A DNA stretch of 36,344 nt from a virus. The notes beneath the pieces were generated by a model. The model searched no databases. It saw nothing but the letters and a program-made list of their open reading frames with translations, and had not been told where the DNA came from. The position numbers were made by a program, and so were the translations under genes. Location: the IMG/VR virus record IMGVR_UViG_3300031772_000130, positions 1 through 36,344 of that record. The stretch is one strand, 5' to 3'. Of this stretch, positions 1 to 36,344 are shown piece by piece (positions within the stretch are counted from its first letter, which is position 1; each line of letters opens with the position of its first letter).

Positions 1-1
1 A

Positions 2-112
2 AATGATGTTTTTTGTGCTGATGTAAATAAAAATAATGAATGCAAAGATTTTACACCTAGTTTGTGGTGTTTGTTCCGTCCTTTTTTAGATTTGTTAGAT
101 AAATTATTTTAA
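2..112 (+). CDS. C-terminal part of a Cys-containing small protein (cut by window start)
   Basis: An open frame enters from the left edge and ends at TAA 110-112, giving 36 residues. It contains a Cys-x8-Cys pair followed by K-D-F-x-P, then a hydrophobic tail rich in Leu and Phe. The complete gene at 2204-2485 has the same Cys-x8-Cys spacing followed by N-D-F-x-P and an aromatic, hydrophobic tail, so I read this as a paralogue missing its 5' end. Function is unknown. Its stop codon overlaps the first bases of the repeated promoter cassette. The match to the 2204 gene is by eye and short. Confidence 0.6.
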   Translation, partial: NDVFCADVNKNNECKDFTPSLWCLFRPFLDLLDKLF

Positions 113-186
113 ATAAAGTGTAAAATATTAAAATATATTTGACATGATATATAAAAAATGATATTATAAAGTATAAGTTAAACAAA
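110..186 (+). promoter_or_regulatory. Promoter cassette, copy 1 of 3
   Basis: A sigma-70-type promoter: TTGACA at 139-144, a 17-base spacer, TATTAT at 162-167. It sits inside a longer block that recurs almost unchanged at 32831-32907 and 35964-36040. The 35 bases up to and including the -35 box are identical in all three copies, and the spacer and downstream GTATAAGTTA word are nearly so. It drives the LRR gene pair. Conservation far beyond the -35 and -10 boxes suggests a shared operator or recent copying. Confidence 0.85.
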
Positions 187-204
187 TAAATGAGGAGATT
201 AGAG

Positions 205-558
205 ATGAGTGATATAACAATAAATATTTTAGATCCAAACTTTGAGAGAGCAATTAGAAGGAGATTAAGAAGATCGGTAGGAGCTATTTATCAAAGTGAA
301 TTAAAAAGAATTAAAGAATTAGATGTGTCTTATTTGGATATTAAAAGTTTACAAGGTTTAGAACATTTTACCAATTTAGAAATTCTTTATTGTGAATATA
401 ATCATCTAACAAGTCTAGACATATCAAAGAATGTTTATTTGAGAATACTTTGGTGTTCAAATAACCAATTAACAAGCCTTGACATATCAAATAATGTTGA
501 TTTGGCTACTCTTGATTGTGATAGGTGTGTAAAACTAATAAAAAAGGACGGTGAATAA
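205..558 (+). CDS. Leucine-rich-repeat protein, copy 1
   Basis: A 117-residue protein. ATG 205 is preferred over the in-frame ATG at 190 because GAGGAG at 192-197 lies 7 bases before it. The N-terminus (I-x-I-L-D-P-N-F-E-R-A-I-R) resembles the cap that precedes LRRs in internalin-like proteins. It is followed by about three LRR units of the L-x-x-L-x-C-x-x-N-x-L-T-S-L-D-I-S type. There is no signal peptide or membrane segment, so it is probably cytoplasmic. The next gene is a diverged tandem copy with the same cap and the same K-L-I...K-D-G-E end. LRRs usually bind proteins; the partner is unknown. It is expressed from the promoter at 139-167. Confidence 0.85.
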   Translation: MSDITINILDPNFERAIRRRLRRSVGAIYQSELKRIKELDVSYLDIKSLQGLEHFTNLEILYCEYNHLTSLDISKNVYLRILWCSNNQLTSLDISNNVDLATLDCDRCVKLIKKDGE

Positions 559-560
559 AA

Positions 561-980
561 ATGAATAAACAAATAATAAGTATACACGATCCTAATTTTG
601 AACAAGCGATTAGAAGGGTGGTAAATAAGCCGTTTGAAAACATTTATCAAAGCGATTTAGAGCAAATTAAAGATTTAGGTGTAAGATGTTTACGTATCAA
701 AAGTTTACAGGGTATAGAATATTTTACTAATTTAGAGGTTCTTGATTGTTCTTTTAACCAATTAACGAACCTAGATGTATCGAAGAATGTTAATCTGGCA
801 AAGCTTTATTGTTCTAATAGCCAGCTAACGAGCCTTGACATATCGAAAAATGTTAATCTAACAACGCTTTATTGTTCTGAAAACCAACTAACGAGTTTGG
901 ATTTATCAAAGAATGTTAAGCTGATAGCGCTTTATTGTAGTAAAGCTATAAAATTGATAAGAAGTAAGGACGGTGAATAA
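561..980 (+). CDS. Leucine-rich-repeat protein, copy 2
   Basis: A 139-residue paralogue of the preceding gene with one more repeat. The cap (residues 1-50) has D-P-N-F-E-Q-A-I-R and I-K-S-L-Q-G-I-E. Four units of about 21 residues follow, with consensus N-L-x-x-L-Y-C-S-x-N-Q-L-T-S-L-D-x-S-K-N-V, a short LRR with Cys at an inward position. Its ribosome-binding site (AAGGACGGTG) is made from the last codons of the upstream gene. The same element closes this gene and serves the next one, a trace of tandem duplication. No secretion signal is visible. Likely an intracellular binding protein; target unknown. Confidence 0.85.
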   Translation: MNKQIISIHDPNFEQAIRRVVNKPFENIYQSDLEQIKDLGVRCLRIKSLQGIEYFTNLEVLDCSFNQLTNLDVSKNVNLAKLYCSNSQLTSLDISKNVNLTTLYCSENQLTSLDLSKNVKLIALYCSKAIKLIRSKDGE

Positions 981-982
981 AA

Positions 983-1408
983 ATGAAATTAAAAGACAAT
1001 ATATGGGCTTATGCTAAAAGATTTGAAAGGTTTTTTCAAACTGGTGAAACTGGGTTTAACTTTTCAGAAAAAGAAAAAAAGTACTTGGAAGAGCAGCGAT
1101 CTATTGCTCGAAAAAAAATAACTGATCCGTCACTAGGTGATGATCATCAAGATCAGTATCGTTTATTTTTTATTAGAGAGGATCTTCATAATGTGTATTC
1201 ATTATTGTTAGATGATTTTATGCTTTTTAAAAATGCTATACTGCTACATCATATCGGTGAAGAGATGAAAAATAGTAAAATAGAATATTATAATGAAGCT
1301 GATCAAAGAGCTTTATTAAATCTCGATGAAAAAGTAGCAAAGACTATTTTAAAAAAGTTGTATTATTATATTAACGCTGGTATTGGTTTTCGTGGATTGG
1401 GGGGCTAG
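983..1408 (+). CDS. Hypothetical protein, 141 aa
   Basis: I do not recognise a family. The protein is charged and mostly helical in appearance, with many Glu and Lys residues, a K-E-K-K-Y-L-E-E stretch near residue 35, and a Gly-rich C-terminus (G-I-G-F-R-G-L-G-G). There is no signal peptide, membrane segment or Cys motif. It starts 3 bases after the LRR gene and uses the AAGGACGGTG site at the end of that gene, so it is co-transcribed and probably translationally coupled with the LRR pair. A functional link to the LRR proteins is inference from position only. Confidence 0.7.
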   Translation: MKLKDNIWAYAKRFERFFQTGETGFNFSEKEKKYLEEQRSIARKKITDPSLGDDHQDQYRLFFIREDLHNVYSLLLDDFMLFKNAILLHHIGEEMKNSKIEYYNEADQRALLNLDEKVAKTILKKLYYYINAGIGFRGLGG

Positions 1409-1409
1409 C

Positions 1410-1643
1410 GTGTGTCCTTTTTGTATATGGCGGCGTGATGAAGATATAAACGATACCACGCTGGATTCTTGTGTATATCATGCTATAAATTGTGATGATT
1501 GTACCTGTATGGTCGATCGTATAACTATGCTACTATTAAATAAGAGTAATAAAACGATAGATCTTGGTGCTATATTACCTAACGCTATGTACAAAAAGTT
1601 TTTCGAAGATAGGAATATAAATTCAGAGGGGGATCTTACATGA
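1410..1643 (+). CDS. Cys-rich small protein (GTG start)
   Basis: A 77-residue protein. GTG 1410 is chosen because a G-rich site (about 1399-1404) stands 5-6 bases before it and the protein then opens with M-C-P-F-C. The Cys pattern is C-P-F-C near the N-terminus and a second set at residues about 24-37 (C-V-Y-H...C-D-D-C-T-C), suitable for binding one or two zinc ions. The start is 1 base after the upstream stop. The family is not recognised. It is the first of a run of Cys-rich phage genes here; a zinc-ribbon DNA-, RNA- or protein-binding role is plausible but unproven. Confidence 0.7.
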   Translation: MCPFCIWRRDEDINDTTLDSCVYHAINCDDCTCMVDRITMLLLNKSNKTIDLGAILPNAMYKKFFEDRNINSEGDLT

Positions 1644-1840
1644 GTGTTAAAAGATATTGTAAACTGCAAAAATATGAGGATGTGCCTTTATGCACTAAGG
1701 ATCTCTGTGCAAAATATAAAGCAAGAAATAAAAGAGCTGGGATTTGTTATTATTCTGAACGCTATCCGTCTTTTAATACAGATGAAGAGGAAAGGCAGGT
1801 ATTAAATGATCGTTATTATGCTAAGGAGGAATGGGAATGA
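1640..1840 (+). CDS. Cys-containing small protein, 66 aa
   Basis: It starts with ATG overlapping the upstream TGA (ATGA), with GAGGGGG about 7 bases before the start. The N-terminal half has Y-C-K...P-L-C-T-K-D-L-C...I-C-Y-Y, four cysteines that could bind a metal. The C-terminal half is acidic and charged (D-E-E-E-R-Q). No membrane segment is seen and I do not recognise the family. Tight overlaps on both sides place it in the same operon as its neighbours. Confidence 0.7.
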   Translation: MSVKRYCKLQKYEDVPLCTKDLCAKYKARNKRAGICYYSERYPSFNTDEEERQVLNDRYYAKEEWE

Positions 1841-2073
1841 TAAATAGTAAAAGAGAACGCGCGTTATTAAAAGTTGGTGGGTTGATACGAAAATATAGTT
1901 TATCTGTTATGGCAAATGTTATAATAGATGTAAACAATCATACTTTTACAAGCAATGATCCTAAAAAGGCGATAATACAACCTGTTTTTTTAGATGCAGT
2001 ATTTATAGAATCTAACATTTTAAAAGGTCGAGATTATGCTAGGGAGGAGGGATTACACAGTAGTAAATGCTGA
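1837..2073 (+). CDS. Hypothetical protein, 78 aa
   Basis: ATG 1837 is preferred to the in-frame ATG at 1831 because AAGGAGGA (1823-1830) directly abuts the latter but has normal spacing to the former. It overlaps the preceding stop (ATGA). The sequence is basic at the N-terminus (S-K-R-E-R-A-L-L-K), then mixed alpha/beta in appearance. No cysteine motif apart from the last residue, no membrane segment, and no recognised family. Confidence 0.65.
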   Translation: MINSKRERALLKVGGLIRKYSLSVMANVIIDVNNHTFTSNDPKKAIIQPVFLDAVFIESNILKGRDYAREEGLHSSKC

Positions 2074-2131
2074 GTTGCGTATGTTTCTTGATTATGCGCT
2101 TTTATATAGGAAAAGAAGAAGAGATGTCTGA
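2036..2131 (+). CDS. Possible very small ORF, 31 aa
   Basis: A short frame from ATG 2036 to TGA 2129-2131 overlaps the end of the upstream gene. It reads like protein in its second half (V-V-N-A-E-L-R-M-F-L-D-Y-A-L-L-Y-R-K-R-R-R), an amphipathic, very basic helix. The strongest Shine-Dalgarno-like sequence (GGGAGGAGGG, 2042-2051) lies inside the frame and has no start codon at the right distance, so either the start is wrong or the gene is decayed. Low confidence. Confidence 0.3.
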   Translation: MLGRRDYTVVNAELRMFLDYALLYRKRRRDV

Positions 2132-2201
2132 AAAGTCTTATAGTTATTTTTTTGATAGAGCTGTTATTAGATTAAAAAAACAATGTTTGGAGGAAGTGTA
2201 A
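2124..2201 (+). CDS. Possible very small ORF, 25 aa
   Basis: ATG 2124 overlaps the stop of the preceding short frame by 8 bases, a typical coupling arrangement. The frame stays open upstream to ATG 2067, so a 44-residue version is possible. The product has an aromatic, basic character (Y-S-Y-F-F-D-R-A-V-I-R-L-K-K-Q) and ends two bases before the next start; its last codons contain the TTGGAGGAAG site of the next gene. It may be a remnant or a leader peptide. Confidence 0.3.
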   Translation: MSEKSYSYFFDRAVIRLKKQCLEEV

Positions 2202-2203
2202 AG

Positions 2204-2485
2204 ATGGTTTTTTGTAATAATTGTAAGTTTGTAAAATCGAGAGAAGGTCTGTCGTTTTATTACAATTTCCATGTGTGTGGATTTGACAAAAAAATAGTAA
2301 AAACTATACAATATGATTATTTCTCAGCTAAATACGTAAAGGAATTTGTAGAATGTGGTATTAAAAATAAAGATAATGATTGTAATGATTTTAAGCCTAA
2401 TTTTAAGTATTTTTTTGGTGCGATTTATAATACTATTTTACTACGTTTTTCAAAAGATATAAAGATAGTCAAAATTATAAAATAA
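2204..2485 (+). CDS. Cys-rich protein with hydrophobic tail
   Basis: A 93-residue protein. ATG 2204 follows GGAGGAAG by about 7 bases. It opens with M-V-F-C-N-N-C-K-F, has a third Cys (H-V-C-G-F) near residue 25, and a Cys-x8-Cys pair near residues 51-60 followed by N-D-F-x-P. This is a zinc-binding pattern. The C-terminal 35 residues are hydrophobic and aromatic and may lie on a membrane. The partial gene at 2-112 shares the C-terminal Cys-x8-Cys and tail layout. The gene that begins at 36338 also starts M-V. Function unknown. Confidence 0.7.
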   Translation: MVFCNNCKFVKSREGLSFYYNFHVCGFDKKIVKTIQYDYFSAKYVKEFVECGIKNKDNDCNDFKPNFKYFFGAIYNTILLRFSKDIKIVKIIK

Positions 2486-2500
2486 AAGGGGGTTATTATT

Positions 2501-2698
2501 ATGTTATATTTATTAAAAGATGTTTTTTGTTGTGTTAAATGTGGGAAAGAATTTGAAGTGTCAGATGATGATTTGGATATTCTTCTTGATCGTGACGGCG
2601 ATTCGTCTGGTGTTTGTAAGAAGTGTAAAAATTGTGGTCGTAGGAATGAAATTTATGTAAAAAAATTAACTCTTGAATTAGATATAAGGGAGGATTAA
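2501..2698 (+). CDS. Zinc-ribbon-like small protein, 65 aa (copy 1)
   Basis: It has a C-V-K-C-G-K-E-F knuckle near residues 12-18 and a second C-K-K-C-K-N-C-G-R-R knuckle near residues 39-48, with an acidic linker between them. This is the usual layout of a small zinc ribbon. The end reads E-I-Y-V-K-K-L-T-L-E-L-D and depends on a run of seven A (2659-2665). A copy at 3299-3495 has six A there and is frameshifted. The strong site AAAGGGGG precedes the start. Function is unknown; small zinc ribbons often bind RNA polymerase, nucleic acid or other proteins. Confidence 0.75.
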   Translation: MLYLLKDVFCCVKCGKEFEVSDDDLDILLDRDGDSSGVCKKCKNCGRRNEIYVKKLTLELDIRED

Positions 2699-2699
2699 A

Positions 2700-3056
2700 A
2701 TGGAATTAAAAAAGATTTGTAGAGGTTCTTATATATTTGGTACTGCCTGCGGTGCGTGTGAACGGTGTTTTGAAGAGGCAAGTCATTTATTAAAATTTTC
2801 TAATAGGGCTAATCTGTCCTTAGATGATAAATATTCTATATATTATTTAAAGGACGATAATCAAGAATCAACAAAATCACCTTTTATTTTAATGTTAGAT
2901 GCTTTGATTATTGACCCATCTTTGACTGATGAAGAAAAAATAAAATACCTAAGAGGAATTGCAGAGCAATTAAACATTAGATGTAAAGGTCTTGAAAACG
3001 GGAAAAGATACGCCGAAAGTATTTTGTATGAAGGTCGAATTCATGGACAGTGGTAA
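2700..3056 (+). CDS. Hypothetical protein, 118 aa (copy 1 of duplicated gene)
   Basis: Residues 1-30 carry C-R-G-S and a C-G-A-C-E-R-C cluster, possibly a metal site. Residues about 34-118 form a domain with S-L-D-D-K-Y-S-I-Y-Y-L-K, P-F-I-L-M-L-D-A-L and I-H-G-Q-W at the end. The gene at 3522-3818 encodes nearly the same second domain but lacks the Cys cluster. At DNA level the two are almost identical across about 170 bases (from about 2796 and 3557). It starts right after the zinc-ribbon gene, with GGGAGG before ATG 2700. Family not recognised. Confidence 0.75.
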   Translation: MELKKICRGSYIFGTACGACERCFEEASHLLKFSNRANLSLDDKYSIYYLKDDNQESTKSPFILMLDALIIDPSLTDEEKIKYLRGIAEQLNIRCKGLENGKRYAESILYEGRIHGQW

Positions 3057-3082
3057 AAACTAAATAAAAAGGAGGTATAAAG

Positions 3083-3283
3083 ATGGTGTGTAAATGTAGT
3101 CATGTCTTGTGTACGAAATGTAAAAAGGAGTTAATTGATGGCACGCAAACATTAGCGACTTTTTTTGCTAATAGTTATGGTTTAAAGGATGATATTTGTG
3201 TCGCTATAAAGTGTCCTGATTGTTCACACAAAAATATTATAAAACTTGATGAAATTACTGTAAAATTAACGGTTATAAAATAA
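3083..3283 (+). CDS. Zinc-ribbon-like small protein, 66 aa
   Basis: It starts after AAGGAGG with normal spacing. The N-terminus has C-K-C-S-H-V-L-C-T-K-C and the second half has C-P-D-C-S-H-K-N-I-I-K-L, followed by a beta-like tail (I-T-V-K-L-T-V-I-K) resembling the end of the 2501 protein. This is consistent with a two-knuckle zinc ribbon. The central stretch contains T-L-A-T-F-F-A-N. Likely a distant paralogue of the flanking zinc-ribbon genes. Function unknown. Confidence 0.7.
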   Translation: MVCKCSHVLCTKCKKELIDGTQTLATFFANSYGLKDDICVAIKCPDCSHKNIIKLDEITVKLTVIK

Positions 3284-3298
3284 AAGGAGGTTATTATT

Positions 3299-3495
3299 AT
3301 GTTATATGAATCTAAAAGTCTTGAATGTGCTGGGTGTGGGGGAAAAATTAAAATATCAGAGGCTGATTTGCAATTTATTCTTGATAACGAGTTATATAAT
3401 GATGATGGGTCAATCGGGAAAATATGCCTTAATTGTGGTTATGAAAATGAAATTTATGTAAAAAATTAACTTTTGAATTGGATGTAAGAGAATAA
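3299..3495 (+). pseudogene. Frameshifted copy of the zinc-ribbon gene
   Basis: ATG 3299 follows AAAAGGAGG and the frame runs to an early TAA at 3467-3469 (56 residues, ending E-I-Y-V-K-N). It keeps the Cys knuckles (C-A-G-C-G-G and C-L-N-C-G-Y). The copy at 2501 reads through here because it has seven A where this gene has six (3460-3465). Restoring one A gives V-K-K-L-T-F-E-L-D-V-R-E and a stop at 3493-3495. Both zinc knuckles survive, so the truncated product could still work. It could also be a slippage-switched gene or a sequencing error in a homopolymer. Confidence 0.7.
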
Positions 3496-3521
3496 AAATA
3501 TAAAATAGAAGGGGATTGTGT

Positions 3522-3818
3522 ATGAGCACAGATTTATCCATAAATATTTTCAATACTTTTTCTAATAGGGCTGATCTGTCCTTAGATGATAAGTATTCTA
3601 TATATTATTTAAAAGCTGATGATCAAGAATCAACAAAATCACCTTTTATTTTAATGTTAGATGCTTTGATTATTGACCCATCTTTGACTGATGAAGAAAA
3701 AATAAAATACCTAAGAGGAATTGCAGAGCAGCTTAATATTAAATGTATAGATCTTAAGAATGAAAAAAAGTACGTCGAAAGTATTTTGTATGATGGTCAA
3801 ATTCATGGACAGTGGTGA
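3522..3818 (+). CDS. Hypothetical protein, 98 aa (copy 2 of duplicated gene)
   Basis: Paralogue of the 2700-3056 product without its Cys-rich N-terminus. ATG 3522 has AGAAGGGG about 7 bases upstream. Residues about 14-98 match the other copy nearly throughout (S-L-D-D-K-Y-S-I-Y-Y-L-K, P-F-I-L-M-L-D-A-L, I-H-G-Q-W). The first 13 residues (S-T-D-L-S-I-N-I-F-N) are unrelated, so the duplication joined a new N-terminus to the same domain. Function unknown. Confidence 0.75.
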   Translation: MSTDLSINIFNTFSNRADLSLDDKYSIYYLKADDQESTKSPFILMLDALIIDPSLTDEEKIKYLRGIAEQLNIKCIDLKNEKKYVESILYDGQIHGQW

Positions 3819-3841
3819 AAACTAAATAAAAGGATGTGGTT

Positions 3842-4075
3842 ATGTTAATAAATAAAGATTTACTTGTATATTTTGCAAGAGAATATTTAAAAAGCAATTT
3901 AAGGTATTGCACAGAACAAGAGCAACTATTGTTTAAAAAAATGTATGTGCATGGAAATTTAGACAAGGGGTTGGATCAAGTAGTGGACACTATGCCAATA
4001 GCACGATTATCTATTGCTGTGCAAGAAGTGGCAAGAATAATTGAAAAAAAGATAAAAGGATTAAAATATGAATAA
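3842..4075 (+). CDS. Hypothetical protein, 77 aa
   Basis: ATG 3842 follows AAAGGATG; an upstream in-frame GTG at 3836 lies too close to that site. The product is mainly helical in appearance and mixed in charge, with F-A-R-E-Y-L-K-S-N-L-R-Y near residue 12 and a C-terminal helix (V-Q-E-V-A-R-I-I-E-K-K-I-K). One Cys, no membrane segment, no recognised family. It overlaps the next gene by 8 bases, so the two are probably coupled. Confidence 0.65.
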   Translation: MLINKDLLVYFAREYLKSNLRYCTEQEQLLFKKMYVHGNLDKGLDQVVDTMPIARLSIAVQEVARIIEKKIKGLKYE

Positions 4076-4271
4076 GGTAGAATCGACAGGGTATAAAAGT
4101 AAAGATAATTTGATAAAGTTTTTAAAGCATTGGGGTGTGTTTACAAAAACTACACGTATAAGAAAAAGTGATCTTGGATTGACAGATAAAGACAAAGTAT
4201 TTAAAGTGCTTAAAGTTAAATCATACAATTGGGGTATATGGTCTGTTTTGGGTAAAAAATCAAATAAATAA
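4068..4271 (+). CDS. Hypothetical protein, 67 aa, likely truncated by a frameshift
   Basis: ATG 4068 overlaps the preceding gene. The product is basic (K-T-T-R-I-R-K-S-D-L-G-L-T-D-K-D-K) and stops at 4269-4271 soon after a run of six A (4254-4259). With five A the frame would continue to TAA 4441-4443 and give about 124 residues. I think the longer protein is the ancestral form. The family is not recognised. See the following feature for the second half. Confidence 0.55.
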   Translation: MNKVESTGYKSKDNLIKFLKHWGVFTKTTRIRKSDLGLTDKDKVFKVLKVKSYNWGIWSVLGKKSNK

Positions 4272-4443
4272 TTTTATCGATTTTATTTTTACCGAATATC
4301 CTAATCATAATAATATTTATTTAGCAGTGAATTGGTCGGATTGTCGCCGTAGACGTGTATATGCAAGAGGTTTAAAGGATCTCGGATTTAAATTTAGTTT
4401 TATACATGGGAGGAAAATTTTAATAAAAAAACTAGGAAAATAA
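4259..4443 (+). pseudogene. Out-of-frame second half of the 4068 gene
   Basis: From the A-run at 4254-4259 the +1 frame is open to TAA 4441-4443 and reads like real protein: F-T-E-Y-P-N-H, Y-L-A-V-N-W-S-D-C-R-R-R-R-V-Y-A-R-G, L-K-D-L-G-F-K-F-S-F and a basic end. There is no ATG. The in-frame GTG at 4327 has no ribosome-binding site, so independent translation is unlikely. Either one A was gained in the run, or the two halves are joined by slippage. Confidence 0.55.
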
Positions 4444-4455
4444 ACTTTTCACTAG
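4432..4455 (+). terminator. Weak inverted repeat at the end of the accessory block
   Basis: CTAGGAAAA, loop TAAAC, then TTTTCACTAG can pair as an AT-rich stem with one bulged A, overlapping the TAA at 4441-4443. There is no T-run after it, so termination is doubtful. It marks the boundary between the accessory genes and the late-operon promoter. Confidence 0.3.
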
Positions 4456-4517
4456 AAAAAATAAATCTATTTCATATAAATAATTAAAAAATAACACTAA
4501 AAACCCTAACATTTATC

Positions 4518-4546
4518 TTGTTTTTTTAAGTTTTTTCGTTTATAAT
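4518..4546 (+). promoter_or_regulatory. Promoter of the head/tail operon
   Basis: TTGTTT at 4518-4523, a 17-base spacer made largely of T-runs, and a perfect TATAAT at 4541-4546. Transcription would begin about 4552-4554, only about ten bases before the ATG at 4564. The leader would then be very short and would contain only part of the AAAGG site. This lies between the accessory genes and the first structural gene, where a late promoter is expected. Confidence 0.7.
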
Positions 4547-4563
4547 ACAAAAAGGTATAAAAA

Positions 4564-5286
4564 ATGGGAAGACCGAAAAAAATAAAAATAGCATTAGATA
4601 AAAAAGAAAAGAAATTATTCATGTCATACATGGATATTAAGAAAATGACACCCTTTCTTGACAGCATAGAACCACCTTTGACAAACAAACAAAGAGCCTT
4701 TGTCTACCATTTCTCAACTAATGGAAATAAAAGACAAGAGGCTCTTTTAAATTCTGGTTACATGGTAGAGAAAATCACATCAAAAGATCCAGTCATAAAA
4801 AGAAAAGCACAAATAACAGCCAATAGCATAGCCTACACTTTACTACATAAAGAAAACGTAGCACAAGCCATAAAACTATTTAATGATAAGTGGATCGAAT
4901 CAAAAAAAGAATCACTAGGATCAACACTAATAGATGCACTATACACGCAAGCTACTTATGATCCGTCAATGTTTTATACGGAGTCCGGTACGCCAAAGTT
5001 TAAAAATTGGAAACAAATCCCAAAGCCTTATCGATGTTGTGTCTTACACCTTGAAACAAAATTCTATGGTAGGGATGCACAGAGAGAAACTATAATTATG
5101 AAATTAGTGGATCGTAATTGGGCGTTAGGAAAATTATTAGAGTTCACAGAGATCATTAAGAATAATAGTATAGCGGCGCTTGGGGATATAAGCGATGAGA
5201 AGATGGCTGTCATACAGGAAATATTTGATAGGGTTTCCCCAGTCCATAGAGCACAAAAAGAAACGATTTCCGATAAATTAAATTAA
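4564..5286 (+). CDS. terS: Terminase small subunit
   Basis: A 240-residue protein. Residues about 40-100 have the family signature P-L-T-N-K-Q-R-A-F-V-Y-H-F...E-A-L-L-N-S-G-Y, a helix-turn-helix-like DNA-recognition region as in Terminase_2-type small subunits. A longer helical C-terminal part follows (L-I-D-A-L-Y-T-Q-A and a Y-D-P-S-M-F motif). The N-terminus is basic (G-R-P-K-K-I-K). It recognises phage DNA for packaging and recruits the large subunit, which here lies three genes downstream. AAAGG precedes ATG 4564. Confidence 0.85.
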   Translation: MGRPKKIKIALDKKEKKLFMSYMDIKKMTPFLDSIEPPLTNKQRAFVYHFSTNGNKRQEALLNSGYMVEKITSKDPVIKRKAQITANSIAYTLLHKENVAQAIKLFNDKWIESKKESLGSTLIDALYTQATYDPSMFYTESGTPKFKNWKQIPKPYRCCVLHLETKFYGRDAQRETIIMKLVDRNWALGKLLEFTEIIKNNSIAALGDISDEKMAVIQEIFDRVSPVHRAQKETISDKLN

Positions 5287-5310
5287 AGCTGAAAGATAAA
5301 AAGATGAAAT

Positions 5311-5335
5311 CGGGGCAAAAATGCAATTTTCCCCG
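5311..5335 (+). other. Hairpin downstream of the terminase small subunit gene
   Basis: CGGGG-C-AAAA, loop ATGCAA, TTTT-CCCCG: a nine-pair stem with one bulged C. No T-run follows, so it is not a classical terminator. Its place next to the small-subunit gene makes it a candidate packaging or regulatory site, but nothing else supports that. Confidence 0.4.
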
Positions 5336-5391
5336 TGCAATCTTGCAGAAATAAATGTGAAAAAGTTGTAAAAACTATAAAAAGGATGGTT

Positions 5392-5568
5392 ATGCATATA
5401 GTGAAAGAGCTGGTTGAAGCTTTTATAATAAGTTTATTTGTTTTTATTTTAGTTTTACTACTAACTTTTTCATTCTCCGTTTTTTGTATTTTTGCAGTAA
5501 GTAAAATAAAAACATATGATATAAAAATTGAAAAGCGTGTTGAAAAAGATAAACCGATTAAGGAGTAA
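5392..5568 (+). CDS. Small single-pass membrane protein, 58 aa
   Basis: ATG 5392 is chosen because AAAAAAGG ends 6 bases before it; ATG 5386 and a distant GTG at 5335 are in the same frame. After an acidic start (V-K-E-L-V-E-A-F) comes one long hydrophobic segment of about 25 residues (I-I-S-L-F-V-F-I-L-V-L-L-L-T-F), then a basic tail (I-E-K-R-V-E-K-D-K-P). Topology is probably N-out with a cytoplasmic tail. The function is not recognised. A membrane protein between terS and virion genes is unusual; an accessory holin or exclusion protein are possibilities only. Confidence 0.65.
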   Translation: MHIVKELVEAFIISLFVFILVLLLTFSFSVFCIFAVSKIKTYDIKIEKRVEKDKPIKE

Positions 5569-5574
5569 ATAAAT

Positions 5575-5940
5575 ATGGCTGTTCTATACATGGATCGAGT
5601 CAACAATTATTCAGATATTTACCAAAGCCGTGACGGTGTAACTTATGAAAAAGCCGAAACACTATCTAGTCCGGCAAATGGCACACCGATTATCTTACCG
5701 CCTGACACTGTAAATGCTACTTTTTCGCTAGTTGTAACAGCTGGTAGTGGTTCAATTCAGGCAACTACAAGTTCTCTTGCTGATGTAGTCGCTGGTACTG
5801 CAAACTGGTACACACACCCATCAGGTACGGTGACTGCTTCTTATGCTGGTGAGTTTGTGCCTAGTGTTAAGGCTGTAAGACAAGTGAACGCAAGCGGCAC
5901 AACAAAGATTGAAGTAACGGCAAGATGTTATAAATTGTAA
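5575..5940 (+). CDS. Putative virion surface protein, 121 aa
   Basis: An all-beta, Ser/Thr/Gly/Ala-rich sequence (A-G-S-G-S-I-Q-A-T-T-S-S-L-A, V-K-A-V-R-Q-V-N-A-S-G-T-T-K-I) with no signal peptide or membrane segment. Composition and length resemble head decoration or fibre-associated phage proteins. It lies between the terminase genes, followed at short distance by another virion-like gene. I assign a structural role from style and context, not from a recognised family. Confidence 0.55.
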   Translation: MAVLYMDRVNNYSDIYQSRDGVTYEKAETLSSPANGTPIILPPDTVNATFSLVVTAGSGSIQATTSSLADVVAGTANWYTHPSGTVTASYAGEFVPSVKAVRQVNASGTTKIEVTARCYKL

Positions 5941-5959
5941 GTTAGGGAGAAAAATATAA

Positions 5960-6664
5960 ATGTCAACAATAGCAAAAATTGAAAGTGCTTTTCCGGGTAT
6001 TAGTGTAATAGAATTAAATGACAGTGTTCATGTAACGCCGGATCATCGAACACTTATAACCGAAAAAGCAATGATTGACTATATCGATACTAAATTAGGA
6101 GAGTTGGGATTGACAAGTATTGAAACAAAAATTGACGCTATGCAATTAGATGTTACAGATATTCGACAAGAAACTTTTGAAACAGAGGTACACGTACATA
6201 GTCATGAGCGCTGGATGGGTTTGGCTGGTACGCCGAGCGGTGAGACACATCGAATGGATGGTCTACTCTCTGCAACTTCACCGCAACCATTCCAGATTGA
6301 CGCTGGTAATAATGATTGGGGTGCATGGGTGCAAGTAGTAGGATCAGCCGACACACCCATTCAAGCTGGGAAAACGCATTTTAATTTCCACGAATTACAA
6401 ATGACAGGTAATGAAAAAGCAAGTGACTATTTTATACAACTCGCTTATGATAGTACTGCCGCTGCTGCTTTGACTGCTGGTGCATATAGTGAGAAGGTTT
6501 TAACTTTTGACGGTTTAAATGCTGAGAAGTTCTTTTTACTGCAATCTGTAAGACATGTTGCAGGCACTAAGGTATGGGCAAGGTGTAAGTGTCCGGGCGA
6601 GAATACAGCAACACTTGATTTTTATATCGGCTTTCATGAGTATAATGATAATGAGATAGCATAA
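5960..6664 (+). CDS. Putative virion structural protein, 234 aa
   Basis: The N-terminal third (to about residue 75) contains a helical stretch (T-K-I-D-A-M-Q-L-D-V-T-D-I-R-Q-E) that may trimerise. The rest is a beta-rich domain with E-V-H-V-H-S-H-E-R-W-M-G, F-Q-I-D-A-G-N-N-D-W-G-A-W-V-Q and a C-terminal Y-I-G-F-H-E-Y motif. That arrangement, especially the D-A-G-N-N and G-x-H-E-Y words, occurs in uncharacterised phage proteins encoded near packaging genes. A coiled stalk plus beta head suits a decoration or appendage protein. Ribosome-binding site GGGAGA; the large terminase gene follows 7 bases later. Confidence 0.6.
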   Translation: MSTIAKIESAFPGISVIELNDSVHVTPDHRTLITEKAMIDYIDTKLGELGLTSIETKIDAMQLDVTDIRQETFETEVHVHSHERWMGLAGTPSGETHRMDGLLSATSPQPFQIDAGNNDWGAWVQVVGSADTPIQAGKTHFNFHELQMTGNEKASDYFIQLAYDSTAAAALTAGAYSEKVLTFDGLNAEKFFLLQSVRHVAGTKVWARCKCPGENTATLDFYIGFHEYNDNEIA

Positions 6665-6671
6665 GGGAAGA

Positions 6672-7994
6672 ATGGCAAGACACGCTAAGAGTACTTTTAG
6701 ATTTACAAACGATCATTTAATTAAGATAAGGGAATACCCTCATTTACTAGGTAATTTGATCGGGAAAGATAAATTAAAAGAGATTCATAGTGAGTGGATC
6801 ACTTATGCTTGGGACGATGTAAAGCATAAGAGTTTGCAAGCACATAGAGGAAGTTACAAGACCACCGCAATTACTATTGTGGGTGCTATTTGGTGGTTAC
6901 TCTTTAATCCTAACGATCGTATAGCAATAGTCAGAAAGGGTTTTACTGATGCTAGTGACTGTGTAAAGTCGATAAGATCAGCTTTTCAACTACCGATTTT
7001 ATGTGGTCTATTCGAGTATGCACATGGGTTAAGTCCAAAATTGTTTGTTAAGCGTGATGCAAGACTAACATTTAATTTCAAACGAAAATCGACACCAGAG
7101 GGATCTATCGATGCCTATGGACTTGAAACAAATTTAACAGGTAAACACTATGATAAAATTATAACAGACGATATCATAACTTTGAAAGATCGAATTTCAA
7201 GCACTGAAAGGGAAAAGACAAAAGAGTTTGTTAGGGAAATGCGGACTAATATTATCGATCCGGGTAAATCATTTGTTGGTGTTGGTACCCCCTGGCACAA
7301 ATTAGACGCTTGGGGTGAAGTGAAAGATAGTATTGAAGTAATGCCGCGACCAATAAAAAAATATTCAATTATGGACTGTGATATTCTAAACGAGGAAGAG
7401 ATTCAACAAAAGAAGTCAGTTACTACCCCGAGCTTATTTGCTGCTAATTATCTTTTACAGCACATGAGTAGCGAGGAATCCATATTCAAAGAGCCGTTTT
7501 TCAAAGAGTGGAATTATAGCTATGAGGGTAGAGCACACCTTGACGCCAAATATTGGGGTACTGACACAAACGCACTTACAATTATGGCAAAAAAACCAGA
7601 TGGAAGAATTCAGGCAGTGGGTTTTACTTTCAATGAGAACGTAAAAGAGAAGTACGGATTTATCTATCACAAATGGCTTAATTATCGCACTGGCACAATG
7701 TACAATGAAAGTAATGCCGATAAGGCTTTTTTAGCTGATGAGCTTTCTAAGATGGGAATTCCTGTGCAATCCTATCACGAGTCAATGAATAAACATGTTA
7801 AAATTACATCATGGCTTTTGAAGTACTGGAATTTAATTGATTGGGATTACCGGACTGATGATGAATACCTATGCCAAATAGTCGAATATATTGAGGGTGC
7901 AAGCGTTGATGATGCGCCTGATTCAGCAGCTTCATTACTTCGTGAGATGTTTAATAAGAGTGCTAATTTTTTATCGCAATTGGTGAGGGATTAA
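6672..7994 (+). CDS. terL: Terminase large subunit
   Basis: A 440-residue packaging motor and nuclease. The ATPase has a variant Walker A (H-R-G-S-Y-K-T-T, residues 58-65), Walker B (K-I-I-T-D-D, 162-167) and the coupling motif G-T-P-W-H near 205. The C-terminal RNase H-like nuclease starts with D-A-K-Y-W-G-T-D-T-N-A-L (Asp 291 and 298), continues with E-S-N-A-D-K, and ends with D-D-A-P-D-S-A (about 413-419), supplying the metal-binding acids. It cleaves and translocates DNA into proheads through the portal encoded next. ATG 6672 follows AAGGGAAG. Confidence 0.95.
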   Translation: MARHAKSTFRFTNDHLIKIREYPHLLGNLIGKDKLKEIHSEWITYAWDDVKHKSLQAHRGSYKTTAITIVGAIWWLLFNPNDRIAIVRKGFTDASDCVKSIRSAFQLPILCGLFEYAHGLSPKLFVKRDARLTFNFKRKSTPEGSIDAYGLETNLTGKHYDKIITDDIITLKDRISSTEREKTKEFVREMRTNIIDPGKSFVGVGTPWHKLDAWGEVKDSIEVMPRPIKKYSIMDCDILNEEEIQQKKSVTTPSLFAANYLLQHMSSEESIFKEPFFKEWNYSYEGRAHLDAKYWGTDTNALTIMAKKPDGRIQAVGFTFNENVKEKYGFIYHKWLNYRTGTMYNESNADKAFLADELSKMGIPVQSYHESMNKHVKITSWLLKYWNLIDWDYRTDDEYLCQIVEYIEGASVDDAPDSAASLLREMFNKSANFLSQLVRD

Positions 7995-7999
7995 GAAGA

Positions 8000-9385
8000 A
8001 TGTTTAAAACCATACATACAAGAGTTGACAGCTTCATGAATTTACTTTCAGGAATCGGGACTCAACGAAGTAAATCAAAAAATAACCAAGTGGATGTTAA
8101 TTATACCGTACTTACAGAAGAAGAGCAATATGCGATATGGTTGAAGGGTGGGATCGGCAAAGTTATCGTTTCAGCTTTTCCGGAGGATGCGGTAAGAAAT
8201 TGGTTTACAATTGAAAATGACACTGATAATACATTGCTTGATATGATGAAAAAATTAAAAACAAAAAAAGCAATTGAATTAGCTATGTGTTGGTCACGCT
8301 TGATGGGTGGTGGTGCGATCTTTATGGGTATACAAGACGGTTTACCACTTTCAGAGCCAGTGAACATTAGCAAAATAAAAGAAGTAAATTATCTATTAGT
8401 TTTTGACAAATGGTCAACTACTATCAATACACTGAATTATAACAATAACATTGAAAATAAAAATTATGGTGAATTAGAAACGATTACATTGTTTGGGAAA
8501 AACGGACAGATCCTTAATAACGTTCATATATCACGCCTTATGGTTTTTAAGGGTGAGCCTGTACCAAGAATGAAAGAGAATGAAAACAACTGGGAATTCT
8601 GGGGTGCTTCTTTCCTTGAAAGTATGATGAATGAACTAGGATGGACATATTCAACATTTTTAGCCGTCGCCGACGTACTCCAAGAGCTTATCATTGGGAA
8701 GTATAAAATCAGAGGCTTAAAAGAAGCGATATCCGAAGGCAGAGAGAAAGATATTCAAAAACGTATGAGCCTTATCGATATTAGTAAAAGCACTATAAAG
8801 TCAGTTCTACTTGATGCTGACAACGAAGACTACACAAGGGATTCAATGAGCTTGGCGGGTATTCCTGATACCTTATACGTGTTTATGATGTTGATTTGTG
8901 GTGTAAGCCAATACCCATTTACACGTTTATGGGGGCGTTCTCCGGCCGGATTAAATGCGACCGGTGAGAGTGATTTTAGAAACTATTATGATAAGGTAAA
9001 AGCCTCCCAAGTCACTGATATAGAGCCAGAAATAGAAAATAAACTACTTGTCTATCTTAACGCAAGTATCGGAAACAAAATAAAAAACCCAAAAATTAAG
9101 TGGAGCGCACTACAAGAAGCAACCCCAAAAGAAAACCTTGAAATGAAAGAAAAACAAGCCAACATTGATAAAATATACGGTCTTGATATGCCTATACTGT
9201 TATCAGAAGAGATTAGAAACAGTAGATTTGCCAATGGTTATAGTTTTGACACTATGCTGATGGATGATAATACTTACGCCAAATTTGAAATAGAGAAAAA
9301 AGCCAATGAATTGGAATTAGCAAAAAATCAGAAGGTGGATCCTAATGCCATTAGTGTTGAGGAAGAGGAGGAAGTAGTTGAGTAA
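8000..9385 (+). CDS. Portal protein (DUF1073-type)
   Basis: A 461-residue protein forming the ring at one head vertex through which DNA passes. Family features: W-L-K-G-G-I-G-K-V-I-V-S-A-F-P-E-D-A-V-R-N-W near residue 50, a Gly-rich S-R-L-M-G-G-G-A-I-F-M-G near 95, L-W-G-R-S-P-A-G-L-N-A-T-G near 315, and an acidic C-terminus. It lies between the large terminase and the Mu F-like gene, the standard place. Databases sometimes label this family 'anti-CBASS Acb1', but the context here supports a portal. It ends inside the next gene (8-base overlap). Confidence 0.9.
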   Translation: MFKTIHTRVDSFMNLLSGIGTQRSKSKNNQVDVNYTVLTEEEQYAIWLKGGIGKVIVSAFPEDAVRNWFTIENDTDNTLLDMMKKLKTKKAIELAMCWSRLMGGGAIFMGIQDGLPLSEPVNISKIKEVNYLLVFDKWSTTINTLNYNNNIENKNYGELETITLFGKNGQILNNVHISRLMVFKGEPVPRMKENENNWEFWGASFLESMMNELGWTYSTFLAVADVLQELIIGKYKIRGLKEAISEGREKDIQKRMSLIDISKSTIKSVLLDADNEDYTRDSMSLAGIPDTLYVFMMLICGVSQYPFTRLWGRSPAGLNATGESDFRNYYDKVKASQVTDIEPEIENKLLVYLNASIGNKIKNPKIKWSALQEATPKENLEMKEKQANIDKIYGLDMPILLSEEIRNSRFANGYSFDTMLMDDNTYAKFEIEKKANELELAKNQKVDPNAISVEEEEEVVE

Positions 9386-10373
9386 TGATAAATTATTAGC
9401 ATTAACAAACAACCCTTTTCTATCACAAGTTTATATGCACATAAGATCACTTAAACCTATTCAATATGCAGCTTTGAAACGCCGTAAAGCCCCTGCTTGG
9501 ATGTATCCTTTTAAAACCGAAATGATGTTGAAGAATTTTATCGGTGGTATTTTGAATGACTGGGTAAGAATTACAGAAGTTTCAATCTTGCCAAATATTG
9601 AAAAATGGCTGAATGAAAATAAAACACGTTTTGATGCTTGGGAAGATGAGAAAGATAATGCCGAGAAGGAAATGGATTCCTTGCAGGATTATTGGTTTAA
9701 GGGCGTTGGTTACACGATTCTAGTCAATAAACTACGTCAATTATTTTGGGATGTGCAAACATTCAATGAGAAAGAATTTGTAAAAGTTATAAACCATATA
9801 TCTGGTGTTACACCAAACATTTTTGAGAACTTTTTGCCAGCTATGGAAAAGCGATGGATAAATGATAATGTAAGTTTGATTAGAAACATATCCGATGATT
9901 ATAGAAAAAAAATCAGCATGGTCATCAGTAATGGTGTAAGCAACGATAAAAATATGGTTGGGATTAGAAAAGAAATAGAATCCCTCAATACGGAAATTCA
10001 AGGATCACGTGCAAAACTAGTTGCAAGGGATCAAGTTGGTAAAATAAACGGACAAATGCAAAAGCGGAAACAAGAGAATATAGGTATTAGTTGGTACACT
10101 TGGGAGACTTCTATTGATGAAAGAGTAGTAGGTAATCCAAATGGACTATACCCTATCGGCAATAAAAAACACGGTGATCATTGGGCTCTGGAAGGGAAAA
10201 TATGTGATTGGGCTGATGATACCATCTACGCCGACACAATCCAAGACGCTATGAAAGGGGATTGGAAAAAAAGGACAACACAAATGCCAAAAACTATTCC
10301 GGGAGTAGAAATACAATGCCGCTGCTTTGCAACGCCGATAATGTTAGATATGTTGGAGGGTTTAGCAGCATGA
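9378..10373 (+). CDS. Mu F-like minor head / head morphogenesis protein (TTG start)
   Basis: A 331-residue protein. The start is TTG 9378, 4-5 bases after GGAGGAAG; the next in-frame ATG would lose about 20 conserved-looking residues. The C-terminal part has the Mu gpF / SPP1 gp7 signature: A-R-D-Q-V-G-K-I-N, Y-T-W-E-T-S-I-D-E-R, H-W-A-L-E-G-K, and I-Q-C-R-C-F-A-T-P. It is a minor capsid protein attached to the portal that helps prohead assembly. It overlaps the portal gene by 8 bases and the next small gene by 4. Confidence 0.85.
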   Translation: MSNDKLLALTNNPFLSQVYMHIRSLKPIQYAALKRRKAPAWMYPFKTEMMLKNFIGGILNDWVRITEVSILPNIEKWLNENKTRFDAWEDEKDNAEKEMDSLQDYWFKGVGYTILVNKLRQLFWDVQTFNEKEFVKVINHISGVTPNIFENFLPAMEKRWINDNVSLIRNISDDYRKKISMVISNGVSNDKNMVGIRKEIESLNTEIQGSRAKLVARDQVGKINGQMQKRKQENIGISWYTWETSIDERVVGNPNGLYPIGNKKHGDHWALEGKICDWADDTIYADTIQDAMKGDWKKRTTQMPKTIPGVEIQCRCFATPIMLDMLEGLAA

Positions 10374-10543
10374 AAGAAGATAAATTAAACCCGGCAATTA
10401 TCGAACATATAACAAAAGAAGCAAATCAAATTGATCATGGGTCGATAAAGATCATTTTGAATAAAAACGCCGAACACGTTGATGTAATTATAGAAGATCG
10501 TAAAAGATTTAGCACGTCAAAAGATCAATATAGGAGGGGATAA
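10370..10543 (+). CDS. Small DUF2292-like protein, 57 aa
   Basis: It starts at ATG 10370, overlapping the stop of the head gene (ATGA), with GGAGGG 9 bases upstream. The central part reads E-A-N-Q-I-D-H-G-S-I-K-I-I-L-N-K-N-A-E-H and V-I-I-E-D-R-K-R-F, matching the layout of DUF2292 proteins (helix, G-S-I-x-I strand, second strand, basic end). The role is unknown, but small proteins of this kind occur between head genes of other phages. Family assignment is by eye. Confidence 0.65.
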   Translation: MKEDKLNPAIIEHITKEANQIDHGSIKIILNKNAEHVDVIIEDRKRFSTSKDQYRRG

Positions 10544-10544
10544 T

Positions 10545-12005
10545 ATGCCGTTTCCAAACGAACACGCTGCAAGAATAATAGATCCTGAACAATTCCAACC
10601 TAATTCTTTTCGTAGAAAGGAAATTAAGCCGGGTTTAGTGCTTATTACCGGGAAGATAAAAGGAAAAAATACTATGGTAGGTCAATCTTATCGTTTTAAT
10701 AAAGAAAAATATACCGAAACACAAGCAAAACAATGGCTCGAAGAGAATAAGGTTAAAAATATAAGTTTTGAGCATGCAAGTACCGTTGATATAGGTAAAA
10801 AACGTATAGATATAATGGATTGGACAACCGAGTACTTAACAGGCGATGTAGTAGGGACTCCCGAAGGGTATTTAAAGGGACGCTCAATAGTTACTAACAT
10901 TGGTGTTTTCCCCTATAGAAATGAAGATGGATCGATAAGATGGGAATTAAGGGAGCCGAAGGAAGTCTTTGATTCTGAGTCATTAGAGACCTTAAAAATG
11001 AAACCTATTTGTAATATGCACCCTGATCAAAAGGTTGACACACAAAACATTAAAACATTGCAAATAGGTACAACTGGAAGTCAGGTGCAAACCGATCCTT
11101 ATGCTTTGTCCATTGATTGGACAATTACTGATCCTGACTCAATTATGGAGATTAAAGAAAAAGGAAAAAAAGGTAAAAAGGCGTGGTCAATGGGTTATGA
11201 TTGTGAATTAGACATGACTCCCGGTAATTGGCTAGGGGTGCCTTATGACGCTGTACAAAGGAAAATCCGTTATAACCATCAGGCCTTAGTGCCAGAAGGG
11301 CGGGCTGGTGATCTCGCAAAAATTAAAATGGATCGCAAAGATACAAGTATATGTGATTTTTCTGTTAAACAAGATTTAGCAGATTCAAATATTTTTGAAA
11401 TGGAGGACAAAGAAAATATGAAAACTATCCATATTGATGGAGTTGATTATCAAGCAGAGGCAAAAGTCATAGAGTCCTTAACAATTGCAAAAGCAGATAA
11501 TCAAATATTGTCAGGTAAGAATAAAGATCTTACTGATAATCTTTCTAAATTAACCGCTGAACGTGATGATTTTAAAGAACGTTTCGACGCTACAAAAAAG
11601 GAAAATGAGACTTTAAAATCTGAAAAAGTGGATCAGGGCAAGATTGACAAAATTGTAAAAGAGAAATTAGCTTTACTCTCTATTGCACAAAGGGCAAAAA
11701 TCGATAATATCGATAATCTAAGTGATATAGAGCTGAAAAAAGCTATTATTCTTAAAGTAAGCCCGAATGCAAAATTAGATGGTAAAGATGAAATCTATGT
11801 AAATGTTCGCTTCGATGCCTGCGTTGAAACTCTCGATGAAGAGTTAAAAAACACACAGGACAAAGCAAACATTCAAACTATGAAAAGTGATGTTTTTACA
11901 AGCAACTATAAAAATGATCAAAAAGTACCGGAAGGCATTACGATTCTTAATGCAGATGAGATCAGAAATGATCATTATGCAAACATCAAAAAAGGAGGTA
12001 AATAA
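10545..12005 (+). CDS. Prohead protease/scaffold, DUF2213 (Mu I-like)
   Basis: A 486-residue protein. Residues 1-80 form an extra N-terminal domain (P-F-P-N-E-H-A-A-R-I, Y-R-F-N-K-E-K-Y). Residues about 85-280 carry DUF2213 features: K-P-I-C-N-M-H-P-D, A-W-S-M-G-Y-D-C-E-L-D, Y-N-H-Q-A-L-V-P-E-G-R-A-G-D-L-A. From about 290 the sequence is charged and coiled-coil-like (L-T-D-N-L-S-K-L-T-A-E-R-D-D-F-K), as in scaffolds. I infer a maturation protease fused to a scaffold. GGAGGGG precedes ATG 10545. It directly precedes the cement and capsid genes. Confidence 0.85.
   Translation: MPFPNEHAARIIDPEQFQPNSFRRKEIKPGLVLITGKIKGKNTMVGQSYRFNKEKYTETQAKQWLEENKVKNISFEHASTVDIGKKRIDIMDWTTEYLTGDVVGTPEGYLKGRSIVTNIGVFPYRNEDGSIRWELREPKEVFDSESLETLKMKPICNMHPDQKVDTQNIKTLQIGTTGSQVQTDPYALSIDWTITDPDSIMEIKEKGKKGKKAWSMGYDCELDMTPGNWLGVPYDAVQRKIRYNHQALVPEGRAGDLAKIKMDRKDTSICDFSVKQDLADSNIFEMEDKENMKTIHIDGVDYQAEAKVIESLTIAKADNQILSGKNKDLTDNLSKLTAERDDFKERFDATKKENETLKSEKVDQGKIDKIVKEKLALLSIAQRAKIDNIDNLSDIELKKAIILKVSPNAKLDGKDEIYVNVRFDACVETLDEELKNTQDKANIQTMKSDVFTSNYKNDQKVPEGITILNADEIRNDHYANIKKGGK
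11402..11420 (+). promoter_or_regulatory. Internal ribosome-binding site and start for a nested scaffold
   Basis: Inside the protease/scaffold gene, GGAGG at 11402-11406 is followed 11 bases later by an in-frame ATG at 11418. Translation from here would give a 195-residue protein beginning M-K-T-I-H-I-D-G, consisting only of the coiled-coil scaffold part. The position, exactly at the junction between the two domains, matches nested scaffold genes known from lambda and Mu. Confidence 0.55.
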
Positions 12006-12736
12006 TGGGTGCTTATGGTAAAATGGCGTACGCCGTCCCCGGCATGATCGCCGATATTACAGATAGAGAAGTTGCTACTTATGAAATAATGGAAGATATC
12101 GCTTTCGGTGCTCCGGTATTCTCATACATTGGAGACGTAAAAAAAGCATATAATTACAAACTCGACACTGTGAAAGTGGTATATAGCCGAGATTTTGAAG
12201 CTTCCAATAGTATTGCATTTTCAGTTAATGGCGTTTCTATTACACCTGTTGTGTATTCTGCTTCACATGGTGCGACCGAAGACGCATTAGTGGCGGCAGT
12301 AAATGCATTAACTGGTGTTGATGTATTTGACGATACGAGTGATACAAATAACCGAACTTTTTACGTTCGGACAAAAGGATATGCTTGTACCGTTGTAACC
12401 ACCGTTACACTGGGATCGAATCAAGCAACTGCAACATTAACAAGTTCATCCGATCAGGTGTTTGTTGGTGTCGCCCAATTTGTACAAAAATCAACAAGCG
12501 TGGGCTATGAATTTGATAACAAAGAGCCTTTGACATTGTTCCAACGTGGTAAAATCTGGGTCACAGCCGGAGCAACTGTCTATTCCAATGACAATATTCT
12601 TATCACTACCGCTGGTGCTTATGGTAATACAGGCTATGATATCAATGCACGATATGACAGTAACGCAACTTCTGCATTGGTGGTTATCCGAGTAAATGGA
12701 AAATATAAAGCTAACGCCGAAATCGCTTGGGCGTAA
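12005..12736 (+). CDS. Head decoration / structural cement protein
   Basis: A 243-residue protein. The N-terminus has the cement-family pattern A-Y-A-V-P-G-M-I-A-D-I followed by A-F-G-A-P-V. An extra domain is inserted at about residues 65-148 (S-I-A-F-S-V-N-G-V-S-I, T-E-D-A-L-V-A-A-V-N-A-L). The C-terminal part (Y-E-F-D-N-K-E-P-L-T-L-F-Q-R-G-K-I-W-V) resumes the core fold. Such proteins bind the capsid surface and stabilise it. ATG 12005 overlaps the previous TAA, with AAAGGAGG upstream. The inserted domain resembles ones in the sheath and baseplate J proteins. Confidence 0.75.
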   Translation: MGAYGKMAYAVPGMIADITDREVATYEIMEDIAFGAPVFSYIGDVKKAYNYKLDTVKVVYSRDFEASNSIAFSVNGVSITPVVYSASHGATEDALVAAVNALTGVDVFDDTSDTNNRTFYVRTKGYACTVVTTVTLGSNQATATLTSSSDQVFVGVAQFVQKSTSVGYEFDNKEPLTLFQRGKIWVTAGATVYSNDNILITTAGAYGNTGYDINARYDSNATSALVVIRVNGKYKANAEIAWA

Positions 12737-12752
12737 GGAGGAGAAAAATAAA

Positions 12753-13748
12753 ATGGAATATGAATATATAAAAGATCGAAGAGACGGCAAAGATATCTTA
12801 ATAGCTGTACCGAGAGCGGATGCCGAAGCCGTAAGACGTTTAAATCTTGACGCTAACGAAACAGCTTTCTTGATGAAGGAATTACAGTACATTAAAGCCA
12901 AAACCTATGACACAAAGTTTGAGTTAATCAAATACACCCAATTACTCCCTATTGCAACCGATGTGCCGGAAACTGCCGAACAAGTGCAATGGGATAGTTA
13001 CACTGATGTTGGTATGGCGGCGGTAATAGCAGACTATGCACAAAATGCTCCCAGAGTCGATACATACAAGACTGCAAACTATGCAAATATTAGGCGTATT
13101 GGTGATAGTTTCGGCTATGATCGTACCGAGTTGCAACGTGGGGCAACAACAAACGCTCGACTATCTACAAGAATGCCTGAGGCAGCAAGAAGAGCGGTAG
13201 AGCAAAAATTCAATGCGGTAGCTTGGGTTGGTGATAGTGCGTTTAAATTGCAAGGGCTAATCAACTATCCCGGTATACTTGAATACACTGTCCCGGCAAC
13301 TGGAACAGGAACTACAAAAACATTCTCAACAAAGACACCAGATCAAATTATTACAGACGTTACTGGGATGATTTCAACAATTATGAAGGCTACCGGGGGC
13401 GTTGAAATGCCTGACACATGGCTTTTACCGTTATCACAATATCTTGATCTTCTTAATCGAAGGCTTTCTGATACTGATACAAACCTCTTGACATATATAT
13501 TGGAAAAAATACCAATGATAAAAAAAGTGGATTGGTTAGTTGAACTTGCCGGAGCTGGCACAGGATCAACGGATAGAATGATGATGTATCAAAATAGTCC
13601 AGAAAAACTTGAATATCAATTAGTAAAGCCTTATACACAATTACCACCTGTCCAAAAAGGATATGGGTATGAGGTTGCTACTGAGGCGTTTACTGGTGGT
13701 GTAACTGTTTATTATCCTTTATCTGTCGCCTTTGGTGATGGGATCTAA
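12753..13748 (+). CDS. Major capsid protein (DUF2184-type)
   Basis: A 331-residue protein; ATG 12753 lies 9 bases after AAGGAGGAG. Family features: an N-terminal helical part, Q-V-Q-W-D-S-Y-T-D-V-G-M-A, R-I-G-D-S-F-G-Y-D-R-T-E-L, A-W-V-G-D-S-A-F-K-L-Q-G-L-I-N-Y-P, and L-P-L-S-Q-Y-L-D-L-L. The end T-E-A-F-T-G-G-V-T-V-Y-Y-P-L-S resembles capsid C-termini of this group. It forms the HK97-fold shell. A terminator follows immediately, as expected for a highly expressed gene. Confidence 0.9.
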   Translation: MEYEYIKDRRDGKDILIAVPRADAEAVRRLNLDANETAFLMKELQYIKAKTYDTKFELIKYTQLLPIATDVPETAEQVQWDSYTDVGMAAVIADYAQNAPRVDTYKTANYANIRRIGDSFGYDRTELQRGATTNARLSTRMPEAARRAVEQKFNAVAWVGDSAFKLQGLINYPGILEYTVPATGTGTTKTFSTKTPDQIITDVTGMISTIMKATGGVEMPDTWLLPLSQYLDLLNRRLSDTDTNLLTYILEKIPMIKKVDWLVELAGAGTGSTDRMMMYQNSPEKLEYQLVKPYTQLPPVQKGYGYEVATEAFTGGVTVYYPLSVAFGDGI

Positions 13749-13760
13749 TAAATAAAAAGC

Positions 13761-13784
13761 GAGGGGGATCTTCCTCCTCCTTTA
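13761..13784 (+). terminator. Terminator after the capsid gene
   Basis: GAGGGGG (13761-13767), loop ATCTT, CCTCCTC (13773-13779), then CTTTAT. The stem has seven pairs including one G-U, and the T-tract is weak, so it may be leaky and attenuate rather than stop transcription into the neck genes. No clear new promoter is seen before 13823. Confidence 0.65.
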
Positions 13785-13822
13785 TAAAAAAATAGAAAAA
13801 CTAAAACAATGGAGTTGTTATT

Positions 13823-14278
13823 ATGATTATAAATTATTTGTTGAAAAATCCGAACTCGGTCCCGATTCTTACAGACGAATTACTTAACGAAAAAGGCAAA
13901 CCTATTCCGGGAACGGTAAAAGTGAAAGATGCTATTATGCTCTTACCGGGTTACAATGATATTCCTACTGAAAAATGGAATGAAGCGAAAAAAAATCTAT
14001 CAGAGTATCACTTAAATAACTGTAAAATTATTGAAAGTGTGGAAAAAAACGTACCCGATGCAAAAACAGGCTTATTAACTAACCAAGTGATCGAAAACCC
14101 GTCCTTTTTTGACTTAAATGTTAATCAAAAAATGACAGTTATTGAAGGCTGTTTAAAAATCAAAGATCTTGAAGCTTGGCTAAAAAAAGAAGAATCCGCA
14201 GAAGTCCGCTATGCTATCAATGAACGCCTTACAGCGATAAAAGAAGGCAGAAAGAATAAAACAGAGGATCGAAGGTAA
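13823..14278 (+). CDS. Hypothetical head-neck region protein, 151 aa
   Basis: A soluble mixed alpha/beta sequence. The first half has N-Y-L-L-K-N-P-N-S-V-P-I-L-T-D-E-L-L and P-G-T-V-K-V-K-D; the C-terminal half is helical and charged (D-L-E-A-W-L-K-K-E-E-S, R-Y-A-I-N-E-R-L-T-A-I-K). Its place between the capsid and connector genes suggests a minor head or connector protein. No named family recognised. GGAGTT precedes the start; its stop overlaps the next ATG. Confidence 0.65.
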   Translation: MIINYLLKNPNSVPILTDELLNEKGKPIPGTVKVKDAIMLLPGYNDIPTEKWNEAKKNLSEYHLNNCKIIESVEKNVPDAKTGLLTNQVIENPSFFDLNVNQKMTVIEGCLKIKDLEAWLKKEESAEVRYAINERLTAIKEGRKNKTEDRR

Positions 14279-14643
14279 TGAGTTATACAGCCAGTCAAAT
14301 ATTTGATGCTATTGCCCCGCAGTTAGCAGGCTCCATAAATAAAGCTCTTTTTCTTGACTTAGCAGGGGGATTAACTTCCTCCTGTTATTTTCAAACAAAC
14401 TATAATCTTGCTATTGCTTTGCGAGCAGCACACATGATGACGCTTGCGAATAGGTTGACAGGCGATTCGGGACAAGTTACAGGAAAATCAGAGGGTAATG
14501 CCTCAATAAGTTATGCACAAACCCAGAATGATAATAATGATCTAAGCGCTACGAGCTACGGCGTGCAATTGCAAGGGTTGATCAATTCGGGTGTTGGTGG
14601 TGTTTCAGTCACCGGAGACGATCTAGGGGAGTTTTATTGCTAA
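14278..14643 (+). CDS. Head-tail connector protein (DUF4054-like)
   Basis: A 121-residue protein. The pattern of N-terminal helices (A-S-Q-I-F-D-A-I-A-P), a core helix A-L-R-A-A-H-M-M-T-L-A, then G-K-S-E-G-N-A-S-I-S-Y and T-S-Y-G-V-Q-L-Q-G-L-I matches DUF4054 adaptor proteins, which bind under the portal. The order after the capsid and before the tail-completion gene supports this. It is coupled to the next gene by a TAATG overlap. Confidence 0.8.
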   Translation: MSYTASQIFDAIAPQLAGSINKALFLDLAGGLTSSCYFQTNYNLAIALRAAHMMTLANRLTGDSGQVTGKSEGNASISYAQTQNDNNDLSATSYGVQLQGLINSGVGGVSVTGDDLGEFYC

Positions 14644-15128
14644 TGAGTATAAAAATTGACGTACAAGACATAGATCTAGGGTTCAAAAAAATAACAGAGC
14701 AACTCATGAAAATGGGCAAAAAAGAGCTAAAAATAGGTCTTTTTGGTGAAAGTGATATTGTAGAAGAGAATTTAGCCTCAATTGGAACAATAAACGAATT
14801 TGGAACGAAAAACATAAATCCAAAATTAGGCAATGTCATACCGTCAAGACCATTTACACGTATGGCGTTTGATAATAATGTATCAAGAATAGTTAAAAAG
14901 GCTAGCAACGACCTGTTATCTGTTTGCAATTTAAAAATATCATCAATTGAGGCTTTACGCCTAACCTCAATTTTTGTTGAAACGTTGATAAAAAAATCTA
15001 TTAAAACAGGCAAATGGCAGCCGAACGCCCCCAGTACAATAAGAAAAAAGCGGAGTTCACGCCCTTTAATTGATAACTCTGACATGATAAGAGGTGTAAA
15101 AACAAAATTGGACGGTAAAATATTATGA
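14643..15128 (+). CDS. Tail completion / neck protein (Mu G-like or gp10-like)
   Basis: A 161-residue protein. ATG 14643 overlaps the stop of the connector gene; TTG 14637 is the alternative. The region L-K-I-G-L-F-G-E...A-S-I-G-T-I-N-E-F-G-T-K and I-P-S-R-P-F-T-R is typical of phage virion-morphogenesis proteins of the gpG and HK97 gp10 kinds (the words N-E-F-G-T and I-P-x-R-P-F). The C-terminus has K-W-Q-P-N-A-P-S-T-I and P-L-I-D-N-S-D-M. It acts in joining head to tail. Confidence 0.8.
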   Translation: MSIKIDVQDIDLGFKKITEQLMKMGKKELKIGLFGESDIVEENLASIGTINEFGTKNINPKLGNVIPSRPFTRMAFDNNVSRIVKKASNDLLSVCNLKISSIEALRLTSIFVETLIKKSIKTGKWQPNAPSTIRKKRSSRPLIDNSDMIRGVKTKLDGKIL

Positions 15129-15460
15129 TTCTATTTCCAAAAACATACACCATTTATACCGCCAATTCTGGAAGCTTTGTTAATGGGCATTGGGTGAACG
15201 GCACACCCACAACGTCAACATTTATTGCAGATATTCAACCATTATCGGATAAAGAAATCAATTCTTTGAATATTGGACGTAAAGAATTAGGTAAAATAAA
15301 AATAAATACAGACAGCAATTTAACAATTCAAGATACGAATAAAACAGGGGATCTTATCGCTTTTAATGGTGTTAAATACGAAATTATTGCGCAATCTAAA
15401 TGGGAAGTGGGACTGATCCCACACAATGAATATGTTGCAGAATACCGGGAGGCAATATGA
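15125..15460 (+). CDS. Head closure / neck protein, 111 aa
   Basis: A small beta-rich protein with T-F-I-A-D-I-Q-P-L-S-D-K-E-I, G-R-K-E-L-G-K-I-K-I and G-D-L-I-A-F-N-G-V-K-Y-E-I-I-A. This matches neck and head-closure proteins that carry an I-Q-P motif followed by G-D-x-I-x-x-N-G-x-x-Y. It overlaps both neighbours by 4 bases, so translation of the neck genes is coupled. It probably seals the connector before tail attachment. Confidence 0.75.
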   Translation: MILFPKTYTIYTANSGSFVNGHWVNGTPTTSTFIADIQPLSDKEINSLNIGRKELGKIKINTDSNLTIQDTNKTGDLIAFNGVKYEIIAQSKWEVGLIPHNEYVAEYREAI

Positions 15461-16236
15461 CCGATGCGGAATCAGTTATAGCCGCCAAAGCAGCATTAAC
15501 ATTCTCGACTATAAAAGGGCTTAATCTAATTGAAAACCAAGTAAAATATAATCTAGTTTTGGGGCTTGCTGGTATTGAGGGAACAACTATTAGTTGGGTA
15601 TCTTCTGTATTAACAAGTTTAACTAATGCAGGGGTTGTAACACGATCATTATACGCAATAGGTAGTATTAGTGCTGTTTTAACGGCTACAATAACAAAAG
15701 GTATTGAAACAGATACAAAAGTATTTAATCTTACTATATATAGATTAGATGCTAATATTGATGACTTACAAACATCTATATATAATTGGATTAGCTATAC
15801 TCTAAACACATTGAAAGGCTTTAATGTCCCGGTTGTGTATGGATCAGAGGATTTCCCACAACCAAAAACACTTTATTTAGTGATCCATCAACCGTTTACA
15901 TCAATACCACAAGATAATTACGGCGCGCCCGACACAGAAGCAAACGGAATACGCAAACATTATGCCTTTTTTGAACATACAGTCAGTATTGAAGAGGTGA
16001 ACGGCAATGGTAAACTTCTTGTTACATTGCAAAAATCATTGGAGTGGGAAAGCGTTGGTTTGGTTTTGGCTACTAATAATATAGTTGTAAGGCGTTTTGA
16101 GGGGATCGTGCCAATACCTCAATTATTTGAAAATAAATGGCAATTGCGATCCGTTTGTGATTTCCATGTTGCAAATATCGAAATTGACGAAGACAATACA
16201 TCTTATATTGAGGATGTTGAATATACAAGAATCTAA
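15457..16236 (+). CDS. Neck/tail terminator protein with N-terminal Ig-like domain
   Basis: A 259-residue protein in two parts. Residues about 1-95 look like an atypical bacterial Ig-like domain: A-K-A-A-L-T-F, V-K-Y-N-L-V-L, T-T-I-S-W-V-S-S, G-V-V-T-R-S, L-T-A-T-I-T-K-G, T-K-V-F-N-L-T-I. Residues about 100-259 match the LIC_12616-type neck terminator: I-Y-N-W-I-S-Y, V-V-Y-G-S-E-D-F-P-Q-P, a H-Y-A-F-F-E-H-T-V-S strand, and an I-P-Q-L-F-E-N-K-W-Q-L-R end. The core closes the tail tube at the neck; the Ig-like part would project from the virion and could bind cell-surface glycans. Confidence 0.8.
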   Translation: MTDAESVIAAKAALTFSTIKGLNLIENQVKYNLVLGLAGIEGTTISWVSSVLTSLTNAGVVTRSLYAIGSISAVLTATITKGIETDTKVFNLTIYRLDANIDDLQTSIYNWISYTLNTLKGFNVPVVYGSEDFPQPKTLYLVIHQPFTSIPQDNYGAPDTEANGIRKHYAFFEHTVSIEEVNGNGKLLVTLQKSLEWESVGLVLATNNIVVRRFEGIVPIPQLFENKWQLRSVCDFHVANIEIDEDNTSYIEDVEYTRI

Positions 16237-16257
16237 TTCTAGGAGGATAAAAATAAA

Positions 16258-17592
16258 ATGAGTGAATTGAGTATAGAAAGAGTTGTAAACATTTCTATCA
16301 GTCGAAATACGGCGACAGTTACACGTGCTGCGTTTGGCACACCTGCAATTATAGCTATGTTTGCAACCTCAAAAACAAGCCCGGCATTTGATCGGTCTCG
16401 TGAATACGCCAATCTTACTGAGTTTAGTGATGAAGGTTGGGGTGCAACCGATCCTGTGTACAAAGCGGCACAGTTAATATTTGCACAAAACCCATCAGTA
16501 TCTAAGGTGATGGTGGGTAGAAAAGCTTCGACAGATGCCAATTGGGATGCTGCTTTAAATGCCATTGCTTTGGCAAGCCCTGATTGGTACTGTTTTTCAA
16601 TCATACCACATCATGTTTGTACTGTTACATTTTCCACCAATTTCATTACTGGAAACACAACGGTCTTTAATATTCGTGGGGTAGCCGTGCCAACTGTGCC
16701 TTATAATACTTCAAATGCACAAACATACACAGATATTAAGACAGCTATTGAGGCGGCTGTGACTGGTATTACAGCAACCGTTAATGCTACCAATAAAACA
16801 GTAGTATTAACATTCAGTGATCAGTTGGGGGCTTTCCCAGTTACTGCCGTAACCACCGCCGGATCAAGTCAGCCGACAAACACTATTGTATATGATCGAG
16901 ACGATCAATTCAAAGCCGTAGCGGCGTGGACAGAAACACAGAAAAAAATATTTTTTCTTAGCAGTGGAGACACTGAAATGTATAATTCAGGATCAACCGC
17001 TGACATAGCTTATTTTATGAAAAATACAAATTATGTCCGTACCGTTGATATTTTTCGAGCCTCATACCCTGATTACTTTGAAAGTGGTTGGATGGGTGAG
17101 TGTTTACCCTACGATCCCGGCTCCCAAACTTGGGCTTTTAAAAACATCGCTGGGGCGGCGGCTGATACGTTCACAAGTGGACAAGCCACAGCACTTGATA
17201 ACAAAAACTGTAATTACTATCCAACAATCGGCGGTGTAGCGAATACACAACGTGGCAGGGTTGCCGGAAATGAATGGATAGATGTTATTCGGGGAATGGA
17301 TTGGTTGGAAAGTGCACTAGAAGAGGATATTTTTGAAAAACTAATCAACCTTAGAAGAATACCATACACAGATAAAGGCATTGAAATAACAGTAACCATT
17401 ATGCGAAAAAGATTTGCTGATGCAGTTACAAAAGGGGTTATTAACGATGATTATGTTATCAATGTGCCAAAAGTAGCAGGCATTAGCACAGCAAACAAAG
17501 CAAACAGGCTTTTACCAGATATTACCTTTACAGCTTCACCCGCTGGGGCTATTCAAAATATCACAATTTTAGGTAATGTGAGCTACACTTAA
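16258..17592 (+). CDS. Tail sheath protein (DUF3383-type)
   Basis: A 444-residue protein establishing a contractile tail. N-terminal features: V-N-I-S-I-S-R-N-T-A-T-V-T-R-A-A-F-G-T-P and a V-Y-K-A-A-Q-L-I-F-A-Q-N-P-S region. An extra beta domain is inserted at about 118-212. The C-terminal sheath core has G-R-V-A-G-N-E-W-I-D-V-I-R-G-M-D-W-L and I-P-Y-T-D-K-G-I. It polymerises around the tube and contracts on infection. GGAGG precedes ATG 16258; the tube gene follows. Confidence 0.9.
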   Translation: MSELSIERVVNISISRNTATVTRAAFGTPAIIAMFATSKTSPAFDRSREYANLTEFSDEGWGATDPVYKAAQLIFAQNPSVSKVMVGRKASTDANWDAALNAIALASPDWYCFSIIPHHVCTVTFSTNFITGNTTVFNIRGVAVPTVPYNTSNAQTYTDIKTAIEAAVTGITATVNATNKTVVLTFSDQLGAFPVTAVTTAGSSQPTNTIVYDRDDQFKAVAAWTETQKKIFFLSSGDTEMYNSGSTADIAYFMKNTNYVRTVDIFRASYPDYFESGWMGECLPYDPGSQTWAFKNIAGAAADTFTSGQATALDNKNCNYYPTIGGVANTQRGRVAGNEWIDVIRGMDWLESALEEDIFEKLINLRRIPYTDKGIEITVTIMRKRFADAVTKGVINDDYVINVPKVAGISTANKANRLLPDITFTASPAGAIQNITILGNVSYT

Positions 17593-17613
17593 AAAATAGG
17601 AGGTTAAAAAAAT

Positions 17614-18033
17614 ATGACTTATGATCCAACAAAATATTTTATCATATTCGGAACTATGGAAATAGGCGGTTTAGGCGTTGACGCTATTCGTGTTGAACAA
17701 GCCGGAGACGGTTTTGTAAAAGAAGCTGCCGGATTAGATGGAAATGTACAAAGGACACTCGATCCACGTACTGATTTTAGTGTTGAGGTGGACATTCAAA
17801 AGACAAGCCCATACAATGATGCTTTATCAGGTTATCATTTAGCAGATAAGATTTCTGGTGCGGGCTATGAGCCTATTACAGTAAAGGACGTAAACGGAAC
17901 AACTTTACACTTTGCCGAACAAGCATGGATTGTGAAATTCCCTAACGATGACCGTACAAAAGAAGCCGGGATGTACACATGGAGAATTGAAACCGGGCGA
18001 GGTGCTCAATTCATAGGTGGATCGGCAATATAA
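17614..18033 (+). CDS. Tail tube protein (DUF3277-type)
   Basis: A 139-residue protein of the usual length for this family. Features: D-P-T-K-Y-F-I-I-F-G-T-M-E-I-G-G, then G-N-V-Q-R-T-L-D-P-R-T-D-F-S-V-E-V and F-A-E-Q-A-W-I-V-K-F-P-N, then the end M-Y-T-W-R-I-E-T-G. It forms the inner tube inside the sheath encoded just upstream. AGGAGG site; a strong hairpin terminator follows the stop. Confidence 0.9.
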   Translation: MTYDPTKYFIIFGTMEIGGLGVDAIRVEQAGDGFVKEAAGLDGNVQRTLDPRTDFSVEVDIQKTSPYNDALSGYHLADKISGAGYEPITVKDVNGTTLHFAEQAWIVKFPNDDRTKEAGMYTWRIETGRGAQFIGGSAI

Positions 18034-18041
18034 AAATAAAA

Positions 18042-18070
18042 GGCTAAATAAATACTATTTAGCCAATTTT
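18042..18070 (+). terminator. Hairpin terminator after the tail tube gene
   Basis: A perfect nine-pair stem GGCTAAATA / TATTTAGCC (18042-18050 and 18056-18064), loop AATAC, followed by AATTTTAATG. The T-tract is short, so it may partly read through, lowering expression of the chaperone and tape-measure genes relative to tube and sheath. Confidence 0.75.
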
Positions 18071-18095
18071 AATGTGTGTATAAAGGAAGAAAAAA

Positions 18096-18548
18096 ATGAA
18101 AAACATAAAAATTATCATCGAAGGGCAAGAATTCAACATATTCCCTTTTAAAACTCTTGACGCTTCGGATATCGAAAGACGCTTAATGACTGTGCTTTTC
18201 CCTGTTTTAAGCGATTTTCTTGCTGATATTGATGTTTCAAATGGGAAAATCGATAAGAGTAAAATTGACCTTGATTTTTCAAAAATGGCAAATGGGTTTA
18301 GGCTTGGACTGGGTAGTCTTGATAAACAAACATATATCAATCTTATTGTTGATTGTCTTGCAAATACACAAACAAAAAATAATAAAGGGGTTTTGACCTT
18401 TCTCAATAGTGAAGCCAATATAAATGAGTGTGTTAAAAGTACCATGATCGTATATAGACTCATTTTTGAGGTGATGAAAGCTAACAGCCTTGCTTTTTTC
18501 GAGTTGTTGGATGGCAAAAAAACGGTCAAAACCGATTCTATCGAATAG
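18096..18548 (+). CDS. Tail assembly chaperone, zero-frame product
   Basis: A 150-residue soluble protein between the tail tube and tape-measure genes, the standard place for the lambda G-type chaperone. It has an N-terminal beta part (I-K-I-I-I-E-G-Q-E-F-N-I-F-P-F-K-T-L) and a helical rest. Near its end it contains an in-frame T-TTT-TTC heptamer at 18494-18500, where -1 slippage would fuse it to the following frame. It coats the tape-measure protein during tail assembly and is not in the finished virion. Assignment rests on position and the frameshift layout. Confidence 0.8.
   Translation: MKNIKIIIEGQEFNIFPFKTLDASDIERRLMTVLFPVLSDFLADIDVSNGKIDKSKIDLDFSKMANGFRLGLGSLDKQTYINLIVDCLANTQTKNNKGVLTFLNSEANINECVKSTMIVYRLIFEVMKANSLAFFELLDGKKTVKTDSIE
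18494..18500 (+). promoter_or_regulatory. -1 programmed frameshift site
   Basis: The heptamer T-TTT-TTC sits in the zero frame as GCT-TTT-TTC, fitting the X-XXY-YYZ rule; both tRNAs can re-pair after sliding back one base. The -1 frame is open from 18485 to 18784. A second possible site is the run of seven A at 18516-18522, but its heptamer (C-AAA-AAA) is less canonical. Slippage here gives a fusion of about 229 residues. Confidence 0.75.
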
Positions 18549-18784
18549 CAGAGTCAAAGCAAGCCATCCTGCTTGATGAGATAGGAAAAGTGGGCGACTT
18601 ATCCCAAGATGTAATGAATGACTATTGGATATATGGCATGATAGCAGAGGGAAAAATGAGATACACAGATATTATAGAAATGACATATCCAGAACTTCAA
18701 AAGGTGTATGCTATTATGTCGATGCACAAAGATTATGAATGTGTCATTTCAACATATCAAACCGAAAAAATGAATAAGCAATAA
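18500..18784 (+). CDS. Tail assembly chaperone, -1 frame extension (T-like)
   Basis: This frame is reached by -1 slippage from the preceding gene and adds about 94 residues. It contains A-E-S-K-Q-A-I-L-L-D-E-I, D-Y-W-I-Y-G-M-I-A-E-G, and a helical end M-T-Y-P-E-L-Q-K-V-Y-A-I-M. Independent translation from the GTG at 18590 lacks a ribosome-binding site and would lose coding sequence that clearly extends upstream. As with lambda GT, the fusion part would bind tube and tape-measure proteins. Confidence 0.75.
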   Translation, partial: RVVGWQKNGQNRFYRIAESKQAILLDEIGKVGDLSQDVMNDYWIYGMIAEGKMRYTDIIEMTYPELQKVYAIMSMHKDYECVISTYQTEKMNKQ

Positions 18785-18799
18785 AGGAGGTACACCAAT

Positions 18800-20362
18800 A
18801 TGACAGTAAGAGAATTGATTATAGGGATTAAGTATAACACTGATGAGAAGTCCATTGACAAGGCCAACAGTAAACTCGCCAATTTCAAAAAGGGAATGAT
18901 CGGACTTGCCGCTGGTATAGTGACTGGACTTGCTGCTATTGGTGGAGCTGCCTTAAACAGCGCCGGGCAAATGGAAATGTTGAAATCTGATTTCACGACC
19001 ATGTTACAAGGAAATCAGGAAGCCGCTGATAAATTAGTTGAAACTATCCAAAAAATTGGAGCCAAGACACCTTTTGAAACTATGGATCTTGCAAAAAATA
19101 TTAAAACAATGATGGCTTTTAATATTTCATCAGAGGACGCGATAAAAAATATTCAAATGCTTGGTGATATTGCACAGGGCGACGCACAAAAATTAGAAAG
19201 TTTGACTTTGGCTTTTTCCCAAATGTCAAGTGCTGGAAAATTAAGCGGACAAGACTTAATGCAAATGATCAATGCAGGCTTTAATCCACTTAATCAAATG
19301 GCCGGCGGTAGTGTTGAAAAATATAAAGCATTAAGAAAGGAAATGGAAAAAGGGAACATTACTTTTGACATGGTAGCAAAAGCCATGCAAGACGCTACTA
19401 GCGCAGGTGGTCAATTTTTTGGATCAATGGATCGTGCTAGTAAAACTTTTTTCGGCGTATTGTCGACATTCAAAGACAATGTTACTAATATGCTGACAAC
19501 CGTCGGAACGGCTTTAATACCTATTATTGTGCAGGGTATGGACAAAGTGACAACTTTTCTTGATCAATTAATGCCTTTGATTCAAGGCTTGATTACCCAA
19601 CTAGCTCCTGTTTTTAACATGATGTTAGATTTAATTACCCAACTTTTACCTCAAATAATACCGATTATTATGCCTATCTTAACGGCTATTCTCGGGTTTT
19701 TACCGCCAATAATGAAAATTGTCATGCTTCTACTTCCATTATTGATGGCACTTATTACGCCGCTTTTACCACTTATACAAGATTTAGCAGGGATAATAAC
19801 GGAAATATTATATATATTAGTACCTATTGTTGATTTATTAGTAACTATTCTAGTGCCCATTATAAAAATGATCATAACGCCTATTATTATGGTTTTGCAG
19901 CCCGCATTAAAATTCATTTTATGGCTATTAACATTGATGCGCCCAATATTAGAATTTTTTTTAAAAATTTTTACGGCGGTGGCAAAAATATTAGGTGATA
20001 TATCTAATCTTATCAATGACAAGATTATGGGGGCGTTTCAAAATGTTTTAAAAGTTATTGAAGATGGTTTTTATGGTTTCATTAACTGGCTTATAGACTC
20101 TATCAACTGGATTTTAACGGCACTAAATAAAATAACGAAAATAAACATACCACTAATTGAAAAAACAACCAAAACAACAAGCTTAAACGCACAAAAAGAC
20201 GCCCTAGCAGCACAACAAAAAGCAGCGGATAATATGAATAGAATCATCAATAATAATATGGATATTAAAGTAAATGGTGAGAATGGTCATAAAATAGGCA
20301 AAGATATTGCTAGTGCTTTTCAGTTTGAACTTCAAAAGATTATTATCAATACGAGGTTTTAA
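18800..20362 (+). CDS. Tape measure protein
   Basis: A 520-residue protein. The N-terminal part (residues 1-230) matches phage tape-measure N-domains: I-K-Y-N-T-D-E-K-S-I-D-K-A-N, a Gly/Ala segment, then T-P-F-E-T-M-D-L-A-K and L-S-G-Q-D-L-M-Q-M-I-N-A-G-F-N-P-L. Residues about 235-410 form a long hydrophobic stretch punctuated by prolines (L-L-P-Q-I-I-P-I-I-M-P-I-L). The end is polar. It sets tail length and enters the envelope on injection. At 520 residues it is short, predicting a short contractile tail. AAAGGAGG site. Confidence 0.9.
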   Translation: MTVRELIIGIKYNTDEKSIDKANSKLANFKKGMIGLAAGIVTGLAAIGGAALNSAGQMEMLKSDFTTMLQGNQEAADKLVETIQKIGAKTPFETMDLAKNIKTMMAFNISSEDAIKNIQMLGDIAQGDAQKLESLTLAFSQMSSAGKLSGQDLMQMINAGFNPLNQMAGGSVEKYKALRKEMEKGNITFDMVAKAMQDATSAGGQFFGSMDRASKTFFGVLSTFKDNVTNMLTTVGTALIPIIVQGMDKVTTFLDQLMPLIQGLITQLAPVFNMMLDLITQLLPQIIPIIMPILTAILGFLPPIMKIVMLLLPLLMALITPLLPLIQDLAGIITEILYILVPIVDLLVTILVPIIKMIITPIIMVLQPALKFILWLLTLMRPILEFFLKIFTAVAKILGDISNLINDKIMGAFQNVLKVIEDGFYGFINWLIDSINWILTALNKITKINIPLIEKTTKTTSLNAQKDALAAQQKAADNMNRIINNNMDIKVNGENGHKIGKDIASAFQFELQKIIINTRF

Positions 20363-20890
20363 ATGGCAGTAATACCAACTGTTTTATTTTTCAAACGTCC
20401 CAATAGATACGGGATTGAAGGTCAAAACCACTTCTTATTTTTTGATCTTAATATTGGGGAGCGTCATAGTAGATCGGCAAAAGCAACTATGTATAATGTA
20501 GAAGATGGCAGTATTATTGCAGATCATATCCAAAACGAATTAGAATCCGGTAGCTTAACAGGTTATATCACAAATTACAGCCTATCCCAACCAAACGGCA
20601 TTATCACAAATAGAGCCCAAGATGCCTTTGATACATTAGAGCAATTATGGAAGGATCGGCAGCCTGTAACCTTATACACACTATTAAAAAAATATGAAAA
20701 TGTAGTGTTGTCATTTAATTTTGACAAAAACAATTCAAAAGAAGACTTGACAATTGACATAGCATTCCAAAAAATAAATATTGTTAAATTACAGGAAATA
20801 TCAGCCGTTGGGTATATAAAAATCAAAACAAACAATACAAATAGTAAGGAAACCAACCCCTTAGTCAATATTGGAAGGATTAGCCCATGA
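20363..20890 (+). CDS. Baseplate protein, Dit-like, 175 aa
   Basis: It starts directly at the tape-measure stop (TAAATG). A beta-rich protein: I-P-T-V-L-F-F-K-R-P-N-R-Y-G-I-E-G-Q-N, L-T-G-Y-I-T-N-Y-S-L-S-Q, and R-A-Q-D-A-F-D-T-L-E-Q-L-W, ending in a polar tail. Position after the tape measure and the early beta pattern suggest a Dit-like or hub-adaptor protein at the tube tip. Assignment is mainly from context. Confidence 0.6.
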   Translation: MAVIPTVLFFKRPNRYGIEGQNHFLFFDLNIGERHSRSAKATMYNVEDGSIIADHIQNELESGSLTGYITNYSLSQPNGIITNRAQDAFDTLEQLWKDRQPVTLYTLLKKYENVVLSFNFDKNNSKEDLTIDIAFQKINIVKLQEISAVGYIKIKTNNTNSKETNPLVNIGRISP

Positions 20891-21246
20891 TACAAATCTC
20901 AACATATCAAACCGCTAGCAGTCATTATACCTTTTCAATAATTTTGGAGCAAAAAGTATTCGATTTAACTTTTTTTTGGAATGAACGAAGTCAAAACTGG
21001 TATTTTAGTATAGAGAATAAAGAAGATTCGACAAAATTAACAAATAGAAAACTTGTTGAGAATTGGGCGCTATTACGTAACCATAAAGCACTTTTTAGAA
21101 GCCTGGAAGGTGATTTTATCCTATTACGATTATCAAATAGTTCAAGTGAAGTAGAGTTATCATATGATAATTTTGGATCATCTTTCATCTTATACTTTTT
21201 GTCAAGTGCTGAGTTAGCTTCTTGGGAGGTTGCAAATGGCTTTTAA
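20887..21246 (+). CDS. Baseplate plug-like protein, 119 aa
   Basis: A small beta-sandwich-like sequence with the repeating style F-D-L-T-F-F-W-N-E-R-S-Q-N-W-Y-F-S-I and later F-I-L-L-R-L. The words L-x-F-x-W-N-x-R-x-x-x-W are typical of the small protein that follows the tape measure in simple contractile tails and plugs the baseplate. Overlaps of 4 and 11 bases with its neighbours indicate coupling. Confidence 0.65.
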   Translation: MIQISTYQTASSHYTFSIILEQKVFDLTFFWNERSQNWYFSIENKEDSTKLTNRKLVENWALLRNHKALFRSLEGDFILLRLSNSSSEVELSYDNFGSSFILYFLSSAELASWEVANGF

Positions 21247-22066
21247 ACATAGTGTTAAATTAGAGATTGGAGAGTCTGGAAAAGGTTTGCTGATAAGTGA
21301 TCTTAATTTTTCATTTAATGTTATTCGAGGCATTGGATCGGAAGCAAATAAAGCTTCTTTTATTGTTTTTAATGCGAAAGAGGACACCCAAAATAATATC
21401 ATGAAAAAAGGCAACTACTTAATTTTTTCAGCCGGGTATGAAGATGAAAACAACATTGCAGTTGTTTTTAGTGGACAAATTATCAAAGCCACCACATCAA
21501 AAGACGGTAACGGTAGCCAGACAACCATTGAAGCAGAAAATTACGCCGGAAATAAAGAAGCATTTGCCTATACAACATTAAGTTTAGGTTATAAGGAAGA
21601 TTCTCTACTAACTAATGTCATTAACGATCTTGCAAACCATTTAAACATACCTGTTACAGGTCTCCAAAACACAAGCATAGTCTTAGAGAATGGGTTAAAC
21701 CATACGGGCACGGTATCAGGATTGATAAGAAAAATAAAGAATGTTCTTAAATCCAATGGTTGTGATTTATTTTTTGACAACTCGGAAATGATTGTTTACA
21801 ATGTTTCTAGTACATCCAATTTTGAGGTTGTCCGTTTAACTTATGCGAGCGGATTATTAAAGGTTGAAAAGAAAATTGATGAAGAAGATGGTCTCTATAA
21901 AGGGCAAATAGAAGCTTTATGCCTTTTGAACCCAAAAATTAGACCTCGAAGCACTATAAATATAGATGGGGGTGTTGTAAAAGGCACTTATATTGTAGAA
22001 AAAGTAGAGTTTTCCGGTGATAATTTTGGAGGATCATTTCTTTGTAAAATCGAGGCATTAGAATGA
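21236..22066 (+). CDS. Baseplate hub protein (gp27-like)
   Basis: A 276-residue protein. ATG 21236 follows GGGAGG by 6 bases; TTG 21230 is too close to that site. Beta-rich with F-K-H-S-V-K-L-E-I-G, N-Y-L-I-F-S-A-G-Y-E-D-E...V-F-S-G-Q-I-I-K-A, T-T-I-E-A-E-N-Y-A-G, and the end Y-I-V-E-K-V-E-F-S-G-D-N-F-G-G-S-F-L-C-K-I-E-A. This is the usual pattern of simple-myovirus hubs that join the tube to the spike, which is encoded next. Confidence 0.75.
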   Translation: MAFKHSVKLEIGESGKGLLISDLNFSFNVIRGIGSEANKASFIVFNAKEDTQNNIMKKGNYLIFSAGYEDENNIAVVFSGQIIKATTSKDGNGSQTTIEAENYAGNKEAFAYTTLSLGYKEDSLLTNVINDLANHLNIPVTGLQNTSIVLENGLNHTGTVSGLIRKIKNVLKSNGCDLFFDNSEMIVYNVSSTSNFEVVRLTYASGLLKVEKKIDEEDGLYKGQIEALCLLNPKIRPRSTINIDGGVVKGTYIVEKVEFSGDNFGGSFLCKIEALE

Positions 22067-22749
22067 AAAAAGACCCGTACCAAATTATGATAGAGTTCTT
22101 AGACGCTTATTTGCAAGATGTGCATACCTCTATACCGGGCGAGATCATTTCTTATGATGCTGCTTTGCGGAAAGCTACTGTAAAACCTCTGGTAAAAATG
22201 AAACACTGGGATGGTTCGGACGCCGAACATCAAAATATAACAAATGTGCCTGTAATTTTCCCTAGTTGTGGGAATTTTGCGTTGCTTTTCCCATTGCAAC
22301 AAGGCGATTCTTTATTATTATGCTTCTCCGAAAATGGAATCGGGAAATATTTAAAATCTGGTACATTAAGTAATGCTGACACCCTTAACAGGTTTTCTCT
22401 TAATGATTGTGTTGCTTTACCTGGGCTTCATTCATTTGCCAAAGTTTCAAAACCGAGTAATTATATCGAATACACCGATCAAGGTGCTTTGGATATTGTT
22501 ACAAGTAAGGGCAGTGTAAAAATTGATGCTGCCGGTAATGTGGTAATGAACGATGGCACAGAGGCATTTATAAAAGGCACTTTTTTTATTTCGGCTTTGC
22601 AGCCAGTTATTGCACAGTTAGCAAGTCTTATAACCGCCCCAGCATCCACACCTTTAACAAGGGGTGATTTGACAGGGGTACAAAGCGCGGCTACGACACT
22701 TCTAACACTTTTAGAGCAATGTAAAAGCACAAGGATAAAAGGCTTATGA
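22063..22749 (+). CDS. Baseplate spike protein (Gp138 N-terminal-like)
   Basis: A 228-residue protein. Residues about 22-110 form an OB-fold-like domain: P-G-E-I-I-S-Y-D-A-A-L-R-K-A-T-V-K-P, V-P-V-I-F-P, F-P-L-Q-Q-G-D-S-L-L-L-C-F-S-E. Then N-D-C-V-A-L-P-G and a short beta-helical stretch (S-K-G-S-V-K-I-D-A-A-G-N-V-V). This is the membrane-piercing central spike. It overlaps the hub gene and the wedge gene by 4 bases each. Confidence 0.8.
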   Translation: MKKDPYQIMIEFLDAYLQDVHTSIPGEIISYDAALRKATVKPLVKMKHWDGSDAEHQNITNVPVIFPSCGNFALLFPLQQGDSLLLCFSENGIGKYLKSGTLSNADTLNRFSLNDCVALPGLHSFAKVSKPSNYIEYTDQGALDIVTSKGSVKIDAAGNVVMNDGTEAFIKGTFFISALQPVIAQLASLITAPASTPLTRGDLTGVQSAATTLLTLLEQCKSTRIKGL

Positions 22750-23108
22750 AAGATATATATATTGACCCAAGCACTAATGATATTGTTATCAATAACTATG
22801 ATATTAGACTTACACAATCTATCCAAGAGTATATAGCACAAAAAACAGATATTGTATTAAGTACTTTTCGAGGTGAGTGGTGGTTAAATGAAGATCTCGG
22901 AATACCTTATTTTCAAGAGATATTTATAAAGAACCCAAACATACCACAAATTGACAGCATATACAAAGCTGAAATAATGGGTATTACTGGTGTTCAAACA
23001 ATTGTTAATTATAAAAATGAATATAATCCACAAACAAGAGAATCCTTAATTACTTTTACAGAGATTCTTGACACTGGGGAAAAAATAGAGGTGCAAAAAT
23101 ATGTCTAA
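22746..23108 (+). CDS. Baseplate wedge protein, gp25/DUF2634-like
   Basis: A 120-residue protein, typical for the family. It shows D-I-R-L-T-Q-S-I-Q-E-Y-I-A-Q-K, then L-S-T-F-R-G-E-W-W-L-N-E-D-L-G-I-P-Y-F, then I-M-G-I-T-G-V-Q-T-I. The F-x-G-E-W-x-x-x-x-x-x-G-I-P-Y word is characteristic of gp25-like wedge proteins that start sheath polymerisation. It overlaps the baseplate J gene by 8 bases. Confidence 0.85.
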   Translation: MKDIYIDPSTNDIVINNYDIRLTQSIQEYIAQKTDIVLSTFRGEWWLNEDLGIPYFQEIFIKNPNIPQIDSIYKAEIMGITGVQTIVNYKNEYNPQTRESLITFTEILDTGEKIEVQKYV

Positions 23109-24579
23109 TGTATATGTTCTTTCTACTGGTCTAGTAATGCCAACTTATGATAGTATTAGAGCTGATCTAGAAGTTGATTTTAAAGTCGCTTTTGGCGATG
23201 ATATAGACGTATCCGATCAAGCATTATTCGGGCAAATAATAGCCATAATAGCAAAATGGGTAGGCAAGAATTTTCTAATGGGACAAGAGATCTATACATC
23301 AAGAGACCCTGATCAAGCGGAAGGGGTCAGTCTGGATTATATTATTGCAGAGAATAATATGCGCCGTTTGCCAGCTTTACCGACAACCGTTGAAAATGCC
23401 ATACTTTATGCTACTCCGGGATCAACAATCCCAGCCGGAAAAAGAGCAAAAGCACTCAATCAAACGGTTGAATATGTGCTTGATGCTGATGTTTTAATAT
23501 TCGATCCGGCGGTAATATATGCAAAAATAGAATTAACTTCTGTTACAACCGGGGTTATATATTCCATAGCGATCAATTCTATAACTTACGCTTATACAGC
23601 ATTAGGTGGAGATACTGTTAATGATGTTTTGAGTGAAATTAAAACACTGATTGAAGCCGGATCATGGACAGGTACGGTTACAGTTGACGGTAATTATATT
23701 ATATTAGATGATACAGTTCAATTTGATGTTCTTTCTAGCAATATGAGCACTATACTGGAAGGTAATTATGGGAATTTTTCATGCGCTGAAACAGGGGCAA
23801 ATAGCCTACCTGCAAATAGTTTGACTGAAATTGTCACAGCCGCGACAGGTTGGCAAAGTTTAATCAATCCTACCCCGGGAGTACTAGGAAGAGCTATTGA
23901 ATCAGACACAGAAACAAGAATAAGACGTGAATATAGTATCAGTAACGGCAATGGAACGGAAGAGGCTATAAGAGATCGTCTGTTAGATACCGTTGCAAAC
24001 GTTACACAAGCGATAGTTGTAAGTAATCGAACTGATGCCGTTGATGGTGATGGCCGCCCACCTCATAGCTTTGAGGCTATTGTTGTTGGAGGCGATAAAA
24101 CGGATATAGCAAATACTCTATGGAATGTAGCAGCACAAGGGATAATGTTTACAGGTTCTATAAACAGTGATGGCAGTACTTCCCCCACAATACCCGGAAG
24201 CGGGATTTTAATAACAGATAGTCAAGGATATTCACAGTTGATTCGATTCTCACGTCCTGAGTCTGTGTATATTTGGGTTAATTTGGAGCTCTCCTTATAC
24301 AGTGAAGAAGATTATCCGACTAATGGGGACGATTTAGTAAAAGCTGCTATTATTGATTGGTCGCTTCAAAACACTAATATAACAATTGGGAAAGATGTTA
24401 TCCGGCAAAGGCTCTCAATTCCTATTTACACGATTCCGGGGATTGAGGATATTACTATTGAATTGTTTGGATCAACAAATTCCGGAGCAACCCCAACCTA
24501 TACAGAAACTAATATAACTATATCAAGTAGGCAAGTTGCAGTTTTCACACTAAGTAAAATTACTATCACAGTAGTTTAA
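23101..24579 (+). CDS. Baseplate J-like protein
   Basis: A 492-residue protein. N-terminal features of baseplate J: P-T-Y-D-S-I-R-A-D-L, L-F-G-Q-I-I-A-I-I-A-K-W, A-E-G-V-S-L-D-Y-I-I-A, T-I-P-A-G-K-R-A. The core has N-S-L-T-E-I-V-T-A-A-T-G-W, G-R-A-I-E-S-D-T-E-T-R-I-R-R and I-R-D-R-L-L-D-T-V-A-N-V. An extra domain is inserted at about 145-215 (Y-S-I-A-I-N-S-I-T-Y-A-Y-T-A). It links the wedge to the fibre-bearing proteins. Confidence 0.9.
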   Translation: MSNVYVLSTGLVMPTYDSIRADLEVDFKVAFGDDIDVSDQALFGQIIAIIAKWVGKNFLMGQEIYTSRDPDQAEGVSLDYIIAENNMRRLPALPTTVENAILYATPGSTIPAGKRAKALNQTVEYVLDADVLIFDPAVIYAKIELTSVTTGVIYSIAINSITYAYTALGGDTVNDVLSEIKTLIEAGSWTGTVTVDGNYIILDDTVQFDVLSSNMSTILEGNYGNFSCAETGANSLPANSLTEIVTAATGWQSLINPTPGVLGRAIESDTETRIRREYSISNGNGTEEAIRDRLLDTVANVTQAIVVSNRTDAVDGDGRPPHSFEAIVVGGDKTDIANTLWNVAAQGIMFTGSINSDGSTSPTIPGSGILITDSQGYSQLIRFSRPESVYIWVNLELSLYSEEDYPTNGDDLVKAAIIDWSLQNTNITIGKDVIRQRLSIPIYTIPGIEDITIELFGSTNSGATPTYTETNITISSRQVAVFTLSKITITVV

Positions 24580-24599
24580 AAACTAAAAAGGGGTTGTTA

Positions 24600-25172
24600 A
24601 TGAGTAGTTTTAGAGTAGAAAAGGAAGAATATAAACAACAAATTCAACTAATGTTATCTACTATGAAAGAAAAAAGTAACTTGATGAAACTAATGGAAGT
24701 CTTGTCAAATAATTTTTCAAAATCACAAGATCAACTAATAGAAATTCGAGATTACTTTACATTAGAAAATGCGGAAGGTGTTCAACTTGATGTGATTGGG
24801 AAAATTGCAGGACAAATTCGTAACGGATTGAGTGATGTTGAGTATAGAAAAAAAATTAAAATTAAAATCGCTATCAATAATGGATCAGGCGAGGCAGAAG
24901 TTTTTTACAATGCTATCATAGGATTGAAGGAATTAGCTTCAAAAGTGCAATTAAAAAATCTCGGCAATGCAGATCTTATGATCTGGATCAATGCCCCTAT
25001 AACATATAGTGATTTTGAAGAAATAAAACGGATCACCGCAGCAGGTGTCAATTTGCAAATTATCGCCGGATCGGATGATCCGTTTGTGTTTGCTGATGAT
25101 GTTGATGGTGAGGGATTCAGTGAAGTTGGTTTTACAAGCGTTGGTGGCAAATTACAAGAATTATTCATATAA
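24600..25172 (+). CDS. Tail protein, DUF2612-type (gpI-like)
   Basis: A 190-residue protein. ATG 24600 follows AAAAGGGG; TTG 24594 is unlikely. Features: an N-terminal helix, L-E-N-A-E-G-V-Q-L-D-V-I-G-K-I-A-G-Q-I-R, D-V-E-Y-R-K-K-I-K-I-K-I-A-I-N, and a C-terminal strand set (A-A-G-V-N-L-Q-I-I-A-G-S). Like gpI of P2-type phages it sits between baseplate J and the fibre and connects them. Confidence 0.8.
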   Translation: MSSFRVEKEEYKQQIQLMLSTMKEKSNLMKLMEVLSNNFSKSQDQLIEIRDYFTLENAEGVQLDVIGKIAGQIRNGLSDVEYRKKIKIKIAINNGSGEAEVFYNAIIGLKELASKVQLKNLGNADLMIWINAPITYSDFEEIKRITAAGVNLQIIAGSDDPFVFADDVDGEGFSEVGFTSVGGKLQELFI

Positions 25173-25191
25173 ATAAAAGGAGTTTAAAAAT

Positions 25192-26331
25192 ATGGCAAAA
25201 CCTACTGAAAATTACGATTGGGCTATAAACAATACTACGGGGGCGACAATGGGACAAGCCAATAAAATCGCAACCGACACAACCCATAGAAATAACGGAT
25301 GGGAAGAATTGGAAAAACCGCCCAGAAATTATTTTAATTATTGGATGAATGCAGTAATGAAGTTTCTTGATTATATTATTGATGAAGCTTTGGAAGGCGT
25401 TTTTACCTTTACAGGCAAAAAATCATTCACAAATGAAGTTGTAATTAACGGAGTTGAATCCTTAGGCACTATGGCATCTATTCGGGGTGAAACTTTGGGC
25501 ACAGCTTTCACCACGTCAACATGGCAAAACGCAACAATAACAGCCCTTTCGAGTAATTCAATCGCTTATTTTAACGCCACTACTGACGCTTTATGTGTGT
25601 ATACATTTAATGGTGCTACTTGGAGCTTAACAGGATCGCCTTTTTACGTCACAGCTCCCGGAGCCACAGCCCCATCAATAACAGCCCTTTCGAGTAATTC
25701 AATCGCTTTTATCGATGAAGGCGTTCAAGAACTTCGCAAATATACCTTCAACGGCTCTACTTGGAGCTTGACAGGATCAGGATTAGCTGTCACAGGGTTT
25801 TTTAACATGCACGCCTTATCAGCATTATCAAGTAATTCAGTGGCTTTTTACCACTATGGCACTAATGAATTACGCACGTATACATTTAATGGTGCTACTT
25901 GGAGCTTAACAGGATCGGCGTTAGTTTTGTCTAGTGCTTTTGGTGTCGGCGTACTAACAGTATTATCAAGTAATTCAGTCGCTTTTGTTGCTTCAAATGA
26001 AGAAAAATTATACAAATATACATTTAGCGGATCGGCTTGGAGTGTAACAGGTTCAAGCCTAAGCCTTACAGTAGGTAATCAACCTACTATATGCGCTCTT
26101 ACACCTTCAACAATAGTTTTCACAGATACGAACGGAGTTGTAAGACTTTATTATTTCAATGGATCTTCTTGGGTTGCCATAGACACCTCGTATACAGTAG
26201 CGTCAACAGATACACCGACTATTACAGCGTTAAGAGCAAACACAATTGCATGGTATGATCAAGGTAATCAGAGAATAAGGCAATATAAAATAGAATGGGC
26301 TCCTGCAACACCATTCCAATTGTCAGTGTAA
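25192..26331 (+). CDS. Tail fibre / receptor-binding protein with six propeller-like repeats
   Basis: A 379-residue protein. Residues 1-115 are an attachment part (Y-D-W-A-I-N-N...W-E-E-L-E-K-P-P-R-N-Y-F-N-Y-W-M-N), common in phage fibre N-termini. Residues about 118-379 hold six repeats of about 45 residues with consensus I-T-A-L-S-S-N-S-I-A-F...L-x-x-Y-T-F-N-G-x-T-W-S-L-T-G. These look like beta-propeller blades. Some repeats are almost identical in DNA, so they expand by recombination. Likely binds host surface sugars or protein. Confidence 0.75.
   Translation: MAKPTENYDWAINNTTGATMGQANKIATDTTHRNNGWEELEKPPRNYFNYWMNAVMKFLDYIIDEALEGVFTFTGKKSFTNEVVINGVESLGTMASIRGETLGTAFTTSTWQNATITALSSNSIAYFNATTDALCVYTFNGATWSLTGSPFYVTAPGATAPSITALSSNSIAFIDEGVQELRKYTFNGSTWSLTGSGLAVTGFFNMHALSALSSNSVAFYHYGTNELRTYTFNGATWSLTGSALVLSSAFGVGVLTVLSSNSVAFVASNEEKLYKYTFSGSAWSVTGSSLSLTVGNQPTICALTPSTIVFTDTNGVVRLYYFNGSSWVAIDTSYTVASTDTPTITALRANTIAWYDQGNQRIRQYKIEWAPATPFQLSV
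25541..26310 (+). repeat. Six imperfect coding repeats in the tail fibre gene
   Basis: Units begin about 25541, 25679, 25822, 25960, 26092 and 26218, about 135 bases apart. Identical DNA stretches persist between units: the word CAGCCCTTTCGAGTAATTC occurs near 25541 and 25682, and GGTGCTACTTGGAGCTTAAC near 25612 and 25890. This shows recent unit copying. The last two units are more diverged. Confidence 0.75.
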
Positions 26332-26346
26332 AAAGGAGAAAAATAA

Positions 26347-27960
26347 ATGACTAATGTTGTATTGATAATGAAAGGTAAAGGTACAGGAGCAAGTGCAAGC
26401 GATACCAACGGAGGCGGCTGGTATGGTGAGTATCAAGATTCGAATGGTGCGCTTTTATATTCTTGGGATGTGATTCAAGGCGCTAATGGCGCACCCATTT
26501 CTACCGCTGCAAGTGCGGCTGCCACTGATAATGGTAGTGGGAAAGTACGGATAACAAAAGGCGCTTCTTTTTCTGCTTCTTTTGTTAATGCACTTGTATA
26601 TTGTGATTTTGCAGCAACATACACAGATGGAAGATATCAAATTATTGCAGTCGATCCCTCCGGTAATTATATAGATATTGAATTAGCGTACTCAGCCGAT
26701 GCGACCGTTACAACGGCAAAAGTCGGCGGTGCATTAGCGACACACACAGCATTAAGACCGCTTTTAGGTAATAAGGTTGTTGCACTTATAAGCAACTGTG
26801 TTACGTACAATACAGCTGACGCTACTGGAACATTTGCAACTAGCGATAAGGGTATTATGTCAATTGCAAATGTTATAACTGGTGCAAATGTAACAGAAAG
26901 AATTGCAAATAGTCTCCGAATTTATGGTGTTAGTAGTGTCACAGGGTTGCGAGATTATGCCAATAAAACGATTCTAGATGGCGCTTCCAAAACGATAGGC
27001 TTAGGTTATTATACAAATTCGGCTGATGGTTGTGTGATTGTCGATAATTTCACTTGTCAGCATTTTGGGTTTGGTGGTATGCACATTTGGGCGCCGAATT
27101 GCTTTGTCAAAAACTGCTATGTGTATAATGTCGGCGGTGTTTCAACCTTGACAGATCCTACAAACTTCCCATACCACGGCATTAGGACAGGGGCGTATGG
27201 TGTCATGGAGCACTGTTATATTGATACTGTGGTTGGTGGTTATGGTTATCTCAATACTATGTATTACTCGACTGTGCGGGGTTGTGTAATAAAAAATGCT
27301 GAATTAGGTGGAAATTCTACCGGGACAGCAACCACTTGTGCAATACACTATTCAAAATGCAGGTTTGAAAATAATGGAGCGTATCAGGTACGCTTGATTG
27401 ACGGTAATCTTGATAATTGTATTATCAAGGGTAATAGTGCCGCTCTTGTGGTTGTCGCTTACAACTCGGATCAGGTTGGAACAAGATCATACGTTTCTAT
27501 AACAAACTGCGTCTTCGACGGACTAAATAAAACCAATGCCAGAGTCGGTATTTTATGTGATGGTTCGGCAACCACACCACCTCTACGTTATGTTATTATG
27601 AACAATGTTTTTACTCGGCTTGGGGTTGGTGTGAAAAGTGTTTATAATTTTGGTTATGGTATTGTGGTTAATTATAACTGTTTTTATGACAATACTAACA
27701 ACGTTGACACAAACGGCTATATTATAATCGACCACACAAACCCATTTAATATATATAGCGATCCAAAGTTTGTAGATTATACTAATTATTTCATTACAAA
27801 AGCAAGCCCACTGTATAAGACAGGCACAGGATCATTAAACGCTGCTACACCTAGACTAAGTACGAACTTTTACGATTTAGGGATTTCCTATTCTGATGTC
27901 ATCGCTGGGAGTGGAGGATCAAATGGCTTATTCTTTGAAAGTGGATTATTCAGGAGCTAA
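26347..27960 (+). CDS. Tail spike-like protein with parallel beta-helix
   Basis: A 537-residue protein. The N-terminal 200 residues are Gly/Ala/Thr-rich. From about 200 to 480 come repeated short strands of beta-helix type (N-F-T-C-Q-H-F-G-F-G-G-M-H-I-W, N-C-Y-V-Y-N-V-G-G, C-V-I-K-N-A-E-L-G-G-N, C-I-I-K-G-N-S-A). The end carries S-D-P-K-F-V-D-Y-T-N-Y-F-I-T-K-A-S-P-L-Y-K-T-G, a pattern typical of right-handed beta-helix proteins. It may bind or degrade surface polysaccharide; no catalytic residues can be named. AAGGAG before ATG 26347. Confidence 0.75.
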   Translation: MTNVVLIMKGKGTGASASDTNGGGWYGEYQDSNGALLYSWDVIQGANGAPISTAASAAATDNGSGKVRITKGASFSASFVNALVYCDFAATYTDGRYQIIAVDPSGNYIDIELAYSADATVTTAKVGGALATHTALRPLLGNKVVALISNCVTYNTADATGTFATSDKGIMSIANVITGANVTERIANSLRIYGVSSVTGLRDYANKTILDGASKTIGLGYYTNSADGCVIVDNFTCQHFGFGGMHIWAPNCFVKNCYVYNVGGVSTLTDPTNFPYHGIRTGAYGVMEHCYIDTVVGGYGYLNTMYYSTVRGCVIKNAELGGNSTGTATTCAIHYSKCRFENNGAYQVRLIDGNLDNCIIKGNSAALVVVAYNSDQVGTRSYVSITNCVFDGLNKTNARVGILCDGSATTPPLRYVIMNNVFTRLGVGVKSVYNFGYGIVVNYNCFYDNTNNVDTNGYIIIDHTNPFNIYSDPKFVDYTNYFITKASPLYKTGTGSLNAATPRLSTNFYDLGISYSDVIAGSGGSNGLFFESGLFRS

Positions 27961-27963
27961 AAA

Positions 27964-28128
27964 ATGATGATTTCAATTTTTATATTAACTTTTATCATGT
28001 TAATCGTGACAATTATCTATGAAGTGATTTTCCCATTAAAATTAAAATGTAAGTTTTACAGAATAAAAAAAATTTCAGTTGATATAGTAAGAGTAGAAAA
28101 AAATAAAGCATTAGAAGAGGTAGCTTAA
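27964..28128 (+). CDS. Small membrane protein, 54 aa
   Basis: It starts 3 bases after the tail spike stop and overlaps the next ATG (TAATG). Residues 1-25 form one membrane segment (M-I-S-I-F-I-L-T-F-I-M-L-I-V-T-I-I-Y), followed by a basic, charged tail (K-L-K-C-K-F-Y-R-I-K-K). No clear ribosome-binding site beyond the upstream GGAGC, so translation is probably coupled. Opens the lysis/membrane gene group; a small holin-like role is possible but unproven. Confidence 0.6.
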   Translation: MMISIFILTFIMLIVTIIYEVIFPLKLKCKFYRIKKISVDIVRVEKNKALEEVA

Positions 28129-28718
28129 TGAAATTCTTATCTAATTTTGATGTTATAGGTTGGGGAATAGTTTTTTTTCAAGTCTGTATCACATTGATAC
28201 TATTAGTAAGTTTGTTTTTAAAAAGTAAGTTTGGCAGATGGTCGATTGGGAAAAATGGAATAACCTACTCCCATATCACAGAAAAAGATTGTATAATTGA
28301 GAAGCAAATGCTTTTTGCTACTAGAAAAGGAGCACTAATTCATAGCCAGCAATTAGAATTTGTAAAAAACACATTAAATCTTGTTGAAAAGGGTGCCGGA
28401 TACACACATTATAATATGGTTGTGACAGTTATTATTGATCGGATGCTTGATCTTCTTCGTGTGTTTTTTGAAGATAATGGTTACGCTGATATGACTGAAA
28501 GTGAATTTGACGCTTACATTGAAACAACAAGTGCTTTTATGTTTGAAACGGCAAAAACAATAAGCACGGACAATTATATTGCTGAAATAATGGGGATGGG
28601 GCGAAAAGAGATGTTTATCCTTTGCGGTCAAGGATTAAGAAGGATATTTGATGATCATATTACAGACATCTTAAAAATGGCTCGAAGCTTGGCAATAAAG
28701 GCAAAAAATAAAAAATGA
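28128..28718 (+). CDS. Membrane-anchored protein of unknown function, 196 aa
   Basis: One N-terminal membrane segment at about residues 11-33 (G-W-G-I-V-F-F-Q-V-C-I-T-L-I-L-L-V-S-L-F-L), then a long soluble helical domain with F-V-K-N-T-L-N-L-V-E-K and a basic end. N-terminal anchor plus large domain is seen in some phage lysis accessory proteins, but I do not recognise the family. It overlaps its neighbours by 1 and 4 bases and so belongs to the lysis operon. Confidence 0.65.
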   Translation: MKFLSNFDVIGWGIVFFQVCITLILLVSLFLKSKFGRWSIGKNGITYSHITEKDCIIEKQMLFATRKGALIHSQQLEFVKNTLNLVEKGAGYTHYNMVVTVIIDRMLDLLRVFFEDNGYADMTESEFDAYIETTSAFMFETAKTISTDNYIAEIMGMGRKEMFILCGQGLRRIFDDHITDILKMARSLAIKAKNKK

Positions 28719-29233
28719 AAATAATAAAAGACTTTCTGACATTCAATCCATATTCGAGGCCCGGAACAAAAATAAAAAAAATTAAGGGTTTAGTTGTGCA
28801 TTGGGTTGCAAATAAAAACACAACAGCTTTACAAAATAGAAACTTTTTTGAATCACGTAAAAATCAAAAAAAAGAATATGGATCAGCACATTATATTATT
28901 GATCCAAACGGTGATATTATACAATGTGTTCCTGATAATGAAATAGCGTATCATGTCGGTGCGCTTATTTATACAGAAAAAGCACGTCTTGAATTAGGTT
29001 ATTATCCAAATAATTGCACAATTGGTGTTGAGTGCTGTCATATTGATGATGCTGGAAACATGACTACTTTTACATATCAAGCACTTATTGAGCTATTACA
29101 CGAACTCATGCAAAAATATGAGCTTAACAGTAGCAATTTATACAGACATTATGATATAACTGAAAAATTATGTCATAAATGGTTTGTTGAAAACCCCAAT
29201 GAATGGGAAAAATTAAAAGGAGACTTAAAATGA
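28715..29233 (+). CDS. N-acetylmuramoyl-L-alanine amidase (endolysin)
   Basis: A 172-residue Amidase_2 enzyme that cuts the amide bond between muramic acid and L-alanine. Zinc ligands, by comparison with T7 lysozyme: His29 (V-V-H-W), His145 (Y-R-H-Y-D) and Cys153 (K-L-C-H-K-W-F); Tyr60 (A-H-Y-I-I-D-P-N-G) and Lys151 fit the catalytic positions. There is no signal peptide, so release needs a holin; the next gene encodes a candidate. Length is that of a single-domain endolysin without a wall-binding module. Confidence 0.9.
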   Translation: MKIIKDFLTFNPYSRPGTKIKKIKGLVVHWVANKNTTALQNRNFFESRKNQKKEYGSAHYIIDPNGDIIQCVPDNEIAYHVGALIYTEKARLELGYYPNNCTIGVECCHIDDAGNMTTFTYQALIELLHELMQKYELNSSNLYRHYDITEKLCHKWFVENPNEWEKLKGDLK

Positions 29234-29568
29234 ATTTTTACAATTTAAATTTCACAATGGTTGACATGGGTATTATCACACTAATCATAATATTGATGCA
29301 GCTTATAAAAAAATGTGTAAAAAAAGAGCCAAAAAGACCCACATTTAACATTTTTAGTATAAAAGACTTATTTCCTATTTTTACCCTCGCTTTGGGTCTA
29401 ATTTTTGCAAATGGCGTTGCTTTTTTAACTTGTTCAAAAGTAGAAAAAGAATACCTTGATTTTATTTTTTTAAAAACTTTTACCTACTTTTTAGGATCGA
29501 TTGCTTTTTATGACGTTTTGATTGAAAAAATTATAAAGTATATGCGATATAAAAAGGAGCGTAGATAA
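29230..29568 (+). CDS. Candidate holin, 112 aa
   Basis: ATG 29230 overlaps the endolysin stop (ATGA), with AAAAGGAG before it. Hydrophobic segments lie at about residues 10-27 (M-V-D-M-G-I-I-T-L-I-I-I-L-M), 47-67 (L-F-P-I-F-T-L-A-L-G-L-I-F-A-N-G-V-A-F) and 77-95 (Y-L-D-F-I-F-L-K-T-F-T-Y-F-L-G-S-I-A-F), with basic residues between and a basic tail (R-Y-K-K-E-R-R). Three membrane segments next to the endolysin fit a class I holin. No sequence family is claimed. Confidence 0.7.
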   Translation: MNFYNLNFTMVDMGIITLIIILMQLIKKCVKKEPKRPTFNIFSIKDLFPIFTLALGLIFANGVAFLTCSKVEKEYLDFIFLKTFTYFLGSIAFYDVLIEKIIKYMRYKKERR

Positions 29569-29569
29569 A

Positions 29570-29707
29570 ATGGATGATATAGACAATATTCAAACTACTG
29601 AATGTGTTTGTATTGAGTGTAAAAAGTATGCGCAATGTATATCAATAAAGCGTGGTAAAGTATGGAATGTTCGGCTATGCCCATGTTATGAGGGTTTTTA
29701 TGCTTAA
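29570..29707 (+). CDS. Cys-rich small protein, 45 aa
   Basis: It starts after AAAAAGGAG with good spacing and overlaps the next gene by 8 bases. It contains C-V-C-I-E-C-K-K-Y-A-Q-C and C-P-C-Y-E-G, six cysteines in 45 residues, so probably a metal-binding mini-protein. It resembles in style the Cys-rich genes of the left accessory block. Its presence among lysis genes is odd; function unknown. Confidence 0.65.
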   Translation: MDDIDNIQTTECVCIECKKYAQCISIKRGKVWNVRLCPCYEGFYA

Positions 29708-30032
29708 AGTGAAATATATTAAAATAGGTGTTTTTTTAATTGTTTTAATGCTTGTTTTATTTTTTTTATATTGTTTTTTTAATGATTTTTTAAAAAATAA
29801 TCCAGTTATTAAATGGCTTCTTGGTGCTTCTAGTGTTGTGGGGGGTTATTTAATAGCACAGAAAAAACAAAAAAATAAGGTTATCTCTGAAATTAAAAAC
29901 AGCAACACTAAAATAAAAAAAAATAAGGAGGATTTAAAAAATGAAATTGATAAAATTGAGCACAATACTTATTCTAGTACTGATCTCAACAATGATCCTA
30001 TCATCCAACGAAGCAAAAATAGAGAAAATTAA
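29700..30032 (+). CDS. Membrane protein with C-terminal coiled region, 110 aa (spanin-like pair, part 1)
   Basis: ATG 29700 follows GAGGG and overlaps the preceding stop; in-frame ATGs upstream lie inside that gene. Residues 6-28 form a membrane segment, and a second weak hydrophobic stretch (W-L-L-G-A-S-S-V-V-G-G-Y-L-I-A) lies at 50-66. The remainder is Lys/Glu/Asn-rich and coiled-coil-like (I-K-K-N-K-E-D-L-K-N-E-I-D-K-I). Its last 92 bases overlap the next gene in another frame, as in Rz/Rz1 spanins. An inner-membrane spanin is a reasonable but unproven reading. Confidence 0.6.
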   Translation: MLKVKYIKIGVFLIVLMLVLFFLYCFFNDFLKNNPVIKWLLGASSVVGGYLIAQKKQKNKVISEIKNSNTKIKKNKEDLKNEIDKIEHNTYSSTDLNNDPIIQRSKNREN

Positions 30033-30336
30033 ATATAATGGTGTGGAAGGTTATTTTATCAATCAAGCGTATTATAATCAAATTCTTGTTTTAGAGGCTG
30101 AAAATAAAAGCTTCTCCTTCCAGATTTCAGAATATGAGAATCAAAAAAAACGATATGAAGAGTTAATGTTGATCAATGATAATATTGAAAAAAGTTTAAA
30201 AAATGAGTTAAAAGACTATGAACGATTAAAAAGATATAACAATATTAAAAATTATATGCTTACAGGCAGTATAGCACTAGATATAGTGCTTGCAGGTGTG
30301 CTAGCGTGTGTGATAATTGTCGGTGTAGAAAAATAA
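29941..30336 (+). CDS. Exported membrane protein with coiled coil, 131 aa (spanin-like pair, part 2)
   Basis: ATG 29941 has a strong AAGGAGG site inside the upstream gene. Residues 1-22 look like a signal sequence (L-S-T-I-L-I-L-V-L-I-S-T-M-I-L-S-S). Residues about 50-100 are coiled-coil-like (E-N-Q-K-K-R-Y-E-E-L-M). Residues about 107-128 form a C-terminal membrane segment. No lipobox Cys follows the signal, so it is not a standard outer-membrane spanin. The shape is that of a unimolecular spanin without the lipid anchor. It ends the late operon. Confidence 0.6.
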   Translation: MKLIKLSTILILVLISTMILSSNEAKIEKIKYNGVEGYFINQAYYNQILVLEAENKSFSFQISEYENQKKRYEELMLINDNIEKSLKNELKDYERLKRYNNIKNYMLTGSIALDIVLAGVLACVIIVGVEK

Positions 30337-30359
30337 AAGGCTGTTTAGGCAGCCTTTTT
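30335..30359. terminator. Bidirectional terminator between late operon and regulator
   Basis: AAAAGGCTG (30335-30343), loop TTTAGG, CAGCCTTTT (30350-30358). The nine-pair stem has A-runs on one side and T-runs on the other, so it can stop transcription from both convergent genes (29941 forward and 30361 reverse). Confidence 0.9.
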
Positions 30360-30360
30360 A

Positions 30361-30837
30361 TCATATCAACTGAATTCTTTTCCCTCGCCCTAACTTCATG
30401 ATCGGTAAGCCTAGTTCACGTGCTTTTTTTAGAATAGTTACCCTTGAACACTTAAAATATTCTTCTGCTGCTTTTGAGCCCTTTTCAGTATAAATCTCTA
30501 TGAATTTATCATTATCGATTCTCTTTAAAAGGCCTCTGCCCTTTCGCAATGGTAATAGATCAAGCTCTTTCACTTTTCTATGCACTGATGATACTGAAAT
30601 GGTATAATGCTTTGCTGCTTCAACAATACTATGGTTTTGTAAAAAAGTTATAAAAGTAGCATCATCAATATTTTTTATCTTTGTTTTATAGTTTGATGTT
30701 AATCCAAGTTGCTTTGCTATGTTATGAGCGGAAACATAACAAATATTAAGCTTTTTTGCTATTTCTTTATATGACATAGTTTTTTTTAGTCTCAGAAATT
30801 CCTCAATTGATATCTTTTTACTTTCATTTTCTGGCAT
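30361..30837 (-). CDS. Regulator with three tandem helix-turn-helix units
   Basis: The only minus-strand gene, 158 residues. Three units of about 48 residues share the pattern F-I-x...A-A-K/E-x-Y-x-I/C-S...V-x-x-K-x-K/R-E-L-x-L: unit 1 has S-Y-K-E-I-A-K-K-L-N-I, unit 2 S-I-V-E-A-A-K-H-Y-T-I, unit 3 G-S-K-A-A-E-E-Y-F-K-C. Units 2 and 3 end in Gly/Arg/Lys arms (L-R-K-G-R-G; L-G-R-G-K-R) like AT-hooks. Such a protein should contact a long asymmetric site. AGGAGG precedes ATG. It is divergent from the replication gene and probably controls one or both promoters. Confidence 0.8.
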   Translation of the reverse strand: MPENESKKISIEEFLRLKKTMSYKEIAKKLNICYVSAHNIAKQLGLTSNYKTKIKNIDDATFITFLQNHSIVEAAKHYTISVSSVHRKVKELDLLPLRKGRGLLKRIDNDKFIEIYTEKGSKAAEEYFKCSRVTILKKARELGLPIMKLGRGKRIQLI

Positions 30838-30860
30838 ATCTTAATAGCCTCCTGTTTACT

Positions 30861-30889
30861 ATCTTAGCATAAAAAAGTAGAAAAAGCAA
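30861..30889 (-). promoter_or_regulatory. Promoter of the regulator gene
   Basis: Read on the minus strand: TTGCTT (30889-30884), a 17-base spacer, TAAGAT (30866-30861), then the AGGAGG site and ATG. Divergent from the replication promoter; the two -35 boxes are about 33 bases apart, leaving room for a shared operator. Confidence 0.7.
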
Positions 30890-30922
30890 TGTTTAATCTA
30901 TCTATATATTTAATTTATTGTA

Positions 30923-30951
30923 TTTACTTTTTAAGAAATATAGTGTAAAAT
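30923..30951 (+). promoter_or_regulatory. Promoter of the replication gene
   Basis: TTTACT at 30923-30928, a 17-base spacer, TAAAAT at 30946-30951, then AAAAGGAG before ATG 30976. The word AGTGTAAAAT (30942-30951) covering the -10 box also occurs upstream of the -35 box in all three repeated promoter cassettes, suggesting a common binding site. Confidence 0.7.
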
Positions 30952-30975
30952 TAACGCTTAAAAGGAGTTTTAAAT

Positions 30976-32823
30976 ATGTCGGAGATCGAGAATAAGGGTA
31001 ATGTTGATGCTACTGCATTATTTCAAAAAAAACTAATAGAAAATGTTGCTTTCCAATATGTTAGTATGTCAAAAAATTTATTTTTACGTTCTGATTTGAA
31101 TTTACTTGAAAAGCATATATTAAGTTTAATATGCCATTTTTCTTACAATACAGGGAATATAAATCAATGCTATGAAGGTTCTAATCAATATCTAGCTTTA
31201 TATTTTCAAGTTTCAGAATCCCGAATAAGTCAAGTAATAAGTCAATTAGAAAAGTTGAGACTCGTTGATGTGGAATGTTCACGCATACAAAATGATATGG
31301 GTATGTGGGTTTCTAAACGAAAAACGAAACCAACAGCACTTGCAAAGCTGTTAAACAGTAATGATTTTATATTTTTAAGTGTCCCAATCGTTGATATTAC
31401 TATGAGTTTAAAAAATTTAACTGACAGTTCGGAAAATTTAACTGACAGTTTCAAAAATTGCGAGCTATTAAGTATAGTAATAAGTAAACTAATAAGTAAT
31501 AATAGTATTACTAAGAATAGTAATACTATTAGATCTGAAAAATCAGATCAAAATCCAACACAAAATAAAGAAGTGTCTAAAATAAGTAATATTGACAGGG
31601 TTATAGATACATATATAAAAAAATGGAATGATTATATAGACTCTAATATAAAAAATAATAAACCTTCTAAAATAAAGATCGACAATACTTCTAAAATAAT
31701 CAAATCAATTACAACATCTATTCTAATGTTAGAAAATGGTACATTTTTAAAAAACAGACCTGTGGATCTTGATGTAGAAAAAAATAAAAAGTTTACAACC
31801 GATGAAATCATAAAAAACATAGAAAAATATTTATCCCTATTTGATTCTAATCTAGTAATATCAGGGTGGAAGGGTGTTTTTAATCGTGAAAAATTGCTTA
31901 AATCATTAGATGCTTTTTTATATAATCCAATATCAAAAAATTCATTTTTTTTCTTTATTTTCGATAAAGATATTGTTGATCAATCAAATTTAAATATTAT
32001 CTATAAAGATTTGGACTATACTGTTATAGAGCGTTATTTTGCTCTATTTAAGTCAGATTATATTGAAAATTATAAAGTGAAAATATTAAAGACTCTAAAT
32101 GAACTAAATATTGAATTTGACAAGATCATACAGGGAAATCAGGATATAATTAAGATAGATAAAAAGTTATTATTTGATAAGTATTTAGAGTTTATTTTTT
32201 TAAAATATGATTGGATAGATTCTAAAAACTATGGGAATATCGCGGTAAATTCAGAAGCATATCGACTTTTTAAGGTGTGGTTAAATGAAAATGAACATAT
32301 CAATATTGATATGAGCGAGACAGAGCGTTTAGCAGTGAGAAAAGATCGACTTATTTTTGAAGGTGTTAAAACAGAATTTGATTTTCTGGGGAATCTTCCC
32401 ATTGATCCTATGCCTGATTTGGGTGACATTGTTGAAGAATATTTGTCATCTAGGTTGTCTTTTTTAAAATTGGGGCGGGCATATATAGGTATATCTAGTA
32501 AATTAGCTGTAATTGAGTGTTTTTTGACGCATTCAGACATGGATGTAAAGAAAAAGATATGTTTAGATTTATATCGAGCTGGTCTTTTTGGTTGTGAAAA
32601 ATATTATGGGAAAGTAGTGTCAGAATTTGATTTGTCCTCATTATTTTTAGATGATCCTTATGCGATTATTGATGCTGCCGGAAAGATAAAAGAAATTGGA
32701 ATTAAGTGTTATAATGATGATGAGGTTCATTTTTTGAAAGGCGTTTTTTTAAACAGTGCCTTTTATTATAAGTTAAATGATTTGTTTAATTCTTTGTTGG
32801 ATAGGTTGCACTATGCTAAATAA
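30976..32823 (+). CDS. Replication initiator-like protein
   Basis: A 615-residue protein. Residues about 40-100 form a winged-helix-like DNA-binding part (L-L-E-K-H-I-L-S-L-I, then Q-Y-L-A-L-Y-F-Q-V-S-E-S-R-I-S-Q-V-I-S-Q-L-E-K-L-R-L-V). Residues about 145-205 are a low-complexity linker. The long C-terminal region is helical and not recognised. The DNA coding for the linker holds direct repeats and perfect palindromes, as the lambda O gene holds the lambda origin. With the helicase and primase downstream, an initiator role is likely. I do not see ATPase motifs. Confidence 0.65.
   Translation: MSEIENKGNVDATALFQKKLIENVAFQYVSMSKNLFLRSDLNLLEKHILSLICHFSYNTGNINQCYEGSNQYLALYFQVSESRISQVISQLEKLRLVDVECSRIQNDMGMWVSKRKTKPTALAKLLNSNDFIFLSVPIVDITMSLKNLTDSSENLTDSFKNCELLSIVISKLISNNSITKNSNTIRSEKSDQNPTQNKEVSKISNIDRVIDTYIKKWNDYIDSNIKNNKPSKIKIDNTSKIIKSITTSILMLENGTFLKNRPVDLDVEKNKKFTTDEIIKNIEKYLSLFDSNLVISGWKGVFNREKLLKSLDAFLYNPISKNSFFFFIFDKDIVDQSNLNIIYKDLDYTVIERYFALFKSDYIENYKVKILKTLNELNIEFDKIIQGNQDIIKIDKKLLFDKYLEFIFLKYDWIDSKNYGNIAVNSEAYRLFKVWLNENEHINIDMSETERLAVRKDRLIFEGVKTEFDFLGNLPIDPMPDLGDIVEEYLSSRLSFLKLGRAYIGISSKLAVIECFLTHSDMDVKKKICLDLYRAGLFGCEKYYGKVVSEFDLSSLFLDDPYAIIDAAGKIKEIGIKCYNDDEVHFLKGVFLNSAFYYKLNDLFNSLLDRLHYAK
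31412..31549 (+). other. Candidate replication origin inside the initiator gene
   Basis: Two copies of AAAATTTAACTGACAGTT (31412-31429 and 31433-31450), each containing the palindrome AACTG-A-CAGTT. Then an AT-rich tract with AATAAGTAA words, a perfect 13-base inverted repeat (31500-31512 / 31519-31531, spacer AAGAAT), and a perfect 7-base inverted repeat GATCTGA-AAAA-TCAGATC (31532-31549). Iteron-like repeats plus hairpins in the linker-coding part of the initiator gene resemble lambdoid origins. Confidence 0.6.
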
Positions 32824-32830
32824 TTTATCG

Positions 32831-32907
32831 TAAATAAAGTGTAAAATATTAAAATATATTTGACAGGATATATAAAAAATGATATTATTGCGTATAAGTT
32901 AAATAAA
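32831..32907 (+). promoter_or_regulatory. Promoter cassette, copy 2 of 3
   Basis: TTGACA 32860-32865, 17-base spacer, TATTAT 32883-32888, embedded in the same block as at 110-186 and 35964-36040. It begins just after the initiator stop codon and drives the 87-residue gene at 32929. Copies 2 and 3 also share the word TTATCGTAAATAAAG at their left ends. Confidence 0.85.
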
Positions 32908-32928
32908 TAATTTTTTAGGAGTTTAGAA

Positions 32929-33192
32929 ATGAAATTAACAGAAATAAAAAAAAGATTAGACAATGATTTTGTCATTGTTCAAAATGTATTCCAGAACGGT
33001 GAAAAATATATAAGATTACAGAAAGCAGGCGCTTCTATTAGTGATATACCATCCTTAAAAGTAACATCAAAGCAATTAGAGAATTTGTTAAAGCAAGGTC
33101 TTATCTATATTAGTTATTCTTGGGGCTGTGAAGGCTTAGGTGGTGGTTTTTATATTGTGTATTCAAAAGTTATGTGCTCAAAAGTGGTGTAA
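32929..33192 (+). CDS. Hypothetical protein, 87 aa
   Basis: Preceded by its own promoter cassette and a TTAGGAG site. The sequence is soluble and mixed alpha/beta: L-T-E-I-K-K-R-L-D-N-D-F, then Q-N-V-F-Q-N-G-E-K-Y-I-R-L, a helix (S-K-Q-L-E-N-L-L-K-Q-G), and a Gly-rich end (W-G-C-E-G-L-G-G-G-F-Y-I-V-Y). No family recognised. As a single gene between promoter and terminator hairpins it looks like an independent cargo gene. Confidence 0.7.
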   Translation: MKLTEIKKRLDNDFVIVQNVFQNGEKYIRLQKAGASISDIPSLKVTSKQLENLLKQGLIYISYSWGCEGLGGGFYIVYSKVMCSKVV

Positions 33193-33202
33193 ATGGTTAT
33201 AG

Positions 33203-33275
33203 TCAATATTGTTAATATTGATTCATAATAGATTAACGTTGTTGATCTTTTTTTTAAAAGACTATAAAAATAGTC
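33203..33275 (+). terminator. Array of three hairpins including a T8 terminator
   Basis: Hairpin 1: TCAATATT-GTT-AATATTGA (33203-33221), perfect. Hairpin 2: GATTAAC-GTT-GTTGATC (33231-33247, one wobble) followed by eight T, an intrinsic terminator for the 32929 gene. Hairpin 3: GACTAT-AAAA-ATAGTC (33260-33275), perfect, followed by a T-rich stretch at about 33286-33293. With the terminator at 33335 this 190-base gap is unusually structured. Confidence 0.65.
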
Positions 33276-33334
33276 AGATAAGTAAATTTTTTTAATGTTT
33301 TTGGAAAGACAACACTATATTTTTTGAACAACAA

Positions 33335-33359
33335 AAAGAAGGGTCAAAAGCCCTTCTTT
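33335..33359 (+). terminator. Intrinsic terminator before the helicase gene
   Basis: AAAGAAGGG (33335-33343), loop TCAAAAG, CCCTTCTTT (33351-33359), then ATTTAAA. A nine-pair stem. It lies only about 20 bases before the helicase start, so it must be regulated or leaky for the helicase to be made from upstream; no clear promoter is visible between it and ATG 33382. Confidence 0.8.
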
Positions 33360-33381
33360 ATTTAAATTGGGGTGTTTTGGA

Positions 33382-34947
33382 ATGAAAAGAGCTTGGAAAA
33401 ATAAAGATGGTAAAATAAATTTAAAGTTTTCATCAGAACATAAAAAAGAATTTATGGTTATTCTGGATTTTGTGAAGTCTTTGCCTAACAGAACATTTGA
33501 CACAAAATTAAAAATATGGACGGTTCCGAACAATCAAACGGTTATAAAAAAAATAAAAGAAGCTGGTTTTGTTTGTGAAGGTTTAGAAGAATCTGTAAGT
33601 AACAAATGGCAAGCTTTTAAAATAGATCTCTCTAAATTAGATGGGTTTAGGGATTATCAAAAAGAGGGTGTTAGATTCTTATGTGCAAATAATGGTCATG
33701 CGCTATTAGCTGACGATATGGGTATCGGTAAAACTATCCAAGCACTGGGTTATCTTATTCAAAACCCGGATATTAAAAAGGTTTTGATTATTTGTCCTGC
33801 GAGCGTAAAAGAAAATTGGAGAAAAGAATTAAAAAAATGGACAGGTCGATCATCAGTGGTTTTAAGTGGTAGATCAGATCACATAAGAGGCGATATAGTA
33901 GTAATTAATTATGATATATTATCAGATTATACAGATTCTATTTTAGATTATGGTTTTCAGCAAATTATAGCAGATGAGAGCCATAACATTAAAGAGCCTA
34001 GACGTATAAAAACAAAAGCTTTTTGCAAAATAGCTAAAAAAGTTGGTCATGTTATCGCTCTTACAGGTACACCAATCGAAAATAGACCGATTGAGATTTT
34101 TACAACGCTTGAAATATTAGATCCCAAAATGTGGTCAAATCGTTTTAATTTTGGCGTGCGATATTGCAACGGAAAAAATAACGGTTTTGGCTGGGTGTTT
34201 AATGGTGCTTCAAATATGGATGAATTGCACATATATATATCATCGTATATGCTTAGACGAAAAAAAAGCGAAGTTTTAAAAGATCTTCCTGAGAAAACTC
34301 GATCCATTATCTCTATTAAGTTAAGCGATACTGATTTTAAAAAATATAAAGAATTAGAATATACTTTTATGTCTGATAGTGTTATGTGTATGGACTTTTT
34401 AGGTGTTTATAATGAATTAACGCTAGCTCTTTTTGATATAAAAAAAGAGATTATATTTAGCTGGTTAGATGATTTTTTAGAGTCCGGCAAAAAAATTGTT
34501 ATTTTTGCGGTGCATAAAGTAGTTATTAGTGCGTTCATGGAAAAATACGCAGAAAAAATAGTAAAAATAGACGGATCGGTCGATAGTAAAAATCGTCAAT
34601 CTATTGTTGATTATTTTCAAAATAATGAAAAGGCACAGATTTTCATTGGTAATATAAAAGCGGCTGGGGAGGGGTTGACTTTGACGGCTGCTGATACTGT
34701 GCTGTTTATCGAGTTGCCATTAACGCCAGGTAGGCTTTTTCAGGCAGAAGACAGATGCCACAGAATAGGGCAAAAGAATGCAGTTACTGTCTATTACCCA
34801 TTGGTTGAAAATTCTATTGAAGAGTTTTTATTTAATACTCTTACAACAAAAGAATCGATTGTTAATAATGTAATAGATGGCCTTAATGATGACAGCTCAT
34901 CAGTGTTGAAAAATTTATTTAATCAATATAAAAATATTAAGGGGTAA
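33382..34947 (+). CDS. SNF2-family DNA helicase/translocase
   Basis: A 521-residue protein; ATG 33382 is used, since TTG 33367 overlaps the likely G-rich site. Residues 1-65 resemble a HARP-like domain (V-K-S-L-P-N-R-T-F-D-T-K-L-K-I-W-T-V-P). Motor motifs: D-D-M-G-I-G-K-T (Walker A, 111-118), P-A-S-V-K-E-N-W (139-146), D-E-S-H (198-201), T-G-T-P-I-E-N-R (228-235), A-A-G-E-G-L-T-L-T (427-435), Q-A-E-D-R-C-H-R-I-G-Q (454-464). It moves on duplex DNA, probably in fork remodelling or replication. The primase-like gene follows. Confidence 0.95.
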   Translation: MKRAWKNKDGKINLKFSSEHKKEFMVILDFVKSLPNRTFDTKLKIWTVPNNQTVIKKIKEAGFVCEGLEESVSNKWQAFKIDLSKLDGFRDYQKEGVRFLCANNGHALLADDMGIGKTIQALGYLIQNPDIKKVLIICPASVKENWRKELKKWTGRSSVVLSGRSDHIRGDIVVINYDILSDYTDSILDYGFQQIIADESHNIKEPRRIKTKAFCKIAKKVGHVIALTGTPIENRPIEIFTTLEILDPKMWSNRFNFGVRYCNGKNNGFGWVFNGASNMDELHIYISSYMLRRKKSEVLKDLPEKTRSIISIKLSDTDFKKYKELEYTFMSDSVMCMDFLGVYNELTLALFDIKKEIIFSWLDDFLESGKKIVIFAVHKVVISAFMEKYAEKIVKIDGSVDSKNRQSIVDYFQNNEKAQIFIGNIKAAGEGLTLTAADTVLFIELPLTPGRLFQAEDRCHRIGQKNAVTVYYPLVENSIEEFLFNTLTTKESIVNNVIDGLNDDSSSVLKNLFNQYKNIKG

Positions 34948-34950
34948 AGA

Positions 34951-35055
34951 ATGATTATAAAATATGCTAAAACAGAAATAGATGACCAAAGAGCTATTTA
35001 TCTTGTAGGTGAAGCTTTAAAAAAGAACATAAAAAAATTAGCATTAAATGTGTAG
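34951..35055 (+). CDS. Possible small ORF, 34 aa
   Basis: Starts 3 bases after the helicase stop with AAGGGG about 7 bases upstream and ends just before the primase start. Short, basic, helical in appearance (Y-L-V-G-E-A-L-K-K-N-I-K-K-L). It has good start signals but no other support; it could be a translated linker between the two replication genes. Confidence 0.45.
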   Translation: MIIKYAKTEIDDQRAIYLVGEALKKNIKKLALNV

Positions 35056-35063
35056 ATTAAATT

Positions 35064-35957
35064 ATGCGGATAGATATAAAAAAATTATTGGACGATCATA
35101 ATATTGTAAATAAAGATACTGGAAAGAATACGCAAGCGGGTTGGCTTAATATCAATTGCCCGTTCCCTCATGAAAAGGGCTTAGATGAAGGCTTTCATGG
35201 TGGTTTTAACCTCGAATCCGATAAATTATATTACAGTTGTTGGATTTGCAAATGGCATCCTCTTGATATTGTTTTGGAAAAATTAGGCATTGACGCTTCA
35301 TTTTTAAATGCTTATAAATTCCCTAGTATAAAAAAAGATAAAGCCATAATAAAAAGACCATCCCATATTGAAGTTCCGGGTATAAAATCACCTTTATCGC
35401 TACATAGAAAATATTTTTTAAAACGTAAATTTGAAATTGATTTTTTGAGTTTAAAATATGATTTGCGTTTTACGGATCACTCAGACGGTTTCTATAAATT
35501 CAGGGTTGTTTTCCCAATATATCTTAATCAAAGAATAGTTTCTTATCAATGTAGGGACGTGACTGATCAGCAAGAGGTTCGTTATCTTGCTTGTAAAAAG
35601 GATGATGAAATAATCGAGCACAAACACACATTATATAATATAGATAATTGTACACTGAATAAAGTCATTGTCGTTGAGGGTATTTTTGATAATTTAAGAT
35701 TGGGTGATAATTGTGCAAGTAGCTTTGGAACTGGGTTTACAGATGAACAAATCGCTTTAATAAAAAGTAAAAAATTCAAAAAAGTGTTTATATTGTTCGA
35801 TAACGAGGATCGAGCACAAAAAGATGCCGAGAAAATGGCTATAAAACTCTCTGATAACGATATAGAAGCCTATATAGTGAATATCCCTTTTGAAGATCCA
35901 GCGGTGATGTGTGAAAAAGATGTCATAGCTCTAAAAAGTAAACTTGGTGTGTATTGA
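35064..35957 (+). CDS. Primase-like protein (zinc finger plus TOPRIM)
   Basis: A 297-residue protein. An N-terminal zinc finger uses Cys32 with His36 or His45, and Cys59 and Cys62 (N-C-P-F-P-H...Y-S-C-W-I-C-K-W-H), like DnaG or gp4 primases. The TOPRIM domain has V-I-V-V-E-G-I-F-D-N (Glu205), G-T-G-F-T-D-E-Q, and I-L-F-D-N-E-D-R-A (Asp246, Glu248/Asp249). It would make RNA primers, working with the initiator and helicase. No helicase domain is fused. The third promoter cassette begins after its stop. Confidence 0.85.
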   Translation: MRIDIKKLLDDHNIVNKDTGKNTQAGWLNINCPFPHEKGLDEGFHGGFNLESDKLYYSCWICKWHPLDIVLEKLGIDASFLNAYKFPSIKKDKAIIKRPSHIEVPGIKSPLSLHRKYFLKRKFEIDFLSLKYDLRFTDHSDGFYKFRVVFPIYLNQRIVSYQCRDVTDQQEVRYLACKKDDEIIEHKHTLYNIDNCTLNKVIVVEGIFDNLRLGDNCASSFGTGFTDEQIALIKSKKFKKVFILFDNEDRAQKDAEKMAIKLSDNDIEAYIVNIPFEDPAVMCEKDVIALKSKLGVY

Positions 35958-35963
35958 TTATCG

Positions 35964-36040
35964 TAAATAAAGTGTAAAATATTAAAATATATTTGACACA
36001 GTGTATAAAAAATGATATTGTAGCGTATAAGTTAGATAAA
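35964..36040 (+). promoter_or_regulatory. Promoter cassette, copy 3 of 3
   Basis: TTGACA 35993-35998, 17-base spacer, TATTGT 36016-36021, within the same conserved block as copies 1 and 2. It begins seven bases after the primase stop and drives the Cys hexapeptide-repeat gene at 36055. Confidence 0.85.
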
Positions 36041-36054
36041 TGAGGGGTAAGAAA

Positions 36055-36279
36055 ATGAAAATAACAAAAAATGATCTGCGTGATGGTATATATTATGATG
36101 GTGCTTTAATTTGCAATGAAAATTTAAAAATTGATTGTGGTATAATTATAACAGGTTATTTGGATTGTCAAGGTTATTTGGATTGTCGAGGCGATTTGGA
36201 TTGTCGAGGCAATTTGGTTTGTGGAGGCGATTTGGTTTGTCAAGGCAATTTGTATTGTCGAGGCAATTTGATAATATGA
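36055..36279 (+). CDS. Cys hexapeptide-repeat protein, 74 aa
   Basis: ATG 36055 follows GAGGGG by 7 bases. Residues 1-30 are an N-terminal cap (I-T-K-N-D-L-R-D-G-I-Y-Y-D-G). Then come six hexapeptides of the form x-L-x-C-x-G (Y-L-D-C-Q-G, Y-L-D-C-R-G, D-L-D-C-R-G, N-L-V-C-G-G, D-L-V-C-Q-G, N-L-Y-C-R-G) and a short end. A turn every six residues suggests a small left-handed or bactofilin-like beta-helix with a ladder of cysteines along one face. Function unknown; metal binding or assembly is possible. Confidence 0.75.
   Translation: MKITKNDLRDGIYYDGALICNENLKIDCGIIITGYLDCQGYLDCRGDLDCRGNLVCGGDLVCQGNLYCRGNLII
36154..36261 (+). repeat. Six tandem 18-base coding repeats
   Basis: Units start at 36154, 36172, 36190, 36208, 36226 and 36244, consensus GG-C/T-N-ATTTGGATTGTCRA. 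Each encodes one hexapeptide. The period is a multiple of three, so unit gain or loss would keep the frame and change protein length. Confidence 0.85.
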
Positions 36280-36337
36280 CACTGCTAATTTCAACAACAT
36301 TAGCTTATAAATATATGAAGTAGGAGGATAAAATAAC

Positions 36338-36344
36338 ATGGTTT
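36338..36344 (+). CDS. Start of a gene cut by the window end
   Basis: TAGGAGG at 36321-36327 is followed 10 bases later by ATG-GTT-T, the first codons of a gene that leaves the window. It begins M-V like the Cys-rich gene at 2204; that is suggestive but far too short to assign. Confidence 0.5.

Follow-up and report, generated by a model that had tools for sequence, protein, structure and literature searches.

A probable replication origin with palindromic iterons and tandem hairpins inside a phage initiator gene

Results

The replication module and its initiator protein

The window analysed here spans an entire IMG/VR virus record (36,344 bp) and represents a contractile-tailed phage, with genes for terminase, portal, major head protein, tail sheath, baseplate and endolysin. 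Its replication module opens with the initiator gene P0001 and continues with an 87-aa ORF that has no match, an SNF2-type helicase gene and a TOPRIM primase gene (Table 1). These three occupy the place directly downstream of the initiator gene, where no P- or DnaC-like helicase loader is present, and we therefore do not assign the phage to the lambda O/P system. Relatives of the helicase occur in phages bearing the initiator family described below, and relatives of the primase were found in two genomes (G004 and G020), both of which also bear it. Detrended GC skew has its minimum at 32132, 0.6 kb from the repeats described below, in a possibly incomplete record with nearly all genes co-directional; as weak evidence, this agrees with an origin at that location.

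The intergenic DNA between the 87-aa ORF and the helicase gene (33193-33366) is AT-rich, folds strongly and has three hairpins, of which the last (33335-33359) resembles a terminator. We considered this stretch as a rival origin site and rejected it, since it ends in that hairpin and yielded no tandem repeat array.

The N-terminal domain of P0001 is that of a replication initiator. Residues 22-111 match phrog_270 (replication initiation protein) with an E-value of 4.9e-4, and hhalign aligned residues 18-102 to a profile of seven winged helices with 94% probability (E 1.1e-7). This profile was built from phage initiators and homologues, those of phages c5 and JK1 included, and each of its members matches several replication-initiation PHROGs. 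The match of P0001 to HTH_36 (PF13730) scores 13.4 bits, below the curated cut-off of 25, while one homologue reaches an E-value of 4.7e-6. The RepA_N domain (PF06970) gave no match in P0001 or in any of the eight aligned family members.

A full-length structure model of P0001 had too low a quality for use (pLDDT 45) and was set aside; the model of the C-terminal domain was of moderate confidence (pLDDT 75.6). Foldseek against PDB and BFVD returned no credible structural match for this domain, and VIA-align 2 run on the Foldseek candidates gave a best Z of 4.0, which is not credible either. The missing structural match does not establish novelty of the modelled fold.

Repeats, AT-rich stretch and hairpins in the linker

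Between the winged helix and the C-terminal domain, the linker-coding DNA holds a compact series of elements, in the very part of the gene where the preliminary description had placed them. The series begins with two iterons, at gene positions 437-475, which are identical at 18 of 18 positions and spaced by 21 bp; each ends in an 11-base odd palindrome, as had been described, and the full iterons number only two. Both keep the reading frame, and each encodes (K/E)NLTDS. The 81-bp stretch that follows is 80% A+T (19.8% GC), and in stability the 80 bp from 31451 rank below 99.3% of all stretches of that length in the window, among the 0.7% least stable. Overlapping its end is a perfect inverted repeat that had been reported as 13 bases long: its existence and place hold, and its arms measure 14 bp. 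The 7-base perfect inverted repeat, also reported earlier, directly abuts it. TRF finds three adjoining short-period arrays, of period 21 (31405-31459, 2.6 copies), 12 (31469-31525) and 15 (31497-31528).

Table 1. Features of the replication module and of the linker-coding DNA of P0001.
Feature	Position	Strand	Remarks
Initiator gene P0001, 615 aa	30976..32823	+	ORF; phrog_270; hhalign; opens replication module
Domains of P0001			N-terminal winged helix, ~aa 22-111; origin-coding linker (putative), ~aa 140-205; C-terminal domain from ~aa 205
Iteron 1, AAAATTTAACTGACAGTT	31412..31429	+	palindrome AACTGACAGTT at 31419-31429
Iteron 2, AAAATTTAACTGACAGTT	31433..31450	+	palindrome AACTGACAGTT at 31440-31450; TRF array
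AT-rich stretch, presumed unwinding region	31451..31531	+	12-bp tandem repeats at 31469-31525; overlaps hairpin 1
Hairpin 1, TAATAGTATTACTA-AGAA-TAGTAATACTATTA	31500..31531	.	perfect 14-bp inverted repeat, 4-nt loop
Hairpin 2, GATCTGA-AAAA-TCAGATC	31532..31549	.	perfect 7-bp inverted repeat, AAAA loop; abuts hairpin 1
SNF2-type helicase gene	33367..34947	+	Pfam SNF2-rel_dom 2.3e-39; phrog_62 1.4e-108
TOPRIM primase gene	35064..35957	+	phrog_47 3.4e-32; Toprim_2

The segment 31497-31533 can also be parsed into a series of TAN triplets (TAA TAA TAG TAT TAC TAA GAA TAG TAA TAC TAT TAG). These may recall DnaA-trio elements; ANN codons in the gene frame alone could explain them.

Departure from chance

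Across the entire window, hairpin 1 exceeds every other perfect inverted repeat (loop up to 12) in length. As a null model, synonymous codons were permuted within the gene, which keeps both the protein and the codon usage. An arm of at least 14 bp appeared in 1 of 3000 such shuffles and a direct repeat with 18/18 identity in 14 of 3000, while the tandem hairpin pair was equalled in 1 of 1000. The preliminary description had called perfect palindromes in coding DNA improbable by chance, and the shuffles rarely reproduce those seen here. The tandem-pair shuffle tests were devised after the window and one relative (L124) had been seen, and their independent check consists of three other relatives only (L135, L138 and L139, below). 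Folded as single-stranded DNA, 31400-31560 reaches -25.2 kcal/mol, where dinucleotide shuffles reach -8.2 +/- 2.2 (z = -7.6).

These figures bear on a rival reading, an artefact of low-complexity coding in which the duplication of a 7-residue segment, together with AT-rich codons, would yield functionless repeats and palindromes. The repeats do keep the reading frame and duplicate a peptide, and the codons for S, N, I, T and K are AT-rich; the synonymous shuffles, however, preserve exactly these constraints. Because they seldom reproduce the repeats and palindromes, neither protein nor codon usage explains these elements, and the same layout recurs with unrelated sequences in homologues. We consider a coding artefact extremely improbable.

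Finding relatives of P0001

Homology searches with P0001 in viral-contig and genome-contig collections gave no close relative, and neither did tblastn against phages or a comparison with 42 terminase-related viral records. Helicase or primase alone, used as query against viral contigs, recovered no relatives. A search of viral contigs for the iteron pair had as its sole product a baseplate gene with protein repeats, which was discarded.

The route to relatives led from the terminase to neighbouring replication genes and from these to the C-domain. The terminase search yielded about 80 viral contigs, and helicase and primase searches among them yielded records with a comparable module. In one of these (L112), the protein P0002, which adjoins the primase of its record, has the C-terminal motif SLDxxxYNPxxxxSxF in common with P0001; P0002 in turn matches P0003 of L110 (E 6.6e-5). 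Profile searches then added L121, L123 with L124, and L135 with L138 and L139. The C-domain is common to P0001 and L112, L110, L124, L135, L138 and L139. Eight aligned members have this domain in common and differ in their N-domains; among the PHROGs they match, seven are of replication-initiation or O-like type and three represent DnaD-like loaders. In pairwise terms, homology of the C-domain to P0001 itself is weak (BLASTP on two sequences alone, E 5e-4; phmmer, E 0.23 and, in another run, 0.14), and the link of P0001 to the family depends on the bridging sequences L112 and L110.

Read by eye, the ORF directly after the L138 initiator starts like the SNF2 helicases of the related records, and an upstream ORF starts like the TOPRIM primases. 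Regions of three relatives (L110:1603-15899, L135:5102-8335 and L123:2966-7217) hold ORFs resembling SbcCD/T4 gp46-47 nucleases and a second winged-helix protein beside the initiator, again by eye, and L110:1606-3015 matches the DnaB_C helicase domain. No genes of these kinds were seen among the window proteins scanned.

The layout recurs with unrelated sequences

Most of these distant C-domain relatives carry iterons of unrelated sequence in the same linker, followed by AT-rich repeats. L135 has three 24-bp iterons and then TAATACACG repeats, ending in two abutting hairpins with arms of 13 and 7 bp (TAGATGCAGACAC-TAAC-GTGTCTGCATCTA, then directly GTTTTCT-CTT-AGAAAAC). In L138 a pair of 21-bp iterons precedes hairpins whose arms measure 10 and 8 bp; L139 has a short TCCATAATGGA repeat, AT-rich repeats and hairpins with arms of 7 bp each. 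These three records were fetched after the layout had been written down, and the hairpin pair is present in all of them, equalled in 0/1000 (L135), 2/1000 (L138) and 4/1000 (L139) shuffles; in their loci, such a pair occurs nowhere but in the initiator linker. The fourth relative with a pair, L124, shows it weakly. Its linker holds palindromic CTTTAAAG repeats, 12-bp AT repeats and the hairpins TACTTCT-AAG-AGAAGTA and CGATTC-TAAT-GAATCG, with a marginal count of 41/1000. The background rate of such pairs is 24 in 4528 blocks of 250 bp, and 18 in 912 AT-rich blocks. The pair was not found in L110, L123, L112 or L121. L110 and L123 have three 15-bp AAAACCGTT..CGGT repeats and one hairpin (CCTTTTC-AAAA-GAAAAGG); L112 and L121 have no significant linker repeats. 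Iterons, AT-rich repeats, tandem hairpins and the C-domain thus occur together clearly in the window, L135, L138 and L139, and marginally in L124.

The hairpins of the window and its relatives combine perfect pairing with loops of 2-4 nt, which suits a DNA structure. Lying in a transcribed linker, they would fold as RNA too, and could then act in the mRNA, apart from the iterons, by attenuation, stability or translational pausing between domains. The arms are perfectly Watson-Crick in the window, L135, L138, L139 and L124 (a property that the search itself required), G-U pairs make up only 2 of the 45 in the folded window linker, there is neither an Rfam match nor a U-tract, and the hairpins immediately adjoin the iterons and the AT-rich stretch. 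Such an RNA-level element appears improbable to us.

An autoregulatory operator would place the origin elsewhere and have the palindromic repeats serve as binding sites of the initiator, or of another regulator, in transcriptional control of the operon. The winged helix of P0001 is of a generic kind, and the upstream gene on the opposite strand (30361-30837) also has HTH matches, both of which would suit an operator. The site, however, lies 440-575 bp inside the gene, with a promoter-like match that is weak at most, and no further copy of the 11-mer (up to 2 mismatches) was found in the upstream intergenic stretch. The adjoining AT-rich repeats and hairpins and the layout of the relatives suit an origin better, and we hold an operator to be very improbable.

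On these grounds, 31405-31549 is quite probably the replication origin of this phage, situated within the linker-coding part of its own initiator gene.

Discussion

Comparison with lambda and other known systems

Dimers of lambda O attach to iterons of inverted-repeat type inside gene O and, on supercoiled DNA, open the AT-rich region next to them (PMC5043065), and two iterons plus the AT-rich region form the minimal unwinding unit (PMC7466680). The same code, applied to lambda O as a positive control, recovered the known iterons at the same place in the gene (gene positions 349-420, against 437-475 in P0001; 3/300 shuffles) and detected no tandem hairpins. The window linker contains both the palindromic iterons and the AT-rich region of a lambda-type origin, and P0001 has the corresponding N-terminal winged helix (phrog_270, hhalign). 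As in lambda, the putative origin lies in the middle of the gene for an initiator with an N-terminal DNA-binding domain, and palindromic iterons of 18-19 bp, about 20-24 bp apart, precede an AT-rich region (PMC7466680, PMC5043065). Lambda differs in having four iterons rather than two, of unrelated sequence, in lacking the abutting hairpin pair by the same test, in the smaller C-terminal part of its initiator, and in having gene P where the window has an SNF2 helicase and a primase nearby.

Phage genes for O-like initiators extend the comparison. The winged helices of Lactobacillus phage c5 and Staphylococcus phage vB_Sau_JK1 are related to that of P0001, and the O-like genes of both, like those of Bacteroides phage B124-14 and Burkholderia phage BcepMigl, have tandem iterons in the same linker; in phage O-like initiator genes, linker iterons are often followed by 12-bp AT-rich repeats. 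Unlike P0001, these four proteins have 243-316 aa and lack its C-domain, and several of their genes precede DnaC-like loaders. The corresponding part of the gene also holds direct repeats that reach significance in c5, vB_Sau_JK1, BcepMigl, B124-14, Acetoanaerobium phage ANDSL2_ph1 and Pseudomonas phage Skulduggery, as well as in unannotated genes of Lysinibacillus and Vibrio phages. In phiLdb, elemoF and Leptospira phage LE1 orf5 the linker repeats fall below significance; the winged helix of LE1 orf5 is nonetheless related. Where hairpin pairs were found in annotated initiators and controls, they consist of the iterons, and none lies downstream of the AT-rich stretch. The earlier claim that the locus copies the lambda O/origin logic is well supported as architecture, because P0001 has the winged helix and because the linker layout recurs in homologues, with iterons also in annotated initiators and lambda O.

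A second parallel is offered by plasmid initiators of the RepA_N/pPR9 type. The pSK41 initiator uses its N-domain to bind boxes that lie in its own gene and its C-domain to bind DnaG, and the protein linker encoded by the origin can be dispensed with; in pPR9, an HTH_36-type N-domain and its origin replaced those of pSK41 as one unit (PMC5703833). The window fits this scheme of a winged helix, an origin in the central linker-coding DNA and a separate C-domain. In the plasmids the C-domain recruits the replisome (PMC5703833), and that of P0001 is not detectably related to it. Further differences are that the window is a phage and not a plasmid, that no RepA_N match exists and that HTH_36 matches only below the cut-off.

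The locus is best read as an already known kind of origin, the lambda type inside a phage initiator gene. The window origin would be a variant of that kind because of the tandem hairpins and the unclassified C-domain.

A possible mechanism

For initiator binding, unwinding and firing, and for the role of the hairpins, we infer the following scheme. Dimers of the N-terminal winged helix of P0001 would bind the two palindromic iterons and bend the DNA, and bound P0001 would melt the adjoining AT-rich repeats, by analogy with lambda O at ori-lambda. Upon melting, the two abutting hairpins could fold on the exposed strand, or as a cruciform. By a similar analogy, they might mark the place at or near which the C-terminal domain of P0001 loads helicase and primase, a role that we propose only tentatively. 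A stronger version, in which the hairpin pair would be an undescribed but required part of phage origins, a structured single-strand or cruciform loading site read by a new all-helical C-domain that recruits helicase and primase without a DnaC- or P-type loader, seems to us rather doubtful.

The analysis gives a probable position for the origin of a phage whose replication proteins have no close relatives in the collections searched, where it stands isolated. It also indicates that layout alone can reveal an origin inside an initiator gene, even where relatives differ in sequence. From the hairpin pair, which recurs, and the unclassified C-domain follows a concrete, testable hypothesis of how some phages load helicase and primase without an obvious loader gene.

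Other repeats in the record

Three near-identical modules of about 78 bp (TAAATAAAGTGTAAAATATTAAAATATATTTGACA-17-TATTAT...GTATAAGTTA) stand ahead of genes at 110-190, 32832-32910 and 35963-36043. They contain a strong sigma-70-type promoter match (11/12 at 32860-32888) and are probably a repeated early promoter. Near the left end, a small gene has a 63-bp tandem repeat (741-938) that codes for 21-residue leucine-rich repeats of the LYCSNNQLTSLDIS type. An 18-bp repeat (ATTTGGATTGTCGAGGCA) that codes for the hexapeptide repeat LDCRGD/N occurs six times at the right end of the record (36158-36270).
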